DNA of 64,000 nucleotides, from NCBI RefSeq assembly GCF_000373925.1, contig NZ_KB892709.1, forward strand, positions 76,259 to 140,258, in the 5' to 3' direction. The stretch's first letter is position 1, and each line of letters begins with the position of its first letter. This DNA comes from Actinopolymorpha alba DSM 45243. GTDB lineage: Bacteria > Actinomycetota > Actinomycetes > Propionibacteriales > Actinopolymorphaceae. Positions 1 to 64,000 of this stretch are shown here, one piece after another. The translations under genes were made by a program, and so were the position numbers. The notes below the pieces were generated by a model. It saw nothing but the letters and a program-made list of their open reading frames with translations. It was not told the DNA's origin and made no database searches.

Positions 1-2
1 CC

Positions 3-572
3 TTCTTCCGTGCGGTCGTGTTCACTCCGTTCGTGCTCGGGGTCGCGGTGGTCGGCCTGCTCTTCGGCTACCTCTTCGACCCCGCGGTCGGGCTGATCAA
101 CGGCATCCTGAACGGGGTCGGGCTGCCGAAGGTCGACTGGCTGACCACCCAGCCGCAGGCCTGGATCACGATCGTGATCATGACAATCTGGTGGACGATC
201 GGCTTCAATGCGGTGATTTTCCTGGCCGGGTTGCAGGGCCTGCCCGGAGAGCTGTACGAGGCGGCGGAGCTGGATGGTGCCGGCCGGTGGGCGAGGTTCC
301 GCTTCGTCACCGTGCCGGGCCTCCGCAATGTCTTCCTGTTCGTGGTGACGACAACCATTCTTGCCAGCGCGAACCTGTTCGGACAGCCGTACATCTTGAC
401 CAAGGGGGGCCCGGGCGACAGCACCACGACGGCGATCATGGCGATGACCAACGAGGGCCTGCGCGGCTTCCGGATGGGCACCGCCGCGGCGATGAGCTAC
501 ATGCTGGCGCTGGCCCTGGCGATCATCTCCATCGCCAACTTCCTGATCATGCGGGAGCGCAAACCGTCATGA
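3..572 (+). CDS. Sugar ABC transporter permease, MalF type (5' end outside window)
   Basis: Inner-membrane permease of a carbohydrate ABC importer (binding-protein-dependent, CUT1 type). The reading frame is open from the first bases of the window (FFRAVVFTPF), so the real start lies upstream and only the C-terminal ~190 residues are visible. Seen: several hydrophobic segments and the cytoplasmic EAA loop (EAAELDGAGRWARFRFVTVP) that couples to the ATPase. It overlaps the next permease by an ATGA motif, so the two are translationally coupled. The solute-binding protein and probably the first membrane segments are off the window. The substrate cannot be told from the permease; glycosidase genes at the far end of the window suggest a plant-type sugar only weakly. 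Confidence 0.93.
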   Translation, partial: FFRAVVFTPFVLGVAVVGLLFGYLFDPAVGLINGILNGVGLPKVDWLTTQPQAWITIVIMTIWWTIGFNAVIFLAGLQGLPGELYEAAELDGAGRWARFRFVTVPGLRNVFLFVVTTTILASANLFGQPYILTKGGPGDSTTTAIMAMTNEGLRGFRMGTAAAMSYMLALALAIISIANFLIMRERKPS

Positions 573-1483
573 CGACGACCAAGTCGATCACCAGCAGTCG
601 ATCCGGCGCCGACTCGTCCGCCGAGCCCGGCGGGCGAGCTCGCCGCCGGCGGGCCCACTCCCGGACCAGTGTGGGGCCGCTGACCTACGTCGCAATGACA
701 GCGATCTCGTTGATCTTTGTGCTGCCGCTGCTGTGGATGCTGCTCACCACGTTCAAGACCGAGTCCGACGCCCGCTCGATCCCGATCCGGGTCATGCCCA
801 GCGAATGGACGCTACGGGCGTACACGGTGATCTTCGACGACCCCGCGAACCCGGTCTACACCTGGTTGTTCAACTCGCTGGTAGTCGCAGTGCTGCACAT
901 GCTGCTCAACCTGGTGGTAGCGGCGATGGCGGCCTACGCGTTGTCCCGGATGCGCTTCGCCGGCCGGAATCTGCTCTTCGGCGTACTGATCGCCACGCTC
1001 TTCGTCCCCGGCTTCATCTTCTTCATGCCGAACTACCTCACGATGAGCACGCTCGGCTGGCTGGACAGCTATTGGGCACTGGTGGTGCCGGGTGCGGCGG
1101 GCGCGTTCGGCGTCTTCTTCCTCCGCCAGTTCTTCCTGTCGATCCCGCGCGAGCTGGAGGAGAGCGCCCTGATCGACGGCGCGAACTCGTGGACGATCTT
1201 CACCCGGATCGTGCTGCCGCTCTCGAAGCCCGCGTTGGTGACGCTCGCGGTGCTGAGCTTTCTCGGCTCGTGGAACGACTTCGTCTGGCCGGTGTTCGTG
1301 CTGTTCAGCCCGGACAAGATGACGCTGGCACCCGGCCTGGCGACGCTGCAGGGCGCATACACCACCGACTATCCCGTGGTGATGGCCGGGGCGACCGTGG
1401 CCGCCGTCCCAGTGTTGATCTTGTACGTCGTGGTGCAGCGCTACGTGATCGAGGGCGTCGCCAACAGCGGCCTGAAGGGCTGA
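569..1483 (+). CDS. Carbohydrate ABC transporter permease, MalG type
   Basis: Second permease of the CUT1 sugar importer, 304 residues, a normal length. The start is the ATG inside the ATGA overlap with the upstream permease. An Arg/Ser-rich cytoplasmic N-terminus (about 40 residues) precedes six predicted membrane segments. The EAA loop is present (EESALIDGANSWTIFTRIVL), followed by the LSFLGSWNDFVWP segment typical of MalG proteins. As is usual for CUT1 operons no ATPase gene follows, so a shared MsiK-type ATPase elsewhere is likely (inference). The operon ends here; two hairpins follow. Confidence 0.95.
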   Translation: MTTTKSITSSRSGADSSAEPGGRARRRRAHSRTSVGPLTYVAMTAISLIFVLPLLWMLLTTFKTESDARSIPIRVMPSEWTLRAYTVIFDDPANPVYTWLFNSLVVAVLHMLLNLVVAAMAAYALSRMRFAGRNLLFGVLIATLFVPGFIFFMPNYLTMSTLGWLDSYWALVVPGAAGAFGVFFLRQFFLSIPRELEESALIDGANSWTIFTRIVLPLSKPALVTLAVLSFLGSWNDFVWPVFVLFSPDKMTLAPGLATLQGAYTTDYPVVMAGATVAAVPVLILYVVVQRYVIEGVANSGLKG

Positions 1484-1493
1484 CCGCCTAAGG

Positions 1494-1533
1494 CACTGTG
1501 TCTCCTTACGGGCTACGCCACTAGGAGACAGTG
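1494..1533 (+). terminator. Hairpin just after the sugar permease operon
   Basis: A 13-nt left arm (CACTGTGTCTCCT) and an 11-nt right arm (AGGAGACAGTG) pair with one 2-nt bulge across a 16-nt loop, starting 11 nt after the stop codon. There is no U tract, as is common for actinobacterial terminators. Confidence 0.5.
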
Positions 1534-1600
1534 GGACGTTCGTGGCGAGTGCTGTACCCACCTGGGATGTGGAGCCGAGGACGAGTTCGACAAAGCCGCC

Positions 1601-1632
1601 CATGCCCCGGCCCGGTCGACGACCGGGGCATG
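1601..1632. repeat. Perfect 10-bp inverted repeat
   Basis: CATGCCCCGG and CCGGGGCATG are separated by 12 nt, about 120 bp after the permease stop. It may be a second termination hairpin. The rest of 1534-1825 contains no convincing gene on either strand. Confidence 0.45.
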
Positions 1633-1825
1633 GGACCGTTCAGCAACGCAGGGCTGTGGGCGATGTCCTCCGTCGGGTGATGCGCGACACTCGTCCGCCA
1701 ACGGATCTGCGACAGTGGAAAGCGTGGATCGCGCCATGGGCGGGCGTTGACTCGGCGACTCGACGGGATGCCCGGGGTCTCTCAATGGCTCACCGGTCGC
1801 CTTCGCGGGTGCCCGTTTCAGCGCG

Positions 1826-2377
1826 TCACTTCAGCAGAGCGCGATGTGCTGCTTCCGTGACAAGCTGTTGTGCGGTCGCTTCGGGTGTGAGCGCGGATGT
1901 GTCGAACCACCAGCCGACATCGCTGAAGTCCCGTCGCAAGTCGGCCTCGAGCTTGTGGTAGCCGTCGAACTCCCAACGCTCGCTGACTTCACGCGTCGCG
2001 TTGCGCTGCTGACAGACCTCCACCGTCGGTGCAAGGGTGACCAACCGGACTGGTCGCGGAGCCAGCAGGCCGACCAGGAATTCCAGCTCCGCAAGGTCTG
2101 TCACGAGCTGGTCGATCAGCACTGTGAAGCCGGAATCGATGAAGTTGTTGGCCAAGCCGCACAGATTCCGGTCACAGAGCTCCGCCTGCCGCCTCGCCTC
2201 GTTCACGGGCTCGCCCAGTCGCCAGACGCGACCGCTGAGGATCATCTCGTTCACATCGTCGGCTTTGATCCGAGCCGCTCGAGGCAGCAGCCGGGCGGCC
2301 AGCCCAGTCACCGTCGACTTCCCCGCCGCTGGCATCCCGGACACGATCACGCATCCTGGCAAGTCATCTGTGGTCAC
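1826..2377 (-). CDS. Small P-loop kinase (AAA_33 / phosphotransferase-like)
   Basis: A 183-residue P-loop protein of the nucleotide-kinase or chloramphenicol-phosphotransferase-like group. Walker A is GMPAAGKST at about residues 14-22, and a lid-like Arg-rich segment (QQRNATREVSERW) lies near residue 130. Such proteins phosphorylate small molecules or nucleotides; the substrate cannot be predicted. The start is a GTG with MTTDDLPG following. It is the first gene of the accessory island and the first of three different small P-loop kinases within about 7 kb. No operon partner is evident: the neighbours are an integrase remnant on the other strand and a gap. Confidence 0.8.
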   Translation of the reverse strand: MTTDDLPGCVIVSGMPAAGKSTVTGLAARLLPRAARIKADDVNEMILSGRVWRLGEPVNEARRQAELCDRNLCGLANNFIDSGFTVLIDQLVTDLAELEFLVGLLAPRPVRLVTLAPTVEVCQQRNATREVSERWEFDGYHKLEADLRRDFSDVGWWFDTSALTPEATAQQLVTEAAHRALLK

Positions 2378-2464
2378 GGGAACGATCGTGCCGAGGAGCC
2401 TCGCTAGGTAGCAACTGCTTATCGGCGCAGGCGCATCCTGAAGGTACCGAACTGGTGCATCGCG

Positions 2465-2851
2465 ATGCTGCGCGCAAGCCTTATGAATGGCGCTCAGTTG
2501 GACGAACCGATCTTTGCTGACTCGCGCGGGGGATATCGCGACCCGGCCAACGTCTGCCGCGACCTACGAGAGGCGCGCTCACCTGTAGGAGGGGAGACGC
2601 GCCAGGAGCTTGGACGCAGGCTCCCGAAGGTGCGGCGGTCGACCCGACTCACTCAGGCCGACACCGCGAATCGGCTGGGCTGGCCACAATCGCGGGTCAG
2701 CCTGCTCGAGACAGCCCGAGTGCGGCCTGACCTGACAGACGCGGCACTGCTACTGGACCTTGACCCACATGGACCGGGTTCGGCGGCCACCTCGACTGAG
2801 GCGCAGAACTGGCTACGGATACCTGGACGATCTGTAGTCACGCTGGAGTAG
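2465..2851 (+). pseudogene. Remnant of tyrosine integrase fused to an HTH segment (left copy)
   Basis: A 128-codon remnant. Residues about 13-38 (DEPIFADSRGGYRDPANV, then RDLREAR) match the middle of actinobacterial phage/ICE integrases, just ahead of the HxxR box. They run in frame into an XRE-type HTH segment (LTQADTANRLGWPQSRVSLLE) like the N-terminus of DUF5753-family regulators. All catalytic boxes are missing. After about base 2761 the similarity to the right copy (near 9.3 kb) stops and the frame runs on into unrelated sequence overlapping the 3' end of the GNAT gene. No ribosome binding site is convincing. It is probably not a functional gene. Confidence 0.7.
2553..2761 (+). repeat. 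Direct repeat, left copy (integrase/HTH segment)
   Basis: About 209 bp that align without gaps to 9312-9520 (constant offset 6759), with an estimated 90% identity by eye. It covers the junction between integrase and HTH coding sequence. The two copies bracket the cargo of the island. Confidence 0.8.
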
Positions 2852-3388
2852 GCCGTAGATGGCGCCGTCGTGGTAGGTGCCGTCGTCCTCCAGGGAGTGC
2901 GCCCGACGTAGGCCTTCTCGCTGGAATCCGAGTCCTTGTAGGAGCCGTACCGACCCGTGGTTGTCGGCGATCGTCTGCGCCTCGACGCGATTGAGCCGCA
3001 TCCTTGTGAACCCGAACCGGAGCATCGCGTCGAGCGCCTCTGTTGCGATCCCGCGGCCCCAGTAGTCGCGACGGAGGTCGTAACCGATTTCTGCTCGATG
3101 GTGGAATCTCTCCCAGGAGTTGAACCCAAAGAGTCCGATGGCCTGGGTACTGCCCGAGAACGTGACTGCCCAGTGGATCGCGGTCTGTGTCGAGTACTCG
3201 CGACGCAATCTGTCGATCAGGGCGGCGGCTTCCGTTACATCCTGCATCGGCTCGGAGTTGTACTTCTGGACCTCCGGATCGCTGCGCCAGACGAACAGAT
3301 CGGCAGCGTCGTCGGGCTCCAGCTCCCGTAGCACTACCCGCTCGCTCGTCAGCCTCGGAAACGTTGAGAAGTCGAAGATGTCAGTCAC
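2813..3388 (-). CDS. GNAT family N-acetyltransferase (RimJ/RimL-like)
   Basis: A 191-residue acetyl-CoA dependent acetyltransferase of the RimJ/RimL group. It begins with the typical PRLTSERVVLRELEPDDA strand, and the acetyl-CoA binding loop follows at RRDYWGRGIATEAL. The family acetylates N-terminal amino groups, aminoglycosides or small amines; the substrate here is unknown. The GTG at 3388 was chosen because AGGAGGG lies about 9 nt upstream; the frame is open further upstream but with no family similarity. Its last codons overlap the tail of the left integrase remnant on the opposite strand, a sign of rearrangement. Confidence 0.88.
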   Translation of the reverse strand: MTDIFDFSTFPRLTSERVVLRELEPDDAADLFVWRSDPEVQKYNSEPMQDVTEAAALIDRLRREYSTQTAIHWAVTFSGSTQAIGLFGFNSWERFHHRAEIGYDLRRDYWGRGIATEALDAMLRFGFTRMRLNRVEAQTIADNHGSVRLLQGLGFQREGLRRAHSLEDDGTYHDGAIYGLLQRDYRSSRYP

Positions 3389-3758
3389 TCTGCACGCCCT
3401 CCTGCCGCACCAATAGTGGATGAGAGTAGGGGTCCGTGCAGAGGGCCGGCCTGCGGCCTGCCGGCATCGCGGCGACGTTGCTGGCAGTGCGCGGCGTCCT
3501 TGGTCGTTGGCCCGTTTCACCCAATCAACAACGGCAGAGCGAGCGCAGGCAGTGCAAGGCCAGCATCGCCGCCGCCGTCGGCTGCAGGAGGCCTTGGTTG
3601 AAGGAGCGGCAGGGTTTGCTCGGTGTCCTGCATCGGGTCGCGGTGGTTGGCTGATCGTCGGCCTGGTGCTGCTCGTCGTTCGCCATCTGTCTGGGTCGAC
3701 TCGCGTCCAAAAGTGGGGGTTAGGTGTGGGTGTCCCCGCTGCCAGCCGGGTCAGGATG
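3389..3758. other. Gap without a supported gene
   Basis: About 370 bp between the GNAT start and the broken paralogue. Only GC-rich overlapping frames with no recognisable protein are seen. A short inverted repeat (GCCGGC around 3446 and 3467) is present. It presumably holds the GNAT promoter. Confidence 0.5.
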
Positions 3759-3899
3759 TCAGTCCAGCCAGGCAGCGTCGTCGAGGTTGGTGGTGAACTC
3801 GGCGGTCTGCCATGCGGTTCGTGTGTCGGCGCTGTAGTCGGACTGGTAGATGACTATGCGTCGCCCGTCGACGAGTCGTACGACATTGCCGGTGCCGCG
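3759..3899 (-). pseudogene. Truncated paralogue of the adjacent membrane-anchored protein
   Basis: Reading the minus strand gives about 46 residues ending in a stop (VIYQSDYSADTRTAWQTAEF, then TTNLDDAAWLD). This matches the C-terminus of the intact neighbour (VVIYRASDGSPDMTAW, then ELTTDLDKVTWLH). Upstream codons and the N-terminal membrane anchor are gone. About 105 bp further upstream a 44-bp segment is shared with the region upstream of the intact gene, so this is the decayed half of a tandem duplication. Confidence 0.7.
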
Positions 3900-4003
3900 A
3901 GAGTGACCTGGAGGGATCGGCCTGGAGGAGATACCAAGTTGTTGCCTGCGTTCATTGCGCGATCATGCCAGGTCGCCGGCCGACGTGGAGGCCGAATCGG
4001 CAG

Positions 4004-4047
4004 CTCGGAGGGTTCGCGGGTCTGGCCGGTGGCTTGGCTTGGTCCGG
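4004..4047. repeat. 44-bp direct repeat, copy 1 (upstream of broken paralogue)
   Basis: It begins CTCGGAGGGTTCGCGGG and recurs at 4637-4680 with three or four differences. Its position upstream of both gene copies shows the duplication unit was about 630 bp. Confidence 0.75.
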
Positions 4048-4051
4048 CGGC

Positions 4052-4588
4052 TTAGTGTAGCCAGGTCACCTTGTCGAGGTCGGTGGTGAGTTCGAGGGTG
4101 CTCCATGCCGTCATGTCGGGGCTGCCATCACTTGCTCGATAGATGACGACTTGGGTCTGCCCAAACTGCCGTTGCAGGTGGGTCGCGTCGCTCCTCGTAG
4201 AGCACAGCTCGCCCCTGCTGGTGGGGTCCTGCACGCAGAGCACGATGACAGGGAGACCGTCCTCGTATGCGCCTTCCTTGGGGAGGAAGTGCACGCTCCA
4301 GGACGAGGCCCGCTTGGTGGTGGTCTCGTCGTCGAGCGACATCGGGTCGGGGTCGTCGTCAAAGGTGCCGTAGTCGTACTCGCGGGCGAAGTCGTACCCG
4401 GCCGGAAGGCTTACCGGAAGAACTGGTCTCATCCCACTGACCCGGTTCAGTTCTTCCCGGACAACTTCGCGATCGCTCATGTCGGGCGGGCCTGGCCGAC
4501 CGATGTTCGAGATGACGCTACCGGCGGCGATTACGACGGCGGCGACACCAGCTATGGCCCATGGCGGTACCTGTCGAGTGGGGTTCAC
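4052..4588 (-). CDS. Membrane-anchored hypothetical protein
   Basis: 178 residues, no family recognised. A short basic N-terminus (VNPTRQVPPW) is followed by one hydrophobic helix (AIAGVAAVVIAAGSVISNIG) and an extracytoplasmic region of about 140 residues. That region is rich in Asp/Glu, with two cysteines (VLCVQ and GELCSTR) that could form a disulfide. The GTG start is chosen because it places the anchor at the N-terminus; the frame is open for another ~114 codons upstream but these look non-coding and overlap repeated DNA. A broken tandem paralogue lies directly downstream. The gene follows the Clp_N gene in the same direction after a structured 340-bp gap. Confidence 0.6.
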   Translation of the reverse strand: MNPTRQVPPWAIAGVAAVVIAAGSVISNIGRPGPPDMSDREVVREELNRVSGMRPVLPVSLPAGYDFAREYDYGTFDDDPDPMSLDDETTTKRASSWSVHFLPKEGAYEDGLPVIVLCVQDPTSRGELCSTRSDATHLQRQFGQTQVVIYRASDGSPDMTAWSTLELTTDLDKVTWLH

Positions 4589-4636
4589 GCGCTGATGATG
4601 ACACCTGGTCGGGCAGTCGGGAAGCGGCACCGAAGG

Positions 4637-4680
4637 CTCGGAGGGTTCGCGGGTTTGGCAGGTGGCCTGGCTTGGTCCGG
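4637..4680. repeat. 44-bp direct repeat, copy 2 (upstream of intact gene)
   Basis: Partner of 4004-4047, lying about 50 bp upstream of the GTG start of the membrane-anchored protein. It may contain its promoter. Confidence 0.75.
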
Positions 4681-4686
4681 GAGAGT

Positions 4687-4757
4687 GGGGGCCCGTAGCC
4701 TGTCCCGGCTCGGCGGGCAGCTTGCAGCCTGCCGCCAACCGTCCGCCGCGGGCCCCC
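4687..4757. repeat. Nested inverted repeats in the gap after the Clp_N gene
   Basis: Outer arms GGGGGCCCG (4687-4695) and CGGGCCCCC (4749-4757) pair perfectly. Inside lies a second imperfect hairpin (GGCGGGCAG with CTGCCGCC). It could act as terminator for the minus-strand Clp_N gene. No gene is supported in 4589-4932. Confidence 0.45.
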
Positions 4758-4932
4758 GGGCTTCGGGACCCGGACCAAGCGAGGTGGGTAAAGCCGCCGG
4801 CCCGCCCTAGCCACAGACCGGTGGCGGACGACAGTGCCGCGGAACAGTGATGGTCGTCAGTCTTCTGGCGGCGCTCTTCGCTGTGTTCGCGCCCAGCGGG
4901 TAGTTCCGACACGAGCCGATCCGCATTCAAGC

Positions 4933-5442
4933 TCAGGGAGCGTCAGAGGCGAGCGCGGCTTCGAGTCGTGCCATGTCGGTGCCGGCCGCGTTCGCTGCTG
5001 AGGCTAGGTGGTGGGGCCCCACATAGCCGCGGCGTGCCCAGTCGCGTGACTCCTCGATAACGCCGAGAAGGAGATGGCGAGGTGCTATGTCACCGCCTCG
5101 TTCACGTTGCGCAGCTTGCAGGCCAAGTCCGGCGATCATGCATGAGCGAGGAGTGAAGGGGATCGGGCCATCTGGGCTTGGACCGGGCTCCTCCTGGAGC
5201 TGGGCGAGAAAGAGGTCGCGTGTGATCCCGTGGGTCGCGAGCACGTCGGCGATCGCGGGCTCGGCGGCCATCAAGCCGAGCACGATGTGCTCGGTACCGA
5301 CGTGGTTGTCGTCCATGACGCGGGCCTCATGCAAGGCCTGCGAAAGGCACCGCTGAGCCGATGGACTGAGGTGGTCGCGGGCTTGGTTCGCAAGTGCCTC
5401 TGCCTCGGCGACGTAGCTTTCGGGTGCTGCTGGACCGGTCAT
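4933..5442 (-). CDS. Orphan Clp N-domain protein
   Basis: 169 residues made of a Clp_N (R) domain with two helical repeats (about residues 20-80 and 95-160). The first carries the typical ARVMDDNHVGTEHIVLGLMA segment. In ClpA/ClpC this domain binds substrates and adaptors, but here no AAA+ ATPase module is attached. Stand-alone Clp_N proteins are frequent in actinobacteria, where they may act as decoys, adaptors or regulator partners; the role is not established. A long palindrome 41-64 bp upstream is a likely operator, yet no regulator gene is adjacent. Confidence 0.8.
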   Translation of the reverse strand: MTGPAAPESYVAEAEALANQARDHLSPSAQRCLSQALHEARVMDDNHVGTEHIVLGLMAAEPAIADVLATHGITRDLFLAQLQEEPGPSPDGPIPFTPRSCMIAGLGLQAAQRERGGDIAPRHLLLGVIEESRDWARRGYVGPHHLASAANAAGTDMARLEAALASDAP

Positions 5443-5482
5443 CCCGGTACCTCCGATGCGGCGTTGAGCTCCTGTCCAGGGC

Positions 5483-5506
5483 GAGGTGATATCACGATAT
5501 CACCTC
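5483..5506. promoter_or_regulatory. Operator-like palindrome upstream of the Clp_N gene
   Basis: Two perfect 11-bp arms, GAGGTGATATC and GATATCACCTC, are separated by 2 bp, 41 bp upstream of the Clp_N start. The symmetry and AT-rich core are typical of a dimeric winged-helix repressor site (PadR- or GntR-like, inference). No regulator is encoded next to it. Confidence 0.65.
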
Positions 5507-5620
5507 ACTCTCAAGGTGCCTGGTCGATCATGGCGCCATCTCGCCCGCGGCGAGGCGAGCGCCGGCTGGACACCCGCCTGACGCTCCCGACCAGTTCCGG
5601 CCGAGCTCCGCAGGCGGCGT

Positions 5621-5700
5621 ACCCGGAACCTGTACAGGGCTGCAAGGCCAAGCCTGACGGTCGACACGTCGAGCCTTGCAGCCCTGTACAGAACCCGGGT
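5621..5700 (-). terminator. Long hairpin downstream of the PhyH gene
   Basis: Two 28-nt arms pair across a 24-nt loop. The innermost 19 pairs are perfect (CTGTACAGGGCTGCAAGGC on the left arm), followed by a 3-nt mismatch and six more pairs. It lies 80-160 nt after the stop of the minus-strand dioxygenase gene and could end its transcript. It is unusually long for a terminator. Confidence 0.5.
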
Positions 5701-5779
5701 GCGGGGCAAGCTGTCCGACCGACGGCAGAGAAGCCTCGAAGCTGAGGTTGCTGCTACGCCTCTTCAGCGCAGTCCGCTG

Positions 5780-6565
5780 CTAGGGCTCTTGGTCCGGGCA
5801 TCGGGAGATGAAGTCGGTGAGCATCATCCGGGGTGAGTCGAGTGCGTTCGGTGCCGCGACGTGGAGGATGCGTTGGTTCATCAGTATGACGTCGCCGGGT
5901 TGGCCGCAGAGTTCGACCACTCGAACGTGCGTGTCGTCGATGGTGGCTCCGTCATCGAGGTATCGGCGGAGCTGACCGCTGTTGGTGACGGGTTCGCGCC
6001 AAAGGTCGGCGAACCATGGGTAGTCGCGGGCGAGCTTGTCTTTCATCTTGCTGGTCTTCATGTGCCCGCCGGCTCGTTGGCAGAGTTGCCAGGTGATGCG
6101 GTGTGAGCCGGCTATGACCAGTGTTCCGCCGCCGCGCGGTCGAACGTCGTCGAGGAAGGTGAAGGCGACGAGTCCGGGCAGGACTTCTTCGGTGGACCAC
6201 GCGGTGGAGTCGACGTGCCATCGGGTCGCCGGTATCGCCCACTCGTGCTCTGGGTTTGGGAAGGTCACGAGCGGGCCGCCCCAGTGCTCAGGGGGGTTCC
6301 TCGCCGGTCCTAGCAAGTCGGTGATGGGCTCAGGTAGGTGTTCTCTCAGTTCGTCGAAGGCGCCTGTGCGCGTCAGCATCTTGAAGTGGACGCGTCCGTC
6401 GACGGTCTTCCAGGTCGTGGGGTCGTCTTGCTTCCGGCCGTGCATGATTGACAGGAAGGCCCACAGGCGGTCGCGCATCGCCAAGGCCTTGGCCGCCGGC
6501 ACCGTCTGGGGCAGTGAGAGCAGGCCGTGCAGCTCAAACTCTGAAATCTGCTCGTTGGTCAACAT
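5780..6565 (-). CDS. Phytanoyl-CoA dioxygenase (PhyH) family protein
   Basis: 261-residue Fe(II)/2-oxoglutarate-dependent oxygenase of the PhyH superfamily. The HxD metal motif is RWHVDS (about residue 117) and the distal histidine is in QRILHVAAPN (about residue 238), so all three facial-triad ligands appear present. A 2-oxoglutarate binding Arg is probably in the final SPRMMLTDF segment. Members hydroxylate acyl chains, antibiotics or small metabolites; the substrate is unknown. It is a single-gene unit in the island, read toward the long hairpin. A different PhyH gene lies near 36 kb; the two look only distantly related. Confidence 0.85.
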   Translation of the reverse strand: MLTNEQISEFELHGLLSLPQTVPAAKALAMRDRLWAFLSIMHGRKQDDPTTWKTVDGRVHFKMLTRTGAFDELREHLPEPITDLLGPARNPPEHWGGPLVTFPNPEHEWAIPATRWHVDSTAWSTEEVLPGLVAFTFLDDVRPRGGGTLVIAGSHRITWQLCQRAGGHMKTSKMKDKLARDYPWFADLWREPVTNSGQLRRYLDDGATIDDTHVRVVELCGQPGDVILMNQRILHVAAPNALDSPRMMLTDFISRCPDQEP

Positions 6566-6750
6566 CGCTCACTTCTCCTGGCTATGGCCGGACCGGCGAT
6601 GTGACCCCCGGACACAGCGAGTCACGTCGCGAGATCCGGCGAACCTGAATCTGGCGTGTGACTTCGGGTGTCGGCCCGAAGGCAGCACCGACACTACAGA
6701 TCGGAGCTTGTCGCTGCTACACGATTGCCTTCCGGTGAAGCACCAGCCAA

Positions 6751-6769
6751 CGTGCAACCCACGTGCAAC
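6751..6769. repeat. Repeat doublet 1 (CGTGCAAC x2, 11-nt period)
   Basis: CGTGCAAC at 6751 and again at 6762. The same arrangement recurs at 9054 and, with CGTGCCCC units, at 8193. It lies about 110 bp upstream of the next plus-strand gene. The rest of 6566-6879 shows no gene. Confidence 0.6.
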
Positions 6770-6879
6770 TAGTGCCGTATCAGGCAACGTTTGCCCCCTC
6801 GCGGCCCAGGGACGCGGGCCAGGGCTCGCCCCACCTTCATGGCCGCGCCGGACAGGCACGGCGCTGGAATGATGGCGGC

Positions 6880-7251
6880 ATGACGAGATTTGACGGTGTC
6901 CTGATCGAGTTCTGCCAGGGACAGTGGGGGGCGGACGAGACGATGGGACTCACGCTCTCGGTGTGGGGACGGACAGCCGACGGGCGGCGGTTCATCGAAG
7001 CTGATGCGCAGCGTCCGTTGGCCGGGCTCCAGGATATCGATCTACTCGTGGAGAACTGTGGCTGTCCCTTCGTCAGCGAGGACGGCAAGCAGGAGGCGAT
7101 CGACCTGCTGGCCGCGGCGTTTCCGGGCGCCGAGATCCGCTGCTACGAGCCGTCCGAAGCGGATGAATGCGAGCTAGAGGCGGCGGGAGCCGCCCTACTG
7201 TGGGAACACGAGATCACCTGGGCCTGGTGCGAGAACTGTTGTGCAAAATGA
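6880..7251 (+). CDS. Acidic hypothetical protein with Cys-rich tail
   Basis: 123 residues, no family recognised. The ATG start gives MTRFDGVLIEFCQGQWG. The protein is acidic, and its C-terminus ends in ITWAWCENCCAK; with ENCGCPF near residue 60 this gives a set of cysteines that could bind a metal. A -10-like AATGAT lies 6 nt before the ATG and no good Shine-Dalgarno is seen, so the mRNA may be leaderless. It probably belongs to the island cargo. The long open frame upstream of this ATG has no support. Confidence 0.55.
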   Translation: MTRFDGVLIEFCQGQWGADETMGLTLSVWGRTADGRRFIEADAQRPLAGLQDIDLLVENCGCPFVSEDGKQEAIDLLAAAFPGAEIRCYEPSEADECELEAAGAALLWEHEITWAWCENCCAK

Positions 7252-7520
7252 CTCCTGTTACCCGCCCGACCGCCGAGGTCACCCATCGCGGTCGGCATCG
7301 CCCCGGCCTCGTTCTCCCAACCGTGCAAACGTTGCCTGCCACAGCACTAGCAGCGAGACCGCGCTGGAAGATCTTGGGCCTTCAGCGGGCGGGCGAGCCG
7401 TCCTGGCAGCGTAAACGGGCCACCGGCGGACGGTCCCGGATGAGCGAGGATGGGTGCCTAATCCGTGTGTCGTTCGTTCGCACGGCAGCCGCCCCTGGTC
7501 AATAGCGACCTGTAAGCCGG

Positions 7521-8081
7521 TCAGCGACGTACGGTGTCGAGGACCGTCTGGACGACCGCCTCGATCGGCACGCTCGTGTCGATCTCCAGCGTGCAACCGT
7601 CACGCAGCAAGGGCTCGACAGTCTCGACATAGGTCAGGACGTCGGCAAGCTCGTCAGGGTGTTTGCCGTAGGGATTGTTGGTTCGGGTGGCCAACCGTTC
7701 GACGATCACCGGTACCGGAGCACTGAGGAGGATGATGTGGTCGAACTGGCGGTAGAACTTCCCCTGGTTCCGCACCGTGCCACTGACGAACAGCACCTCG
7801 GCGTCCTCGGTCGACAGGAGCTGCTGGAACTCCTCGTGCCACATCCACTCTCCGTCCTGACCAGCCGTGTCGGCCCCATCGGCTGCGTTGGTCGTATGGG
7901 AGTCGGCGGACTCGGGCGAGTCATTCTGGCTGGCTTGCCTGGCGTCACTGGACCGGGGCACGAACCGTTGCAGGCTCGGGTGGCTGTCGCTATCCACGGT
8001 CTTGTAACCGTGCGAAGCCAACCTGTTGAGCAACGTCGACTTACCGGTGCCCGACATCCCGGTGATGAGTACCCGGAGCAT
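7521..8081 (-). CDS. Small P-loop kinase with a Ser/Asp-rich insert
   Basis: 186-residue P-loop protein. Walker A is GMSGTGKST at about residues 8-16, and a lid-like region (VERLATRTNNPYGK) lies near residue 137. Between residues about 45 and 80 there is a polar low-complexity insert (SSDARQASQNDSPESADSHT) not expected in compact nucleoside kinases. The fold resembles shikimate/adenylate kinase-like AAA_18 proteins; the substrate is unknown. It is divergent from the next kinase gene with a 397-bp gap that contains repeat doublet 2 and no other gene. Confidence 0.75.
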   Translation of the reverse strand: MLRVLITGMSGTGKSTLLNRLASHGYKTVDSDSHPSLQRFVPRSSDARQASQNDSPESADSHTTNAADGADTAGQDGEWMWHEEFQQLLSTEDAEVLFVSGTVRNQGKFYRQFDHIILLSAPVPVIVERLATRTNNPYGKHPDELADVLTYVETVEPLLRDGCTLEIDTSVPIEAVVQTVLDTVRR

Positions 8082-8192
8082 CCCGGCAGACTAGCCGGCT
8101 TTCGTCGGATGTGTGCGTCCTACTTCGGCGGTCGGAACGCCCTAACTCGGCGGGTCGGTGGCGTTGCCGCAGCGGCGTGCGGCTAGGCCGGC

Positions 8193-8211
8193 CGTGCCCC
8201 CCGCGTGCCCC
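8193..8211. repeat. Repeat doublet 2 (CGTGCCCC x2, 11-nt period)
   Basis: Variant of the doublets at 6751 and 9054. The flanks also align with the 9054 copy (CCGTGC at the left, CAAGC at the right). It lies between two divergent kinase genes. Confidence 0.5.
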
Positions 8212-8478
8212 AAGCCAGGGCCGATCAGAGTCCGCAGCGGTCAATGGCGGTCAGGTCGAATGGGCTCGGACGCGGGACGATCTACGCTCACGGCAGTCTG
8301 AGACCCAACGGTCCTTTGCAAGGCAGGGGCTGGGGTGCACAATCCCTCCGCCGCTCCCCTTGATGCTTCGTCCCTGGAGGTCTCGGGGAGAGGCGGCCAG
8401 CAGAAGCGCCAGATGGATGTTTGGCGGCACAGAAACTCACGTGCGGGACCCGACTCCAGCACGAAACGATGTCTGCCC

Positions 8479-9021
8479 ATGGCCGTTCAAGATGCAAGCC
8501 GCTCCGACACTGATCTCTTGCTCATCGCCGGCCGTTCGGGAGTCGGCAAGACTACCGTCAGCGTCGAGGTGTCGTCCCAGCTCAAGCGCTCAAACGTAGG
8601 TCACGCCCGTATCGACGGCGACTGGCTCGACCTCGCCTTCCCGCAGGCGCCGAGTGAGCTTTTCGACAGGAACTTCCGATCGCTGTGGCAGAACTACCAG
8701 GCTTTTGGTTGCACTCGCCTGATCTACTCCAACTGGGCCAGCATCAAGAACATGAAACGGATTGTCGGGCTGATAGGCGGACAGCCTCGCGTCATCGGCG
8801 TCCTGCTGCTTTGCTCGGACGAGACGGCAATACAGCGACTCGGGAGCCGCGAGACCGGCTACGACCTCCAATGGCATCTGGAAAACCTCAGGCAGACTCC
8901 GGTCAACGAGCGAGATCAGGATCAACTCACGCCCACTTGGGTAACGCGCGTGCACAGCGATAACCGCTCTGTCCAAGATGTGGCATCCGAAGTTGTCAGT
9001 CTTACTCGTTGGGTGCAGTGA
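8479..9021 (+). CDS. P-loop NTPase / small-molecule kinase
   Basis: About 180 residues from the ATG chosen here; an upstream in-frame ATG would add 48 residues with no similarity. Walker A is AGRSGVGKTT near residue 17. A substrate-binding type segment (HARIDGDWLDLAFPQ) follows near residue 40, and a C-terminal lid is seen (RLGSRETGYDLQWH). The architecture matches uncharacterised AAA/gluconokinase-like proteins of actinobacteria. Base composition looks lower in G+C than the chromosome around it, judged by eye, consistent with transfer. It is the third small P-loop kinase of the island. Confidence 0.75.
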   Translation: MAVQDASRSDTDLLLIAGRSGVGKTTVSVEVSSQLKRSNVGHARIDGDWLDLAFPQAPSELFDRNFRSLWQNYQAFGCTRLIYSNWASIKNMKRIVGLIGGQPRVIGVLLLCSDETAIQRLGSRETGYDLQWHLENLRQTPVNERDQDQLTPTWVTRVHSDNRSVQDVASEVVSLTRWVQ

Positions 9022-9053
9022 GGCACGGCGTCCACATGAGAGGACTGGCGGGC

Positions 9054-9072
9054 CGTGCAACCCGCGTGCAAC
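9054..9072. repeat. Repeat doublet 3 (CGTGCAAC x2, 11-nt period)
   Basis: CGTGCAAC at 9054 and 9065, between the third kinase gene and the integrase remnant. Closely matches doublet 1, including the CCC after the first unit. Confidence 0.6.
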
Positions 9073-9247
9073 AAGCAGCCGGGTATCAACATGCCGAGGA
9101 TTTCCGTCACGCGCCCGACCACCCAGAACCGGCTCCGGACCCGCCACCAGAGGCCCCGCCGGCAGCCCACCACCGCCTGGATACCCCACCCCAACCACCC
9201 GTCCCGAATTTCTGTCATTTCTGTCAGAGGGTCCAGAGAGCTAGCCG

Positions 9248-9814
9248 TTGAGGGTCGCCCGATCTTCCCTGCCCAAGTTCGTCGGTGCGACCCCAACGGA
9301 CGCTCACCACGTCCGTCGCGACCTGCGAGAGGCGCGCTCACCTGTGGGAGCGGAGTCGCGCCAAGAGCTTGGACGCAGGCTCCCGAAGGTGCGGCGGTCG
9401 ACTCGACTCACTCAGGCCGACACTGCGAAGCGGCTTGGCTGGCCACAGTCGAGGGTCAGCCTGCTCGAGACAGCCCGAGTGCGGCTTGACCTGACGGACG
9501 CCGCACTGCTCCTGGATCTGTACAACGTGTCGGGAGCCGCTCGGGCGGACCGGCTGGACCTGGCTGGGCGGGCGGCCGAGGGCAGCCAGTCCGACGCACT
9601 GGCCTGGATCACGTCGCACGCTTTCCGCAAGACGACTGCGACGATCCTGGACGACGCGGGGCAGAGCGCACGGCAGATCGCCGACCAGCTCGGGCATGCC
9701 CGACCCTCGCTCACTCAGGACGTGTACATGGGACGGCGGGCCAAGAACCCGGATTCAGCAGCGGCTCTGGAGGCCGCCCTGAACAGGGACCGGGAGACCA
9801 AAACCATGGGATAA
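9248..9814 (+). pseudogene. C-terminal half of a tyrosine integrase with embedded HTH (right copy)
   Basis: 188 codons. RDLREARSPVG (integrase) runs into a DUF5753-type HTH segment (LTQADTAKRLGWPQSRVSLL, then LLDLYNVSGAARADRLDLAG). It then returns to integrase at ALAWITSHAFRKTTATIL. The HxxR box (HAFR), the third-box histidine (LGHARPS) and the nucleophile tyrosine (TQDVYMG) are present, but the N-terminal arm/core-binding domains and the first catalytic arginine are not. It cannot be a complete recombinase. It lies directly beside the tRNA-Lys 3' end, where an integrase gene normally sits in an integrated element. Either a real HTH insertion in the ancestral integrase or a recombinational scar. 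Confidence 0.75.
9312..9520 (+). repeat. Direct repeat, right copy (integrase/HTH segment)
   Basis: Partner of 2553-2761. The left copy keeps more integrase sequence on its 5' side, the right copy on its 3' side, so together they would reconstruct a longer integrase-HTH-integrase frame. Confidence 0.8.
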
Positions 9815-9836
9815 CCCATGGGAACCGGATACACGA

Positions 9837-9866
9837 AAGCCCAGGTCGGCGCTCTGACCTGGGCTT
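9837..9866. terminator. Bidirectional terminator hairpin
   Basis: Perfect 11-bp arms AAGCCCAGGTC and GACCTGGGCTT with an 8-nt loop, between the plus-strand integrase remnant and the 3' end of the minus-strand tRNA-Lys. It is placed to end both transcripts. Confidence 0.75.
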
Positions 9867-9869
9867 CTG

Positions 9870-9942
<73 letters not shown>

Positions 9943-10002
9943 GCGCCCCGCTTGGGACTCGGAGATGTTAGCAGTGCCCGCCTCCGCCGGTGAAATCCAG
10001 GG

Positions 10003-11568
10003 TCACCGCCACCGGGCAAGGACTGCCTGCGCCGCGTTGTGCCCGCCGATCCCGCTCACCGCACCGCCGCGGCGGGCGCCGCTGCCGCAGATGAACAGGT
10101 TGGGTATGTCGGTCTCGACGCCCCATCTGCCGACGTCCTCAGGGGACTCGGCCCAGGGCCAGGCCAGGTCGCCGTGGAAGATGTGCCCGCCCGGCATCCC
10201 GACGGACGCCTCGACGTCGAGCGGGCTCTTCACCTCCAGGCAGAGGCGGCCGTTCTGATCAAGGGCCAGGCAGTCCTCGATCGGTTCGTCGAGGTAGGCG
10301 TTGAGGCCCGCAAGGTAGCCCTGCGCCGCCTTGTCGCGTACCGCCGTGTTGTCCTGCTCGAACAACCGCGCCGGCGTGTGCAGACCGAACAACGTGAGGG
10401 TGTGCCAGCCGGCCCGGACCAGGTCGGGGGAGAGGATTGTCGGGTCGGTCAGGGTATGGCAGTAGAGCTCGCCCGGCAGCCTGGTGGGCAGGGTGCCTGA
10501 CTCGGCCTCGTCGTACGCCTTCTGGAGATCGGCGTACCCCTCGTCGACATGGAACGTCCCCGCGAACGCCTGCCGCGGGTCAGCGCCGGACCGCAGCCGT
10601 GGCAGCCGGGTCAGCAGCAGGTTGACCTTGACCTGCGCGCCCTCGGGCGCCTCGACCCCATGAGGGCTCCCGCCCCGCAGCCGGGACAGGGTCACCGGCG
10701 CGACGCCGGAGAGGACGTACGCCGCCGACACAGTGCGTTCCTCGCCGTCCGCGACGTACGTCACCTCGGCGTCCCGACCGTCGGCGGCGACCTTGACCAC
10801 CTCCGCGCCGGTGAGGAGGCGCGCGCCGGCCGCCCGCGCGGCCCGGGAGAACTCGGCCGTCACGGCGCCCATGCCGCCCACGGGTACCCGCCACTCGCCG
10901 GTGCCGTTGCCGATGAGGTGGTAGAGGAAGCAGCGGTTCTGCCGCAACGACGGGTCCTGCGCGTGGCTGAAGGTGCCGATCACAGCGTCGGTCAGCGCCA
11001 CGCCGCGGACCATATCGTCGGCGAACGTCCGCTCGACGATCTCCCCGAGTGGGCGGTCCACGAACCCGTCCCAGGTGCGCACCCCCGTCCGCTCCAGCTG
11101 CGACCGGAGCTGGCTTGCCGGCCGCAGCGGCTCCATCATGGTGGGCGCGACGACCCGGGCGAGTTCCGCGAGGTCGGCGTAGAAGCTCTGCCAGGCGGCG
11201 TACTCCCGATCCGACCCGGTGAGTGCCCGGAACGACTCCGCCGTCGCCGGGCCGGGGTCGCGTTCCACGAGCAGGCCGCGGTGGGTGCCGTCGCGGACGA
11301 CGGGGGTGTACGACGCGACCGCGCGGGAACGCAGGTCAAGGGTCAGACCGAGGTCCCGGATGATCTGGTCGGGGAGCAGGCTCACGAGGTAGGAGTAGCG
11401 CGAGAGCCGGGCGTCGACGCCCGGAAACACCCGCTCGCTCACGGCCGCGCCGCCCGTCACGTCGAGCCGCTCGAGTACAAGTACGGAGAGGCCGGCCTGA
11501 GCGAGATACGCCGCCCCGACCAGGGCGTTGTGTCCACCGCCGACCACGACCACATCGCAGCGTTCCAC
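10003..11568 (-). CDS. FAD-dependent oxidoreductase, CrtI/PYROXD2-like
   Basis: 521-residue flavoprotein of the phytoene desaturase/PYROXD2 superfamily. The N-terminal dinucleotide fold is VVVGGGHNALVGAAYLAQAG, and the C-terminal FAD-binding segment is PNLFICGSGARRGGAVSGIG. CrtI-type enzymes desaturate carotenoids, but no other carotenoid gene is nearby, so the substrate is open. The start is a GTG that gives the canonical Rossmann N-terminus. It is transcribed alone and read toward the tRNA-Lys. Confidence 0.88.
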   Translation of the reverse strand: MERCDVVVVGGGHNALVGAAYLAQAGLSVLVLERLDVTGGAAVSERVFPGVDARLSRYSYLVSLLPDQIIRDLGLTLDLRSRAVASYTPVVRDGTHRGLLVERDPGPATAESFRALTGSDREYAAWQSFYADLAELARVVAPTMMEPLRPASQLRSQLERTGVRTWDGFVDRPLGEIVERTFADDMVRGVALTDAVIGTFSHAQDPSLRQNRCFLYHLIGNGTGEWRVPVGGMGAVTAEFSRAARAAGARLLTGAEVVKVAADGRDAEVTYVADGEERTVSAAYVLSGVAPVTLSRLRGGSPHGVEAPEGAQVKVNLLLTRLPRLRSGADPRQAFAGTFHVDEGYADLQKAYDEAESGTLPTRLPGELYCHTLTDPTILSPDLVRAGWHTLTLFGLHTPARLFEQDNTAVRDKAAQGYLAGLNAYLDEPIEDCLALDQNGRLCLEVKSPLDVEASVGMPGGHIFHGDLAWPWAESPEDVGRWGVETDIPNLFICGSGARRGGAVSGIGGHNAAQAVLARWR

Positions 11569-11687
11569 CGGAGCAGCCTACGGCCGAGCGGGGCGAGCGG
11601 CCACACCCGCGGCGTCGCCGGGGAATGGCCGGGGCAGAGTCGGCGGTTATACCCGCCGGGGTATCCGAACTTTCGAGGAGGCAATCC

Positions 11688-12068
11688 ATGGCCACCACCA
11701 ACGTCACCGCGGCCACCTTCAACGAGACCGTTCAGGACAACGGCATCGTTCTGGTCGATTTCTGGGCATCATGGTGCGGGCCATGCCGGATGTTCGGGCC
11801 GATCTTCGAGCAGGCATCGGAGAAGAACCCCGACATCGTGTTCGCGAAGGTGGACACCGAGGCGGAGCAGGAGCTTGCTACGGCCGCCAACATCACGTCC
11901 ATCCCGACGCTGATGGCGTTCCGTGACGGCATCCTGGTGTTCGCCCAGCCGGGTGCGCTGCCGGCGCCGGCGCTGGACCAGGTGATCGACGCGGTGCGCG
12001 GGCTCGACATGGACGACGTACGCGCGCAGATCGCCGCCGAGGGCGAGCGCGAAGAGGCCACGTCCTGA
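11688..12068 (+). CDS. Thioredoxin
   Basis: 126-residue thioredoxin-fold protein with the redox motif WASWCGPCR and cis-proline segment (SIPTLMAF). It reduces protein disulfides in the cytoplasm, with electrons from thioredoxin reductase. It is slightly longer than the usual ~108 residues because of a charged C-terminal extension (DDVRAQIAAEGEREEATS). The ATG start has GAGGAGG 7 nt upstream. No thioredoxin reductase gene is adjacent, so this is probably a secondary thioredoxin. Confidence 0.95.
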   Translation: MATTNVTAATFNETVQDNGIVLVDFWASWCGPCRMFGPIFEQASEKNPDIVFAKVDTEAEQELATAANITSIPTLMAFRDGILVFAQPGALPAPALDQVIDAVRGLDMDDVRAQIAAEGEREEATS

Positions 12069-12101
12069 CGCGAGGAGGACGGCGGGGGCTACGCGTCCAG
12101 G

Positions 12102-12740
12102 TCAGGGGAGGATCTTGACCGCGCTGCCGAACGCCGTCCCCAGCGTGAACTGCAAGGTGATGTGGAGCAGGCCCAGGCCCTCCAGGTAGCGGGAGCGGGC
12201 GAGCGGTCCGGCGTCCAGCGGACGCAAACCACCCGCCTCGACCAGGCCGGCGACCCTCGCCTTGGCGTCGGCGTCGTCACCGGCGAGGAACACGTCCAGC
12301 GGCTGTCCCGCGACCGTACCGACCGTGAGGGTTCCGGCGAACGTCGTGTTGAACGCCTTGACGACGCGCGCCGACGCCGGCACCCGCCGCGCGATCTCCT
12401 CCGCGGCGGAGCTGTCGGCGGGCGTACTGAGTCCGTCGTACGTCGCGTTGATCGGGTTGGTGATGTCGACGATGGTCTTGTCGGCTAGCTGCTCGCCGTA
12501 ACTGTCGATCAACCCGGCCACCGCGACGTACGGTATGGCGAAGACGACGACCTCGCCCCGTATGTCGTCGCCGATCGTGCCCGGAGAGACGCGGCCGTCG
12601 CTCGCGGCACGGAGTTCGTCAACGAGCGTCGCGGCGTGCCCCGCGTCGCGGTCGAGGATCTGGACGTCGTTGCCGCCGGCGAGGAGTCGGGTGGCGATGC
12701 CGCGGGCCATGTTGCCCGCTCCAAGGATGGTGACCTGCAC
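12102..12740 (-). CDS. NADPH-dependent F420 reductase-like protein
   Basis: 212 residues. The N-terminal NADP-binding fold is VTILGAGNMARGIATRLLAG, followed by the DITNPINATYDG and KAFNTTFAG segments typical of F420H2:NADP oxidoreductases. The reaction transfers hydride between NADPH and the deazaflavin F420, supplying F420H2 to actinobacterial reductases. The GTG start has AGGAGG 6 nt upstream. The length matches the family. It is monocistronic as far as seen. Confidence 0.88.
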   Translation of the reverse strand: MQVTILGAGNMARGIATRLLAGGNDVQILDRDAGHAATLVDELRAASDGRVSPGTIGDDIRGEVVVFAIPYVAVAGLIDSYGEQLADKTIVDITNPINATYDGLSTPADSSAAEEIARRVPASARVVKAFNTTFAGTLTVGTVAGQPLDVFLAGDDADAKARVAGLVEAGGLRPLDAGPLARSRYLEGLGLLHITLQFTLGTAFGSAVKILP

Positions 12741-12821
12741 AGAGCGCCTCCTGCCCGGGCGAGGACCGAGTGTTCACTCAGGACATACCCGGCGCGCAGG
12801 TCACAGGAACGACAGCTTGGA

Positions 12822-13556
12822 CTACTCAGCGCTCGAGCGGGCCACCAGCCGCGTAAAGCCGAGAGACCGGCCTCCGTCGGCCCTCAGCATGGGGATGTCG
12901 CCGCTGTCGTCGGGTTGGTCGTACGCCTGGTTGCCCACGGTGTTCCACAGCAGCCAGTCGTCCCAGCCGTGCGGCAGCAGATCGGCGGTCTCGACGGTCA
13001 CCGCTCCCGAGGTCTCCCAGTGCCGCCGCCACCACTCCGGACCGTGGAACCCCGCTGGATCCGACTCCGGTTCCACCCGGTGGCCGGGCACCACGATGCC
13101 GATCTGACCGCCCGGCCGTACGAACCGCGCGTAGTACGAAAGGTAGAGCTCGTCGGTCCCGAAGTAGTGGTAGGAGTCGATGCTCACCAGCGCGTCGAAG
13201 AAGCCTTCGGCGAACGGCAGGTCATGCGCCTCGGCGTAGATCGGAAACACCTGGTCGTGCAGGCCCTGCTCTCGGATGCGTTGCCAGTTGTCAGTGGGCT
13301 TGATCCACAGGTCAGTCGCCCACGCTTTCACGCCGAACTCCTTCGCCAGGAAGATCGATGTGATCGCCTTGCCGCATCCCATGTCGAGGACCCGCATGCC
13401 GGGCTCGAGCGCCATGACTTCGGCGAGCGCTTCGGCCAGCCACAGGGGATTGGGCCCCATCGCGTGCTCGTAGACCCACCTGTGCGGGTACGCCGACGAG
13501 CGTGGGTAGCGGGCCAGCGTCAAACGTTCGCGTAGCTCGTCATCAGTCATCGGCAT
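12822..13556 (-). CDS. SAM-dependent methyltransferase
   Basis: 244-residue class I methyltransferase. Motif I is VLDMGCGKAITSIFLA (about residues 56-71) and the post-I acidic residue is in AWATDLW. An IDSYHYFGTDELYLSYYARF segment resembles cyclopropane-synthase-like/UbiE-type small-molecule methyltransferases. The substrate is not predictable. The start ATG gives MPMTDDELRERL; MTDDE three codons in is an alternative. It stands alone, with hemC following after a 138-bp gap that includes a GCAAGCGCTTAA motif at about 13588. Confidence 0.85.
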   Translation of the reverse strand: MPMTDDELRERLTLARYPRSSAYPHRWVYEHAMGPNPLWLAEALAEVMALEPGMRVLDMGCGKAITSIFLAKEFGVKAWATDLWIKPTDNWQRIREQGLHDQVFPIYAEAHDLPFAEGFFDALVSIDSYHYFGTDELYLSYYARFVRPGGQIGIVVPGHRVEPESDPAGFHGPEWWRRHWETSGAVTVETADLLPHGWDDWLLWNTVGNQAYDQPDDSGDIPMLRADGGRSLGFTRLVARSSAE

Positions 13557-13694
13557 GGCGGCAAAGCCTCGCCTTGCGTCAGCCGTCGCGCAAGCGCTTA
13601 ACGCGACCCGGCCGAGGCGGCGAGTCCGCGGCGCAGATGCTCGCAGCTGCCGCCCGGGTCATTACCTACGGCGCTCTGGAGATCGCCCGCGAGT

Positions 13695-14627
13695 TCAAGG
13701 GTTCCTGATCGCTGCCAGAATGCCGGCCGCACCCTGTGCGAGGAGATCGGCCGCCACGGAGGCGCTGAGCTTCTCCGGGTCGTCGGCCGGCCCCTCTCCA
13801 GCCGCCGTGACCTGGTCCCCACCATCCAGGGAGGTTACGGCGGCGGAGAGGTGCAGGAGCCCGTCAGGACCGATCCTGCCCCAGGCGCCGACCGGGACGG
13901 AACAGCCTCCGTGAAGCTCGGCCAAGAGGGCGCGCTCGGCACGCACGCACGCGTCGACCTGCGGGTCTCCGGTCTGCGCCAGGAGCCTGGCGGCCAGGGA
14001 GTCGACGCGGACCTGGATGCCAAGCGCGCCCTGCCCGGGGGACGGAGGGAAGACGGCCGGGTCGAGCACCTCGTGCACGTCCGGGGTCAGGTCTAGCCGG
14101 TTCAGGCCCGCTGCCGCAAGCACCACCGCGTCGAGGGCGCCTTTGGTGGTCCGGGCAAGCCGCCCGGGAACGTTTCCGCGGATCGGGACCACGTCCAGGT
14201 CCGGTCGCAGGGCAAGAAGCTGAGCCACTCGGCGCGGGGCGCCCGTTCCGACACGAGCACCTTGCGGGAGTCCCGCCAGCGTCGATCCGCACAGGACGTC
14301 TCGCACGTCCTCACGAGGCCCAGGGGTGGTGAGCAGAGTCGTGCCTTCACAGACTGAGGTAGGCAGGTCCTTGAGCGAGTGCACGATCACGTCGACTCGC
14401 CCAGTGACGAGCGCCGCCTCCTGGTTCGTGGAGAAGGCGCTCCCGCCGGCCGTCTTGGCAACCTCAGCGAGAGTCGGGGTCACGCGGTCCTGGTCACCGC
14501 CTTCGAGGATGATCTCCCGCTTGAACGTCACCCCGGGGAATTGCTCGGCGATCGGCGTGAGCCACTCCGTGACCTGCGTCCGAGCAAGTTTGCTGGCTCG
14601 GGAACCGATTCGCACCACGTCGGTCAT
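13695..14627 (-). CDS. hemC: Hydroxymethylbilane synthase (porphobilinogen deaminase)
   Basis: 310 residues. Condenses four porphobilinogens into hydroxymethylbilane in tetrapyrrole synthesis. Seen: the N-terminal RIGSRASKLARTQ, the active-site HSLKDLPTS, the Arg-rich GTGAPRRVAQL and VPIRGNVPGRL segments, and the dipyrromethane-binding cysteine in LHGGCSVPVGA. The ATG at 14627 has GAGGAG 9 nt upstream; the frame is open for 50 more codons. It is isolated from hemA, hemD and hemB, which usually accompany hemC in actinobacteria, so it may be a second, divergent copy (inference). Confidence 0.9.
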   Translation of the reverse strand: MTDVVRIGSRASKLARTQVTEWLTPIAEQFPGVTFKREIILEGGDQDRVTPTLAEVAKTAGGSAFSTNQEAALVTGRVDVIVHSLKDLPTSVCEGTTLLTTPGPREDVRDVLCGSTLAGLPQGARVGTGAPRRVAQLLALRPDLDVVPIRGNVPGRLARTTKGALDAVVLAAAGLNRLDLTPDVHEVLDPAVFPPSPGQGALGIQVRVDSLAARLLAQTGDPQVDACVRAERALLAELHGGCSVPVGAWGRIGPDGLLHLSAAVTSLDGGDQVTAAGEGPADDPEKLSASVAADLLAQGAAGILAAIRNP

Positions 14628-14875
14628 TCGGGGCAACTCCTCGCCTAAAGCGGCTTGTTGACGCCCCATCGTACTTACACCAGAACCATGCACTTCCGAC
14701 AGATTGCCGTAGATCATGTCGGTCCGGCGGCGTACGCCGGCTCGCATTGCCCACAGGGGGAATCGGTCAGTCTCCAATGAGTGTCATCATCTGGAGGCGG
14801 AGCATCGCAGCGATCGCGTTGCACTCTCGGACCTCACCGCGGGAGCCTGAGTTGCAGCGGCGCCGCTATGGGACG

Positions 14876-15793
14876 ATGACGGTCATGTCTGACGAACAAA
14901 CGCCTCTCTCGGCTCGTCGTTCTGCGGCGGAGGAGTTTGTTCGAGAGGTCAACGCGCAGACCGGCGGTGACCTGCGGCTGATCGGGCTACCGGACCAGGG
15001 CATGGTGAGTGATGCCGCCTACGTACGCTGGCCGGACGGGCGCGCTGGCGTACTCACCCGATCGATCCTCAGTCCCGACGCGTTGCATTCCATCGCCGAG
15101 GTCCTGGCCGTGGCGTCTGCCCACGGTGTGCCGGTACCGCGGTATGAGCTGATCACTCCGCTTTCCCAAGGCGCAGCCATCGTTCAGCAACGCCTGCCTG
15201 GTTCACCACCACGGCACATCGATCCATCGATCGTCGACGCGATGGTCGCTGTCAACGAGTCCTTCGCCGGACTACTCGCCGACTGGCCACAGGTGGAAGT
15301 TCCACAGCTGCACCTACGCCAGAGCGGCGAGGGCTGGTGCCTGCACGAAACACTGCAGCGCTACGACGATCGCAGCAGAAGACTGCTCGGCTGGATCCAG
15401 GACGTCGCAACCACAGGCCCGAACCAGCTGACAGGTAATGACCTTGTGCACTGGGACTTCGTACCAGGCAACGTCTTGTTCGACCCGACGGGAGCCGTAA
15501 CAGGCGTCGTCGACTGGTTCACCATCGCACGCGGCGACCGCCATTTTGGACTGCTGAAACCGCGCTTCTACCTTCAACGGCTCGCTGCCGTCACTCCATC
15601 GCCCGGCTACCCAACCGTGACCGCCACGGCGATCGGTCGCTTGGACGAGCTCCTCGATCAACTGCTGGAACCCGCCACCTACGACGTCTACTGGGCGCAC
15701 TGGAGTCTGGCACTCATCGACTGGGCGATCCGCCACGGCACACAAACCGAGATCGACTGCTACCTCGACCTCGCCAGCACCCGTATCCGCTAA
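14876..15793 (+). CDS. Aminoglycoside phosphotransferase (APH) family protein
   Basis: 305-residue protein-kinase-like phosphotransferase. Catalytic loop LVHWDFVPGNVLFD (about residues 195-208) contains the Brenner-type HxD...N, followed by the metal-binding GVVDWFTIARGD. Family members phosphorylate aminoglycosides, choline, homoserine or other small alcohols. No resistance context is visible. Starts at ATG 14876 or, three codons later, ATG 14885. It is divergent from hemC across about 250 bp. Confidence 0.82.
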   Translation: MTVMSDEQTPLSARRSAAEEFVREVNAQTGGDLRLIGLPDQGMVSDAAYVRWPDGRAGVLTRSILSPDALHSIAEVLAVASAHGVPVPRYELITPLSQGAAIVQQRLPGSPPRHIDPSIVDAMVAVNESFAGLLADWPQVEVPQLHLRQSGEGWCLHETLQRYDDRSRRLLGWIQDVATTGPNQLTGNDLVHWDFVPGNVLFDPTGAVTGVVDWFTIARGDRHFGLLKPRFYLQRLAAVTPSPGYPTVTATAIGRLDELLDQLLEPATYDVYWAHWSLALIDWAIRHGTQTEIDCYLDLASTRIR

Positions 15794-15906
15794 CCCAAGC
15801 GGCCCGATGGGTGTCGTCAAGGGCGCACCCGCATCCGCTGCGGCGCGGCGCCGTCCCGCCGCGGCGGAGTAGCCGGGATTCGTAGAGCCGGTGGCTTCGG
15901 AACATT

Positions 15907-16107
15907 GTGTGGAGGGCCAGCCGCCCGCTGGAGCTGGTGTACGCGGCGGTGTTCACCGACGCGGTGGTGGTCAAGGTGCGAGACGGGCAGGTGGCCAACC
16001 GGCCGTTCTACGCCGCGATCGGTGTCACGGTGGACGGCTGCAAGGACGTGCTGGGCCTGTGGGCCGGCAGGGGCGGCGAGGGCGACAAGTTTTGGAGCTG
16101 TCGTTGA
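15907..16107 (+). pseudogene. IS256-family transposase fragment
   Basis: About 60 codons match the catalytic core of Mutator/IS256 transposases: RPLELVYAAVFTDAVVVKVR, then DGQVANRPFYAAIGVTVDG, then KDVLGLWAGRGGEGDKFW. The aspartate in FTDA corresponds to the first DDE residue. Both ends of the transposase are missing, the frame closes shortly after KFW, and no terminal inverted repeats are evident. It is an old insertion scar between the APH gene and map. Confidence 0.85.
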
Positions 16108-16111
16108 CGTG

Positions 16112-16936
16112 CTAGGCGTCTTTTGTGGATAGACGATTGGCGGAATCGCCCCTCGTTACGGGGTCCTCCGATTCACGCCGGGTGAGCACCAAGGGGGCAT
16201 CCTCAGTGATGGCGACTGTGTGCTCGGAGTGGGCAGTGCGTGAGCCGTCGGCCGACCGGATGGTCCAGCCGTCGGCGTCATAGACGATCCGGTCGGTCGT
16301 GCGGGCGAACCAGGGTTCGAGCGCGAGGGTCAGCCCCGGCCGGAGCTTCAGGCCGCGCCCTGCCCGGCCCTTGTTGGAAACGTGGAGCTCCTCGTGCATG
16401 GTGCGGCCAATGCCGTGACCGCCGAACTCGGTGTTGACCGGATAGCCGTAGTCGCAGGCCACCGCCCAGATCGCCGCCGAGATGTCACCCAGGCGGTTGC
16501 CCGGACGTGCCACCTCGATCGCCGCCTCCAACGCTTCCTCGGTGGCACGGATGATCCGCAGGTCCTCCTCGGCAGCAGTGCCAACGACGACCGTGCGCGC
16601 CGAGTCGGCCACCCAGCCATCGATGCTGACTGCGAGATCCGCGCTGAGCACGTCCCCGTCGCGCAGTGTGTAGTCGTGGGGCAAGCCGTGCAGGACGGCG
16701 TCGTTGACCGAGAGGCAGATGACGTTGCGGAACGGGCCCTTGCCGAAGGGCGGAGCGTAGTCCCAGTAGCACGACTCCGCCCCGCGCCGTTTGATCATGT
16801 CGCGCACGTGGTGTTCCAGGTCCAAGAGGTTGACGCCCACGTCAGCGAGCCGGCCGACCTCGGAGAGCACCTCGGCGACAAAACGCCCGGCCACGTGCAT
16901 GCGTTGGATCTCCGCTGGCGTCTTCAGTTCAATCAC
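16112..16936 (-). CDS. map: Type I methionyl aminopeptidase
   Basis: 274 residues. Removes the N-terminal Met from nascent proteins. All five metal ligands are recognisable: Asp in SADLAVS, Asp in VADSARTVVVG, His in EFGGHGIGRTMHE, Glu in LALEPWF, Glu in HSEHTVAI. The C-terminus carries an extra ~25 residues after VLTRRESEDP. The GTG start has GCGAGG about 5 nt upstream. It is divergent from a small HTH gene across an 86-bp region with two matching palindromes, which makes it look like a regulated paralogue rather than the housekeeping copy beside adk/secY. Confidence 0.92.
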   Translation of the reverse strand: MIELKTPAEIQRMHVAGRFVAEVLSEVGRLADVGVNLLDLEHHVRDMIKRRGAESCYWDYAPPFGKGPFRNVICLSVNDAVLHGLPHDYTLRDGDVLSADLAVSIDGWVADSARTVVVGTAAEEDLRIIRATEEALEAAIEVARPGNRLGDISAAIWAVACDYGYPVNTEFGGHGIGRTMHEELHVSNKGRAGRGLKLRPGLTLALEPWFARTTDRIVYDADGWTIRSADGSRTAHSEHTVAITEDAPLVLTRRESEDPVTRGDSANRLSTKDA

Positions 16937-16959
16937 GAATACCTCGCGTCACAGGGGTC

Positions 16960-17005
16960 GGTATAGTTATACCGGCACCTTAACGCTTGCCGGTATAGTA
17001 ATACC
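16960..17005. promoter_or_regulatory. Pair of GGTATAGTNATACC operators between map and HTH gene
   Basis: GGTATAGTTATACC at 16960-16973 and GGTATAGTAATACC at 16992-17005, 32 bp apart (about three helical turns). Each is a near-perfect palindrome with GGTAT/ATACC arms. The first lies just upstream of the map leader; the second fills the spacer of the HTH promoter. Confidence 0.75.
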
Positions 17006-17022
17006 AGCCCTATTCTGGGGGC
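16987..17022 (+). promoter_or_regulatory. Leaderless promoter of the HTH gene
   Basis: TTGCCG (16987-16992), 18-bp spacer, TATTCT (17011-17016), then 6 nt to the ATG, so transcription would begin at the start codon. The spacer is occupied by the second operator, which implies repression by occlusion. Confidence 0.6.
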
Positions 17023-17292
17023 ATGGTCCGCCACCCGCTCACACCTGAGCAGATCGAAGCCGGCAGGCGTCTCGGCGCCCTGCTGCGCCACGCGCGAGCG
17101 GGACGCGACCTAGCGGAAGTCGCGCACGCGGCCGGCATCTCGCCGGAAACCCTTCGCAAGATCGAGACCGGACGACTACCCTCTCCCGGATTCGGCACGA
17201 TCGTCTGCCTCGGCGAGGCGCTCAACCTGCCGATGCAGGAGTTGGCAGCCACCTGGCGCGGCAGCGACCTACCGCTGGAAGCCGTCTTCTAG
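17023..17292 (+). CDS. XRE-family HTH regulator, probable partner of map
   Basis: 89 residues forming a single Cro/CI-type HTH: ARAGRDLAEVAHAAGISPET (helices 1-3), then LRKIETGRLPSPGFGTIVCL. A ~15-residue tail follows (QELAATWRGSDLPLEAVF). It has no sensor domain. Two matching palindromes in its own promoter region suggest autoregulation and co-control of the divergent map gene. No Shine-Dalgarno fits the ATG; the promoter geometry predicts a leaderless mRNA. The divergent HTH/map arrangement is, as I recall, conserved in several actinobacteria, but that needs a neighbourhood search. Confidence 0.85.
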   Translation: MVRHPLTPEQIEAGRRLGALLRHARAGRDLAEVAHAAGISPETLRKIETGRLPSPGFGTIVCLGEALNLPMQELAATWRGSDLPLEAVF

Positions 17293-17383
17293 CCGCTGCT
17301 CCACCCGTCCACGGAACTGGCCGGCACCATCGCAACGTGACAAGTAGCTGGCTATGAGGCCCTAGCAGGGCGGCGGATGCTAG

Positions 17384-17968
17384 CTATCGGCCCGCCCGCC
17401 TCTGCTGCTTCCAGTCTTCTTCCGGTGAAGGAAGCCCCGCTCGTGCCCTTTCGTATTCGGCGCGGGCTTGGAGGAGGAGCGCGAGGGCCTTGAGGATCCC
17501 GGCGATGCTCATGCCGGTTGCTGTCACCAGTGCACTGGCCGCTGTGATTACTTGGGCGGTGTCGGATGGGTCGAAATTGTTGTGCTGTACCTCGGCGACC
17601 ACACTCGCGCTCGCGTAGTAACAGACGATATAGACGCTCCCGGCGAGCAGGAACAGGCACAAGACATACAGCCATTCCCAGAACAGGCCGCCCCCACGAA
17701 TCCAGTGGCGGCTCTCCACTCGCCGACGAAACTCCAGTAGGGCGCGGTTGGCCTCGTACTCGTACCAGTCCTGAGCTGGCTGCACTCGCCGTAATACGCC
17801 TAGCCCGGCGGCGGCAGATGCCAGAACGACGGCCAGCCACGGCCCTGGAGACGAAAGCCGCGCACGGGCCAAAGCCAGCAGGCCAAGAACGGTCGCCACC
17901 GCAAACAGGAGGACGACCAGCAGCGTCAGCGCGCGCTGTATCGCCACCAGCAGGCGTTCGCTCAGCAT
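17384..17968 (-). CDS. Hypothetical four-helix membrane protein
   Basis: 194 residues, no family recognised. Four hydrophobic segments are seen: LTLLVVLLFAVATVLGLLAL, then PWLAVVLASAAAGLG, then LFWEWLYVLCLFLLAGSVYI, then TAASALVTATGMSIAGIL. A soluble loop of about 35 residues (QDWYEYEANRALLEFRRRVE) separates segments 2 and 3, and a charged C-terminus (EYERARAGLPSPEEDWKQQR) follows. The ATG was chosen because upstream codons run through the tRNA-His and look non-coding. There is no clear Shine-Dalgarno. Confidence 0.6.
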   Translation of the reverse strand: MLSERLLVAIQRALTLLVVLLFAVATVLGLLALARARLSSPGPWLAVVLASAAAGLGVLRRVQPAQDWYEYEANRALLEFRRRVESRHWIRGGGLFWEWLYVLCLFLLAGSVYIVCYYASASVVAEVQHNNFDPSDTAQVITAASALVTATGMSIAGILKALALLLQARAEYERARAGLPSPEEDWKQQRRAGR

Positions 17969-18241
17969 GGCTACACATAGTGCCAGGGCGCCGGAAGCTC
18001 GGCTACGCCTTGAGTGATCACTACGCGGGCCAGTCCGGGGGATAGCGCTGACCCACGCAGTCCCGTCCCCGCTCGCCCTTTCGGTCAACGGCATATCGCG
18101 ATCCGCTACCGCCTCAACGGATTCATTACCTGGGATGCGAAGGTTCTCCGGCAGTGGGTGAAAGGTGTTGACCCGGGAGACGCCCCATATCAACTTAAGG
18201 GGCCGCTGACCGCGTTTCCGCAGGTCAACGGCCCCTTCGCA

Positions 18242-18318
18242 TGGGGTGAGTGACGGGACTTGAACCCGCGACACCTGGGACCACAACCCAGTGCTCTACC
18301 AGCTGAGCTACACCCACC
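18242..18318 (-). tRNA. tRNA-His (anticodon GTG)
   Basis: Minus-strand cloverleaf: acceptor GTGGGTG pairs with CACTCAC (one G-U pair), anticodon loop TTGTGGT, T loop GTTCAAGTC, encoded CCA. The extra G at position -1 required for tRNA-His is encoded (18318). It sits next to orn, a common actinobacterial arrangement. Confidence 0.95.
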
Positions 18319-18414
18319 ATGTCGTACGGACCGACGGCCGCACGAACGATTGCCGCGGGATCGCCCCGCGGCGCACCAAGTGTAGCCGGGACCTTCTCGG
18401 CCCCGACACCGAGA

Positions 18415-19077
18415 TCAGGTCTCCGGCGTGGCGGGGGGTTGGGACCCCTGTTGGGAACCCCGTTGGGAACCCGTCGGCTCGCCCTGGATCTGCTCGGCGA
18501 TTGCCTTGGCGGCGGTCGAGTCCGGTCCTGGTTGGGGGACGAACACGGCCGCGCGGTAGTAGCGCAGCTCGTCGATCGACTCCTGGATGTCGGCCAACGC
18601 CCGGTGATTGCCGACCTTGGCGGGGCTTGCGAAGTAGACCCGGGGATACCAGCGGCGGACGAGTTCCTTGATCGAGGACACGTCGACGATGCGGTAGTGC
18701 AGGTGCTGCTCGAGCGTCGGCATGTCACGAGCGAGGAATGCCCGGTCGGTGGCGACCGTATTGCCCGCGAGCGGAGCTTTGCTGGCCTCGGGTGCATGGG
18801 TCCGGATATAGGCCAGAACCCGCTCCTCGGCCTCCGCCAGCGACACGCCCTCGGCCAGCTGGTCGAGGAGCCCCGAGGCGGTATGCATATCGCGTACGAC
18901 ATCTCGCATCTGGTCAAGCGCCTGCTGCGGCGGCTTGATCACCAGGTCGATGCCCTCGCCGAGGACGTTGAGGTTGCCGTCGGTGACCAGCGCGGCCACC
19001 TCGACGAGCGCGTCGGCCTCGAGGTCCAGCCCTGTCATCTCGCAGTCGATCCACACCAAGCGGTCGTACATGACCAT
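18415..19077 (-). CDS. orn: Oligoribonuclease
   Basis: About 220-residue DEDDh 3'-5' exoribonuclease that degrades 2-5-nt RNA and pGpG, the last step of mRNA turnover and c-di-GMP breakdown. Motifs: [10 protein letters not shown] (Exo I), [16 protein letters not shown]-type Exo III seen as [20 protein letters not shown] with the catalytic His and Asp. The C-terminus is longer than usual and ends in GSQ repeats encoded by three 12-bp tandem copies. ATG 19077 is preferred; a TTG one codon earlier and an ATG two codons later are alternatives. Confidence 0.95.
18438..18473. repeat. 12-bp tandem repeat (three copies) in the orn 3' end
   Basis: GTTGGGACCCCT, GTTGGGAACCCC, GTTGGGAACCCG. On the minus strand each encodes GSQ plus one residue, giving [11 protein letters not shown] in the disordered tail. 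Copy number may vary between strains. Confidence 0.8.
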
Positions 19078-19101
19078 CAAGCCTATGCTCTCGCCGAACC
19101 G

Positions 19102-21069
19102 TCACGCCGACCGGCGGAAGCCTCGGCGGGCGCGGAGGTAGTCGGAGACGACGAAATCGCCCAGTCTTTCCAGGTCAGGGGTGAAAACGCGGCCGCCGTT
19201 CCTCCGAGCGACAGCATCGACGAACCTCGCCAGACCCTCGTCCTCACCCAGCATGAAGAGGTTGAGCGTCGCGCCGTACCGCGTGAGCGCGTCCACCTCC
19301 GTGATCGTCGCGCGCAGGGTCTCGTGGGTCGTCGGCCAGGAGAAGAACGGCGATCCGTCCGGCAGCAGGTGGGCCGTCGGCTCACCGTCCGTAACCACCA
19401 GGATGACGGGCTCCGCGTCGGGGTGCCGGCGGACGTGCCGGCCGGCGAGCATCAGGGCGTGCTGGAGGTTGGTGCCCTGGATCCAGTCGGGTTCGATCTC
19501 GGCGAGCTGGACGGGGGAGAGGCGGCGGGCTGTCCGGTCGAAGCCGATGATCTCCAGCGCGTCCTGCCGGAACCTGGTCGCGACCAGGTGGGAGAGGGCC
19601 AGGGCGGTTTGTTTCATCGGACCCCAGCGGCCCTCCTGGACCATGGAGTACGACAGGTCGACGCACAGCGCGACCGCGGCCGAGGTCCGGCGTTCGGTCT
19701 CGGCGATCTCGAAGTCCTCCACGTCGAGACGCACCGGGAGAGCGATGCCGGAGCCAGCCGAGCGCAGGACGGCGTTGTGGACGGTACGGGTCGCGTCGAT
19801 CGGGTGCTCGTCCCCGAACCTCCACTCCCGGCTCGAGCCCGTCGGCTCGTCGGCGGCGCCGGTCCGGTGGTCGTCGTGGTCGCCGCGGCCGCTGGACTCC
19901 AGCTGCTGGAAGACCCGCCGCAATGCGGTCTCACCGAGCCGGCGGAGCGCCTTCGGGGTGAGCCGTAGCCCTTCTGACCCGCGCGCGATGTAGCCCTGGC
20001 GTTCGAGTTCGCGTTCCAGCTCACGGAGGGCACGCAGGTCAACCCCGGCCCCGGGGCCGAGCTGGCGTTCGAGGGTCTCGACGTCCACGTCGTCGAGCGT
20101 CGCGCCCGGATGCTCCTGGGCAAGCTGCTCGGTCAGCGCCTCCAGGTCCGCGAGGTCCGCCACCGCCTCGACCGCCTCGCCGTACCCGAGCGGCTGCTCG
20201 CCCCGCATCCGGGCCTGGGAGTCCCAGTCGAGCCCGGGCCGGAGGGCGCGCAGGTTGTCCCGGAGCTGGGCGAGCTGTGAGGCCAGGTTGGGGTCGCCGA
20301 GCGCCTCCTGCATGAGCCGGGCCAGCTCGTCGCGCTGCTCCGGAGAGAGCGAGCGCATCAGGCGTTCGGCGGCCGCCGCGCGCCGGGCCAGCAGGTCGAT
20401 CAGCTCGTCGGTGGTGCGGGGATTCTCCGGGAAGAACTCCCCGTGCTGCTCCATGAACGCCGCGAACGGGTCGGTGGTGTCCTCGCCCCGGGCGTGCGCG
20501 GCGAGGAGCGCGTTGAGGTCGGCCAGCATGTCGCGGACGGCCTGGCTCGCCGCCGGGTCCTGATCGGACAGCGCCTGCTTCATCCCGGCGAACTGCGCGT
20601 CGAGGACCTCCCGGCGCAGCATCGCCTGGATTTGTTCGTACGTCTGCCGGGCCTCGGGGGACTGCCAGTCGTACGACGACAGCTCCCGCACCGCCCGCGC
20701 GGTGTCGTCCGGCAGCGTGTCCAGCTCCAGCTCGTGCATCCGGGCGTCATCGCTCGGGTCGCGGGCCAGCGTGTCCTTTTCGGCTGCCAGAGCCTGGTCG
20801 AGCATCTGGCGTGCCCGGTCGAGCGTGCCGGCCAGGTCACCGCGCCGGCGTACCTGCTCCCGCCGCTTACGGGCCCGGGCCAGCAGGTCGTCGAGGCCGC
20901 GCCGTCCATTGGGCCCTCGCCGGAGCAACTCACGCAGCGCCTCGCGAAGACTGCCACCAGCCAGGACCTCCCGGCCAAGCTGGTCCAGCGCCTCGCGTAC
21001 GTCGTACGGCGACGCCAGCGGATCGGGTCCGTCGTCCCACGGCCCGTACCGAAACTTCCCTACGCTCAC
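19102..21069 (-). CDS. VWA domain protein, partner of ChlI-like ATPase
   Basis: 655 residues. Residues about 1-400 are helical and highly charged (repeated Arg/Glu/Leu-rich segments such as RARKRREQVRRRGD). Residues about 440-640 form a von Willebrand A domain with a MIDAS-like start, ALCVDLSYSMVQEGRWGPMK (DxSxS), and VTDGEPTAHL later. It overlaps functionally with the upstream AAA ATPase gene (5-nt gap), so the two form a complex of the Mg-chelatase I/D or MoxR/VWA type. The pair resembles mycobacterial Rv0959/Rv0958 (from memory); its function is unknown, and it is not a true Mg-chelatase since no ChlH is present. Confidence 0.85.
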   Translation of the reverse strand: MSVGKFRYGPWDDGPDPLASPYDVREALDQLGREVLAGGSLREALRELLRRGPNGRRGLDDLLARARKRREQVRRRGDLAGTLDRARQMLDQALAAEKDTLARDPSDDARMHELELDTLPDDTARAVRELSSYDWQSPEARQTYEQIQAMLRREVLDAQFAGMKQALSDQDPAASQAVRDMLADLNALLAAHARGEDTTDPFAAFMEQHGEFFPENPRTTDELIDLLARRAAAAERLMRSLSPEQRDELARLMQEALGDPNLASQLAQLRDNLRALRPGLDWDSQARMRGEQPLGYGEAVEAVADLADLEALTEQLAQEHPGATLDDVDVETLERQLGPGAGVDLRALRELERELERQGYIARGSEGLRLTPKALRRLGETALRRVFQQLESSGRGDHDDHRTGAADEPTGSSREWRFGDEHPIDATRTVHNAVLRSAGSGIALPVRLDVEDFEIAETERRTSAAVALCVDLSYSMVQEGRWGPMKQTALALSHLVATRFRQDALEIIGFDRTARRLSPVQLAEIEPDWIQGTNLQHALMLAGRHVRRHPDAEPVILVVTDGEPTAHLLPDGSPFFSWPTTHETLRATITEVDALTRYGATLNLFMLGEDEGLARFVDAVARRNGGRVFTPDLERLGDFVVSDYLRARRGFRRSA

Positions 21070-21074
21070 GCTTG

Positions 21075-22457
21075 TCAGCCTCCGTAGTAGGAGATGCCGT
21101 CGACAGACTCCTTCGCGAGCCGGCGGGTGAGGTAGAGCCCCTCGAGTACGAACTCCACCGCGGAGGCGGCCTCGCCGGGTGAGGCCGCATCGCCCAGGCC
21201 GAGCCGGTCGAGGACCTTCGCGAGTCCGGGCACCGTGCCCATCTGGTCGAGCAGATCGGACCCGCGGGTCAGCTCGCCTGTCTCGATGGTCGCGCCTTCG
21301 GCGAACCTCGTGGTGAACCCGGCAAGGTCAAGGCCCCGCAGCCGCTCCCGGAACGTCTCCGCGGTCGCCACCCGCAGCTGGTGACCGAAGATCTCCAGCT
21401 CCCGGCCCTCCTCGCCCATCTCGAACTCCACCTTGCCGTGCAGCGTGGGCAGGACGCCGGGTAGGTCACAGACCCGGGCGACGGGTTCGTTCTCGCCGGT
21501 CAGCGCCGCCCGCCGGAGCGCGGACGCCGAGACCGTCTCCGCGGCGGTGATCGCGAACCGCGCCGACACACCGGAGCGTTGGTCGATGGACGACGACTCC
21601 CGCAGTCCACGGGTGAGCCGGGCCACCACCTCCAGCAGGTGATCGGGAACCGCCGCGGCGAGCTTGGCCTCCTGGCGGATCAGCACCACCTCCTCCGCGA
21701 CCTCCGACGGGTAGTGGGTGCGGATCTCGGCGCCGAACCTGTCCTTCAGCGGCGTGATGATCCGCCCGCGGTTCGTGTAGTCCTCGGGGTTGGCGGAGGC
21801 GACGAGGAGGACATCGAGGGGAAGGCGGAGCGTGTAGCCCCTGACCTGGATGTCGCGTTCCTCCAGGACGTTGAAGAGGGCGACCTGGATCCGCTCGGCC
21901 AGGTCGGGCAGCTCGTTGAGGCCGAAGATGCCGCGGTTGGTACGCGGGACCAGGCCGTAGTGGATCGTCTCCGGGTCGCCGAGCGTGCGTCCCTCGGCGA
22001 CGCGTACGGGGTCGACGTCTCCCACGAGGTCACCGACGCTCGTGTCGGGCGTCGCGAGCTTCTCGCCGTACCTCTCGTCGCGGTGCTTCCAGGTGACGGG
22101 AAGGTCGTCGCCGGCCTCGGCGAGGAGGCGGCGGCAGCGGGTGCAGGCAGGTGCGAAGGGATGGTCGTTGATCTCGCAGCCGTCGACAACGGGAGTCCAC
22201 TCGTCGAGCAGGCTGACGAGGGTACGCATGAGGCGGGTCTTGCCCTGGCCGCGCTCGCCGAGCAGCACGAAGTCGTGCCCGGCGAGAAGGGCCCGCTCGA
22301 GCTGCGGCAGCACCGTGTCTTCGAACCCCACAATGCCGGGGAACGCGGTCGTACCACTGCTGAGAGCGGCGATGAGGTTGTCGCGGATCTCGTCCTTGAC
22401 GCTGCGGTGATGGTGCCGGGTGGCGCGGAGCGCGCCGAGAGTCGCGGGTCGAGTCAC
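21075..22457 (-). CDS. ChlI/MoxR-like AAA+ ATPase
   Basis: About 460 residues. AAA+ core with Walker A LLGERGQGKTRL (about residue 55), Walker B region GIFGLNELPDLAERIQ where the usual DE is NE, and sensor segment LLVASANPEDYTNRGR. A CxxC-containing insert (HPFAPACTRCRRLLAE) near residue 90 may bind zinc. The GTG start is chosen because it follows the TetR stop by about 75 bp and gives the family length; an extension upstream would overlap the TetR gene. It is translated just ahead of the VWA partner. Likely hexameric motor remodelling an unknown client. Confidence 0.85.
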   Translation of the reverse strand: MTRPATLGALRATRHHHRSVKDEIRDNLIAALSSGTTAFPGIVGFEDTVLPQLERALLAGHDFVLLGERGQGKTRLMRTLVSLLDEWTPVVDGCEINDHPFAPACTRCRRLLAEAGDDLPVTWKHRDERYGEKLATPDTSVGDLVGDVDPVRVAEGRTLGDPETIHYGLVPRTNRGIFGLNELPDLAERIQVALFNVLEERDIQVRGYTLRLPLDVLLVASANPEDYTNRGRIITPLKDRFGAEIRTHYPSEVAEEVVLIRQEAKLAAAVPDHLLEVVARLTRGLRESSSIDQRSGVSARFAITAAETVSASALRRAALTGENEPVARVCDLPGVLPTLHGKVEFEMGEEGRELEIFGHQLRVATAETFRERLRGLDLAGFTTRFAEGATIETGELTRGSDLLDQMGTVPGLAKVLDRLGLGDAASPGEAASAVEFVLEGLYLTRRLAKESVDGISYYGG

Positions 22458-22530
22458 GACGTAGACCGTACGTCGGAGCCGGGCGTTCCGGCGAGGGTTG
22501 CGGTGTAAAGCCTTTTGACCTACCGAATCG

Positions 22531-23106
22531 TCAGTCCGGCTGATCGCCGGCGAGGATGCGTACGGCCCGCACCACTTGGTCGCCGGTTGGCAGCGATTCG
22601 GGGTCGAGGAACGCCTGAAGCGACAGGCCGGCGACCAGAGCGTGCAGCACGGAGCCCAGGCCGCGGACGGTCTCGGCGTCGAGCTCCTGTGGGTCGATGT
22701 CGAGGCTCGCCGCGGCCATGGTCGCGCGGGTTTCCGCTGTGGCTGTGGTGAGCACCTCACGGATGTCGTTGTCGAAAGCGGCCTGTGCGTAGGCCTGCAC
22801 GCTCGCCACGAGAACCTCGCGTTGGCCCGCCATCGCCGCGACGAGTGCGTCGACACAGATCCGTAGGCGTTCGGCGGGAATCTCCGCGCCGCTGGCCGCC
22901 ATCGTCGTGTCGATCGTGTCGCCCCATTCCCCCTGAGCCTGCAGGGTCGCGGTAGTCATCAGGGCGTCCTTCGAACCGAAGTGGTAGCCGATCGACGCCA
23001 GGTGTGCCCCCGACGCCGCGGCGAGGTCCCGTGCGGTGGTGCGGTGGTAGCCCTTCTCGACGAGAAGCTTCTTGGCTCCGGCCAGCAGATCGTCGCGTTG
23101 ACTCAT
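22531..23106 (-). CDS. TetR-family regulator of the divergent MFS gene
   Basis: 191 residues with an N-terminal HTH (TTARDLAAASGAHLASIGYH, then FGSKDALM) and a C-terminal ligand-binding helical domain that includes a TetR_C-type segment. It is divergent from the MFS transporter with 75 bp between starts, holding two near-identical 16-bp sites. By analogy with QacR/SmvR-type pairs it should repress the efflux gene and itself until a toxic ligand binds. Confidence 0.92.
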   Translation of the reverse strand: MSQRDDLLAGAKKLLVEKGYHRTTARDLAAASGAHLASIGYHFGSKDALMTTATLQAQGEWGDTIDTTMAASGAEIPAERLRICVDALVAAMAGQREVLVASVQAYAQAAFDNDIREVLTTATAETRATMAAASLDIDPQELDAETVRGLGSVLHALVAGLSLQAFLDPESLPTGDQVVRAVRILAGDQPD

Positions 23107-23126
23107 GCGGACAGGTTAGTCGACGG

Positions 23127-23172
23127 TTTGTACGCACGTACGTATTGACGCCTTGATTTGTACGTACGTACG
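23127..23172. promoter_or_regulatory. Two TetR operator candidates
   Basis: TTTGTACGCACGTACG (23127-23142) and TTTGTACGTACGTACG (23157-23172), 30 bp apart, 15 of 16 identical. The core GTACGTACGTAC of the second is a perfect 12-bp palindrome. The second copy covers the -10 element of the MFS promoter. Confidence 0.75.
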
Positions 23173-23181
23173 ATCTCGCCC
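23145..23181 (+). promoter_or_regulatory. Leaderless promoter of the MFS gene
   Basis: TTGACG (23145-23150), 18-bp spacer, TACGAT (23169-23174), then 7 nt to the ATG at 23182. Transcription is expected at or next to the A of the start codon; no Shine-Dalgarno is present. Confidence 0.6.
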
Positions 23182-24681
23182 ATGCGCGCCGAACCGGCAC
23201 CTCGGGCCTCCTTCCGCACCTGGTGCGGCCTGCTCGTCCTGCTCCTCCCGGCCCTGCTGGCCGCGATGGACATCTCCGTGTTGTTCGTCGCCGGGCCGGC
23301 GATCGCCGCGACGCTCCGTCCCACCGCCACCGAATGGCTGTGGGCGATGGACATCTACACCTTCGTCTCCGCGGGGCTGCTGATCACGATGGGCTGCCTC
23401 GGAGATCGATTCGGGCGCCGGCGGGTGCTCCTCATCGGGGCCGGGGTGTTCGGTGCCGCGTCGGCGGTCGTCGCCTACGCGCCGAACCCAGAACTCCTCA
23501 TCCTCGCCCGTGCCCTGCTGGCCGTCGGTGGAGCGACCCTCGCGCCCGCAACGCTCTCCCTGATCCGCGGCATGTTCGCGGACGAAGGCGAGCGGCGGAC
23601 CGCGGTGGCTGCCTGGGGAATCGCGTTCGCGGGTGGAGCGGTGGCGGGTCCGGTCGCAGGAGGCCTGCTGCTGGAGTACTTCTGGTGGGGAGCGGTGTTC
23701 CTGATCAACGTCCCCGTCATGATCCTGCTGCTGATCGCGGCGCCGTTCGTCGTCGTCGAGTCGCGGAGCGCGACCCGAGGCGGGTTCGACGTCGCCGGTG
23801 CGGCCACGTCACTGGTGGCGGTGCTGAGCTTCGTGTTCGCGCTGAAGGATGTCGCGAGATACGGCATCAGCGTCACGGGTGCGGCCGCGGTCCTGGTCGG
23901 TGTCGCGGCCACCGTGGTGTTCCTCGCCCGGCAGCGCCGCGCGGCGTACCCACTGATCGACCTCGAGTTGTTCCGCGTCCGCACCTTCTCCACTGGTGTG
24001 GTGGCCAACACCGTCGTCGCGGTGGTGACCGCGGGTCTCGGCGTTCTGGCGTTCCCGTTCCTGCAACTCGTGCACGGGCTCACCCCGCTCCAGTCCGCCC
24101 TGTGGGCGGTGCCCACCTTCGCCGGCTCGTTTGTCGGCGCCGCGGCCGCCGCTGCCCTTGCCCGCAGACACCCGGCCACACCGCTGTTGGGCGGCGGGCT
24201 GCTGGCCGCGGCGATCGGCCTTGCCGTCATCACGACGGTCGAGCCGGCGGGCGGACTGTGGAGATTCCTTGGTGGCTACACGATCCTCACCTTCGGCGTC
24301 GGGGTCACCGCGACGATCGCCAACTCCTTCGTGCTCGACAGCGCGCCACCTGAACGCGTGGGTACGGCATCAGGAATCGCTGAAACGAGTACGCAGCTCG
24401 GATCGGCGCTCGGCATCGCGGTCCTCGGCACCCTCGCGGGCGCCATCTACCGCACCACCATGGCCAGCGCCGCACCGGTCGACACCGATCCGGCCGCCCT
24501 CGAAACCGTCGCCGACGCTGTCGTCGCCGCGCACCAGTCCTCACCTCAGAGTGCGGCGACCCTGCTCGACGCGGCGTACGCCGCCTACACCGACGGCGTC
24601 ACCACGGTGGCGCTCGTTGGGGCGATCCTCACCGCAGCTCTTGCCACGCTCGCACTGACGACACCGCGGCGTACGCCCTAG
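23182..24681 (+). CDS. MFS drug-efflux transporter (DHA2, SmvA/QacA-like)
   Basis: 499 residues, about 14 membrane segments. It carries the DHA2 motif A in the first cytoplasmic loop (GCLGDRFGRRRVLL) and a motif C-like stretch in segment 5 (GIAFAGGAVAGPVAGG), typical of proton/drug antiporters. The acidic residue in segment 1 (LLAAMDISVLFVAGPAIAA) is the usual substrate/proton site. Start at ATG 23182 rather than the upstream ATG, based on promoter geometry. It is controlled by the divergent TetR. Its stop codon overlaps that of the convergent GGDEF gene in a shared CTAG. Confidence 0.92.
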   Translation: MRAEPAPRASFRTWCGLLVLLLPALLAAMDISVLFVAGPAIAATLRPTATEWLWAMDIYTFVSAGLLITMGCLGDRFGRRRVLLIGAGVFGAASAVVAYAPNPELLILARALLAVGGATLAPATLSLIRGMFADEGERRTAVAAWGIAFAGGAVAGPVAGGLLLEYFWWGAVFLINVPVMILLLIAAPFVVVESRSATRGGFDVAGAATSLVAVLSFVFALKDVARYGISVTGAAAVLVGVAATVVFLARQRRAAYPLIDLELFRVRTFSTGVVANTVVAVVTAGLGVLAFPFLQLVHGLTPLQSALWAVPTFAGSFVGAAAAAALARRHPATPLLGGGLLAAAIGLAVITTVEPAGGLWRFLGGYTILTFGVGVTATIANSFVLDSAPPERVGTASGIAETSTQLGSALGIAVLGTLAGAIYRTTMASAAPVDTDPAALETVADAVVAAHQSSPQSAATLLDAAYAAYTDGVTTVALVGAILTAALATLALTTPRRTP

Positions 24682-26300
24682 GGATCGTCGGGGAGGGGAT
24701 GGGCGCGGATCTCGACGCGGTTCTTGCCGAGCCGCTTGGCCCGCAGCAGCGCCTCGTCGGCGGCGGCCAGCATCTGGGTGCGGGTCGCGCCCGACCACGA
24801 CTGGGCGAGGCCGGCGGACATGCGGACGACCCGCCCCTCAGGTAGGCATCGCCAGGTGCGGTTCTCGACCTTCCGGCGCAGCTTCTCGGCCACGTGGTAG
24901 GCCTGGCCAGAGGTCCGGTCAGGCAACACGATCACGAACTCGTCGCCGCCGAACCGCGCGATCACGTCGTCGCCGGAGAGCACGGACCGGATCTCCTGGG
25001 CGAGTTCCTTGATCAGATCGTCGCCGACGAGGTGGGACAACTCGTCGTTGACCTTCTTGAGCCCGTCGAGGTCGACGAACATCACGGCGAGCGGCCGTCC
25101 GGTCGCCGCCGACTCGACGAGGAGTTCGGGCAGCCGGATCTCGATCAGTCGGCGGTTGCCGAGTCCGGTGAGTGGGTCGGTGAGGTAGGCCGCCGCGCGC
25201 CGCCGCTGCTCGTCGCGGACGCGTTCGGCGCCGAGGCGGTCCTCGAACGACTGAACCCGAGCCCGCCGCTCGTCCCACCGGTCGCGCACCAGGCGCCAGG
25301 TCAGCTGGGCGAACGCCTCGCCGGTGGGGGTTGAGCCGTCCCGCTGCCGGAGCAGGCTGGCGTACTCCCAGTAGGCCCGGCCCGCCATCACCTGCAGCCG
25401 GGGAAGGGAGTCGCCGATCGCGCAGGCCATCTCGGCGTGTTCGAGGGCCTGGTCGGTCTGGCCGTCGTTGGCGTACGCCCGCGCCATCGCGAGGTAGCCG
25501 ACCAGGGTCGCCTCGTGGCGTTCGGTCGAGGCGACCGCACCGATGTGAGCGCGCAGCTCAGGGATCAGGGTGGTGCCCTCGCCGAGCATGGCCCGGGCCA
25601 GGCACGCCTGCACGATCACCTCGCGCGGCCAGTAGGACCCGTCGATCGCGTTGTGGCCGGACGGCGCGGTCCGGAACGCCTCGAGCGTCAGGCGGTAGTG
25701 CTCCTTGGCCTGGTCGATCTCGCCGATGAGGTCGAGCTCGGACGCCCAGTTGAGGTGGGCCCAGCCGCTGTTGTAGGCGTACAACGTCTGGAGCATGGCG
25801 TCGGACAGCGCGTGGGCTACCTGGTAGAGCCGTTCGAGCCAGGCGGTGGCGAGCTCGTACAGGTCGAGTCGCACCAGGGCCAGGACGGCGGCGTTGATGG
25901 CGTGGCCGATGGCGTACCCCGGCGTGTCCAGCTCCTCGAGCAGGACGACGGAGCGGGCGAGTTCGTCGTACGCCGGCTCGAACTTGCCGCGCAGCAGCAG
26001 CGCCATCCCGCGCAGCGCGTGGCCGAACGCCTCCCAGATCCGGTCGTCGAACGGCTCCGCGAGGCGGATCATCTCGCCCGCGACGTCGCTGGCGTCGTCG
26101 AGGAGCCGCAGGTCGTGGAACGACGCGAAGCGCACGAATCGCAACCACTGAGCCCGGTCGTGGGCGTGCTGGTCCTGCGCTTCGGCCAGGAGGACGTCGA
26201 CTTCCTCGAGAACCAGGCGTGCCTCTCCGGACTGGGCCCTGATCAGCAGGCCGGTCACGTCGGCGAGCGCTGACGGGCGCGGTCTCATCTGCCCAGACAA
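24678..26300 (-). CDS. Diguanylate cyclase with N-terminal TPR-like region
   Basis: 540 residues. About 1-350 are amphipathic helices resembling TPR repeats (for example AQWLRFVRFASFHDLRLLDD, then AWAHLNWASELDLIGEIDQA). The C-terminal ~170 residues form a GGDEF domain starting at LTDPLTGLGNRRLIEIR, with an intact active site FGGDEFVIVL near residue 455. It should make c-di-GMP. The inhibitory RxxD site is not conserved: SGDD replaces it. It has no membrane segment, so it is cytoplasmic, probably activated through protein contacts of the helical region. The closest parallels are TPR-GGDEF proteins such as streptomycete CdgB-type relatives (inference). Confidence 0.88.
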   Translation of the reverse strand: MSGQMRPRPSALADVTGLLIRAQSGEARLVLEEVDVLLAEAQDQHAHDRAQWLRFVRFASFHDLRLLDDASDVAGEMIRLAEPFDDRIWEAFGHALRGMALLLRGKFEPAYDELARSVVLLEELDTPGYAIGHAINAAVLALVRLDLYELATAWLERLYQVAHALSDAMLQTLYAYNSGWAHLNWASELDLIGEIDQAKEHYRLTLEAFRTAPSGHNAIDGSYWPREVIVQACLARAMLGEGTTLIPELRAHIGAVASTERHEATLVGYLAMARAYANDGQTDQALEHAEMACAIGDSLPRLQVMAGRAYWEYASLLRQRDGSTPTGEAFAQLTWRLVRDRWDERRARVQSFEDRLGAERVRDEQRRRAAAYLTDPLTGLGNRRLIEIRLPELLVESAATGRPLAVMFVDLDGLKKVNDELSHLVGDDLIKELAQEIRSVLSGDDVIARFGGDEFVIVLPDRTSGQAYHVAEKLRRKVENRTWRCLPEGRVVRMSAGLAQSWSGATRTQMLAAADEALLRAKRLGKNRVEIRAHPLPDDP

Positions 26301-26477
26301 GTCCCGCTCCCAGCGATCGGCGATCCCTGGCAGGTGGCGTGGCGCGTGGTCCCCCCGGCCGGAACCATCAGCCTAATCTCCTCAATGTGCTGTCTCGTCT
26401 AGGACCGATAACTCTCAGCTTCGTGATGGCGCGTTCATTGCGCTGATTCTCGTACGACCCGCTCGCGCGCCCGCCGA

Positions 26478-27239
26478 TCAGGACGTCTCGCGCCGGAAGA
26501 CCCGGGTCCCCAACGTGACACCGACTACTGCCAGCACGGCCGCGACGACGGAGCCGGCCAGGAACGCACCCGCGGCGAAATCACCGCGGAACGCCGCCCG
26601 CGCGCCGTCGACGACGTACGAGAACGGGTTGACCCGAGACAGGTTATAGAGCCAGCCCGGGGCCAGCGACATGGGCAGCATGATGCCCGAGAGCAGCATC
26701 ACCGGCAGCATGAACGTGTTGAGCAGCGGCGCGAACGCGTCCTCGCTCTTGAGCACCAGCGCGGTGGCGTAGGACACCGAAGCCATCGTGATGCCGAGGA
26801 CACCGACGAGCAGGAGTCCGATCAGGATCCCGTCGAGCGGCGCCCGCAGCCCGAAGGCGACGGCGGTGATGACGAGGACGAGTGCCTGGACCACCAGGAC
26901 CACGACGTCGCGCAGCACCCGGCCGAGCAGGAGCGCGAACCGGCTCATCGGGGTGACCCGCATGCGTTCGATGACGCCCGAGCGGTACTCCGCGATCAGG
27001 CCGAAACCGACGAACGCCGCGCCGAACAGCCCAAGCTGCACGAGCAGGCCGGGGACGAACACCTGCCAGGCGTCGCCTGGTGGGAAGCCCGGGGTGCTGG
27101 CCACCCGTTGCAGCAGTGGCCCGAACAACGCGAGGTAGAGGATCGGCTGGAGCAGGCCGATGACCACCCAGGCGGGGTTGCGCAGGCTGATCTTCATCGC
27201 CCGGCTGAACACCAGCCCGGCGTCACGGAAAGCGTTCAT
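26478..27239 (-). CDS. ABC-2 type transporter permease
   Basis: 253 residues with six predicted membrane segments and the ABC-2 signature stretch near the C-terminus (MLPVMLLSGIMLPMSLAPGW, then NLSRVNPFSYVVDGAR). It is the membrane subunit of a DrrB-type exporter with the ATPase encoded 52 bp upstream. Such pairs export antibiotics, lipids or polyketides. It lies at the end of the MarR-ATPase-permease operon. Confidence 0.93.
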   Translation of the reverse strand: MNAFRDAGLVFSRAMKISLRNPAWVVIGLLQPILYLALFGPLLQRVASTPGFPPGDAWQVFVPGLLVQLGLFGAAFVGFGLIAEYRSGVIERMRVTPMSRFALLLGRVLRDVVVLVVQALVLVITAVAFGLRAPLDGILIGLLLVGVLGITMASVSYATALVLKSEDAFAPLLNTFMLPVMLLSGIMLPMSLAPGWLYNLSRVNPFSYVVDGARAAFRGDFAAGAFLAGSVVAAVLAVVGVTLGTRVFRRETS

Positions 27240-27291
27240 GACAGGAAACCTTCGGTTGATCGGGCGTCAAGGGGAGGGGTGCCGGGCGGGA

Positions 27292-28254
27292 TCATTCGCT
27301 GCCGTCGCGCAGCGCGTGGCCGGTGAGGGCGAGGAAGACGTCGTCGAGGGTGGGCCGCTGGACCTGCAGCGACGACAGGGCGATGCCGGCCGCGTCGAGG
27401 TCGCGGAGCAGGCCGACGACCGCCTCGTCGCCGCGCGAGACCCGGAAGCTCACGACGGCACCGTCCACCGTGAGCTGCTCCGCGCCGGGCCGACCTGCCG
27501 CGATGCCGCGGGCCTTGTCGATGTCGCCCTCGGTGCCGCTGGCGACCTCCACCTGGACGAGATCGCCCGAGACCTGCTGCTTGAGTTCGTCGGCGGTGCC
27601 GCTGGCCACGATGAGTCCGGCGTCGATGACGAAGATCCGGTCGCACAGGGCGTCCGCCTCTTCGAGGTAGTGGGTGGTGAGGAAGACCGTGGTGCCGTTG
27701 TTGTTGCGCAGCCGTCGGATGTGCTCCCACATGTTGGCGCGGCTCTGCGGGTCGAGCCCGGTGGTGGGTTCGTCGAGGAAGACCAGGCCGGGGGAGTGGA
27801 CCAGGCCCATCGCGATGTCGAGCCGCCGGCGCTGCCCGCCCGAGAGCGTCTTGACCTGGCGTGTGTCCAGGCCGGCGAGATCCAGCTGGGGCAGCAGGTC
27901 CTGGGACCGGCGGCGGGCGTCGCCGCGGGACAGGCCGTAGAACCGCGCGTGGTATTCGAGTTCCTCGCCGACGAGGGCCTCGGGCGCCGAGCCGCCCGCC
28001 TGGCTGACGTACCCGATGCTGCGGCGTACGCCCACGGGGTTGGCCCGCAGGTCGAATCCGGCGACCGTCGCGGTGCCCTCCGTGGGCTCCAGCAAGGTGG
28101 TCAGCATCCGCAGCGTCGTGGTCTTGCCGGCGCCGTTGGGACCGAGAAATCCGACGATCCCGCCCGCCTCGACCGACAGGTCGACTCCGCGGACGGCCTC
28201 GACGCTGCCGCGCCGCGAGCGGAACGTCTTTTTCAAGCCTTGTGCAGTGATCAC
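27292..28254 (-). CDS. ABC exporter ATP-binding protein (DrrA-like)
   Basis: 320 residues: Walker A GPNGAGKTT, signature LSGGQRRRLD, Walker B LVFLDEPTTGLD, H-loop TTHYLEEAD, and the C-terminal DrrA-type extension. It powers the ABC-2 permease encoded downstream. The GTG start has GGAGGAG 7 nt upstream, but that ribosome binding site is the 3' arm of a tight hairpin, so translation may be conditional. The gene follows the MarR gene by 74 bp. Confidence 0.94.
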   Translation of the reverse strand: MITAQGLKKTFRSRRGSVEAVRGVDLSVEAGGIVGFLGPNGAGKTTTLRMLTTLLEPTEGTATVAGFDLRANPVGVRRSIGYVSQAGGSAPEALVGEELEYHARFYGLSRGDARRRSQDLLPQLDLAGLDTRQVKTLSGGQRRRLDIAMGLVHSPGLVFLDEPTTGLDPQSRANMWEHIRRLRNNNGTTVFLTTHYLEEADALCDRIFVIDAGLIVASGTADELKQQVSGDLVQVEVASGTEGDIDKARGIAAGRPGAEQLTVDGAVVSFRVSRGDEAVVGLLRDLDAAGIALSSLQVQRPTLDDVFLALTGHALRDGSE

Positions 28255-28261
28255 GTTGTGA

Positions 28262-28278
28262 CTCCTCCGAAGGAGGAG
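28262..28278 (-). promoter_or_regulatory. Hairpin sequestering the Shine-Dalgarno of the ABC ATPase
   Basis: On the minus strand CTCCTCC, a 3-nt TTC loop, and GGAGGAG form a perfect 7-bp stem whose 3' arm is the ribosome binding site, 7 nt from the GTG. This is the layout of a translational attenuator. A TCAAACTTGA palindrome lies just upstream (about 28283-28292). Confidence 0.6.
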
Positions 28279-28328
28279 TATTCAAGTTTGATTCGTCGTC
28301 GCTGGTCAAGTGGAACTGCTGGCGGCGC

Positions 28329-28811
28329 TTACGTGGGGCGTGTCGTCGCGGTGACCTGGCGGGCGATCTCGCGGGCGCGCACGTTGAGCTTGCGGGCATA
28401 GTCGGCGATCAGCTCGAGCTGGTCATCGTCGTACTCGTCGAGCAGGTCACCGAACCCGTTGCTGAGTGGGGCGTATGCCGAAGCGAGCTCGACTGAGCGT
28501 CGGCCGGTGGAAGACACGAAGACCTTACGGCGGTCGGATGGGTCGCGGCGGCGTTCGATGAACTCCGCGCGCTCGAGCCGGTCGAGGACCGCGGTGATGG
28601 CCGACGTGCTCAACCCGGTGAGCTCGGCCAGCCGTCCCGCGGTGAGGTTGGTCTCGTGACGGGCGACGTCGAGGCATTTCAGGTCGGTGGGGTTGAGGCC
28701 GAACCGCTGGGAAATGGCGTGGTGGATGACGATGCCGAGCGCGCTGCTGTCGCGGCCCAACTCCGCGATCGCGGTCTTGAGCTCCTCACGCCGTCCGGTA
28801 CGGCTTGACAT
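28329..28811 (-). CDS. MarR-family regulator of the ABC exporter operon
   Basis: 160 residues. Winged HTH: NLTAGRLAELTGLSTSAITA, then VLDRLERAEFIERRRDPSDR, with the conserved DxRxx wing (DRRKV). The ATG at 28811 was chosen because GGAG lies 7 nt upstream; a GTG and an ATG further upstream are possible. It is first gene of the MarR-ATPase-permease operon and divergent from a small plus-strand gene; two palindromes in between are its likely operators. Confidence 0.9.
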   Translation of the reverse strand: MSSRTGRREELKTAIAELGRDSSALGIVIHHAISQRFGLNPTDLKCLDVARHETNLTAGRLAELTGLSTSAITAVLDRLERAEFIERRRDPSDRRKVFVSSTGRRSVELASAYAPLSNGFGDLLDEYDDDQLELIADYARKLNVRAREIARQVTATTRPT

Positions 28812-28833
28812 CCCCATCTCCCAACCCACATAT

Positions 28834-28864
28834 TTCGATACATCGAATTATCCGATAGATCGGA
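28834..28864. promoter_or_regulatory. Twin MarR operators
   Basis: TTCGATACATCGAA (28834-28847) and TCCGATAGATCGGA (28851-28864): two 14-bp inverted repeats with six-base arms, 17 bp apart, followed by a further half-site TCCGATC at 28868. They lie between the MarR start and the divergent gene. Confidence 0.7.
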
Positions 28865-28899
28865 AAGTCCGATCCGGAGGATATCTTAGGGGGTTGCTG

Positions 28900-29310
28900 A
28901 TGTCGTACGCCAGCCCGCTGCCCGCGGCGTTCACCACGCCCGGCCGGCTCCTGTGGACCACCGTCGGCATCGTCGAAGCTCCGGTCGACGAGGTGGCCCG
29001 ACTCGTCTTCGAGGACTTCGAGGAGGCGCCGACCGGCGGCCACCTTCACCGTGACGAGGAACGCCGGATCGTGATCGTCCAGGGTGGCTGGTGGTATCGG
29101 GGCGTCACATCGATCGAATCGCATCCGGACGGCGCCCGGGTCACCTACCGCGTTTACAACATCGCGCGGACCAACCGCTGGATGGTGCCCTTGGTACTCC
29201 TGCAGTACCGGCTCAACGGCAGTCTGGCCGCCATTCGCGGCGGCGAGTTCGAGGGAGGGCTGGCCCGGATAGGTGAGCGGCTGGGCGCTCGCGTTCGCCG
29301 GACCGAGTAA
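28900..29310 (+). CDS. Hypothetical protein, possibly SRPBCC-like
   Basis: 136 residues. It opens with LLWTTVGIVEAPVDEVARLV, a pattern like the first strand and helix of START/SRPBCC ligand-binding proteins, and ends in a helix (FEGGLARIGERLGARV) as that fold does. The assignment is tentative. AGGGGG lies about 7 nt before the ATG. It is divergent from the MarR regulator and shares the operator region, so it may respond to the same ligand as the exporter. Confidence 0.65.
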   Translation: MSYASPLPAAFTTPGRLLWTTVGIVEAPVDEVARLVFEDFEEAPTGGHLHRDEERRIVIVQGGWWYRGVTSIESHPDGARVTYRVYNIARTNRWMVPLVLLQYRLNGSLAAIRGGEFEGGLARIGERLGARVRRTE

Positions 29311-29339
29311 GACCAGCGGGCCCGGGGTAAGTCGCGATC

Positions 29340-30422
29340 GTGATCAGACGTCGGCGGCGGTGGTTGCGGCGGACCCTGGTTCGCGTGGCCGCGTCGGGTG
29401 CGGTGGTGTGTGTCGTACTCGCGGGGTGCACTGGCGGCGGTCAGGCTCCTCGGAACGCCGCCAGTCCGGGCGCGTCGATTGTGCCGCCGCTCGGTGGCCC
29501 GGCGACGAGCCTGCAGCAAGACTATGAACTGGTCGTACGCCAGGTCCGGACCTCTGTCGTACAGATCAACACCAGGGCCGGACTGGGCTCGGGCATCGTC
29601 TACGACAAGCAGGGCCACATCGTCACCAACGCGCACGTGGTCGGGAGCTTCAAGACGTTCGAGGTGACCCTGGCAACGGGCGGCGCTCCGCTGCGGGCGA
29701 GCCTGGTGGCGAGCTATCCGCCGGATGATCTCGCCGTGATCAGAGTGGAGAAACCACTCGCGGTGGCGCCGGCGAAATTCGCGGACTCCAGTCAGCTCGC
29801 GGTCGGCCAGATCGTCTTGGCCATGGGCAACCCGCTCGGGCTTTCGGGCAGCGTGACCGAGGGCATCGTGTCGGCTGTGGACCGCACCGTCGCGGAGCCC
29901 GCATCAGAGACCTCGCCGGGTACGACGATCACCCGGATGATCCAGACCTCGGCGGCCATTAATCCGGGAAACAGCGGCGGTGCGTTGGTTGACCTCACTG
30001 GGAAGGTGGTCGGAATTCCGACCCTTGCCGCGACCGATCCGCAGCTGGGTGGCGGGGCCGCACCCGGAATTGGTTTCGCCATTCCGAGTAACACGGTCAC
30101 CCGAATCGCTGGCCAGATCATCAAGAGCGGCCGGGTCGTGGAATCCGGCCGTGCGGCTCTCGGGGTCACCGGGTCGACCGTCACTGATGCGGCGGGCGCA
30201 CCAGTCGGGGTCGGCGTCGTGGCGGTACGGGCGGGGAGCGGGGCCGCGAAGGCTGGTATCCGTCCGGGGGACATCATCACCGCCATCAATGGTACGAAGA
30301 CTCCGACGAGCTCCGCGTTGAGTGAGGTAGTGGTGAAACACCGCCCCGGCGAGACTGTCAAGGTCACCTTTACGCGGCAGGGAACGAGCAAGACAGTCAA
30401 AGTCACCTTGGGCGAGCTCTAG
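29340..30422 (+). CDS. HtrA-like serine protease lipoprotein with PDZ domain
   Basis: 360 residues. A twin-basic N-terminus (IRRRRRWLRR), hydrophobic stretch and lipobox VLAGC (Cys about 29) predict export and lipidation. The trypsin-like domain has His in IVTNAHVV, Asp in PPDDLAVIRV and Ser in NPGNSGGALVD, so the triad is intact. A PDZ domain follows (GSGAAKAGIRPGDIITAING). It is a periplasmic-side quality-control or regulatory protease. The GTG start has only a weak ribosome binding site. Confidence 0.92.
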   Translation: MIRRRRRWLRRTLVRVAASGAVVCVVLAGCTGGGQAPRNAASPGASIVPPLGGPATSLQQDYELVVRQVRTSVVQINTRAGLGSGIVYDKQGHIVTNAHVVGSFKTFEVTLATGGAPLRASLVASYPPDDLAVIRVEKPLAVAPAKFADSSQLAVGQIVLAMGNPLGLSGSVTEGIVSAVDRTVAEPASETSPGTTITRMIQTSAAINPGNSGGALVDLTGKVVGIPTLAATDPQLGGGAAPGIGFAIPSNTVTRIAGQIIKSGRVVESGRAALGVTGSTVTDAAGAPVGVGVVAVRAGSGAAKAGIRPGDIITAINGTKTPTSSALSEVVVKHRPGETVKVTFTRQGTSKTVKVTLGEL

Positions 30423-30656
30423 CGCCTCGTCAAGCAACGTTGGAATGACGCCGCGCGGCAGCGCCACGTACAAGGGCTTCAACTTCGCTGATCGCGGGGG
30501 TAAGCTGGCCAGCGGCCAGGGCAGCCCGCCGCCTGCGCCTCGATCCTGAGGTTTGGTGAATGCCCGTCATCTCGCATCGGACCGCTGATCACTCGAACTC
30601 TTCTGCGGACCATCAGCAGTGCAGGCTCCTGATCTCGTGCCGCGAGAGGACTCGAG

Positions 30657-31655
30657 ATGATCAATCTCCCTGCTGCCGACGATGTCAAGGCGATGGCCAG
30701 GCGGCTGCGTACTGCGCTGGCCGCCGACGGCATGACGATCAGTCACGGCGCAGCACTGGAACTCACCGCCCGGCAGCTCGGAGCCCGGGACTGGAACACA
30801 CTCGCCGCATCGCTGTCCAGCGTGGCGAGGTCGGCCGGCCGGCCGGGCGATCCCGTCGATGCGGTGCCGATCATCCGCATCTTCGACGCCGATCAGGCCT
30901 ACGCCTTTTACTGCGACTACCTCGGCTTCGGAAAGGACTGGGAGCACCGCCTCGAGGATCACCTGCCGCTGTACGCCCAGGTCTCCCGCGGTGACGTCCG
31001 ACTGCATCTGAGCGAGCATCACGGCGACGGCAGCCCCGGCATCGGCGTGCTGCTCACAACCCCGGACGTCCGTGCCCTGCACGCCGAACTGCAGAGCAGG
31101 GACCACCCGCTGAACCCAGGAATCACGTCCGAAGAGTGGGGCCTGACGCTGGCCGTCATCGACCCGTTTCACAATCGGCTCGTCTTCCACCAGCCGGCCG
31201 ACCAACCGGCCCGGGCCGAGACCGCAGCCGCACCCTGGCGCCATCGGCTGCATGTCTCGTGCTCGCCGGAGGTTGCCTTCGAGATCTTCACCGCTCGGAT
31301 GGGTGACTGGTGGGGTCCGGGCTACAACGCCCATCCGGAGGCGTACACGGGAGTGCGGCTGGAGCCGCGGGTCGGCGGTGCCGTGGTGTTCACTTTCAAC
31401 GGGTATCCCGATCAGTCCTGGGGGCGGGTCGCGGTGTGGGATCCGCCGCGGGTCTACGGCCAGGACTTCTGGCTGGCGCAGGATCCGGACTACCCCAGCC
31501 GCCTGACCGTCACGTTCACCGCCGATGACGGCGGGACGGTCGTCGACTTCGAGCATGCCGGCTGGGTGCCAGGTAACGCCGCCTCGCGGAACAAGTTCGC
31601 CGAGTGGCCGAAAATCCTGAACAGGTACACCCAGTTCGCCGATCAGCACGGGTAA
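30657..31655 (+). CDS. Three-domain fusion: glyoxalase-related, VOC and SRPBCC
   Basis: 332 residues. Domain 1 (about 1-60) is the small glyoxalase-associated helical domain (HGAALELTARQLGARDWNTL). Domain 2 (about 70-185) is a VOC/bleomycin-resistance-like domain (IIRIFDADQAYAFYCDYLGF, ending VIDPFHNRLVFH), with few acidic or His metal ligands visible. Domain 3 (about 195-330) is an AHSA1-type SRPBCC domain (RLHVSCSPEVAFEIFTARMG, then GWGRVAVWDPPR-like). A role in binding or resisting a hydrophobic toxin is plausible. GAGAGGA precedes the ATG. Confidence 0.85.
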   Translation: MINLPAADDVKAMARRLRTALAADGMTISHGAALELTARQLGARDWNTLAASLSSVARSAGRPGDPVDAVPIIRIFDADQAYAFYCDYLGFGKDWEHRLEDHLPLYAQVSRGDVRLHLSEHHGDGSPGIGVLLTTPDVRALHAELQSRDHPLNPGITSEEWGLTLAVIDPFHNRLVFHQPADQPARAETAAAPWRHRLHVSCSPEVAFEIFTARMGDWWGPGYNAHPEAYTGVRLEPRVGGAVVFTFNGYPDQSWGRVAVWDPPRVYGQDFWLAQDPDYPSRLTVTFTADDGGTVVDFEHAGWVPGNAASRNKFAEWPKILNRYTQFADQHG

Positions 31656-31739
31656 ATCCGTCCACGCCGCTCGTCGGAGACTGAGGATGCTGTGACGCCT
31701 TAGCTCTCCGATGACCCGGCGGGGAGGGCGGTGTCCGGA

Positions 31740-32302
31740 TCAGAATAGGGGTTTCAGGGTCCACGTCGTAGGTGTGTCCGAGTGGGCTTTGAGGTGTTCG
31801 GACAGCCTCTGGATGAACCCTTTCGCTTCGGCGACTTTCTCCAGCGGTAGGTCGGAGCCGAAGATGTTGGCGGTCCCGTTGACGCCGGCGCTGAACTGGA
31901 TCTTGCGTTCTCGTTTGGCTTCCTTCCGCCGTTCTTCGGCACCCACCGGATCCAGCTTGACCACCTTCGCCTTCAACCAGCGCTCGATCTGCTGCCTGGT
32001 CAGCTCTGGTGCTTTGGGCAGGATCCATTCCTCAGCCTCACGGGCAAGCTCATGACAGCCAACTGGTCTCAGAGGCGATCTCCCGCGCCTTGGCCACATC
32101 GATCAGGCCCGCCTCGAACGCCGCGCGGGTCCCTGGGAGGCGTGCGGCGACCTCAACCGAGGCGAACTCAGAACAGCATCACGACGACCCGCGCGTAGAC
32201 ATTCACCGCGTTCAGATCAATCGCCGCCTGTGTGGCGGCAAGGTCAGGACCGGGCGCGGCCTCAACCAACGCAGACACATCAACATCCCAGCCGTCGAAC
32301 AT
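31740..32302 (-). pseudogene. Broken DUF222 (13E12-repeat type) protein
   Basis: Minus-strand codons from an ATG at 32302 read MFDGWDVDVSALVEAAPGPD, then NAVNVYARVVVML, and stop. The following bases in another frame give EFASVEVAARLPGTRAAFEA, and a third segment gives EEWILPKAPELTRQQIERWL and a long DUF222 helix region to the stop at 31740. At least one frameshift separates the parts, and the C-terminal HNH nuclease domain usual for this family is absent. These genes are multicopy in actinobacteria and often decay. Confidence 0.75.
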
Positions 32303-32597
32303 ACGTGCGAGTTTGCCAGTAGAATGAATTCCATGCCGACCGCAGAACCCCTTGATTTGAAGCGATTCCATCGACGACTCACCTGTCAACCTCGCCCTGC
32401 GTCGAGCCGTGCATCACCCACTGACAAGAGGTGTGTCGGCCGTCGCAGAGGGGGGTACGACGGCTCGTAGGGTTCCCTCGTCGTCCCTCTGTACGACACA
32501 AATTCCGCCGGCCACAGGAGCACGGGAGCCGCGCAGGCCGGCGTACAGAAAATCACACAGTCACGCCGGATCTCATTGTTGCGACCGGAGGTAACTC

Positions 32598-33068
32598 GTG
32601 AGTGTCCATGAAACGCTGCCGGCCGTTACGGGTGCGGAGGTGGCCAGATTTCTCCAGCCTGTGCTCGTGGACCTGGTAGCCCTCGGCATGAACGGTAAAC
32701 AGGCGCACTGGCACGTGCGGGGCCGCCATCTCCTACAGGTTCACGAACAGCTTGACCTGCTCGTGGACGACGTACGCCATTGTTCGGACGTCGTGGCCGC
32801 CCGACTCGTCGCGCTGGAGGTTCCCGCGGACGGGCGACCGTCCACGGTCGCGACGACGACGAGCCTGCCCGAGGTCGCGCAGGGCTTCGCCGAGGATGAC
32901 AAGGTGGTGAACTCGATCGTCGACCAGATCGATGCGGTCATCGCCCGGGCCCGGCACGCTCTTGATCCACTCGAGGACCTCGACCGGGCGAGCCAGGACG
33001 TCGTGATCGACGTCCTGCGGGGACTCGAGAAGCACCGGTGGACCTTCGCGGCACAGGTCGCGCCGTGA
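32598..33068 (+). CDS. dps: Dps-family ferritin
   Basis: 156 residues. Four-helix ferritin-like protein that oxidises iron with peroxide and may coat DNA. Ferroxidase ligands are recognisable in KQAHWHVRG (His) and VHEQLDLLVDDVRHCSDVVA (Glu/Asp). The N-terminus lacks the Lys-rich tail of E. coli Dps, so DNA binding is uncertain. The GTG start has GGAGG 6 nt upstream. It is monocistronic, followed by a cold-shock gene with its own promoter region. Confidence 0.92.
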   Translation: MSVHETLPAVTGAEVARFLQPVLVDLVALGMNGKQAHWHVRGRHLLQVHEQLDLLVDDVRHCSDVVAARLVALEVPADGRPSTVATTTSLPEVAQGFAEDDKVVNSIVDQIDAVIARARHALDPLEDLDRASQDVVIDVLRGLEKHRWTFAAQVAP

Positions 33069-33120
33069 GCTCAGGTCTGTTCGACGCGCGGGGCGCGAAC
33101 GGATCGTGTCGTGCTAGTCT

Positions 33121-33150
33121 CATGGGAAAGTTGCAGTTGTGGTTCCCATG
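33121..33150 (+). promoter_or_regulatory. Hairpin in the long cold-shock leader
   Basis: Perfect 8-bp arms CATGGGAA and TTCCCATG with a 14-nt loop, about 140 nt before the cold-shock ATG and just after a possible -10 (TAGTCT, 33115-33120). If that -10 is used, the transcript begins near the hairpin and carries a leader of about 165 nt, a csp hallmark. No gene is supported in 33069-33290. Confidence 0.5.
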
Positions 33151-33290
33151 AACGTTTGCGTGCGTCTGTTGGGTTGTCACCTGACGGGCGCGCTCTGTTT
33201 ATCCGGGTTTTCTCCGGGCGGGGTAATCATCACGGCGACGCGGGGCTCGTGCAGTGCGGGCCCTGGGAGTGCCCCAGAAGGAGTTCGGAT

Positions 33291-33494
33291 ATGGCTACTG
33301 GCACGGTCAAATGGTTCAACGCCGAAAAGGGCTTCGGCTTCATCGAGCAGGACGGTGGCGGCGCTGACGTCTTCGCCCACTACTCCAACATCCAGGCTCA
33401 GGGCTTCCGTGAGCTGGTCGAGGGGCAGAAGGTGGAGTTCGACGTCGCACAGGGCCAGAAGGGCCCCCAGGCGGAAAACATCCGTCCCGTCTGA
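33291..33494 (+). CDS. Cold-shock protein
   Basis: 67-residue single cold-shock domain: [20 protein letters not shown] (RNP1), [10 protein letters not shown] (RNP2). Binds single-stranded RNA/DNA and melts structured RNA. Length and sequence match CspA/CspD-type proteins of actinobacteria. AGAAGGAG lies upstream of the ATG. A long leader and a strong downstream terminator delimit a single-gene transcript. Confidence 0.97.
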
Positions 33495-33541
33495 GATTCG
33501 CCGTCCTGCCTACATGTAGGCAGCCGGTGTTTACGCACAGT

Positions 33542-33576
33542 GAAATGGTCCGCGTCCTGAGGGCGCGGACCATTTC
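33542..33576 (+). terminator. Terminator after the cold-shock gene
   Basis: Perfect 13-bp arms (GAAATGGTCCGCG and CGCGGACCATTTC) with a 9-nt loop, about 48 nt after the stop. The AAAT/ATTT base of the stem partly replaces a U tract. Confidence 0.8.
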
Positions 33577-33623
33577 GTGCATGTCGCACCGAACCTCTGG
33601 AATCGGCCGCTACCCTTCGCTGT

Positions 33624-34583
33624 GTGCGCGAGCCCACGGTTGTCGGTGCCTTCATCCGTAACGAACGCAACCACGTCTACGCCCAACGCCGCACCCAGTC
33701 GCGGCGGCTCCTGCCGGGCATCTGGGACGTTGTCGGTGGCCACATCGAGGCGGGTGAGACGCCCGAGGAGGCGCTGGCCCGCGAGATCCTCGAGGAGACC
33801 GGCTGGCCCCTCCGGCACGTCGAGGCGATGATCGCCGACTGGGAGTGGGAGCACGCCGGCGTCGTACGCCGCGAGCTTGATTACCTCGTCGAGGTCGACG
33901 GCGACCTGGCAGCGCCGACGCTGGAGGAGGGCAAGCACGACGCGTTCGCGTGGGTCGGCCCCGACAACCTCGAGTTGATGATGAAAGACCGGACCGACGG
34001 CGACCGCCGGCTCCGGGACCTCGTCGCGAAGGCCGCCCGCATCCGGCTCACCGAACGCCTGCGGCTGGAGCCGACCAACCCCGAGCACGCGGATGACCTC
34101 TGGCGCCTTCACCAGGACAACGCGGTGGCGGAGTGGTACGCCGGCACCTGGAGTGCCGAGGCAGCGCACCGGACTGCCCGTGAGTGGGCGCGAGCGTGGG
34201 ATGCCGACGGCGTACACAAGTGGATCGCGTACGACCGGGTGAGCGGGGAGTTGGTCGGTCGCGGCGGGCTGTCGAGTACGCAGGTCGACGGAGCCGACCA
34301 CCTCGAGTTGGGGTGGGCGTTGCTGGGCGAGCGGTGGGGTCAGGGCTACGCGACCGAGATCGGCCAAGCCGGCCTGGCATTCGCGTTCGGCGACCTGGGG
34401 GCGAAGACGGTGGTGGCGTTCACCGAACGCCACAACGCCCGGTCGCGAGCGGTGATGGAACGCCTGGGCATGAGGTTCGTCCGCGAGATCATCCGGCACG
34501 GTCTCGTCGAAGGCCGTGCGGGCGTCCACGACGACGCGCCGTTCGCGTTGTACGCCCTGGACCGCTCCGACCCAGTCGGGTAA
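33624..34583 (+). CDS. Nudix hydrolase - GNAT acetyltransferase fusion
   Basis: 319 residues. N-terminal Nudix domain (about 1-140) with an intact box [21 protein letters not shown]-terminal GNAT of the RimJ/RimL type (about 145-315) opens with [20 protein letters not shown] and has the acetyl-CoA loop [14 protein letters not shown]. It could couple nucleotide-derivative hydrolysis to acetylation; no substrate is known. A -10-like TACCCT ends 7 nt before the GTG, so the mRNA may be leaderless. The YjbR gene follows closely. Confidence 0.88.
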
Positions 34584-34635
34584 CCCGGTTGGTAGTAGAG
34601 CGGGCCCCCGGCTGATAGGGCACTACGATGGCGCG

Positions 34636-35025
34636 ATGGCGACCTACGACGACGTGGCTCGGCTCGCCACGGCGCTGCCCGAGACCACAGAGGGAGTTCG
34701 TTACGGTCAGCGAACCTGGCTGGTCCGCGGTAAGGCGTTCGCGTGGGAGCGTCCGTTCAGTAAGGCGGATCTGAAACGCTTCGGTGACAAGACCCCGCCT
34801 GACGGTCCGATCCTGGCAGTTCGGGTCGAAGATCTCGGCGAGAAGGAAGCAGTGCTCGCCGCGCAGCCTGACGCGTTCTTCACCATCCCGCACTTCGACG
34901 GGTACGCCGCCGTCCTCGTCCAGATGTCGAAAGTGTCGAAGAAGGCGCTGCGAGAAGCCCTCCTCGACGGCTGGCTCGCGGTCGCACCGCCAAGCCTGTC
35001 GCAGGCCCATCTCGAGAGTTCCTGA
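34636..35025 (+). CDS. MmcQ/YjbR family protein
   Basis: 129 residues. CyaY-like fold proteins of unknown role, annotated DUF419/MmcQ. Family features: [20 protein letters not shown] near the start and [20 protein letters not shown] in the second half. TACGAT ends 6 nt before the ATG and there is no Shine-Dalgarno, so a leaderless transcript is likely. It may form its own unit downstream of the Nudix-GNAT gene. Confidence 0.9.
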
Positions 35026-35061
35026 CGGCTCACCGCAGGGTGTCCAGGCCAGGAACACGGT

Positions 35062-35946
35062 CTAGGTCGGTGCGGATCCCTGGCCGCCGCGTACGGCGCG
35101 AGGTGAGGCGCCGAGTTCGCGCCGGCAGGCTTTGTTGAACGCCTGCAGATCCGGGATCCCCACCGAGGTCGCGATCGTCGCGATGGACAGCGTCGAATCC
35201 CGCAGGAGGTGCCGGGCGCGGTCCATCCGGCGGCGGCGGATGTGGGCCACCACGGTTCCGCCGGTCTCGGCGCGGAACAACCGGGTGAGGTGGTTGTGGG
35301 AGATGTCGACGGCCCGAGCCACTTCCGGCACGGTGAGCGGGCTGGCGAGGTTGGACTCGATGTAGGAGATCGCCGCGGACACGGCCGCGTGCGGACGCTC
35401 CGTCTCGGTGGGCGCGGCCAGCTGCGCCAGGCGCCAGAGAACGACCCACACCTCGGCGGCCGCCTGGGCAGGTGTGCTCGGCCAGCCGGCGAGCGCCTGC
35501 AGCAGCAGGTCGGAAAGGATCGGCACGTCCGCACCGCCGTCCTGGACGACGGGAATCATCCGCACGGTTGACAGCCCAGACGAGCCCACCGGCCCGGCCC
35601 CGCCGGCCGAGCCAGCCCTGCTTGCCGGGCCGGCCCCGCTTGTCGAGCCGACCTCGGGCAGCCGGAGGTGGGCGTACAGATGCTCCGACCGGCCGCGGTA
35701 GAGAAATCGCACCAGCGCGCCCGGAGGGATCAGGCTCACGTACCCGGGATGGATGGCGTGCGCGACGCCGTCGACGGTGAGGTCGGCGGAGTAGCGGTAG
35801 AGGTGGAGTTGCCACAGGTCGGGAAGCTGGAACACGTCGCGCCGGCGTACCTTCCCGTGCACTCCCACGCCGAGACTCACCACCCGCGGTGGCGAGTCCA
35901 GATGGACCGGCACCAGCTGCCGAGCAACTTCGCCTCCTCCAGGCAT
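35062..35946 (-). CDS. AraC-family regulator of the divergent PhyH gene
   Basis: 294 residues. N-terminal cupin-like sensor (about 20-115), then a Gly/Ala/Pro/Ser low-complexity linker (STSGAGPASRAGSAGGAGPV). The C-terminal double HTH of AraC type follows (LTVPEVARAVDISHNHLTRL, then LSIATIATSVGIPDLQAFNK). It ends with GASPRAVR, near the usual P-x-x-[FY]R position. It is divergent from the PhyH gene across about 135 bp and likely controls it in response to a carbohydrate or other small ligand. Confidence 0.9.
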   Translation of the reverse strand: MPGGGEVARQLVPVHLDSPPRVVSLGVGVHGKVRRRDVFQLPDLWQLHLYRYSADLTVDGVAHAIHPGYVSLIPPGALVRFLYRGRSEHLYAHLRLPEVGSTSGAGPASRAGSAGGAGPVGSSGLSTVRMIPVVQDGGADVPILSDLLLQALAGWPSTPAQAAAEVWVVLWRLAQLAAPTETERPHAAVSAAISYIESNLASPLTVPEVARAVDISHNHLTRLFRAETGGTVVAHIRRRRMDRARHLLRDSTLSIATIATSVGIPDLQAFNKACRRELGASPRAVRGGQGSAPT

Positions 35947-36082
35947 GGTGAAAAACTACCAGCACTGGTGATTACAACCCACGCAATGATTGGCCTTCCC
36001 GTCGTACCGTGAACGAACGACGACCAGTAGCGGACTCAGACGCACGAGTCGTCGAACCCTTCATCTGGCTTCGGGAGAGGAC

Positions 36083-36913
36083 ATGACCATCCAACCCGCC
36101 CGTGAACACCTGCTGACCTCGGTGCAGATGGCGCACTTCGTGGCGCACGGATCCCTGCGCATGGATGCGGTCGTACCCGACGACATGAACGCGCAGGCCG
36201 TCGACGTCCTGCGTGCCGGCATCCCGCCCGTGAAGTACGGCACGCCGCTGAACGAAGCGTTTCCCGAAGGGTCCTTCGCCAGGCGGCTCGTCGAGCTGCC
36301 TCAGGTGGCCGGTGCGTTGTACAGCCTGGTGGGTCCCGGTCCCACCGTCGACCACCACGCTGTCCACATCCGGAAGCCGAACGAAGGCCACGCCCAGCCG
36401 CTGCACGGCGACGCGATCATCGACGTTCGCCCGGACGCGTTCGACGTCCAGCTGATGTACTACCCGCAGAAGGTCACCCTCGACATGGGCGGCACGTTGA
36501 GCGTGCCCGGAAGCCACCTGCGTCGTACGAACGAAAGCGACACCGGGCGGTACCAAAACCTCCGCGGGCAGACCCGCCTGGTGTGCGAGCCCGGCACGGT
36601 CGTGTTCCTTCACCACGGCATCTGGCACGGCGGACGGCGCAACGACAGCGACATCGCCCGCTACATGTTCAAGATCAGGTTCAACCCCACGGTCCGCCAG
36701 CTGCGGCTCTGGAACACCGACGATCTCCACGACCCCGAGGTCGTGGCCGAGCTCAACACCAGGTTCCCGTGGTACGAACCCGCCACCGGTCGGCTCGAGG
36801 TCTACAACCGGGTCATGCTCTGGCAGGCCCTGACCGGCGACGACACCTTCGACCCCGACTACTGGGTGACTCGGGTGAGCAACCGGCCCCAGCGAATCGT
36901 CGCGGCCGGCTGA
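36083..36913 (+). CDS. Phytanoyl-CoA dioxygenase family protein (AraC-linked)
   Basis: 276 residues. Fe(II)/2-oxoglutarate oxygenase: HxD in QPLHGDAIID (about residue 117) and distal His in HHGIWHGGRRNDS. The substrate is unknown. The ATG is preceded by GGGAGAGGAC. A 98-residue protein gene follows after about 55 bp on the same strand and is probably co-transcribed, so the two should act together under the divergent AraC regulator. It is only loosely similar to the island PhyH protein. Confidence 0.87.
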   Translation: MTIQPAREHLLTSVQMAHFVAHGSLRMDAVVPDDMNAQAVDVLRAGIPPVKYGTPLNEAFPEGSFARRLVELPQVAGALYSLVGPGPTVDHHAVHIRKPNEGHAQPLHGDAIIDVRPDAFDVQLMYYPQKVTLDMGGTLSVPGSHLRRTNESDTGRYQNLRGQTRLVCEPGTVVFLHHGIWHGGRRNDSDIARYMFKIRFNPTVRQLRLWNTDDLHDPEVVAELNTRFPWYEPATGRLEVYNRVMLWQALTGDDTFDPDYWVTRVSNRPQRIVAAG

Positions 36914-36971
36914 CCGCTTCCGGCGCGTCCCCTCTCATCGACGACGGCTCATCGACAACTCGGAGCGATGC

Positions 36972-37268
36972 ATGAGCACCCTCACCCAGCAGATCGTCCG
37001 CCAGCAGGTCCTGGTGTTGTACCTCTCCACCTCCGCCCTCGACAGTTCGGTCGTCGGCTGGTCGGTGTACGACGGGACTGGCCGCACGACGCCGACCACG
37101 GGCGACAGTGACGAACCCCCTTACAACACAGGGGTCGCGGCCCTCCAGGACGGCTGGCGGCTCATCCAGGCTGCCCAGCTGATCCCGCCGTACCCCGGCC
37201 ATGAGTACGACGTGTCGTTCCTCAAGCACGAGTTCCTGTTCGAGAAGCTGGTGCACCTCGAGGGCTGA
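36972..37268 (+). CDS. Small protein co-transcribed with the PhyH gene
   Basis: 98 residues, no family recognised. Features: hydrophobic start (QQVLVLYLSTSALDSSVVGW), a DGWRLIQAAQLIPPYPG segment, and a C-terminal FLKHEFLFEKLVHLEG. The ATG follows the PhyH stop by 58 nt. Sequence looks like a compact globular cytosolic protein. Presence next to a PhyH oxygenase suggests a partner or a regulatory subunit (inference). Confidence 0.6.
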   Translation: MSTLTQQIVRQQVLVLYLSTSALDSSVVGWSVYDGTGRTTPTTGDSDEPPYNTGVAALQDGWRLIQAAQLIPPYPGHEYDVSFLKHEFLFEKLVHLEG

Positions 37269-37427
37269 GCGCGGCCAGCGATTCAGGCACGATCGTTTAC
37301 CTGCCTGCAAGGTCTTGTAACGCGAGCAGGTGATTTACCCGCCCTTCACGACGTCGGCCGAAACCCGCGCTCAATCCAGGCATGGTTTCATCCGGTCGGC
37401 AGACGTGAGTAAGGAAGGGGTGGGAGC

Positions 37428-39866
37428 ATGCGTGCGCGAACGCGGGTCCGGAAACGGGCGATCATCACAGTCGTGGCGGCCGGAATGGCCGCCACGACGT
37501 TCTTTGCTGGGCCGGTGCAGGCCGATCCGCACGACCAACCTGGCTCGGTGGGCCAGGCGGGCCCAACCGGCCGGAGCGGTGAGGGCGAGTGGTCGGTCAC
37601 GGCGGTCAAGGGTGGCGGCTATCGCATCACGCTGCGCCTCGACGAGCCGCTACCGGTCCGCGACGCGGTTGCCGAACTCGCCGTCGACGGCAGGTCGCTC
37701 GGGCCGGCAAAGGAGTCACCTGACGGCCGGACGTTGACAGTCGACACCGCCGATCCGCGGGTGGCTTCCGCGTCGTCGGTCCGGGTCGCCTGGAACGGCG
37801 TGATTCCCTCGGCGGGCGCAGGCCGGCAGGCGAGCCCCGGGCGGGTTCCGGCGCCGTCGGCCACCGGGCGGAGCCTCCCGGTGGACCCAGCCACCCCGGG
37901 TGCCTACACCGTCGAGCGCGCCGAGTATGACCTCGGAGACGCCGCGATCTCCCTGTCGGGTCTTGGTGCCCGTCCCGCCGAGATCCGCGCCGCTGTCTAT
38001 CTGCCGAAGGAAGCCCGGGGTGCCCGCCGGCTGGTGCTCTTCCTGCACGGCCGGCACGCGGCCTGCTACGACCCGGTCGCCTGGACGTCGTCCAACAGCC
38101 AGTGGCCGTGTCCGGACGGCCAGCAGCCGATCGCGAGCTACCAGGGGTACGACGGCGCGGCCGAGGCGCTCGCCAGCCATGGCTACGCCGTCGTGTCGAT
38201 CAGCGCCAACGGCGTGAACGCCGCCGACAACCCCTACAGCGAGGACCGCGGCGCGCTGGCGCGGGGCGAGCTTGTCATGAAGCATCTCGACCTGCTCGCC
38301 GCCGCCGCCGAAGGTCGCGGCGACCCCCAACTTGTTCAGCTCTTCAAGGGGCGGATCGACCTGTCGAACGTCGGTCTGATGGGCCACTCCCGCGGTGGCG
38401 AGGGCGTTGTCAAGGTTGCCTTGCTCAACGCGGACCGGCGCTCGCCGTACGGCATCAGGGCGGTGCTCCCGCTCGCGCCGACCGACTTCGCCCGCGCCAC
38501 CCTCCCGAACCTCCCGATGGCGGTTCTTCTGCCGTACTGCGACGGCGACGTCTCCAACCAACAGGGCCAGCATTTCTACGACGACACGAGGTACGCCGAT
38601 CCGGCTGATCCGGCGTTCCGCGGGTCGCTCATGGTCATGGGCACCAACCACAACTTCTTCAACACCGAATGGACACCGGGGATCGCCCGCTTTCCCGCGT
38701 CCGACGACTGGCGCGACAACACCGACCCGGTGTGTGGCAACACCGCGCCGTCGCGGCTCGGTGCCGAGGAGCAGTACGCGGTGGGTACGGCGTACATCGC
38801 GGGCTTCTTCCGCCTCGTCCAGGGAGGTGAGAAGGCCCTGCTGCCGCTCTTCGACGGCACCGGCGGCACGGTGCCATCGGCCGGGCGGGTGGTCGTCCAC
38901 ACGGTCGCGCAGGCGCCGGCCGGTCAACGTCTGGACGTGGCGCCGTTCACGTCGCTGCCGTCGTCGGTACGCGTGTCCGGCGCGGCCACCGGCGTGATCT
39001 GCGCCAGCATGCTCGACCGCTCCCCCCAGAGTGGGCTGCCCTCCTGCGCCAGCACACTGACCACCGCGCAGGCACCGTCGTGGACGCCGGCGACGTACGC
39101 ACCGAACGTCGTGGCCACGCCGGTCCTGCGGTTCGCCTGGACCGGCACCACCGGCCAGGTGGTGGCGTCGCTGCCGACGCGCTCCAAGGATGTCTCCGGC
39201 TATGACGCGTTGACGTTCCGCGCCGCGCTGGACGAGGCTGCGACTGGCGAGGTGGACCTTGCGGTCACCGTCGTCGATCGGCGCGGTAGGTCTTCGGCGA
39301 AGGTCGCCGTCTCTGAGGTGAGTGACGCGCTGACGGCCTTTCCTGGTACGAAATCGCCACTGCCCAAGACCTGGTTGCGGACCGTGCGGATCCCGACCCG
39401 GTCACTAAGCGGGATCGACCTGCGGGATGTGCGGGAGGTCCGGCTCTCCGGGGCCAGCGCTACGGGTGCGGCGTACCTCGCCGACCTCGCGTTCTCGCGG
39501 GTCCGTGTAGGGGACGCACGCCTGTCCGAGCTACCGCAAGTCTCGGTTGACGGTCTCAGCGTTCCCGAAGGTGACGGGCCGGGTACCGCGACCATGACGC
39601 TCCGCCTGTCCGCAAGGAGCAGGGTGCCGGTGAAGGTCAACGTCCAGTCGATCGCGGCCGGCGCCGCGCCGGTGATCACCCAGGTCGCGCAGGAGGTCGT
39701 CTTCCCGCCGAACGCGACCTCCGCGACCTTCCAGGTGCCGCTGGTCGGCAACACGACGGTGGCGCAGGATGCGCAGGCGTACCAGGTGGTCGCGTCCGTC
39801 CCGACGAGCGCGGTGATCGGGAGCGGCTTCACCCGCCTCGTGGTCACCGACGACGACGCGCCGTAG
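37428..39866 (+). CDS. Secreted alpha/beta hydrolase with C-terminal Calx-beta-like domain
   Basis: 812 residues. Signal peptide (KRAIITVVAAGMAATTFFAG, cleavage near VQADP). An alpha/beta-hydrolase domain spans about residues 190-480, with LVLFLHGRHAACYDP (oxyanion region) and nucleophile elbow LMGHSRGGEGVV. The middle region (about 500-700) is beta-rich. The end, about 705-812, has the Calx-beta look (VPEGDGPGTATMTLRLSARS, ending RLVVTDDDAP). It probably hydrolyses an ester outside the cell. GGAAGGGG lies 7 nt before the ATG. It is not operonic with its neighbours. Confidence 0.82.
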   Translation: MRARTRVRKRAIITVVAAGMAATTFFAGPVQADPHDQPGSVGQAGPTGRSGEGEWSVTAVKGGGYRITLRLDEPLPVRDAVAELAVDGRSLGPAKESPDGRTLTVDTADPRVASASSVRVAWNGVIPSAGAGRQASPGRVPAPSATGRSLPVDPATPGAYTVERAEYDLGDAAISLSGLGARPAEIRAAVYLPKEARGARRLVLFLHGRHAACYDPVAWTSSNSQWPCPDGQQPIASYQGYDGAAEALASHGYAVVSISANGVNAADNPYSEDRGALARGELVMKHLDLLAAAAEGRGDPQLVQLFKGRIDLSNVGLMGHSRGGEGVVKVALLNADRRSPYGIRAVLPLAPTDFARATLPNLPMAVLLPYCDGDVSNQQGQHFYDDTRYADPADPAFRGSLMVMGTNHNFFNTEWTPGIARFPASDDWRDNTDPVCGNTAPSRLGAEEQYAVGTAYIAGFFRLVQGGEKALLPLFDGTGGTVPSAGRVVVHTVAQAPAGQRLDVAPFTSLPSSVRVSGAATGVICASMLDRSPQSGLPSCASTLTTAQAPSWTPATYAPNVVATPVLRFAWTGTTGQVVASLPTRSKDVSGYDALTFRAALDEAATGEVDLAVTVVDRRGRSSAKVAVSEVSDALTAFPGTKSPLPKTWLRTVRIPTRSLSGIDLRDVREVRLSGASATGAAYLADLAFSRVRVGDARLSELPQVSVDGLSVPEGDGPGTATMTLRLSARSRVPVKVNVQSIAAGAAPVITQVAQEVVFPPNATSATFQVPLVGNTTVAQDAQAYQVVASVPTSAVIGSGFTRLVVTDDDAP

Positions 39867-39902
39867 CCCGCTGCGTCCGCGGGCGCACCGTAGAGTGGCG
39901 GG

Positions 39903-40502
39903 GTGCGGATCTGCGTCTTCTGTGGGTCGTCCCCGGGGCGGGGCGACACCTACGTCCGGGCGGTTGCCGGCATGGCGGAAGTCCTCGCCGAGAGCGGCAT
40001 CGGGATCGTCTATGGCGGTGCGAGCGTCGGCACGATGGGGGTGCTCGCCGACGCCGCACTCGCCGCGGGTGCTGAGGTGGTGGGCGTGATCCCGCAACAG
40101 CTGGTTGATTGGGAGATCGCCCATCCGGGCCTGAGCGAGCTGCATGTCGTCGGCAGTATGCACGAACGCAAGGCGCGGATGGCGAGCCTCTCGGATGGGT
40201 TCGTCGCGCTACCGGGTGGCGCCGGCACCCTGGACGAACTCTTCGAGATCTGGACCTGGGCGCAGCTTGGGCTGCACAACAAGCCAGTCGGGCTCCTGGA
40301 CGTGGCGGGTTTTTACCAACCGCTGCTGACTTTCCTCGACCATGCGGTCGAAGCAGGTTTTCTCAAGCGGGCCTATCGTGACGCGCTCATCGTGGATTCC
40401 GAGCCGCGGGCGTTGGTCGAGCGCCTGAAGGAACAGGTGCCGCTCGCTGACGAGTTCGTCGAACCTCTTCCCGACGGAGCGAGGCCGGTCGACCTCACCT
40501 GA
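39903..40502 (+). CDS. LOG-family (cytokinin-activating phosphoribohydrolase-like) protein
   Basis: 199 residues. Rossmann-like LOG protein: CVFCGSSPG start, YGGASVGTMG, and the signature MHERKA...LPGGAGTLDELFEIWTW with the catalytic Arg and Glu. LOG enzymes cleave nucleoside 5'-monophosphates, releasing free cytokinin bases in plants and actinobacteria. TAGAGT ends 6 nt before the GTG, predicting a leaderless mRNA. A hairpin follows. Confidence 0.93.
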   Translation: MRICVFCGSSPGRGDTYVRAVAGMAEVLAESGIGIVYGGASVGTMGVLADAALAAGAEVVGVIPQQLVDWEIAHPGLSELHVVGSMHERKARMASLSDGFVALPGGAGTLDELFEIWTWAQLGLHNKPVGLLDVAGFYQPLLTFLDHAVEAGFLKRAYRDALIVDSEPRALVERLKEQVPLADEFVEPLPDGARPVDLT

Positions 40503-40544
40503 CGCCGGCTACGCGGGAAGGCTCCATCGGCCGTACCGCCACCA

Positions 40545-40577
40545 GAAGGCCGGCCAGCCGGCTCGAAGCTGGCCTTC
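40545..40577 (+). terminator. Hairpin after the LOG gene
   Basis: GAAGGCC-GG-CCAGC pairs with GCTGG-CCTTC, leaving a small bulge and a 9-nt loop, about 43 nt past the LOG stop and before the pectate lyase gene. Confidence 0.55.
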
Positions 40578-40715
40578 ATCCAGCCGCTGGATGCTACGGC
40601 ACACCTGCACCGGCCTGCCGGCCGAAAGCGGTCATCGACAGTGGAGAGATCGCCAACTACGTTGACGGGTAACCGCTTTCCAGATCCTGAAGGTGCTTAC
40701 GGGAAGGAGAGTGCA

Positions 40716-42083
40716 GTGGTCAGGGCAAGACGTCTCGTCAGAGGACGATTACCGCTCGTCGCGGGTGCGGCTGTTGTCGCACTGGCCGCCACCGGCGGCG
40801 TTGTGGGCCAGGCAGACAAGGCCAGAGCGAGCATGCCAGCGACCGACACCGGCGTACAGTCGCAGGCGATTCCGGCGTTCCCCGGGGCTGAGGGTTTTGG
40901 GGCGTACGCCAGTGGCGGACGCGGTGGCAGCGTCTATTTCGTCACGACCCTTGCTGACAGCGGTCCCGGCTCGTTTCGCGACGCTGTGAGCCAGCCCAAC
41001 CGCACTGTTGTTTTCGCTGTTGGCGGCATTATCCGGATTGGCGAGCGGATCTCGGTCGCGCCTAACATCACGATCGCCGGCCAGACCGCTCCTGGTGAAG
41101 GCATCACGATCTACGGAAACGGCCTGTCGTTCACCGATGCCAACAACACGATCACCCGATATCTGCGGGTCCGCATGGGCATCAACGGTACGCCAGCGAC
41201 CGACGCGATCAGTGTCGCCCGAGGCGACCGGATGATCTTCGACCACCTGTCGGTGACCTGGGGGAGGGACGAGACCTTCTCCGTCAGTGCGGGCGATCTC
41301 AACAAGCCGATCGAGGAGCAGCCCAGCAACATCACCATCCAGGACTCGATCATGGGACAGGGCCTGGACACGCATTCGGCGGGTGGACTCATCGAGACCG
41401 CGGGCGGCATCAGTCTTCTGCGCAACCTCTATCTCGACAACGACATCCGCAACCCGAAGGTGAAGGGCGTCAACCAGTACGTCAACAACGTGATCTACAA
41501 CTGGAAGCACGAGGCCTACATCCTGGGCGGCTCGCAGTTTACGTCGAGAGCCAACGTCGTCAACAATTACTTCATTGCAGGGCCGAGCACTGTGAGTGGC
41601 GCATTCACCCGCGGCAACGAGAACTTCCACCTGTACGCGTCGAACAACTACCACGACAACAACCGAAACGGCGTCCTCGACGGCTACGTCGTACCCCGCG
41701 AGGAATACACGACGGTCACCTGGGAAGACGAGCCGTTCCCGTACCCCGAGGTGCGGACCAGGTCACCTCAGGCGGCGTACCGTCACGTGATGAAGGGTGT
41801 TGGTGCATCCAAGCACCGCGATCGCGTGGACAAACTGCTGATCGAGGAGGTGGCCTCGCTCGGAACCCTGGGCGCGATCATCCGCGACGAGAACGCCCCA
41901 CCGATCAACGGTCCTGGCCCGGTGCGTGGAGGGAAAGCTCCGGTTGACACCGACCTCGACGGGATGCCAGACACCTGGGAGCTGCGGGTCGGCCTCAATC
42001 CTCGGGTGGCTGACAACAACGGCGACCGGGATGGTGATGGTTACACGAACCTCGAGGAGTACCTCAACGGGCTCGTTCGTTGA
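40716..42083 (+). CDS. Secreted pectate lyase superfamily protein
   Basis: 455 residues from the GTG chosen here (GGAAGGAG 7 nt upstream); the frame extends 25 codons further without a signal-peptide-like start. A signal peptide (RRLVRGRLPLVAGAAVVAL) precedes AFPGAEGFGAYASGGRGGSV, the start typical of PL1/PL-type right-handed beta-helix lyases. A long beta-helix with many Asn ladders follows (DHLSVTWGRDETFSVSAGDL). The C-terminus carries calcium-binding thrombospondin-3/dockerin-like repeats (DTDLDGMPDTWE, DNNGDRDGDGYTNLEEYL). It likely cleaves polygalacturonate outside the cell. Confidence 0.9.
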   Translation: MVRARRLVRGRLPLVAGAAVVALAATGGVVGQADKARASMPATDTGVQSQAIPAFPGAEGFGAYASGGRGGSVYFVTTLADSGPGSFRDAVSQPNRTVVFAVGGIIRIGERISVAPNITIAGQTAPGEGITIYGNGLSFTDANNTITRYLRVRMGINGTPATDAISVARGDRMIFDHLSVTWGRDETFSVSAGDLNKPIEEQPSNITIQDSIMGQGLDTHSAGGLIETAGGISLLRNLYLDNDIRNPKVKGVNQYVNNVIYNWKHEAYILGGSQFTSRANVVNNYFIAGPSTVSGAFTRGNENFHLYASNNYHDNNRNGVLDGYVVPREEYTTVTWEDEPFPYPEVRTRSPQAAYRHVMKGVGASKHRDRVDKLLIEEVASLGTLGAIIRDENAPPINGPGPVRGGKAPVDTDLDGMPDTWELRVGLNPRVADNNGDRDGDGYTNLEEYLNGLVR

Positions 42084-42251
42084 CCTTCGGCCTCAGTTGC
42101 GCGACGAGGCTGAACGGCCTCAGGCCGTACATGTCTGGATGTTTCTGGTAGGTCTGCTGCCACTGGTGCCGTTGCCGTTCAGCCAGGCGTCTGTCGAGGG
42201 GCATGAGTCGACACCGCCGTCCTTCCCGCGGCCGTCAGCCTACGGCGCCGC

Positions 42252-42695
42252 TTACGCGGGTGCGCTGTCGAGCAGGGCGCGCAGGTCGGGGAGGAGTACG
42301 CGGTCGGCGTCGAGCCAGTCCAGGTCGGTGAGTTCGACCGGCGAAACCCAGGCGACGGCTTGGTGTTCGTGCGGGGTGGGTACGGCGTCCTCGCTGGCGA
42401 GCGTCGCTTCGTAAACCCGCAACAATGTGCGACCGCCCTGCAGCGGAACATCGGGTCCGACCTGGGCGCCCACCGTGACGGAAGCGCCGAGCTCCTCATG
42501 GCACTCTCGTACGACCGCCTCGACGTCGGACTCACCCGGCTCGACCTGTCCGCCCGGCAGTTCCCAGCGCCCAGCGAGGTGGAGGGGGTAGGCGCGTTGC
42601 TGGGCGAGCAGGCGCCCGCGGTGGACGATCGCGGCACCCACCACCACGCGAGCCGGAAGATCGGCGTGCGCATTGAGTTCTGACACATCGTGCAC
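42252..42695 (-). CDS. Nudix hydrolase, MutT-like
   Basis: 147 residues with a complete Nudix box, GGQVEPGESDVEAVVRECHE then ELG. The context (VVVGAAIVHRGRLLAQQRAY) matches (deoxy)nucleoside triphosphate pyrophosphohydrolases of the MutT group that remove oxidised nucleotides. The GTG start was chosen; it lies 64 bp from a long dispersed hairpin. It is read away from the truncated nucleotidyltransferase gene. Confidence 0.92.
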   Translation of the reverse strand: MHDVSELNAHADLPARVVVGAAIVHRGRLLAQQRAYPLHLAGRWELPGGQVEPGESDVEAVVRECHEELGASVTVGAQVGPDVPLQGGRTLLRVYEATLASEDAVPTPHEHQAVAWVSPVELTDLDWLDADRVLLPDLRALLDSAPA

Positions 42696-42758
42696 CCTAG
42701 TGCAGCACCGATGTCGCGTCGGAAGGTAGTGCGGCGCCGCGGAGTTGTCAGAGGTGGC

Positions 42759-42812
42759 CCGGGCTGTCAGAGGTTTCTCGGTCTCTTAGCCGAGAAACCT
42801 CTGACAGCCCGG
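42759..42812. repeat. Dispersed hairpin, copy 1 (23-bp perfect stem)
   Basis: Two 23-nt arms pair perfectly around the loop TCTCTTAG. The inner arm is AGGTTTCTCGG / CCGAGAAACCT. A second hairpin at 60401-60456 has the same loop and inner stem but different, still complementary, outer pairs. This copy is in a divergent gap (Nudix promoter side), so it is not simply a terminator. A partial extra copy (GTTGTCAGAGG, 42744-42754) precedes it. Confidence 0.85.
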
Positions 42813-42883
42813 AGATGGGTTGGAGTTCGGGCGGACAGATTGTTCCCTAGAGGCCTATTCAAAAGTCCCTGCCTGTGAACGGC

Positions 42884-42976
42884 TATTCCGGATCGCCGGA
42901 ATAAAGTTGATCAATGGCGGGCGATTCGGCAGTCGACAGCGGCGAGCAACCAGAACTGGGACCTTTGATCAACTTT
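42884..42976. repeat. Hairpin plus long inverted repeat before the nucleotidyltransferase
   Basis: TATTCCGG-ATCG-CCGGAATA (42884-42903) is a perfect tight hairpin. It abuts a perfect 12-bp inverted repeat AAAGTTGATCAA (42903-42914) / TTGATCAACTTT (42965-42976) with a 50-bp interior; the 8-bp palindrome TTGATCAA occurs in each arm. The interior codes for nothing evident. It may be a small mobile-element end or a regulator site. 42813-43090 otherwise holds no complete gene. Confidence 0.65.
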
Positions 42977-43090
42977 GCTGGGGCGGCGGCCGTGATCGTG
43001 AAGGATTTTCGTCGCTATATGACCAAAACTTTTCATGACCCTTGAAGGCGCCCATTATGCGAGATCACCCACAGAGGGTGCGGCGAGCCG

Positions 43091-43579
43091 GTGCTGGTCG
43101 GATCTGTCGGCCTCGAGGTGGTGGTACGCCCTGACATCGACCTCGAGATCTATACGGACGCACCGGCGGTGCGGGATGGCTTCGCGGTGGTGTCGGCCAT
43201 GGCGGAGTTGCCGCACGTGCGCGGTATCCGCTACAAGGACGCCCGTGACCAGGCAGAGCAGGGGTTGTACTGGAAGCTCGTCTACGAGTTGACACCAGAC
43301 CAGACCTGGGGCATCGACATGTGGATGTTCGACCGCAGCGGCTCCATGCCGAGCGCGGCGCCCAGAGTGGCGGCCATCCGAGCGGCGTTGACCGAGGACG
43401 CCCGCGACACGATCCTTGCCATCAAGGAGGAGGCCACTGCGCGCGGTGAGCGGGCCAACGGCCACTGGCTCTACCGCGGCGTCCTCAACGAAGGCATCAC
43501 GACCTATGCCGATTACCTCGCCTGGCTTGGCGATCAGGACGTGTGGGCCCGCGTCGACTGGGAGCCGGTGCGCAAGTAG
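43091..43579 (+). CDS. Nucleotidyltransferase-superfamily protein, N-terminally truncated
   Basis: 162 codons from a GTG. VLVGSVGLEVVVRPDIDLEI contains the GS...DxD signature of the nucleotidyltransferase fold; the rest (YWKLVYELTPDQTWGIDMWM, then TEDARDTILAIKEE) matches a family of actinobacterial NTase-like proteins of unknown substrate. The family normally has ~25 further residues before the GS motif. The frame continues upstream (GEP before VLVGS) but meets TGA at 43043 with no start codon, and no Shine-Dalgarno fits the GTG. The 5' end may have been lost at the inverted-repeat cluster. Confidence 0.7.
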   Translation: MLVGSVGLEVVVRPDIDLEIYTDAPAVRDGFAVVSAMAELPHVRGIRYKDARDQAEQGLYWKLVYELTPDQTWGIDMWMFDRSGSMPSAAPRVAAIRAALTEDARDTILAIKEEATARGERANGHWLYRGVLNEGITTYADYLAWLGDQDVWARVDWEPVRK

Positions 43580-43624
43580 GCACGCCGCCGGCGGCTGAGC
43601 CCCTCCTCGCGAGTCCGCATACCG

Positions 43625-45463
43625 TCAGTGCGTGGATGCGCTGGTCTTTTGTTCCTCGGCCTCGACGACGAGTTCCTCGTCCCAGAGCCGGCGCATTTCC
43701 GTGCAGGTCCGCAGGAGTTCGGGCAGCGAGCCGGTTCCGACGACCCGCCCGCGGTCGAGCACTACGATCTGGTCGGCACGTTCCAACGCCGCCCGCCGGT
43801 GCGACACCACCAGCAGCGTGGCGGGTCCGCGCCCGTCCTTGGCCGCGTCGGCGATCCGGTCCCACAGCAGCTGCTCGGTCTCGACGTCCAGCGCGGACGA
43901 AAGGTCGTCCACCACCAGGAGTTCCGGTGAACGCACCAGCGCCCGGGCGGCGGTCGCCCGCTGGACCTGCCCGCCGGACAGGCGTACCCCGCGTGGACCC
44001 ACCACGGTGTCCAGCCCTTCGGGCATCTCGGCGAGGTCCTGCTCGAGCGCGGCGAGTTCGAGGGCCCGGTCGAGTGCGGGGTCATCGACGGGCCAGCCCA
44101 TCAGGAGGTTCTCCCGCAGCGACTCAGAGAACAGCCTTGGCACCTGACCGGCGTACGCGGCCCGATCCGGCACCAGGAAGGTCCCTGGGTCGTCGATGCG
44201 TTCGTCGTTCCAGCTCACCGTCCCCGACTCCACCGGCAGCAATCCGAGGAAGGCGCGGACCAGCGTCGTCTTGCCGGCGCCGACCGCTCCGGTGACGACG
44301 GTGAACGAACCACGTTCGATCCGCAGGTCCGCTGCCTCAAGGCCACGCTCGCTGTCGCCGTGGCGTACGGTCAGGCCGCGCGCCTCGATCACCTTGAGCG
44401 GATCGTCGCGCGCCGGGATCTCTTCCAGCACCGGCGGCGGGTCACCGTCGAACCACACGCCGGTACGCCGCGAAAGGTGATCGGCGCTCTCGTGCTCGGC
44501 CATCAGACGGGTGAGGCGTTCGGTGGCAACGGCCGCCTGCGGGACGCGGTACAGCATGCGACCGACAATCCGCGGCAGTGCGGTCAGCCATCCGATGTAG
44601 CTGGTGAACAACGCGAGGTCGCCGACGGTGAAGTCTCCTCGGCGCATCGCCGGCGCGGCCAGCAACAACACCAGACCGATGCTCAGCTCGACGGTCGCGC
44701 CGGTCGCGGTATCGAGCAGATCCATCGCCAACCGGTCCTTGACAGCGGCCTGCCGGCGCCGCCGGTTGTGCTCGCGCAGGCGTTCCAGGACCGCCTCTTC
44801 GGCGCCGGCGGTCTTGATCGCGAGCACGCCGCTGAAGGTTTCGCCGATGAACGCCGTCACGGCGGCGCCGAGTTGGCGGGCGCGGGAGTGGATCCGGCGG
44901 ATCACGTCGCTCAGAACCCTGCTCAACACGAGTACGACAGACAGCGGCAGCACCAGCACCAGCGTGATCACCGGGTCGATCGTGGACATGATCACGAAGG
45001 CGCTCGCGCCGAAGATGACGGCGCCGAAAAGGTCCACCGCGTTGTCGGTGAGCATGGCCACGTCGTGCACGTCGTCGCGGAACCGCGACACCGCCTCGCC
45101 GGAGGAATGCGGCAGCCTCGTCGCGGCCGGGCCGCGCGCGGTGAGGATCGAGCTGAGTGCGTTGGCCCGCAAGGTGGTGGCGACGGAGTTCCACCAGCGC
45201 GGCCAGACGGTGAGCGCGAGCCAGAGGATGGCGCCCCGGGTCGCCTCAATGGCAACGAAGATCGCGCACAGCCACAACGACGCGTCGAGGGTTGCCTCGC
45301 GATGGCCGCTCAGCTGGTCGAACAGCGCCTTCAGCACCAGTCCGGTCAGGAGGGGTACGACGAGGAACGCCGCCCACAGCAGGCCACCCGCCACGTAGCT
45401 ACGCAGGTCGAACCGCGCCAGTCGGACGGCGACCATCAATACGGGGCTCCGCCGCCGCATCAC
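43625..45463 (-). CDS. ABC exporter half-transporter, subunit B (degenerate Walker B)
   Basis: 612 residues: six-helix exporter-type membrane domain (about 1-330) and ATPase domain. Walker A TGAVGAGKTT, canonical signature LSGGQVQRATAARA, H-loop VVSHRRAAL. Walker B reads LLVVDDLSSALD, with Asp in place of the catalytic Glu. Start ATG overlaps the stop of the upstream subunit by 4 nt. With that subunit it forms a heterodimeric exporter (BmrCD/TM287-288 type). The substrate is unknown, usually drugs or lipids. Confidence 0.94.
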   Translation of the reverse strand: MMRRRSPVLMVAVRLARFDLRSYVAGGLLWAAFLVVPLLTGLVLKALFDQLSGHREATLDASLWLCAIFVAIEATRGAILWLALTVWPRWWNSVATTLRANALSSILTARGPAATRLPHSSGEAVSRFRDDVHDVAMLTDNAVDLFGAVIFGASAFVIMSTIDPVITLVLVLPLSVVLVLSRVLSDVIRRIHSRARQLGAAVTAFIGETFSGVLAIKTAGAEEAVLERLREHNRRRRQAAVKDRLAMDLLDTATGATVELSIGLVLLLAAPAMRRGDFTVGDLALFTSYIGWLTALPRIVGRMLYRVPQAAVATERLTRLMAEHESADHLSRRTGVWFDGDPPPVLEEIPARDDPLKVIEARGLTVRHGDSERGLEAADLRIERGSFTVVTGAVGAGKTTLVRAFLGLLPVESGTVSWNDERIDDPGTFLVPDRAAYAGQVPRLFSESLRENLLMGWPVDDPALDRALELAALEQDLAEMPEGLDTVVGPRGVRLSGGQVQRATAARALVRSPELLVVDDLSSALDVETEQLLWDRIADAAKDGRGPATLLVVSHRRAALERADQIVVLDRGRVVGTGSLPELLRTCTEMRRLWDEELVVEAEEQKTSASTH

Positions 45464-47226
45464 GGGATCACCTGGCTCTCTCGGCGTACCCCGGCCGCGA
45501 CGAGCAGGCGGGAGAAGCGACTGTCGGGGTCAGCGGCGAGGGTTTCGCGGGGGCCGTACTCCACTACCCGGCCGTCGTCGATCACGGCGATCTGGTCGAC
45601 CCGCGCCAGCGATGAGAGCCGGTGGGCGATCAGCACCGCGGTGCGGTTGGTCAGCAGCCGGCCGATCGCGGTCTCGATGTGCTGTTCGGTCGCGGGGTCG
45701 AGACGGCTCGACGCCTCGTCGAGGACCACCAGGCCGGGATCGGTGAGGAACGCGCGCGCGAACGCGAGCAACTGCCCCTCACCCGCGGACACGCCGCCGC
45801 CCTGAGCGCCGAGCACCGTGTCGAGCCCGTCGGTAAGGGTCTCGAGCCAACCGCCCAGGCCCACCTCGGTGAGGACGGCTCGCAGCCGGTCGTCGTCGGC
45901 GAGCCCAGGCCGGAACAACGTGAGGTTGTCCCGCACGCTGGCCGCGAACAGCTGGACGTCCTGGGTGACAACGCAGACTCGGCGGTGCAGCACGGCCAGG
46001 TCGATGTCGCGCGTGTCCACGCCACCCAGGCGTACGACACCCTCGGTCGGGTCGTACAGCCGCAGCACCATCCGGGCGATCGTGGTCTTGCCGCTGCCGG
46101 TACGCCCAACCAGGCCGAGCGTTTCACTCGGTGCCAATGCCAGGTTGACATCGGCCAGGACCCGCTCGTCGTCGTCGGCGTACGCGAAACCGACGCCGGC
46201 CAGCTCCAGGCTGAGCGGGCCGGTCTCCGGCAACGGGCGGGGATTCTCCGGCTCCGGCATGGTCCGGCGTTCGGCGAACAGCCCGCCGATCCGGGTGACC
46301 GCCGCCAGCGCCTTCTGGTACTGCTGGATCTGGTCGATGATGCGCTCGAACGGCGTTCGCACCATCTGGGTGTACTGAAACAGCAGCACCGCGGTGCCGA
46401 CGCTGAGTGCGCCGGACTGTTGGGTCCAGGCGGCGAGCCCGAGAACGAGCGCGGTGCCCGCCGCGAACGCCACCGTCGTGCCGGCGAACAACCCGCCACC
46501 GAGCCGCTCGGCGTGCCTGTCCGCGCGATAGACCTCCGCGCTGGACTGGTGGAAGCGGCGCACCACGTGCGGGCCGGCGCCGTTGGCCCGAATGTCCTCT
46601 GCTCCGGCCAGGCGTTCCTCGAGATTGCCGAACAACGCGGCGAACCGCTCGCGCACCCGCGTGGCGGCCGGGACCGCCAGCCGCTGAGCCCGCACCATGA
46701 ACAAACCGATCAGGACGCAGTAGGCGAGGAGTGCACCGCCGATGCGGACATCCACCGCGAGGACAACGATGAGAACGCCCACCAGGAGCAGCAGGCTCGC
46801 GACCACGTCGAGTAGGAAGGCGACCACGAAATCCGCCAGGGCGACCACGTCGCCGTCCACCCGCTCGATCATCTCGCCGGGGGTGCGCTTGCCGTGGTAG
46901 CCCATGTCCAGCCCGAGTGCGTGCGCGGCGAGGCTCTCCCGTAGGCGGTTGGTCCCATCCCAGGCGAGCCGGCTGGCGAGCCACGCGGCCAGCATCCGCG
47001 CGATCTGCCCGGAGACGGCGAGGCCGAGGTAGCCGACGGCGAGGACGGTGAGGCGGCCGGCGCTCTCACCCGCAATGGCGTCGTCGACGAAGCGTCGCGT
47101 GAGCTGGGGGGCGAGGAGCGGCAGCACGGTGGTGATGAGGATCGCCAGCGCCAGGGCAGCGGCGGATCGTCGTCCGGGCCACAGGAGGCGCACGACGGTA
47201 CGGCGGGTGTCGGTGGGGGAAGTCAT
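45460..47226 (-). CDS. ABC exporter half-transporter, subunit A (degenerate signature)
   Basis: 588 residues: exporter membrane domain and ATPase domain. Walker A VGRTGSGKTT, Walker B LVVLDEASSRLD with intact Glu, H-loop IAHRLSS. The signature motif is VSAGEGQ, not LSGGQ. Combined with the partner's changes, one nucleotide site (this Walker A/B with the partner's LSGGQ) is canonical and the other is degenerate. It is first gene of the two-gene operon; 258 bp separate it from the divergent MASE1 gene. Confidence 0.94.
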   Translation of the reverse strand: MTSPTDTRRTVVRLLWPGRRSAAALALAILITTVLPLLAPQLTRRFVDDAIAGESAGRLTVLAVGYLGLAVSGQIARMLAAWLASRLAWDGTNRLRESLAAHALGLDMGYHGKRTPGEMIERVDGDVVALADFVVAFLLDVVASLLLLVGVLIVVLAVDVRIGGALLAYCVLIGLFMVRAQRLAVPAATRVRERFAALFGNLEERLAGAEDIRANGAGPHVVRRFHQSSAEVYRADRHAERLGGGLFAGTTVAFAAGTALVLGLAAWTQQSGALSVGTAVLLFQYTQMVRTPFERIIDQIQQYQKALAAVTRIGGLFAERRTMPEPENPRPLPETGPLSLELAGVGFAYADDDERVLADVNLALAPSETLGLVGRTGSGKTTIARMVLRLYDPTEGVVRLGGVDTRDIDLAVLHRRVCVVTQDVQLFAASVRDNLTLFRPGLADDDRLRAVLTEVGLGGWLETLTDGLDTVLGAQGGGVSAGEGQLLAFARAFLTDPGLVVLDEASSRLDPATEQHIETAIGRLLTNRTAVLIAHRLSSLARVDQIAVIDDGRVVEYGPRETLAADPDSRFSRLLVAAGVRRESQVIP

Positions 47227-47484
47227 AGAGCCTCAGACGGTACGGATCCGGCGGGGCATCAGCAACGGATTTCCCGGTATGCCGGACTGCTGTCCCGCGG
47301 CGCGCGTGGGCCGGCGTGCGTCTAGGGCTTGGCCTGGATTCCCTGACTCGTAACGGATCGGGTGCCCCTGCGGTCCAGTTGACAGTGTGGGGGTGGGCCC
47401 GGACGGGCGAAGCCCGAGCAGGGCCGGAACCACACTGGGATCGGCCGGGACCAGGAGCCGAGTGGACGCGTAGCATCAGTTTGT

Positions 47485-48471
47485 GTGGCGAGCAACCACG
47501 GGCTCCGTCGTCTTACTTCCGGCGGCCTGCGGATCCTCGCCGTCGCGGCCGCCTACTTTGCGGTGGCGGAGGCGGGGCTGCTAGCTGAGATCGCCCGCCG
47601 GCAGGTGTCACCGTTGTGGCCGGCTACCGGGGTCGCGCTGGTTTGCCTGCTTCTCCTGGGTTGGCGGGTCTGGCCCGGAATCGCCCTTGGTGCGTTCCTC
47701 TCCAACCTCGTGCTCGGCATCTCCGAGCTGGTGTCCGCCGCGCTCGCGCTCGGCACCACGCTGAGCCTGCTCTGTGCGTACTGGCTGCTGCGCCGGGTGG
47801 GGTTCAGTACCGAGCTGGAGCGGCTACGGGACGCGCTGGCACTGGTGTTCCTCGCCGCCTTCGCCGGAATGCTCCTGAGCGCGACCGTGGGCGCGGGCGC
47901 TCTGGTCGTGTCTGGGGGAACCCCGGCGCGGGATTTCTGGCAGACCTGGATGCTGTGGTGGACCGGTGACGCGCTTGGCGTGCTCATCGTCGCGCCTGTC
48001 CTGCTCATGGCCCGCCGCCTGCGGTGGCCGCGAGGCGTCCGGTGGTACAGATGGGTCGAGGGCGCGGCGCTCGTGGTCGGCACCTTCGCGGCCATGGTTG
48101 TGGCGGTCAGAAGCCTTGAGGTGATCTTCGTCGCGTTCCCGTTCCTCATCTGGGCGGGTTTCCGCTTCCAGCTGGTCGGGACAGCGCCGGTCGCGCTCAT
48201 CGCGGCGACGGTGGCAGTCGACGCGCAGGCGCGCGGCCTTGGGCCGTTCGGGGGTCACGGGTTGGCGTACGACATGGTGATTCTTCAACTTTTCAACGGA
48301 TCTGTGGCCTTGGTCGGGCTCGTCCTCGCCGCGCTCATCGCCGAACGCGACCGTGCCCAGCGCGACATCGAGCAGACCGTGGGACAACTCGCCGACGTGG
48401 TGAACCATCTCGAACGCGGCACGGGTTTCGGCAATCCGGCCAAGCGCTGGGACCTCCCACCCGGCCACTGA
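47485..48471 (+). CDS. MASE1-domain membrane protein without output domain
   Basis: 328 residues. Eight to nine membrane segments of the MASE1 sensory type (RRQVSPLWPATGVALVCLLL, then WWTGDALGVLIVAPVLLMAR). In full-length proteins MASE1 is linked to histidine kinase, GGDEF or PAS domains. Here the protein ends after a short coiled-coil-like helix (ERDRAQRDIEQTVGQLADVV, then NHLERG), with no catalytic domain in any frame downstream. TAGCAT lies 8 nt before the GTG, so the transcript may be leaderless. Confidence 0.88.
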   Translation: MASNHGLRRLTSGGLRILAVAAAYFAVAEAGLLAEIARRQVSPLWPATGVALVCLLLLGWRVWPGIALGAFLSNLVLGISELVSAALALGTTLSLLCAYWLLRRVGFSTELERLRDALALVFLAAFAGMLLSATVGAGALVVSGGTPARDFWQTWMLWWTGDALGVLIVAPVLLMARRLRWPRGVRWYRWVEGAALVVGTFAAMVVAVRSLEVIFVAFPFLIWAGFRFQLVGTAPVALIAATVAVDAQARGLGPFGGHGLAYDMVILQLFNGSVALVGLVLAALIAERDRAQRDIEQTVGQLADVVNHLERGTGFGNPAKRWDLPPGH

Positions 48472-48525
48472 CCGGGATCCTCCTGTGCCATCCGGTATGT
48501 CGGTGTCGGGTGGCAGAGTGCCGGC

Positions 48526-49188
48526 ATGGGAGGACGATTCGAGGGCTGGCCCGAGCAGGCGTTTGACGTGCTTCTGCGCCTCGACGGTGATCCGTCGCTC
48601 GCCGTGCGCGAGGGATGTCGCAAAGACCGCGAACGCCTTGTACGTCAGCCGATGGTGGCGCTGCTCCAGGACCTCGCGGACGCCGACCCGGCCTACGACG
48701 ACTTCTCGGTCTGGCACTACCGCACCATGATCCGCGCGTGGCAACACCAGGGCACGGCGATCAGGATCGCCCGCCACGTCGAGATTGGGGTGGGGTTCGA
48801 CCTCGACGGCCTGCACGTGCAGGGGGCGTGGTGGTACGCCGACCGCGTGCCGATCGACCGGTTCCGGGCGGCGGTCGCCGACGAGGAGAGCGGCTCCGCT
48901 CTGGTGGAGATCCTGGAGGGCATACGAGGCAAAGGGTTCGAGATTGCCGGAGACATGATGAAACGAACTCCCCGCGGTTATCCGGCCGATCATCCGCGCG
49001 GTGAGCTGCTGCGCCACCGGTCGGTCCTGGCTCGACGCCCCCTCGGCTGTGACGACTGGCTGCACACACCGAAGGCGGTCGGCCGAGTCCTCCAGGCATG
49101 TCACGATCTGCGTCCGATGACGGATTGGTTCACCGAGCATGTCGTGGTCGACGCCGGGGTCGGGGTGACCACCGGCTCGTCCGGGTAA
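48526..49188 (+). CDS. DUF2461 (TIGR02453) family protein
   Basis: 220 residues. Family hallmarks: WPEQAFDVLLRLDGDPSLAV near the start and GLHVQGAWWYADRVPIDRFR, then HPRGELLRHRSVLARRPLG. The biochemical function is unknown; the family is widespread in bacteria and some eukaryotes. The ATG is 55 bp after the MASE1 stop and may be co-transcribed. It is convergent with the DUF4118 gene (11-bp gap). Confidence 0.85.
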   Translation: MGGRFEGWPEQAFDVLLRLDGDPSLAVREGCRKDRERLVRQPMVALLQDLADADPAYDDFSVWHYRTMIRAWQHQGTAIRIARHVEIGVGFDLDGLHVQGAWWYADRVPIDRFRAAVADEESGSALVEILEGIRGKGFEIAGDMMKRTPRGYPADHPRGELLRHRSVLARRPLGCDDWLHTPKAVGRVLQACHDLRPMTDWFTEHVVVDAGVGVTTGSSG

Positions 49189-49199
49189 ACGACAGCGGC

Positions 49200-49952
49200 T
49201 CAGTCGCGCGGCGACTCCAGGGCCGGGCCGACCTGGTTGGCGAGGGTGACCGCGACCCGGCGTTGCTCCAGCGACGGCCGGACGATACCCGTCGCCGCGG
49301 TGAGCAGGAAGTGTCCATAGGTGGCGCCGCCGCGTTGTACGACGATCGCGGTCTCGGTGTCTGTGGGTAGCCCGTCGCGCTCGACGTTGACCCGGTGGCT
49401 GTTGCGGGTGACGGTTCCGTCGTGCTGGAGGACCGGAAGTCCAGTGCTTGGGCCGGGGACGAAGCGGCAGTCGTCGATTCCCAGGAGTTCGACGATCTGC
49501 CCGGCGACATGATCGATGAGGACGCTCGCGGAGGTCTGTCCGGCGGCGACGGCGGCCGCGGTGTCGAGGACTCCGGACAGGTAGCCCTGCTCCCGGCTGG
49601 CGCTGGCCTGATGGCGCCGGCCCCAGAGCGCAAGTTCGGAGACGCCGGCGCCCACCAACAGGAGCAGCACGGTGGTCTCGATGTCGGCCTGGTCTGTGAT
49701 CGCGAACCGGTGGTACGGAGCGGTGAGGAAGAAGTCGAACCACACCGCACTCGAGAGCGCCGCGATGATGCCGGCCGACCGGATACCGGTGGCGGCCACG
49801 GCCACAACGAGCAACACCAGCACTAGGGTGGCGTTGGTGTTCGCCACACTCTCCCGGAACACCGCGAGCACGGCGCAGACCACCGGCGGAGCGGCGAGCG
49901 CGGCCAGGATGATCCACGGCCGCTGAGCCCGGAGAGTCGAATCCGTGCTCAT
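49200..49952 (-). CDS. KdpD-like DUF4118-GAF sensory protein without kinase
   Basis: 250 residues from ATG 49952 (GAGG about 7 nt upstream). Residues about 10-105 are four membrane segments of the DUF4118 type seen in KdpD (AALSSAVWFDFFLTAPYHRF). A GAF-like soluble domain follows to the C-terminus (ILIDHVAGQIVELLGIDD-like, then QRRVAVTLANQVGPALE). The histidine kinase domains of KdpD are missing and not encoded nearby. It may be a truncated receptor or a sensor acting through a partner. ATG 49982 is an alternative start. Confidence 0.83.
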   Translation of the reverse strand: MSTDSTLRAQRPWIILAALAAPPVVCAVLAVFRESVANTNATLVLVLLVVAVAATGIRSAGIIAALSSAVWFDFFLTAPYHRFAITDQADIETTVLLLLVGAGVSELALWGRRHQASASREQGYLSGVLDTAAAVAAGQTSASVLIDHVAGQIVELLGIDDCRFVPGPSTGLPVLQHDGTVTRNSHRVNVERDGLPTDTETAIVVQRGGATYGHFLLTAATGIVRPSLEQRRVAVTLANQVGPALESPRD

Positions 49953-50170
49953 GCGCGTCCTCGCTGCGCTCCGGGCGCGCATGAGGCACTCCAGGCACTG
50001 TGTTGAACGATTCGCTCGGTGCGCTCGCTCATGCCACCATCCAACCGCATGTCCCCGAGGTCCGGCTGGCTCACCCGCAATCAGATCGCAGCGTCCAACC
50101 CCCGGATAAGATCCCCTCCGGAGAGGGGAGGACCGTTGACCGGCTGCGCTTGCGAGGCAGGAGCACAGCA

Positions 50171-50848
50171 GTGACCGACGGCACCGCTCGGCGTGTCCGG
50201 GCGGTCGTGTTCGACCTCGACGGCACTCTCGTCGACACGATGCGGTCGGCACCACAGGCGTACGTCGACACGATCCGCGCGCTTGGTGGTCCGGTCCTCA
50301 CGCGGGACGAGCTCGTCGCCATCTGGAATCTCGGCCCGACCCAGGTGGTGCTGGCGCACGCACTGGGCCGCGCGGTCACGGCGGCGGACATCGACTGCTA
50401 CTTCGAACACTTCGCCGCAGCCATGGCGGATGTGCGACCCTTCCCCGGCATCGTCGACATGCTGGACAAGCTCACCCGTCACGGCTACCTGCTCGGAGTG
50501 TTCACTGGCGCCACCCGGCGTGCGGCGACCCTCATGCTCGACAGGGCAGGCATCGCAGAAACCTTCTCGATCATCGTCGCAGGCGACGAGGTGGGCCAGC
50601 CCAAGCCCGCACCGGTCGGTCTTCAGCTTGCCTGCCACGCACTCCGGGCGAGCCCGGCGGAGGCTGCCTATGTCGGCGACGCCGATGTGGATCTGAGCTG
50701 CGCCGCGGCAGCCGGGTCGTTGGGAGTGCGCGCGGCGTGGGGACAGTCAGGCGGCTACTTAGGCGGCGCGGCCGGCCGAGTCGGTCCGATGGTCGTACGG
50801 CATCCCCGTGAGCTTCCGGACGTGCTTGTACGTCCCAACGTCGGATAA
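50171..50848 (+). CDS. HAD-family phosphatase (phosphoglycolate phosphatase-like)
   Basis: 225 residues. HAD motif I FDLDGTLVDT, motif II in GVFTGATRRAA, motif III Lys in EVGQPKPAPVG, motif IV GDADVDL. The cap type (helical insert about residues 20-90) matches Gph/pyrophosphatase-like members. Substrate is probably a small phosphorylated metabolite. GTG start with AGGAG 8 nt upstream. Confidence 0.9.
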   Translation: MTDGTARRVRAVVFDLDGTLVDTMRSAPQAYVDTIRALGGPVLTRDELVAIWNLGPTQVVLAHALGRAVTAADIDCYFEHFAAAMADVRPFPGIVDMLDKLTRHGYLLGVFTGATRRAATLMLDRAGIAETFSIIVAGDEVGQPKPAPVGLQLACHALRASPAEAAYVGDADVDLSCAAAAGSLGVRAAWGQSGGYLGGAAGRVGPMVVRHPRELPDVLVRPNVG

Positions 50849-50869
50849 GCGGCGAGGCAGCGCTGGTTG

Positions 50870-51835
50870 TCAGCGAGGTGGACTGTCGCCAGCAGTCAGC
50901 AGTCGCTGCCCGAGGACGCGTGCGGCCGTCTGGATTTCGGGTGACTTCACGATCCGGTATGCGGCCGGGAGCATCACGAGCTGCCCGGCGTACCACACCG
51001 GGTTGCTGGTGCTACCGACGAGACGGGTGGTCTGGGCGTCGAGCGGCTCGAGCAATCCCATGGCTCGGGGGAGGCAGCGCGCCACGGTGTCGACAGGCGC
51101 GTCGATGACGACCTCGACGTCGTAGTCCCAGCCGACGGCGAGGTGTGCCTCCAGCTCCGCGACCGGATCGAGGTCGGCAGGTGGGGTGAACATCTGGTCG
51201 AGGATCTCGACGGCGGTGACCCGGTCGATGCGGTAGGCCCGTCGAGCCTCGGCGGAGTGGGACCAGCACAGGAGGTACCACCGGCCGTGGCGTACGACGA
51301 CCGCCCACGGGTCGACCTCGATGGCCCGCTCCGATCCGGCCTCGGAGCGGTAGCCGATCCGCACCCGGCGGTGGTTCGAACGCGCTTGAACGAGGGTGGT
51401 CGTGGTCTCGGGGTCGGGCCGGGCGGCGCCGCGGTCGGGGACAGGCGCCGTGGACCGGCGGACGGCTTCGGCCTGGGCGGCCACAGGCTCCGGGAGCGCC
51501 CGCACGATCTTGCTCAGCGCTCCGCCGACCAGCGCGGTGGGATCGCTCGCGTCGTGGTGGCCGTCGAGCACAGCCATGACCAACCCGAGGGCCTCGGCGG
51601 CGCTGAACATCAGGGGTGGAAGCCGAAGGCCACGGCCGACCCGAAAGCCGCCGTAGGGCCCGCGGAGGGACTCGATCGGGATGCCAGCCTCGCGGAGGAT
51701 GCCGACGTATCGCCGGGCGGCTCGCTCGGAGACACCGAGCTTCTCGGCGAGCCGGTCAGCGGTGATACCCGGGCTGCTCTGGAGCAGCTCGAGGGCCCGC
51801 AGCGCCCGTGCCGTGGGGCTCACGTCGTTCGGCAT
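50870..51835 (-). CDS. WYL-domain transcriptional regulator (YafY-like)
   Basis: 321 residues. N-terminal winged HTH of the DeoR type (GITADRLAEKLGVSERAARR, then YVGILREAGIPI), central WYL domain (AIEVDPWAVVVRHGRWYLLC, then WSHSAEARRAYRIDRVTAVE), and C-terminal extension WCX (about residue 230 on). ATG 51835 has GGGAG nearby. It is divergent from a DinB-like gene with only 57 bp between starts; the paired TCCGGAA motifs there are its likely target. Confidence 0.92.
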   Translation of the reverse strand: MPNDVSPTARALRALELLQSSPGITADRLAEKLGVSERAARRYVGILREAGIPIESLRGPYGGFRVGRGLRLPPLMFSAAEALGLVMAVLDGHHDASDPTALVGGALSKIVRALPEPVAAQAEAVRRSTAPVPDRGAARPDPETTTTLVQARSNHRRVRIGYRSEAGSERAIEVDPWAVVVRHGRWYLLCWSHSAEARRAYRIDRVTAVEILDQMFTPPADLDPVAELEAHLAVGWDYDVEVVIDAPVDTVARCLPRAMGLLEPLDAQTTRLVGSTSNPVWYAGQLVMLPAAYRIVKSPEIQTAARVLGQRLLTAGDSPPR

Positions 51836-51850
51836 CACACACTCCCGCAT

Positions 51851-51872
51851 TCCGGAAGTAGAACGTCCGGAA
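51851..51872. promoter_or_regulatory. WYL regulator operator candidate
   Basis: TCCGGAA at 51851-51857 and again at 51866-51872 (15-bp spacing). The first extends to the palindrome TTCCGGAA; the second is within GTCCG-GAA-CGGAC. A -10-like TACAGT (51880-51885) then ends 7 nt before the GTG of the DinB-like gene. Confidence 0.6.
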
Positions 51873-51892
51873 CGGACCCTACAGTGCCTGCC

Positions 51893-52444
51893 GTGACTGA
51901 GAACAACCAACCAATACTCATGGAGCCACCGGCCGCCGGCACCGAGATCGACACCCTGATCGGATCGCTGGAGAGGCAGCGCCTTACGTTCGCCTGGAAG
52001 TGCGCTGACCTGGACTCCACCGGCCTGCGGGCGACGACCGCCGCCACGACGATGACCCTCGGCGGGCTGCTCAAGCACCTCGCTCTGGTCGAGGACGACT
52101 ACTTCTCCGTGCGACTGCTCGGGCGCGCCCCCAACCCGCCGTGGGACAAGGTCGACTGGGAGTCCGACCCGGACTGGGAGTGGCGTACGGCCGCCGTGGA
52201 CACTCCCGAGCAGCTCTACGCGCTCTGGGAAGAGAGCGTGGCCCGCTCCCGCGCCAACCTGACCGTGGCGCTGGCCGATGGTGATCCAGGTCAGCTCATT
52301 CACCGCTCCTGGCCAGACGGTCGATCCCCGAGCATCCGCCGCATGCTCGTCGACATGATCGAGGAGTACGCCCGGCACACCGGCCACGCCGACCTTCTCC
52401 GCGAGGCCATCGACGGTCGGGTCGGGGAGGACCCGCCCAGCTAA
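51893..52444 (+). CDS. DinB/DUF664 family protein
   Basis: 183 residues. Four-helix DinB-like fold with TTMTLGGLLKHLALVEDDYF (first metal His region) and MIEEYARHTGHADLLREAID (HxxxH). In actinobacteria DUF664 proteins are thought to be thiol-dependent metalloenzymes (bacillithiol/mycothiol transferases). GTG start, probably leaderless. The divergent WYL regulator should control it. Confidence 0.9.
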   Translation: MTENNQPILMEPPAAGTEIDTLIGSLERQRLTFAWKCADLDSTGLRATTAATTMTLGGLLKHLALVEDDYFSVRLLGRAPNPPWDKVDWESDPDWEWRTAAVDTPEQLYALWEESVARSRANLTVALADGDPGQLIHRSWPDGRSPSIRRMLVDMIEEYARHTGHADLLREAIDGRVGEDPPS

Positions 52445-52491
52445 CCGTGCAAGCCTCGCGACCAGAGACAGACAAGAGACAGGAATGCCCC

Positions 52492-53058
52492 ATGACGACC
52501 CTTGCTGATCGGCCGAACACAGCCCTGCTTGTCATCGACGTCCAGAACGGCGTGGTGGCCAACGCCCATCACCGCGACGAGGTGATCTCGAACATCAACA
52601 CCCTGGTTGGCAAGGCGCGCGCGGAGGACGTGCCGGTGGTCTGGGTGCAGCACTCGGACGCCAATCTCCCGCGGGAGAGCGAGAGCTGGGAGTACGTGCC
52701 GGAGCTGGTCCGCGACGAATCGGAGCCTCTCGTCCACAAAACCTACCTCGACTCGTTCGAGGGCACCGACCTGGAGGCAGTGCTCGCTGAGCGTGGAGTG
52801 GGACGACTCATCGTCACCGGCGCCCAGACCGATGCGTGCATCCGCTCGACCATCCACGGAGCCTTCGTCCGCGGGTACGACGTGACGTTGGTTGGCGATG
52901 CGCACACCACAGAGGACCTCAGCGACTACGGCGCGCCGCCCCCGGACAAGGTGATCGCGCACACCAACCTCTACTGGCAGGAGCAGCGCGCGCCGGGGCG
53001 TAGTGGGGAGACCGTCAGTTCGGCAGAGGTCAGCTTCACGGTGGGCGACGCGACCTGA
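52492..53058 (+). CDS. Isochorismatase-family cysteine hydrolase
   Basis: 188 residues. Catalytic triad Asp in LLVIDVQNGV, Lys in LVHKTYLDSF, Cys in GAQTDACIRSTIHGA. Family members hydrolyse isochorismate, nicotinamide or N-carbamoyl amines; the substrate is open. A short leader with AGGA precedes the ATG. It follows the DinB-like gene by 47 bp and could be co-transcribed. Confidence 0.92.
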   Translation: MTTLADRPNTALLVIDVQNGVVANAHHRDEVISNINTLVGKARAEDVPVVWVQHSDANLPRESESWEYVPELVRDESEPLVHKTYLDSFEGTDLEAVLAERGVGRLIVTGAQTDACIRSTIHGAFVRGYDVTLVGDAHTTEDLSDYGAPPPDKVIAHTNLYWQEQRAPGRSGETVSSAEVSFTVGDAT

Positions 53059-53083
53059 GTTGGGTGGAAGGGGTCAGGACTCC

Positions 53084-53401
53084 ATGGACCTAGAGTTCAG
53101 CGGCATGGACCTGGAGTTCAGCGGCGAGATCTGGGAGTGGCGCGGCCCGGCGCCGTACTACTTCATCACCGTGCCCGACGAGGAGAGCCTCGACATCCGG
53201 GCTGTGTCCGGGGCCGTCACCTACGGCTGGGGGATGATCCCGGTCCGGGTGCGGATCGGCGACACCGAGTGGGCGACCTCGCTGTGGCCCAAGGACGGGC
53301 GTTACGTCGTACCGCTGAAAGGCGCGGTGCGCAAGGCCGAAGGGCTCCACGAAGGCGACACGGTCACAGTCCGGCTGGCGACGAGCGACCCGCGCGGGTG
53401 A
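53084..53401 (+). CDS. DUF1905 domain protein
   Basis: 105 residues. DUF1905 core: GEIWEWRGPAPYYFITVPDE, ending GLHEGDTVTVRLATSD. The first seven codons are duplicated exactly at protein level (MDLEFSG twice) because of a 21-bp tandem repeat that also duplicates the start codon (ATG 53084 and 53105). Either start gives an intact domain. The function is unknown; DUF1905 is found alone or fused to YdeI-like domains. Confidence 0.88.
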   Translation: MDLEFSGMDLEFSGEIWEWRGPAPYYFITVPDEESLDIRAVSGAVTYGWGMIPVRVRIGDTEWATSLWPKDGRYVVPLKGAVRKAEGLHEGDTVTVRLATSDPRG

Positions 53402-53405
53402 AGGT

Positions 53406-53481
53406 TGGCGCGCCCGGGAGGATTCGAACCTCCGACCAACAGATTAGAAGTCTGTCGCTCTATCCACTGAGCTACGGGCGC
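53406..53481 (-). tRNA. tRNA-Arg (anticodon TCT)
   Basis: Minus-strand cloverleaf: acceptor GCGCCCG pairs with CGGGCGC, anticodon loop CTTCTAA gives TCT, T loop GTTCGAATC, discriminator G, encoded CCA. It starts only 5 bp from the DUF1905 stop on the other strand. Confidence 0.96.
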
Positions 53482-53604
53482 CGGCCACTGACGGACGCCG
53501 ACTCGCGTCGCCGCGGGAAATCGTAGTGGAGACCGCTGCCGGATGCGGACACCGAACGGCTGTGAATCGGCCCGAGTTGATCTCACGTCGGCGATGACCG
53601 GCTT

Positions 53605-53640
53605 TTGTCCACAGATGCCGAGATGGCTCGTTTGTCCACA
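53605..53640 (+). promoter_or_regulatory. Two perfect DnaA boxes upstream of the SSB gene
   Basis: TTGTCCACA at 53605-53613 and 53632-53640, same orientation, 27 bp apart, inside a larger 14-bp direct repeat TTTGTCCACAGATG. This equals the high-affinity actinobacterial DnaA box. They lie about 80-110 bp before the ssb ATG. Confidence 0.75.
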
Positions 53641-53717
53641 GATGGGTTCGCCCCCGGTCCACCGGCGGGCCCGCTCGGGCACCTTTGAGGGCACCAGCTC
53701 ACGAGAAGGGTCGCCCC

Positions 53718-54320
53718 ATGAACGAGACGATGGTCAGCATCGCCGGCAATGTCGCCACCGACCTGCGGTTCCTCCGCTCCGACCGAGGCACCCCGCTCGC
53801 ATCGTTCCGTCTCGCCTCGACGCCGCGACGTTACGACCGATATCAGGGCGGATGGGTCGATGGCCACACGACGTTCGTGACGGTGCTGTGCTGGCGGACC
53901 CTGGCGGAGAACGCCGCCGCAAGTCTGCGCAAGGGCGAGCCGGTAGTGGTCTTCGGTCGCCTGCGGGTGGAGGCGTGGGAGAAGGAGGGTCGCACTGGTA
54001 CGACCGTGGAGATCGAGGCCACCGCGTTGGGGCATGACCTGTCCCGGGGGACCTCCGCTTTCCGGCGTACCCGCCGCGAGCAGGGCGAGTCGTCCTCCGA
54101 CACCGAGGTCGCGGAGGAGCTTGCCAGGAGTTGGGACGCGCAGACGAGCGAGGCTCCCGGCGGCTCCGCGCCTACTGCGCCTGCCGCGGGAGCACCTCGA
54201 CCTGAAGATGTCGGCGCCGACACCGAGGAGGGCGTGCTGCCCACACGCCCGGGGAGCAACGGCCATCGCCCCCAGCCAAGCCCCCCGACCTCGGCCGGCT
54301 CCGATCGGCGGGCTGCCTGA
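53718..54320 (+). CDS. ssb: Single-stranded DNA-binding protein, SsbB-like
   Basis: 200 residues. OB-fold about 1-110 (MVSIAGNVATDLRFLRSDRG, then TFVTVLCWRTLAENAAASLR). The acidic C-terminal region is long and Pro/Ser-rich but ends in SAGSDRRAA; the conserved DDDIPF-type tip that recruits replication partners is absent. It thus resembles the second SSB of Streptomyces (SsbB), used in chromosome segregation rather than replication. Two DnaA boxes precede it. ATG chosen after AGAAGGG; ettA follows on the same strand. Confidence 0.92.
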   Translation: MNETMVSIAGNVATDLRFLRSDRGTPLASFRLASTPRRYDRYQGGWVDGHTTFVTVLCWRTLAENAAASLRKGEPVVVFGRLRVEAWEKEGRTGTTVEIEATALGHDLSRGTSAFRRTRREQGESSSDTEVAEELARSWDAQTSEAPGGSAPTAPAAGAPRPEDVGADTEEGVLPTRPGSNGHRPQPSPPTSAGSDRRAA

Positions 54321-54541
54321 CCGGCCCGCCTGGAGTGGAGCGCGGACCTGCCCCCGCGCTTCCACCGCTGCCGGGCGGTCGTTCTTCCATACGCGGTGTG
54401 CGCCCCTGCCAACCCAGCCGCGGGCGAGGGAGACACCGCCCGGCAGCTCCTTCACCGCCCGGAAGTATTCCCGCTTGCCCGGTGTTGCAGGATAGATACT
54501 CGTCTGGTTCTGGTCCCAACCCTTTTCAAGGTGGATTCGAC

Positions 54542-56224
54542 GTGCCTGAGCACATCTACACGATGCGCGGCGTCCGCAAATCACTCGGGGACAAGGTGGT
54601 CCTCGACAACGTGACGCTTTCGTTCCTGCCCGGGGCGAAGATCGGCGTCGTCGGCCCTAACGGCACGGGCAAGTCGACCTTGCTCAAGATCATGGCAGGC
54701 ATGGAGCAACCGTCCAACGGTGACGTCATGCTCGCCCCGGGCGCGACGGTCGGCATGCTCCAGCAGGAGCCCCCGCTGACCGAGGACAAGAACGTCCTCG
54801 AGAACGTCCAGGAGGGCGTGGCCGATACCAAGGCCATGCTCGACAGGTTCAACGAGATCTCCGCTGAGCTGGCTGACCCGGACGCCGACTACGACACACT
54901 GCTGGCCGAGATGGGGGAGTTGCAGACCCAGCTCGATCATCGGGACGCCTGGGACCTCGACTCCCGGCTCGAGATGGCGATGGACGCGCTGCGCTGCCCT
55001 CCGGCAGATGCCGACGTCACCAAGCTCTCCGGTGGTGAGCGGCGCCGGGTCGCCCTCTGCAAGCTGCTGCTGGCCCAGCCCGACCTCCTGCTGCTAGACG
55101 AGCCGACCAACCACCTCGACGCCGAGAGTGTCCAGTGGCTCGAGCAGCACCTCGCGAGCTATCCGGGCACCGTCCTCGCGGTGACCCACGACAGGTACTT
55201 CCTCGACAACGTTGCCCGCTGGATTCTCGAGCTCGACCGGGGCAAGACGCACCCCTACGAGGGCAACTACTCGACCTACCTCGAGACCAAGCAGGAGCGG
55301 CTCAAGGTCGAGGGCCGTAAGGACGCCAAGCGCAAGCGGATTCTCGAGCAGGAGCTGGAGTGGGTCCGGTCCAACCCCAAGGCCCGCCAGGCTAAAAGCA
55401 AAGCACGCCTCCAGCGGTACGAAGAGCTCGCCGCGGAGGCCGAGCGGGTCAAGAAGATCGACTTCGAAGAGATCCAGGTCCCGCCCGGCCCGCGCCTTGG
55501 CAACGTCATCCTCGACGTCAACGACCTTGCCAAGAGCTTCGGTGACCGGCCCCTCATCGACAAGCTCTCCTTCTCACTCCCGCGCGCCGGCATCGTTGGT
55601 GTGATCGGCCCGAACGGCGTGGGCAAGACGACGCTGTTCCGGATGATCGTTGGCGAGGAGAAGCCCGACTCGGGGGAGCTTCGCGTCGGCGAGACGGTCA
55701 GCATCTCCTACGTCGACCAGTCCCGGGAGAAGCTCCCGGGGGACAAGACCGTGTGGGAAACCGTGTCCGACGGCCTCGACTGGATCCGGGTCGCCAGCTT
55801 CGAAATGCCGAGCCGCGCCTACGTCGCGTCGTTCGGCTTCAAGGGGACCGACCAGCAAAAGCGCGCCGGAATCCTGTCGGGCGGTGAGCGTAACCGCCTC
55901 AACCTCGCGTTGACGCTGAAGCAGGGCGGCAACCTGCTCATGCTCGACGAGCCGACCAACGACCTCGACGTCGAGACGCTCCAGTCGCTGGAGAACGCCC
56001 TGCTGGAGTTCCCCGGCTGCGCTGTGGTGACGTCTCACGACCGGTGGTTCCTCGACCGGGTAGCGACGCACATCCTCGCGTGGGAGGGCACCGACGAAAA
56101 CCCCGCGAACTGGTTCTGGTTCGAGGGCAACTTCGCCGACTACGAGGCGAACAAGATCGAGCGCCTCGGCCCGGATGCGGCGCGTCCGCACCGGGTGACC
56201 TACCGGCGACTCACTCGGGACTAA
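54542..56224 (+). CDS. ettA: Energy-dependent translational throttle protein EttA (ABC-F)
   Basis: 560 residues with two ABC ATPase domains: Walker A GPNGTGKST and GPNGVGKTT, signatures KLSGGERRRVAL and ILSGGERNRLNL, Walker B LLLDEPTNHLD and LMLDEPTNDLD. The P-site tRNA interaction motif between domains is rich in Lys/Arg (KVEGRKDAKRKRILEQELEW). Binds the ribosomal E site and gates the first elongation step according to ATP/ADP. GTG start; the C-terminal tail lies after WFWFEGNFADYEANK. A strong hairpin follows. Confidence 0.97.
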   Translation: MPEHIYTMRGVRKSLGDKVVLDNVTLSFLPGAKIGVVGPNGTGKSTLLKIMAGMEQPSNGDVMLAPGATVGMLQQEPPLTEDKNVLENVQEGVADTKAMLDRFNEISAELADPDADYDTLLAEMGELQTQLDHRDAWDLDSRLEMAMDALRCPPADADVTKLSGGERRRVALCKLLLAQPDLLLLDEPTNHLDAESVQWLEQHLASYPGTVLAVTHDRYFLDNVARWILELDRGKTHPYEGNYSTYLETKQERLKVEGRKDAKRKRILEQELEWVRSNPKARQAKSKARLQRYEELAAEAERVKKIDFEEIQVPPGPRLGNVILDVNDLAKSFGDRPLIDKLSFSLPRAGIVGVIGPNGVGKTTLFRMIVGEEKPDSGELRVGETVSISYVDQSREKLPGDKTVWETVSDGLDWIRVASFEMPSRAYVASFGFKGTDQQKRAGILSGGERNRLNLALTLKQGGNLLMLDEPTNDLDVETLQSLENALLEFPGCAVVTSHDRWFLDRVATHILAWEGTDENPANWFWFEGNFADYEANKIERLGPDAARPHRVTYRRLTRD

Positions 56225-56228
56225 GAGA

Positions 56229-56268
56229 TCGCGCGCGGATAGGCGACTTCCCTATCCGCATCCGCGCG
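56229..56268 (+). terminator. Terminator after ettA
   Basis: GCGGATAGG (56235-56243) pairs perfectly with CCTATCCGC (56251-56259). Outer TCGCGC/GCGCGA extend the stem with a small bulge. It begins 5 nt after the stop. Confidence 0.7.
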
Positions 56269-56328
56269 ACCTCTGTCCGACTCTGGCGCGGCGGGGATCA
56301 GGAGCACTCCTGGTCCCCGCTTCCGATG

Positions 56329-56841
56329 TCAGCAGCCGCTCTCCAGCGCGTCGTCGGCCGCTGCTGGTGTGGAGGGCTGGCGGTTCTGGCCGATCCGGTC
56401 CGCGTGGGCGGCGACGGCCTCGAAGGCCCGGCCAATGGTGGCGAAGTCATCCGCGCTTACCACGTCGACGAACGTCTCGCGTACGCCGGCCACATGCATG
56501 GGCGCGGCGTCCACCAGCGTGTCGTAACCCTTGGCGGTCAACCTGGCCAGCACGCCTCGGCCATCAGAGGGGCAGGACACCCGCTCGACGAGGCCGGCTG
56601 ACTCCATGCGGTTGATCGTGTGGGTGAGTCGACTGCGCGAGTGATGCACCGATTGGGCCAACTCGGTCATCCGCAGGGTGCGCTCCGGAGCCTCCGAGAG
56701 GCGTACCAGGATCTCGTACTCCGGCATTGACAGGCCGATCGAGCGCAGGTCGCGATCAAGGCGCTCCATCAACTTGGCGCTGCCCAGGAGGTAGGACCGC
56801 CATGCCTTCTGCTGAGTTGCCGTGAGCCACCGCGTCGTCAT
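56329..56841 (-). CDS. MarR-family regulator of the divergent YceI gene
   Basis: 170 residues. Winged HTH RTLRMTELAQSVHHSRSRLT, then HTINRMESAGLVERVSCPSD with wing DGRGVLARLTAKG. Divergent from yceI with about 97 bp between starts containing two palindromes. MarR-YceI pairs are widespread in actinobacteria. It should repress both genes until bound by an oxidant or lipophilic ligand. Confidence 0.92.
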   Translation of the reverse strand: MTTRWLTATQQKAWRSYLLGSAKLMERLDRDLRSIGLSMPEYEILVRLSEAPERTLRMTELAQSVHHSRSRLTHTINRMESAGLVERVSCPSDGRGVLARLTAKGYDTLVDAAPMHVAGVRETFVDVVSADDFATIGRAFEAVAAHADRIGQNRQPSTPAAADDALESGC

Positions 56842-56860
56842 GCGACCATCCTACCGGAAT

Positions 56861-56914
56861 AGTTGACAGTTCAACTAGGTTCCGACTAGCGTTCGCACAA
56901 GTTGAATCTTCAAC
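56861..56914 (+). promoter_or_regulatory. yceI promoter bracketed by two MarR operators
   Basis: TTGACA (56863-56868), 18-bp spacer, TAGCGT (56887-56892) form a strong promoter. AGTTGA-N4-TCAACT (56861-56876) covers the -35; GTTGAA-TC-TTCAAC (56901-56914) lies at the expected start site. The half-site GTTGA is common to both. Confidence 0.75.
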
Positions 56915-56938
56915 CTACCTCCCAAGGAGCAGAACGCC

Positions 56939-57484
56939 ATGAGCACCACGGCGACAGCTTTGACTGCCGGCACCTGGACGATCGACCCGACCCACTCCGA
57001 GGTCGGCTTCACAGTGCGCCACCTGATGACGAAGGTGCGGGGGGCGTTCCGCGACTTCGAGGGATCGATCGAGGTGGCGGAGGACCAGGCGACGTCCAAG
57101 GCCACCGCGAGCATCCAGCTGGCCTCGATCGACACTGGTACCCAGCAGCGCGACGACCACGTGCGCTCGGGCGACTTCTTCGACGTCGAGAAGCACCCGT
57201 CGATGACCTTCACCTCGACCGGTCTCAAGCCGGGTGGTGACGGGTTCATTCTCGTTGGTGACCTCACGATCAAGGGGGTCACGAAGGAGGTGGAGCTCGA
57301 GGTGGAGTTCCTCGGCGTGGACAACGACGCCTACGGCAACACCCGCGCCGGCTTCGAGGCCACGACCAAGATCAACCGCAAGGATTTCGGTGTGGACGCC
57401 AACGTCCCGCTGGGTGGCGAGAAGTTCCTCATCGGCGACCAGGTGTCCGTCAACATCTCCGTCCAGGCGGTCCTGCAGAAGTAA
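56939..57484 (+). CDS. YceI-family lipocalin-like protein
   Basis: 181 residues. Beta-barrel isoprenoid-binding fold: WTIDPTHSEVGFTVRHLMTK start, HVRSGDFFDVEKHPSMTFTS, GDLTIKGVTKEVELEVEFLG. YceI proteins bind polyisoprenoid quinones or lipids. No signal peptide, so cytoplasmic as in most actinobacterial copies. AAGGAGCAGAACGCC precedes the ATG. Regulated by the divergent MarR. Confidence 0.93.
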   Translation: MSTTATALTAGTWTIDPTHSEVGFTVRHLMTKVRGAFRDFEGSIEVAEDQATSKATASIQLASIDTGTQQRDDHVRSGDFFDVEKHPSMTFTSTGLKPGGDGFILVGDLTIKGVTKEVELEVEFLGVDNDAYGNTRAGFEATTKINRKDFGVDANVPLGGEKFLIGDQVSVNISVQAVLQK

Positions 57485-57506
57485 CCGCGCGCGCCCGCTG
57501 CGTGAG

Positions 57507-57538
57507 GGGTGGCCGTGACCACATGTCGGCGGCCACCC
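57507..57538 (+). terminator. Hairpin between yceI and the thioesterase gene
   Basis: GGGTGGCCG (57507-57515) pairs perfectly with CGGCCACCC (57530-57538) around a 14-nt loop, about 25 nt after the yceI stop. Confidence 0.6.
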
Positions 57539-57587
57539 TCGGGCCCGAGGTCCGGCGATCCGACCTTTACCTGAGAGGATCGCACCC

Positions 57588-57995
57588 GTGGCACATTTCG
57601 TCTTTCCATGCCCGCTGCGTTGGTCCGACATGGACACGTACGGGCACGTTAATAATGTCGTCTACCTGAGGTACCTCGAAGAGGCCAGGGTGGCGATGTT
57701 CTTCAACGGGGCCAGGGAAGCCGGTGTCAAGAGCTTCGAGGGTGAGCTCGTGGTCGTCCGGCACGAGATCGACTACCGTCGCCCGCTGGTCTTCCGGCCC
57801 GAGCCGGTGCTCATCGAGACCTGGGTTACCGACATCCGTTCGTCGTCGTTCGGCCTGAGGTACGAAGTGCGCGACGAGGAGACCACCTTCGCCAGGGCAA
57901 GCAGTGTTCTGGCGGCGTACGACGCGGACCTTGGCCACGCGCGCCGGTTGACGCAGGAGGAGCGCGCCTGGCTCGAGCGGTTCCGCTCGGAGTAA
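57588..57995 (+). CDS. Acyl-CoA thioesterase (4HBT hot-dog fold)
   Basis: 135 residues. CPLRWSDMDTYGHVNNVVYL carries the catalytic Asp of 4-hydroxybenzoyl-CoA/YbgC-type thioesterases and the HVNN signature. Hydrolyses acyl-CoA thioesters; chain-length preference is unknown. The GTG start has GAGAGGA about 9 nt upstream. It is read alone toward the DUF1707 gene (convergent, 28-bp gap). Confidence 0.93.
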   Translation: MAHFVFPCPLRWSDMDTYGHVNNVVYLRYLEEARVAMFFNGAREAGVKSFEGELVVVRHEIDYRRPLVFRPEPVLIETWVTDIRSSSFGLRYEVRDEETTFARASSVLAAYDADLGHARRLTQEERAWLERFRSE

Positions 57996-58023
57996 ACCCT
58001 CAGGTCCAGCCCTCCCGGCGGGC

Positions 58024-58680
58024 CTACGCTTCGATGGCGGGGTTGGATTTGTCCTTCGGCTTCTTGCGCGGCTTGCGCTTGACCTCGACTCCTCCCCAGA
58101 AGGCGAGGCCCGTGACTCGTACGACGGGCTGCCCTGGGCGGGCTTCCATATGTGCGCCGGTCTCGTCGAAGCCACCCATGATGCCAACGCCGTCGACGAC
58201 CACGTTGACATCCTCCGGAACGGTGATCTCGATGCCGCCCATCACCGCGAACGCACGGATCGTCACCTCGCGTTGCGCGAAACGCGCGTCGCGCAGGTCG
58301 AGCTGGACCCCGCCCATGAAGGCCACCGCGGTGTAGGCGGGCGGGACGACCCACATGCCGCGGCGACTTGCCCCTGACAAGAGTGCGACGGAGAACGACT
58401 GGCCCGGCGTACCACCGACGCGAGGAAAGTCGTTCGACGATGACGGCGCCACCGCGGCCGCGGGCGTCTGCACCGCATCGACCGCCGGAAGGTCTGTGGT
58501 GAGGCGCTCAAGCTCAGCGTATGTCTTGGCGGCGAACACGCCGTCGAGGCGCTCGTCGAGCTCTTCGAGAGTGAGGCGGCCTTCACCGGCGGCGTCCCGA
58601 AGCACCTCGGCGACGCGATGCCGGTCGGCGTCTGAGGCGCGGATGTCGCGCGGGTTGGTCGGCTCGGGCAACTGGTTCAC
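58024..58680 (-). CDS. DUF1707 - LiaF-like cytoplasmic protein
   Basis: 218 residues. DUF1707 SHOCT-like domain at about 10-65 (IRASDADRHRVAEVLRDAAG, then EGRLTLEELDERLD). A beta-strand domain of the LiaF/DUF2154 type follows (AVMGGIEITVPEDVNVVVDG, repeated MGG motifs), and a Lys-rich tail (KRKPRKKPKDKSNP). There is no membrane segment. Related proteins sense envelope stress or anchor at the membrane; the role here is unknown. Confidence 0.88.
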   Translation of the reverse strand: MNQLPEPTNPRDIRASDADRHRVAEVLRDAAGEGRLTLEELDERLDGVFAAKTYAELERLTTDLPAVDAVQTPAAAVAPSSSNDFPRVGGTPGQSFSVALLSGASRRGMWVVPPAYTAVAFMGGVQLDLRDARFAQREVTIRAFAVMGGIEITVPEDVNVVVDGVGIMGGFDETGAHMEARPGQPVVRVTGLAFWGGVEVKRKPRKKPKDKSNPAIEA

Positions 58681-58920
58681 AGCGTCAGCTTAGGACCTGG
58701 CGCCCGGGCAATGCGCGGGGCGCTGTGCGGATGGTCGACGGACGTGGTAATCGCGCGGCCGGTGGCCGGGCTTCGGGTAGGTCCCGCAGGTGTCAGACGG
58801 GCCCATCGAAGGGAGGGCTGAGAGAGGTGGTTCGCCAGGTACGAAGGGCGTGGGTAACACTGGTCGAGCGGCTTGGCCACTGCTCTTGCCAGCCGCCGTG
58901 CGATCGGTCAGGCTTGCGCA

Positions 58921-58930
58921 GCAAGCGCTT
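58921..58930 (+). promoter_or_regulatory. AAGCGCTT palindrome upstream of the Gfo/Idh/MocA gene
   Basis: GCAAGCGCTT with the central octamer AAGCGCTT (58923-58930), about 52 bp before the ATG. LacI-family sugar repressors of actinobacteria commonly bind such cores. A second GCAAGCGCTTA lies near 13588. The rest of 58681-58981 has no gene. Confidence 0.45.
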
Positions 58931-58981
58931 ACCGTACGCGTGGACAGTCCTTGACAAAGAGGATCGCCGGAAGGGGCCCGC

Positions 58982-60370
58982 ATGACCACTGAGCAACCGT
59001 CCAGCCAAGAAGGGGAGAACAGCACCGACGGAAGTCAGGTCGGAGTTCGTGGACGGGCACGGTATGCGGTCGTCGGGCTCGGGTCGCGGTCTCGGATGTT
59101 CACCGCCGCGCTTCTGACCGACTACAAGGAATACGGCGAGCTTGTCGGGCTGTGCGATCTCAACCAGACGCGGATGCGATATTACAACGGGCTGTTCGCC
59201 GATTCCTACGGCGCCGAACCCATCCCGACCTACCGGCCGGACGAATTCGTTCGCATGCTGGAGGAGCAGCGGGTCGACACCGTGATCGTCACCTCCGTCG
59301 ACCGCACGCACGATCACTACATCGTGACCGCGCTCGAGAATGGCTGCGACGTCATCTCCGAGAAGCCGCTCACCACCGACGCGGCCAAGTGTCAACGCAT
59401 CCTGGACGCGCACGAACGCACCGGCCGGAAGCTGACCGTTTCGTTCAACTATCGCTACGCGCCGCGTAATTCCGCGGTCAAGGAACTCATCCAGTCGGGC
59501 GTGATTGGGGACATCCAGTCAGTGCATTTCGAATGGCTGCTGGACACCCGGCATGGCGCCGACTATTTCCGGCGCTGGCACCGCGACAAGCGGAATTCCG
59601 GTGGGTTGATGATTCACAAGGCCAGCCATCACTTCGACCTGGTGAACTGGTGGTTGGGCGAGACTCCCGAGACGGTGTTCGGGTTCGGGGACCTGCGCTT
59701 CTATGGGCGTGACAACGCCGAACGCCGGGGCGAGGTGGTGAGCAGCTACCGCAGTCACGGAAACCCCGACATCGAGAAGGACCTGTGGGCGATCCGGCTT
59801 GCTGACGACCCGACGCTGCGCTCGCTCTATCTCGAAGCCGAGCACGAGGACGGCTACGTGCGTGACCGCAACGTCTTCACCGACGGGATCAGCATCGAGG
59901 ATGACATGGCGGTGCTGGTCCGGTACCAGTCTGGCGCCACGCTGTCATACCACCTCACGGCGTACTCGCCCTGGGAGGGTTACCGCGTGATGTTCAACGG
60001 CACCAAGGGCCGGATCGAGTTGGACGTGGAGGAGCGGTCGTACGTCAGCGGCGCTGCTCACGACCCCAACAAGCCCGGATCGGGCGCGCCGAAGGCACCT
60101 CCGATCGACTCCGCGCGGCTCACCGTGCGACCGTTGTGGGACATTCCCCAACCGGTCACGGTCGAGGAGGGCAGTGGCGGCCACGGCGGCGGCGACCGGC
60201 GATTGCTGGCGGATCTCTTCGGCGCGGCAGAGGAGTCAGACCCGCTCGGCCGGGCCGCCACCCATCTCGACGGCGCCTACGCGATGCTGGTCGGGGCCGC
60301 GGCCAACCGTTCCTTTGCGACCGGCCAGGCAGTGCGGATCAACGATCTGGTGCGCTTCCCCGGCGCCTGA
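58982..60370 (+). CDS. Gfo/Idh/MocA-family oxidoreductase
   Basis: 462 residues. NAD(P)-binding start RYAVVGLGSRSRMFTAAL (GxGxxS), EKPLTTDAA with the conserved EKP motif, and the C-terminal alpha/beta domain with HKASHHFDLVNWWLGETPET. Members oxidise or epimerise sugars and sugar derivatives. Upstream AAGAGGATC, ATG start. It is convergent with a GH95 glycosidase, so it may act on the fucose/galactose sugars released by it (inference). Confidence 0.9.
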   Translation: MTTEQPSSQEGENSTDGSQVGVRGRARYAVVGLGSRSRMFTAALLTDYKEYGELVGLCDLNQTRMRYYNGLFADSYGAEPIPTYRPDEFVRMLEEQRVDTVIVTSVDRTHDHYIVTALENGCDVISEKPLTTDAAKCQRILDAHERTGRKLTVSFNYRYAPRNSAVKELIQSGVIGDIQSVHFEWLLDTRHGADYFRRWHRDKRNSGGLMIHKASHHFDLVNWWLGETPETVFGFGDLRFYGRDNAERRGEVVSSYRSHGNPDIEKDLWAIRLADDPTLRSLYLEAEHEDGYVRDRNVFTDGISIEDDMAVLVRYQSGATLSYHLTAYSPWEGYRVMFNGTKGRIELDVEERSYVSGAAHDPNKPGSGAPKAPPIDSARLTVRPLWDIPQPVTVEEGSGGHGGGDRRLLADLFGAAEESDPLGRAATHLDGAYAMLVGAAANRSFATGQAVRINDLVRFPGA

Positions 60371-60400
60371 GCTAGCCGGGTTTTCTTGGCCCTCGAGCCT

Positions 60401-60456
60401 CTCGAGTTGTCATAGGTTTCTCGGTCTCTTAGCCGAGAAACCTATGACAACCCGAG
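60401..60456. repeat. Dispersed hairpin, copy 2
   Basis: Two 24-nt arms with 23 pairs around the same TCTCTTAG loop as the copy at 42759. Outer pairs differ from copy 1 (for example AT in place of GC next to the AGG) yet remain complementary. Here it lies between two convergent genes and could act as a bidirectional terminator. Confidence 0.85.
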
Positions 60457-60501
60457 GCCGACCGGCGCCTTGTGGGGCCTCCTGACCTACCAGCGCTCCC
60501 G

Positions 60502-62814
60502 CTAGTCGGAGGCGAGGGCTTCGTAGTGGCGGCCTTCGCGGAGCAGGAAGGCCACCTCGTCACCGTCACAGTGATGATCGACGAGTTCGCCTGTCTCGGC
60601 GTCCAGGAGTTTGTACGCGCCGCGGTCGAAGACGCCGCACTTGACCCGAACCCTCTGGTCATGGTGGGCGGTGAGGTAAACCTGCCTGGCGTGGCCGGCC
60701 GCCCAGCTGACGTCAACGGTGACACCGCCCCGGGCCCGCAGACCGATCACGCTCCCGCTCTCCCATGCCGTGGGTAGGGCGGGAAGGACGTGGATGGTCG
60801 CGAGCCCGTCCGCGAGGCGGCTCTGGACCAACATCTCGGCGATCCCGGCGGTCGCGCCGAAATTACCGTCGATCTGGAACGGCGGATGGGTGTCCCACAG
60901 GTTGGGCAGGGTCGAGTGGTGCAGGAGTTCGCGCAGCATGAGATACGCGTGGTCACCATCGAGCAGGCGAGCCCAAAAGTTGATCTTCCAGGCTTTGCTC
61001 CAGCCCGTACCTCCGTCGCCGCGCGCCCGCAAGGTGACCTTGACGGCATCGGTGAGCTTGGTTTCGGTCAGCGGGGAGAGCTGTGCTCCTGGGTGAAGCG
61101 CGTACAGGTGGGAGACGTGGCGGTGCTCGTCGACGGGGTCGTCAAGGTCGACTTTCCACTCCTGGAGTTGGCCCCAGGAGCCGACGCGCAGGCCGGGATC
61201 CAGGCGCGCCAGTGTGTCAACGAGCTCCTGACGTAGGCCAGGATCGTCTCCCAGCAGCTGGTTGGCCGCCAGGGTGTTCGCGAGGAGGTCCCAGACGAGT
61301 TGCTGCGACATCGCGGCGCCGGCCGTCACCAGCCCGTGCTCGGGGGAGTAGCTCGGCGAGACCACCAGCTGGCCATCTGACGGGTCGGTGACGAGGAAGT
61401 CCAGCCAGAAGCGCGCCGCCTCCGCCATGACCGGATAGGCCTTCTCGCGAAGGAAATCGAGGTCGCCCTCGAACTCGTAGTGCTCCCAGAGGTGCCGGCA
61501 CAGCCAGGCTGCCGCCTCCGGAAACCAGAACGACTTTGGGTAGTCGCGTACGCCGTTGAAACCCCAGATGTTGGTCTGGTTGTGCACAACCCAGCCGCGT
61601 ACGCCGCAGATCTGCTGGGCGGCTTCGCGGCCGGGCAGGCGCTGCGCGTCGATGAAGTCGAACAACGGCTCGGTGGTCTCGGCGAGATTGGTCAGGTGCG
61701 CCGGCCAGTAGTTCATCTGCAGGTTGATGTTGACGTGATAGTCACTGGACCACGGCGGCGCGGTGGAGGCGTTCCAGACTCCCTGCAGGTTGGCGGGAAG
61801 CGAACCCGGCCGGGAGGAGGCGACCAGAAGGTACCGGCCGTACTGGAAGTGCAATACCTCCAGGGCGCGACTATCCGGCCCGGCTCCGTCGTAGCGGTCC
61901 AGGAGTTCGCCGGTCGGCATCGTGAGGGTCGCCGGCTGGCCGAGGTCGAGGCGGACGCGGTGGAAGAGGCTGCCGTGGTCGGTGACGTGGCTGGCGCGCA
62001 GCGCGGCGTACGTCTGCGAGGCAGCCGTGTTTACCTGCCGGGTGATCCGGCGGTGCGGGTCCTTGCCGCGATAGCGCGGATAGCGATCGGCGTAGTCGGT
62101 GCCGGCCGACAGGAGGATGGTCACCGCCTGGGCTTCTCGCACCGTGACGGTTTCCTCGCCGTCATGGAGGGTGCCGTTCTCGGCGATGACGAGGATCTGG
62201 CCTTCGTAGATCAGGCCGTTGTCGGGAAGTGCGCCCCGCACCATGATCCGTCCGTTGTGGACATGGACGTGGGCATGGTCATGCGGGGATGTGAAGCGCA
62301 CTGTCAAGGACAGCTTGGCAGCCTTGCTCGCCGTCAACCTGGTGGCGATCACCCCGGCCGGATGGCTGGCGAAATGTTCGCGAAGGTAACGCACCCCGTC
62401 GATGGTGTACTCGACCCGCGCGATTCCTTCAGCGAGGTCGAGGCTACGGCGGTAATGGCTGGGCGCGACCCCCGCGTCGTGAAGGTCGATGTACAGATCG
62501 CCGAACGGTTGGTAGGCGCCGAAGCCCCAGTCGGGTTGGCCGAGTTGGCTGGCGAGCCAGTCGGGTTCGGCATGACTGCGTTCGGTGAGCTCGTCCCGGA
62601 CCCTCTGCAGAGCACCGGGGCGGGGGGTCTCCCACAGGCCGTATCCATAGGCGTGGCCGTCTTCGACCGAACCCGGACCACCAGTCCACAGGCTTTTTTC
62701 GTTGAGCTGCAGGCGTTCGGACGCGACGCCCCCGAAGACCATCGCGCCCAGGCGGCCATTTCCGATCGGCAGCGCCTCGCGTTCCCAGTCGCTCGCCGGC
62801 TCGTCGTACCACAA
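60502..62814 (-). CDS. Glycoside hydrolase family 95 (alpha-L-fucosidase-type)
   Basis: About 770 residues. Inverting GH95 enzymes release alpha-1,2-fucose or L-galactose from plant and host glycans. Motifs: LPIGNGRLGAMVFGG near the start, ASSRPGSLPANLQGVWN, NINLQMNYWPAHLTNL with the paired catalytic Asn, VSHLYALHPG, GGTGWSKAWKINFWARL. The first in-frame start codon is this TTG, without a ribosome binding site; the frame continues upstream through family-like LTLWYDEPA to an ATC at 62880 preceded by AGGAGG, then a stop. No signal peptide, so an intracellular enzyme is likely. Confidence 0.92.
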   Translation of the reverse strand: MWYDEPASDWEREALPIGNGRLGAMVFGGVASERLQLNEKSLWTGGPGSVEDGHAYGYGLWETPRPGALQRVRDELTERSHAEPDWLASQLGQPDWGFGAYQPFGDLYIDLHDAGVAPSHYRRSLDLAEGIARVEYTIDGVRYLREHFASHPAGVIATRLTASKAAKLSLTVRFTSPHDHAHVHVHNGRIMVRGALPDNGLIYEGQILVIAENGTLHDGEETVTVREAQAVTILLSAGTDYADRYPRYRGKDPHRRITRQVNTAASQTYAALRASHVTDHGSLFHRVRLDLGQPATLTMPTGELLDRYDGAGPDSRALEVLHFQYGRYLLVASSRPGSLPANLQGVWNASTAPPWSSDYHVNINLQMNYWPAHLTNLAETTEPLFDFIDAQRLPGREAAQQICGVRGWVVHNQTNIWGFNGVRDYPKSFWFPEAAAWLCRHLWEHYEFEGDLDFLREKAYPVMAEAARFWLDFLVTDPSDGQLVVSPSYSPEHGLVTAGAAMSQQLVWDLLANTLAANQLLGDDPGLRQELVDTLARLDPGLRVGSWGQLQEWKVDLDDPVDEHRHVSHLYALHPGAQLSPLTETKLTDAVKVTLRARGDGGTGWSKAWKINFWARLLDGDHAYLMLRELLHHSTLPNLWDTHPPFQIDGNFGATAGIAEMLVQSRLADGLATIHVLPALPTAWESGSVIGLRARGGVTVDVSWAAGHARQVYLTAHHDQRVRVKCGVFDRGAYKLLDAETGELVDHHCDGDEVAFLLREGRHYEALASD

Positions 62815-62892
62815 CGTGAGGGGATGAGTGGGCAGGAACGAAAACTCCGAACCGTCAGCTGCCGATCGTGAGGATTGGATGGCGGGCCTCCT

Positions 62893-63129
62893 GACAAGTC
62901 AGGGTGGGCACGGGCACGAGATGGGTGGAACAGGAACGAACCTCTCATGATCGTACCTGCGAGATTTCTTTCCGTCAGTGCCGCAAGTCCCCGCGAAACA
63001 GCCGAACTGGTGCAGGTACGACGTCCGGAAGAGGCCGATTCCGCAAGAAATGACGTGGTAGCGGCGTGCCTCGCCCACCGGCGGCGGGCCCGACCGCATC
63101 CCGCGTCGGGCCCGCATTCCGGTCGAACG
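62893..63129. other. Gap between the GH13 and GH95 genes
   Basis: About 240 bp without a supported gene. It should hold the GH95 promoter on the minus strand; no clear -35/-10 pair or sugar operator was recognised. Confidence 0.4.
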
Positions 63130-63999
63130 TCAGCGAAGCCGAAGCCAGGCGGCGGCGCCCACGAAAAGCTGACCGTCGAGCACCGGTGCGCTGGCGAGCA
63201 GGACGTCGGCCTTGGCCGGCAACGGCACCACCCTCCGGGAGAGGTTCACCACGCAACGGAAGTTGGTGCCGCGGTCGAACGCCAGCACCCCCTCGGGTGA
63301 GTCGTCCCGCCAGGTGAGCGAACCGTCACCCAACCCCGGGACCGACCGGCGAAGGCTGAGCGCCTCGCGGTAGAGCTCCAGCATCGAGAACTGATCGCCG
63401 GTCTGGGCCTCCACACTGAGGTCCTTCCACCCTGACGGCTGCGGCAGCCACGGCGTACCGGTGCCGAAACCCAGCGCGGGCTCGTCCGCCGACCACGGCA
63501 GCGGGACCCGGCAGCCGTCGCGGCCGCGGGACTGGTGTCCGGAGCGCTCCCAGATCGGGTCCTGGAGGGCCTCGACGGGGAGGTTCTCGACCTCAGGGAG
63601 CCCAAGCTCGTCGCCCTGGTAGATGTACGCGCCACCGGGAAGCGCCAGCATGAGGAGCGCGGCGGCGCGGGCCCGAAGGACGCCGGGCACGAGATCGGTG
63701 GGAACGCTGCCCGCGCCCTTGTGTTCCTGGCCCGCGGCCCGGCCGTAGCGGGTGACGTGCCGGATCACGTCGTGGTTGGAGAGCACCCAGGTCGCGGGGG
63801 CGTTCTCCTCGCCGAGGGTCTGCAGGCTGTGGTCGATCGACCGGCGGAACTCCTCGGCATTCCAGCCGCACTTGAGGAAGTCGAAGTTGAACGCCGTATG
63901 CAGCTCGTCGGGGCGCAGGTAGCGCGCGAGCCGGTTGGTCTCGGTGCGTACCCACGCCTCGGCGACGAAGAGCCGCGCACCTTCGGGCGTTCCGGCGTA
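63130..63999 (-). CDS. GH13 alpha-glucosidase / oligo-1,6-glucosidase (5' end outside window)
   Basis: C-terminal ~290 residues of an alpha-amylase family enzyme. Seen: LFVAEAWVR (region with the catalytic Glu in GH13), TWVLSNHDVIRHVTRYG (region IV SNHD), ALLMLALPGGAYIYQGDELG, then a C-terminal beta domain (FRCVVNLSRR). It cleaves alpha-glucosides such as maltose, isomaltose or sucrose. It precedes the GH95 gene on the same strand with a 250-bp gap and probably starts an operon off the window. Confidence 0.92.
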   Translation of the reverse strand, partial: YAGTPEGARLFVAEAWVRTETNRLARYLRPDELHTAFNFDFLKCGWNAEEFRRSIDHSLQTLGEENAPATWVLSNHDVIRHVTRYGRAAGQEHKGAGSVPTDLVPGVLRARAAALLMLALPGGAYIYQGDELGLPEVENLPVEALQDPIWERSGHQSRGRDGCRVPLPWSADEPALGFGTGTPWLPQPSGWKDLSVEAQTGDQFSMLELYREALSLRRSVPGLGDGSLTWRDDSPEGVLAFDRGTNFRCVVNLSRRVVPLPAKADVLLASAPVLDGQLFVGAAAWLRLR

Positions 64000-64000
64000 G

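Follow-up and report, generated by a model that had tools for sequence, protein, structure and literature searches.

Probable relics in Actinopolymorpha alba of a Kribbella-centered family of tyrosine integrases with an embedded helix-turn-helix domain

Integrases of the pSAM2-type AICEs (pSAM2 cluster of the IntTn916 subgroup) carry arm-binding, core-binding, and catalytic domains, integrate at tRNA 3' ends, and share one element with RepSA, an FtsK-like transfer protein, and Xis (PMC8138268 and PMC3218068). The integrases described here have the same core-binding and catalytic domains and a putative arm-binding domain, their elements are likewise integrated at tRNA 3' ends, and one element, G059, combines the same genes. 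Tandem insertion of AICEs at one tRNA, reported for Frankia and Streptomyces avermitilis (PMC3218068), is a further likeness. The Kribbella family differs, however, in having an XRE-type helix-turn-helix (HTH) of about 83 residues inside the catalytic domain, before the HxxR box. Between catalytic strands 2 and 3, the IntTn916 subgroup carries an insertion made of beta strands (PMC8138268). Integron integrases resemble the Kribbella family in having an insertion in the catalytic fold that is peculiar to their lineage (PMC8138268), a likeness drawn on the presence of an insertion rather than on its place. The Tn1549 integrase, the closest structural match, is without the HTH. The integron insertion is short, whereas in the Kribbella family a whole HTH domain is inserted. 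XRE/HTH_31 regulators such as the ICEBs1 Xre-family regulator and 434 Cro are separate proteins; the Kribbella insert is a similar domain inside a recombinase. Finally, phage BPs likewise couples a repressor with integration, but the attP of its integration-dependent immunity lies inside a separate repressor gene (PMC4557955), and in the Kribbella family the recombinase itself contains the HTH. Among the phage matches listed (best 25 of 637), 20 have an "immunity repressor" annotation under or beside the related integrase.

The window, that is, the whole 64-kb stretch of A. alba DNA that was analyzed, contains two decayed integrase copies that point the same way, with a tRNA-Lys(CTT) gene next to them. 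The left relic (2432 to 2761, plus strand) corresponds to residues 274 to 383 of the intact homolog L004 (tblastn, 63% identity, E = 8e-38) and comprises the end of the first catalytic half, the junction, and the HTH, which matches HTH_31 at 2606 to 2761 (plus strand; Pfam E = 1.8e-8, residues 48 to 99 of frame 2465). The right relic (9296 to 9814, plus strand) aligns with about residues 309 to 472 of L004 (tblastn, 74% identity, E = 4e-71, residues 310 to 472 over 9299 to 9787) and comprises the junction, the HTH (HTH_31 at 9365 to 9547, plus strand; E = 1.5e-10, residues 40 to 100 of frame 9248), and the C-terminal half from HxxR to Tyr. Within that half, the C-terminal catalytic part (SHAFRK...QDVYMG, 9602 to 9730, plus strand) matches Pfam Phage_integrase over residues 119 to 161 of the frame spanning 9248 to 9811 (E = 1.2e-5), at 25.6 bits and thus slightly below the curated cutoff of 27.1. 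The annotated starts of the relic frames, 2465 and 9248, are accidental. The Arg-I/Lys half is absent from both relics, and while the right one keeps HxxR...Y, the left one has neither HxxR nor Tyr and so no catalytic residue at all. Thus, neither copy can be a working recombinase.

An earlier note on this DNA had read an in-frame HTH in both copies, joined to integrase at the same point, with more integrase kept on the 5' side of the left copy and on the 3' side of the right, which returns to integrase after the HTH; each of these observations is borne out. Its label of DUF5753-type is right as to the HTH, but no DUF5753 match appeared in the Pfam scans. The shared part of the copies is a 211-nt direct repeat found by repeat search (2550 to 2760 and 9309 to 9519, both plus strand), 91% identical and ungapped by blastn. 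When the repeats were aligned, as the note had advised for judging their age, they differed at 13 synonymous versus 5 nonsynonymous sites (dN/dS, 0.14; binomial P = 2.5e-4). The mostly synonymous differences show that the copies diverged as selected genes.

The tRNA-Lys(CTT) gene (9869 to 9942, minus strand; ARAGORN), which the note had not mentioned, turns its 3' end to the right relic across a gap of about 55 nt, and the same type of tRNA lies beside the element of L106 (ARAGORN). An arm-type-like direct repeat pair, AACCATGGGAT/AACCCATGGG, read by eye at 9802 to 9822 (plus strand), overlaps the integrase stop codon. The two copies had been said to bracket an island, and two copies there are, but the tRNA 3' end was not found a second time within the 64-kb window, so that an element end is not demonstrated there. 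Pfam scans of nine window frames gave no RepSA, FtsK, or Xis and only the integrase relics, and the gene set between att repeats that defines a pSAM2-type AICE was not found in the window. The tRNA-Lys(CTT) gene beside an oxidoreductase gene is kept in five of five congeners, and the called window genes were not found there except for an integrase match in G002 (queries exclusive of the Clp_N frame). The permease of the left flank has homologs of 93 to 94% elsewhere in four of the five, so that a clean empty site was not reconstructed from these congeners. The two fragments are probably remnants of a pair of mobile elements, which most likely once lay in tandem.

Intact members of the family are found in Kribbella, a soil bacterium, as parts of mobile elements. 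From 143 matching open reading frames, after removal of duplicates, partial frames, and rows covering fewer than 330 of 397 profile columns, 42 distinct rows with the HTH and 44 without it remained. All 42 are full-length or nearly so, come from Kribbella genomes, and have the order Arg box, XRE/HTH_31 domain, HxxR, Tyr; outside Kribbella, the order integrase-HTH-integrase was seen in this window alone among the genomes sampled. Counted on the alignment, every one of the 42 HTH rows has a spacing of 107 residues from the RDP motif to HxxR, versus 24 to 27 in 42 of the 44 insertless relatives (36 and 56 in the other two), and the insert sits in the catalytic domain immediately before the HxxR helix. 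Arg-I, Lys, His, and Arg-II are each present in 42 of 42 HTH rows and Tyr in 39 of 42, the aligned Tyr being missing in three; the second His position is H in 14 and Q in 26. Pfam matches Phage_int_M/SAM_3 and Phage_integrase domains in the HTH-integrases, and HTH_31 scored above its cutoff in eight of eight scanned. The earlier note would have given up its reading if the order occurred in no other genome; the Kribbella homologs show that it does, and the suggestion of a recombinase architecture with an HTH between the first Arg and HxxR is supported: the domain order is the real architecture of an integrase family and not a scar. By homology, the family appears to consist of Kribbella-centered tyrosine recombinases related to actinomycete AICE integrases.

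Wider samples, taken outside the taxonomic order, showed no further members among the matches listed. In 394 genomes of the class, no listed match to the HTH profile exceeded 63.4 bits, and most covered positions 15 to 90 or so; we take these matches to be ordinary XRE regulators. A profile from HTH to Tyr matched eight other genomes over its C-terminal part alone. In 396 genomes of the phylum, the window genome was the sole match, although both samples apparently include few or no Kribbella and could have passed over an HTH-integrase of greater divergence. None of 32 candidates in viral contigs was confirmed, and no HTH-integrase was evident among the matches listed for phages (best 30 of 54 and best 25 of 637 records) or for plasmids. 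The listed phage matches of more than 80% cover are two REQ3 records, and the corresponding row, L153, is insertless. Phage DS6A encodes a long integrase that is a structural match to the model described below.

An AlphaFold model of an HTH-integrase has a pLDDT of 86, with a pTM of 0.66 that leaves the domain orientation uncertain. Its closest solved structure is the Tn1549 integrase (PDB 6en2 and related; Z = 24.6, rmsd 2.5, 297 residues aligned over model residues 76 to 468), and the recombinase fold is predicted to be kept around the insert. The N terminus is modeled as strands at 15 to 21, 27 to 37, and 43 to 50 and a helix at 53 to 68, and the insert as five helices within residues 328 to 402. 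The insert profile matches the ICEBs1 Xre-family regulator, which we take to be ImmR, as well as 434 Cro and an immunity repressor; the HTH thus resembles repressor domains. In the recognition-helix region of a 10-row alignment, L51, E53, and R56 are invariant and R48 nearly so. In a tree built without the insert columns, the HTH rows form two supported clades, which join the insertless Kribbella integrase L032 at an unresolved fork; by group, the rows number 7 in A1, 7 in A2, and 28 in B. The dN/dS ratio is 0.34 for the insert versus 0.25 to 0.32 for the remaining integrase (16 nonoverlapping pairs of 370, 14 of them in clade B), and the insert is under purifying selection.

Three elements with HTH-integrases are bounded by exact tRNA repeats, and the HTH-integrase genes adjoin tRNA-Lys or tRNA-Thr. 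The G059 element (38-bp repeat, about 11.1 kb) encodes RepSA, an FtsK-like protein, Xis, and Int between att repeats and is a pSAM2-type AICE. RepSA, Xis, and an att repeat are found in the G098 element (58-bp repeat, about 21.7 kb). The G030 element (41-bp repeat, about 14.1 kb) has an HTH_17 Xis, DUF3631, and an att repeat, but we do not assign it to that type, as RepSA and FtsK were absent from the five other open reading frames scanned. Neighboring HTH-integrases lie in tandem in G059 and G030. No att repeats were found for the A1 elements of G101 (at a contig end) and G092 or for clades A2 and B in the stretches searched; the A2 and B integrases may therefore be resident rather than mobile.

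On balance, we lean toward the view that the window holds relics of the Kribbella-centered family and that the HTH makes a regulatory DNA contact, as a putative auxiliary domain that binds an operator. Intact members would still move their elements in and out by ordinary tyrosine recombination, their N-terminal domain binding the arm repeats. A separate, sequence-specific contact would come from the HTH, most likely with an operator in the int promoter or adjoining attP, and would let the integrase also act, in the manner of a repressor, on its own expression or on recombination. In its fullest form, which we put forward tentatively, the protein could be a bifunctional recombinase-repressor that integrates at tRNA sites and controls its own gene or direction through an operator, replacing a separate regulator and, in A2 and B, an adjacent Xis as well.

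Upstream DNA offers a hint of such regulation. The motif CGTTGA, first noticed in alignments and counted afterward, occurs no farther than 90 nt from the int start in 27 of 28 members of clade B and in 6 of 7 of A2, versus 0 of 7 in A1 and 0 of 43 insertless rows (those of the 44 with at least 90 nt of upstream DNA). It may belong to a promoter or a leader; it is not palindromic, and it is missing near int in A1 despite the HTH. No operator common to A1, A2, and B was found. Two clade B candidates were set aside: a GTGAC-N5-GTCAC palindrome is present in some rows, broken in others (L107, L029, and L041), and not found by pattern search in nine loci (L106 to L112, L118, and L119), and a hairpin in the leader, covering the ribosome site, is visible in many of 27 rows and broken in several.

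The HTH might instead be an extra clamp on the target site or core-adjacent DNA that strengthens or widens att binding with no regulation, which we consider unlikely. Such a clamp fits the place of the insert, next to the HxxR helix in a DNA-binding catalytic domain, and the tRNA-Lys and tRNA-Thr neighbors of the HTH members. Insertless relatives (L014 to L018 and L032) adjoin tRNA-Lys too, however, and the HTH is therefore probably not needed for that target. By eye, an arm-like repeat layout similar to that of the window occurs at L106, L110, L112, and L118 and, with other letters, in some insertless sisters. For that reason the HTH is probably not the arm binder either.

We consider it unlikely that the HTH itself supplies directionality, as an excisionase-like domain fused into the integrase that would make a separate Xis dispensable. 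HTH_31 is among the excisionase-detection profiles in PMC8138268, and in none of the 7 A2 and 28 B members did tblastn with a set of four Xis peptides (E ≤ 1e-3) give a match in the 500 nt preceding int. Six of seven A1 members, however, carry an Xis gene of their own immediately ahead of int (HTH_17 at L106), as do the insertless sisters L032 and L017, and farther matches occur at some A2 and B loci (L111, -1710; L115, -1114; L009, +1335; L051, +7732). A match at L110 belongs to a neighboring element. As one lineage keeps a separate Xis, a general role as built-in Xis is weakened, and the HTH is probably not a simple Xis replacement.

Less probable still is an HTH that does not bind DNA and either contacts proteins, for example, element-encoded regulators, or is a neutral passenger. 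Some XRE-like domains are oligomerization modules, which would suit protein contact, but the dN/dS of the insert and its conserved recognition-helix residues speak against this reading. The note's alternative that both window copies descend from one chance recombination scar, later duplicated, has in its favor that this genome has decayed copies alone and no intact HTH-integrase, but it is very improbable, as the 42 homologs elsewhere have the same junctions, which are the normal domain borders of the family, the differences between the copies are mostly synonymous, and HTH-integrases lie in tandem in G059 and G030.

Few DNA enzymes have been studied as much as tyrosine recombinases, yet an entire DNA-binding domain within the catalytic domain, constant in length and under selection, is apparently undescribed: a literature search found no published description of an HTH inside a tyrosine integrase, nor does the available part of the subgroup survey (PMC8138268) give one. 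The family provides a natural test of how a single protein can combine control over the direction of recombination with control over integrase expression, and its intact elements, the insertless sisters, and the defined att sites serve as material for comparison. The position of the HTH may offer a natural insertion point for engineered regulated integrases.

The two integrase relics of the window (left copy, 2432-2761; right copy, 9296-9814) share an ungapped 211-nt direct repeat (2550-2760 and 9309-9519) of 91% identity, which bears out the repeated integrase-HTH segment described in the earlier note. Pfam matched an HTH_31 domain in both frames, followed in the right one by the C-terminal part of Phage_integrase at a score slightly below the cut-off. 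Comparison with L004, an intact relative, placed the left copy at residues 274-383 and the right at residues 310-472, and thus the left is indeed longer on its 5' side and the right on its 3' side, as had been noticed. The N-terminal half is missing from both, and a search of the window's own genome found no copies beyond these two. Between the two copies, 69 codons hold 13 synonymous and 5 nonsynonymous differences (dN/dS, 0.14; binomial P = 2.5e-4), a pattern that fits a pair of integrases which separated as working genes and were broken only afterward, and that speaks against the alternative raised earlier, a duplicated recombination scar.

Approximately 55 nt past the right frame is a minus-strand tRNA-Lys(CTT) gene (9869-9942). 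The window fits a decayed tandem at this tRNA, like the tandem elements of Kribbella, a reading that rests on arrangement because the att repeat is no longer present. We note that small P-loop kinase-like frames lie within or adjoin the inter-relic region (1826-2377 and 7521-8081, minus strand; 8335-9021, plus strand), with Pfam matches to AAA_33/AAA_18 that for 8335-9021 are weak only. Other frames between the relics, all on the minus strand, encode a Clp_N-domain protein (4933-5442), a PhyH-like protein (5780-6565), and a GNAT acetyltransferase (2813-3520), and a search for the last two beside the same tRNA in five congeners did not find them. An 87-nt direct repeat of 75% identity is also present (3961-4047 and 4594-4680).

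How the HTH is accommodated was read from alignment A1 (distinct from row group A1, below). The insert is flanked by "RDPxNVRRxLRxA" and "LAWxxSHxFRK," which places it between the Arg-I/Lys half and HxxR. From the RDP Arg to the HxxR His there are 107 residues in 42/42 HTH rows, and 24 to 27 in 42 of 44 insertless rows, the other two having 36 and 56. HTH_31 scored above cut-off in all eight HTH-integrases scanned and was not listed for the insertless sister L032. Moreover, Arg-I, Lys, and the HxxR His and Arg are present in 42/42 HTH rows and the Tyr in 39/42. An AlphaFold model built with a 36-row alignment (mean pLDDT, 86; pTM, 0.66) predicts five helices for the insert, and its residues 76 to 468 match the Tn1549 integrase (297 aligned; Z, 24.6; rmsd, 2.5; VIA-align), such that the recombinase fold is predicted to close round the HTH. 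In the part of PMC8138268 available to us, actinomycete ICE integrases form the pSAM2 cluster of IntTn916, HTH_31 is one of the excisionase profiles, and the catalytic-domain insertions described are beta strands, short segments, and an integron insertion, with no HTH among them. We found no description of a tyrosine integrase with an internal HTH in the open-access literature.

The integrase-HTH-integrase order recurs in Kribbella (genus code g5), as the homologue search raised in the earlier note revealed. Among 57 genomes, the window's own included, eleven matches outside the window spanned most of the window protein; all were in g5, with nine frames of 486 to 530 codons and two of only 189 and 214, and reading these frames showed that order. 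In a sample of the order, 29 of 391 genomes matched at E <= 1e-13, namely, 28 g5 genomes (8 of the 18 g5 genomes from the 57-genome search recur among them) and the window genome. Outside the order, no HTH-integrase was found among the matches listed for the class (394 genomes) and phylum (396 genomes) samples. In a quick maximum-likelihood tree of 42 distinct HTH and 44 insertless rows, with insert columns removed, the HTH rows split into two starred clades (14 and 28 rows), whose junction with L032, an insertless g5 integrase, is an unresolved fork. As drawn, the tree needs two label changes and the starred branches compel only one, so the insert may have had a single origin. We refer to three sets of HTH rows: B with 28, A1 with 7, and A2 with 7, the last nested inside A1 in the tree. 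From 16 non-overlapping pairs, of which B supplied 14 and A1 and A2 one each, dN/dS was 0.32 for the N-terminal part, 0.30 for the first catalytic part, 0.34 for the insert, and 0.25 for the last part.

Some HTH-integrases sit in recognizable elements. Four A1 integrases end 25 to 27 nt from tRNA-Thr(TGT), and that of L106 ends 86 nt from tRNA-Lys(CTT); repeat searches for A1 elements were positive in 3/5. In genome G059, the tRNA-Thr 3' end is repeated exactly over 38 bp at a distance of approximately 11.1 kb; the DNA between encodes Int, Xis, RepSA, and an FtsK-like protein, and a further HTH-integrase stands immediately past the repeat. In G030, 41 bp of the tRNA-Lys end recur approximately 14.1 kb off and are followed by a clade B HTH-integrase, and a 58-bp tRNA repeat in G098, approximately 21.7 kb off, encloses RepSA and Xis. 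In L108 (5176-7094), two frames separate tRNA-Thr from an A2 HTH-integrase, the second starting HTH-like by its letters alone.

Clade B integrases begin 206 to 276 nt downstream of tRNA-Lys in 19/28 cases, transcribed away from the tRNA; one is 1,623 nt off, and eight have no tRNA-Lys inside 3.5 kb of available DNA, several of these carrying a tRNA-end-like piece at the equivalent place. Neither an adjacent Xis nor an att repeat was found in the stretches searched. These 28 Kribbella integrases appear solitary and resident at tRNA-Lys, with open frames and purifying selection, and are possibly domesticated. At clade B loci (L050, L042, L107, and others) the approximately 250 nt upstream of int have a conserved layout. 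The tRNA-Lys end comes first, followed by a hairpin resembling a terminator and by arm-like repeats in pairs, the letters of which vary together in many rows. Next come a block like TnACTGTGCGTCACATCACATCG and then CGTTGAGC, and many rows continue with an inverted repeat adjoining the ribosome site.

What the HTH might do is hinted at by its relatives. The best solved match of the insert profile was an Xre-family regulator of ICEBs1, ImmR, and the 12 listed included DNA-binding protein "DBP48," 434 Cro, and an immunity repressor. Moreover, CGTTGA occurs within 90 nt of the int start in 33/35 A2 and B rows, where int is its own unit, and near int in 0/7 A1 rows and 0/43 insertless rows with 90 nt of upstream DNA, a contrast that is exploratory because the motif was chosen from alignments ahead of counting, and clade B rows are related and not independent. 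Separately, we note that some Arthrobacter phages (e.g., H34-H40) have a gene annotated as an immunity repressor that overlaps or borders their integrase, a relative of this family. Alternatively, the HTH might substitute for Xis, and a separate Xis directly upstream of int is present in 6/7 A1, 0/7 A2, and 0/28 B rows. The Xis kept beside A1 HTH-integrases indicates that replacement is not required, insertless L032 and L017 having their own separate Xis too; in A2 or B the HTH may have taken over. Arm binding would be another role, as the end of int, both in HTH elements and in the window (9802-9822), has paired direct repeats overlapping it or next to it, judged by eye without statistics. 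A comparable layout, judged likewise, occurs in the insertless sisters L125, L032, and L016, and thus the N-terminal domain, not the HTH, likely reads the arm repeats. Finally, as to the HTH choosing the target, insertless integrases adjoin tRNA-Lys as well. We consider regulation the most likely role of the HTH in these integrases, with real doubt.
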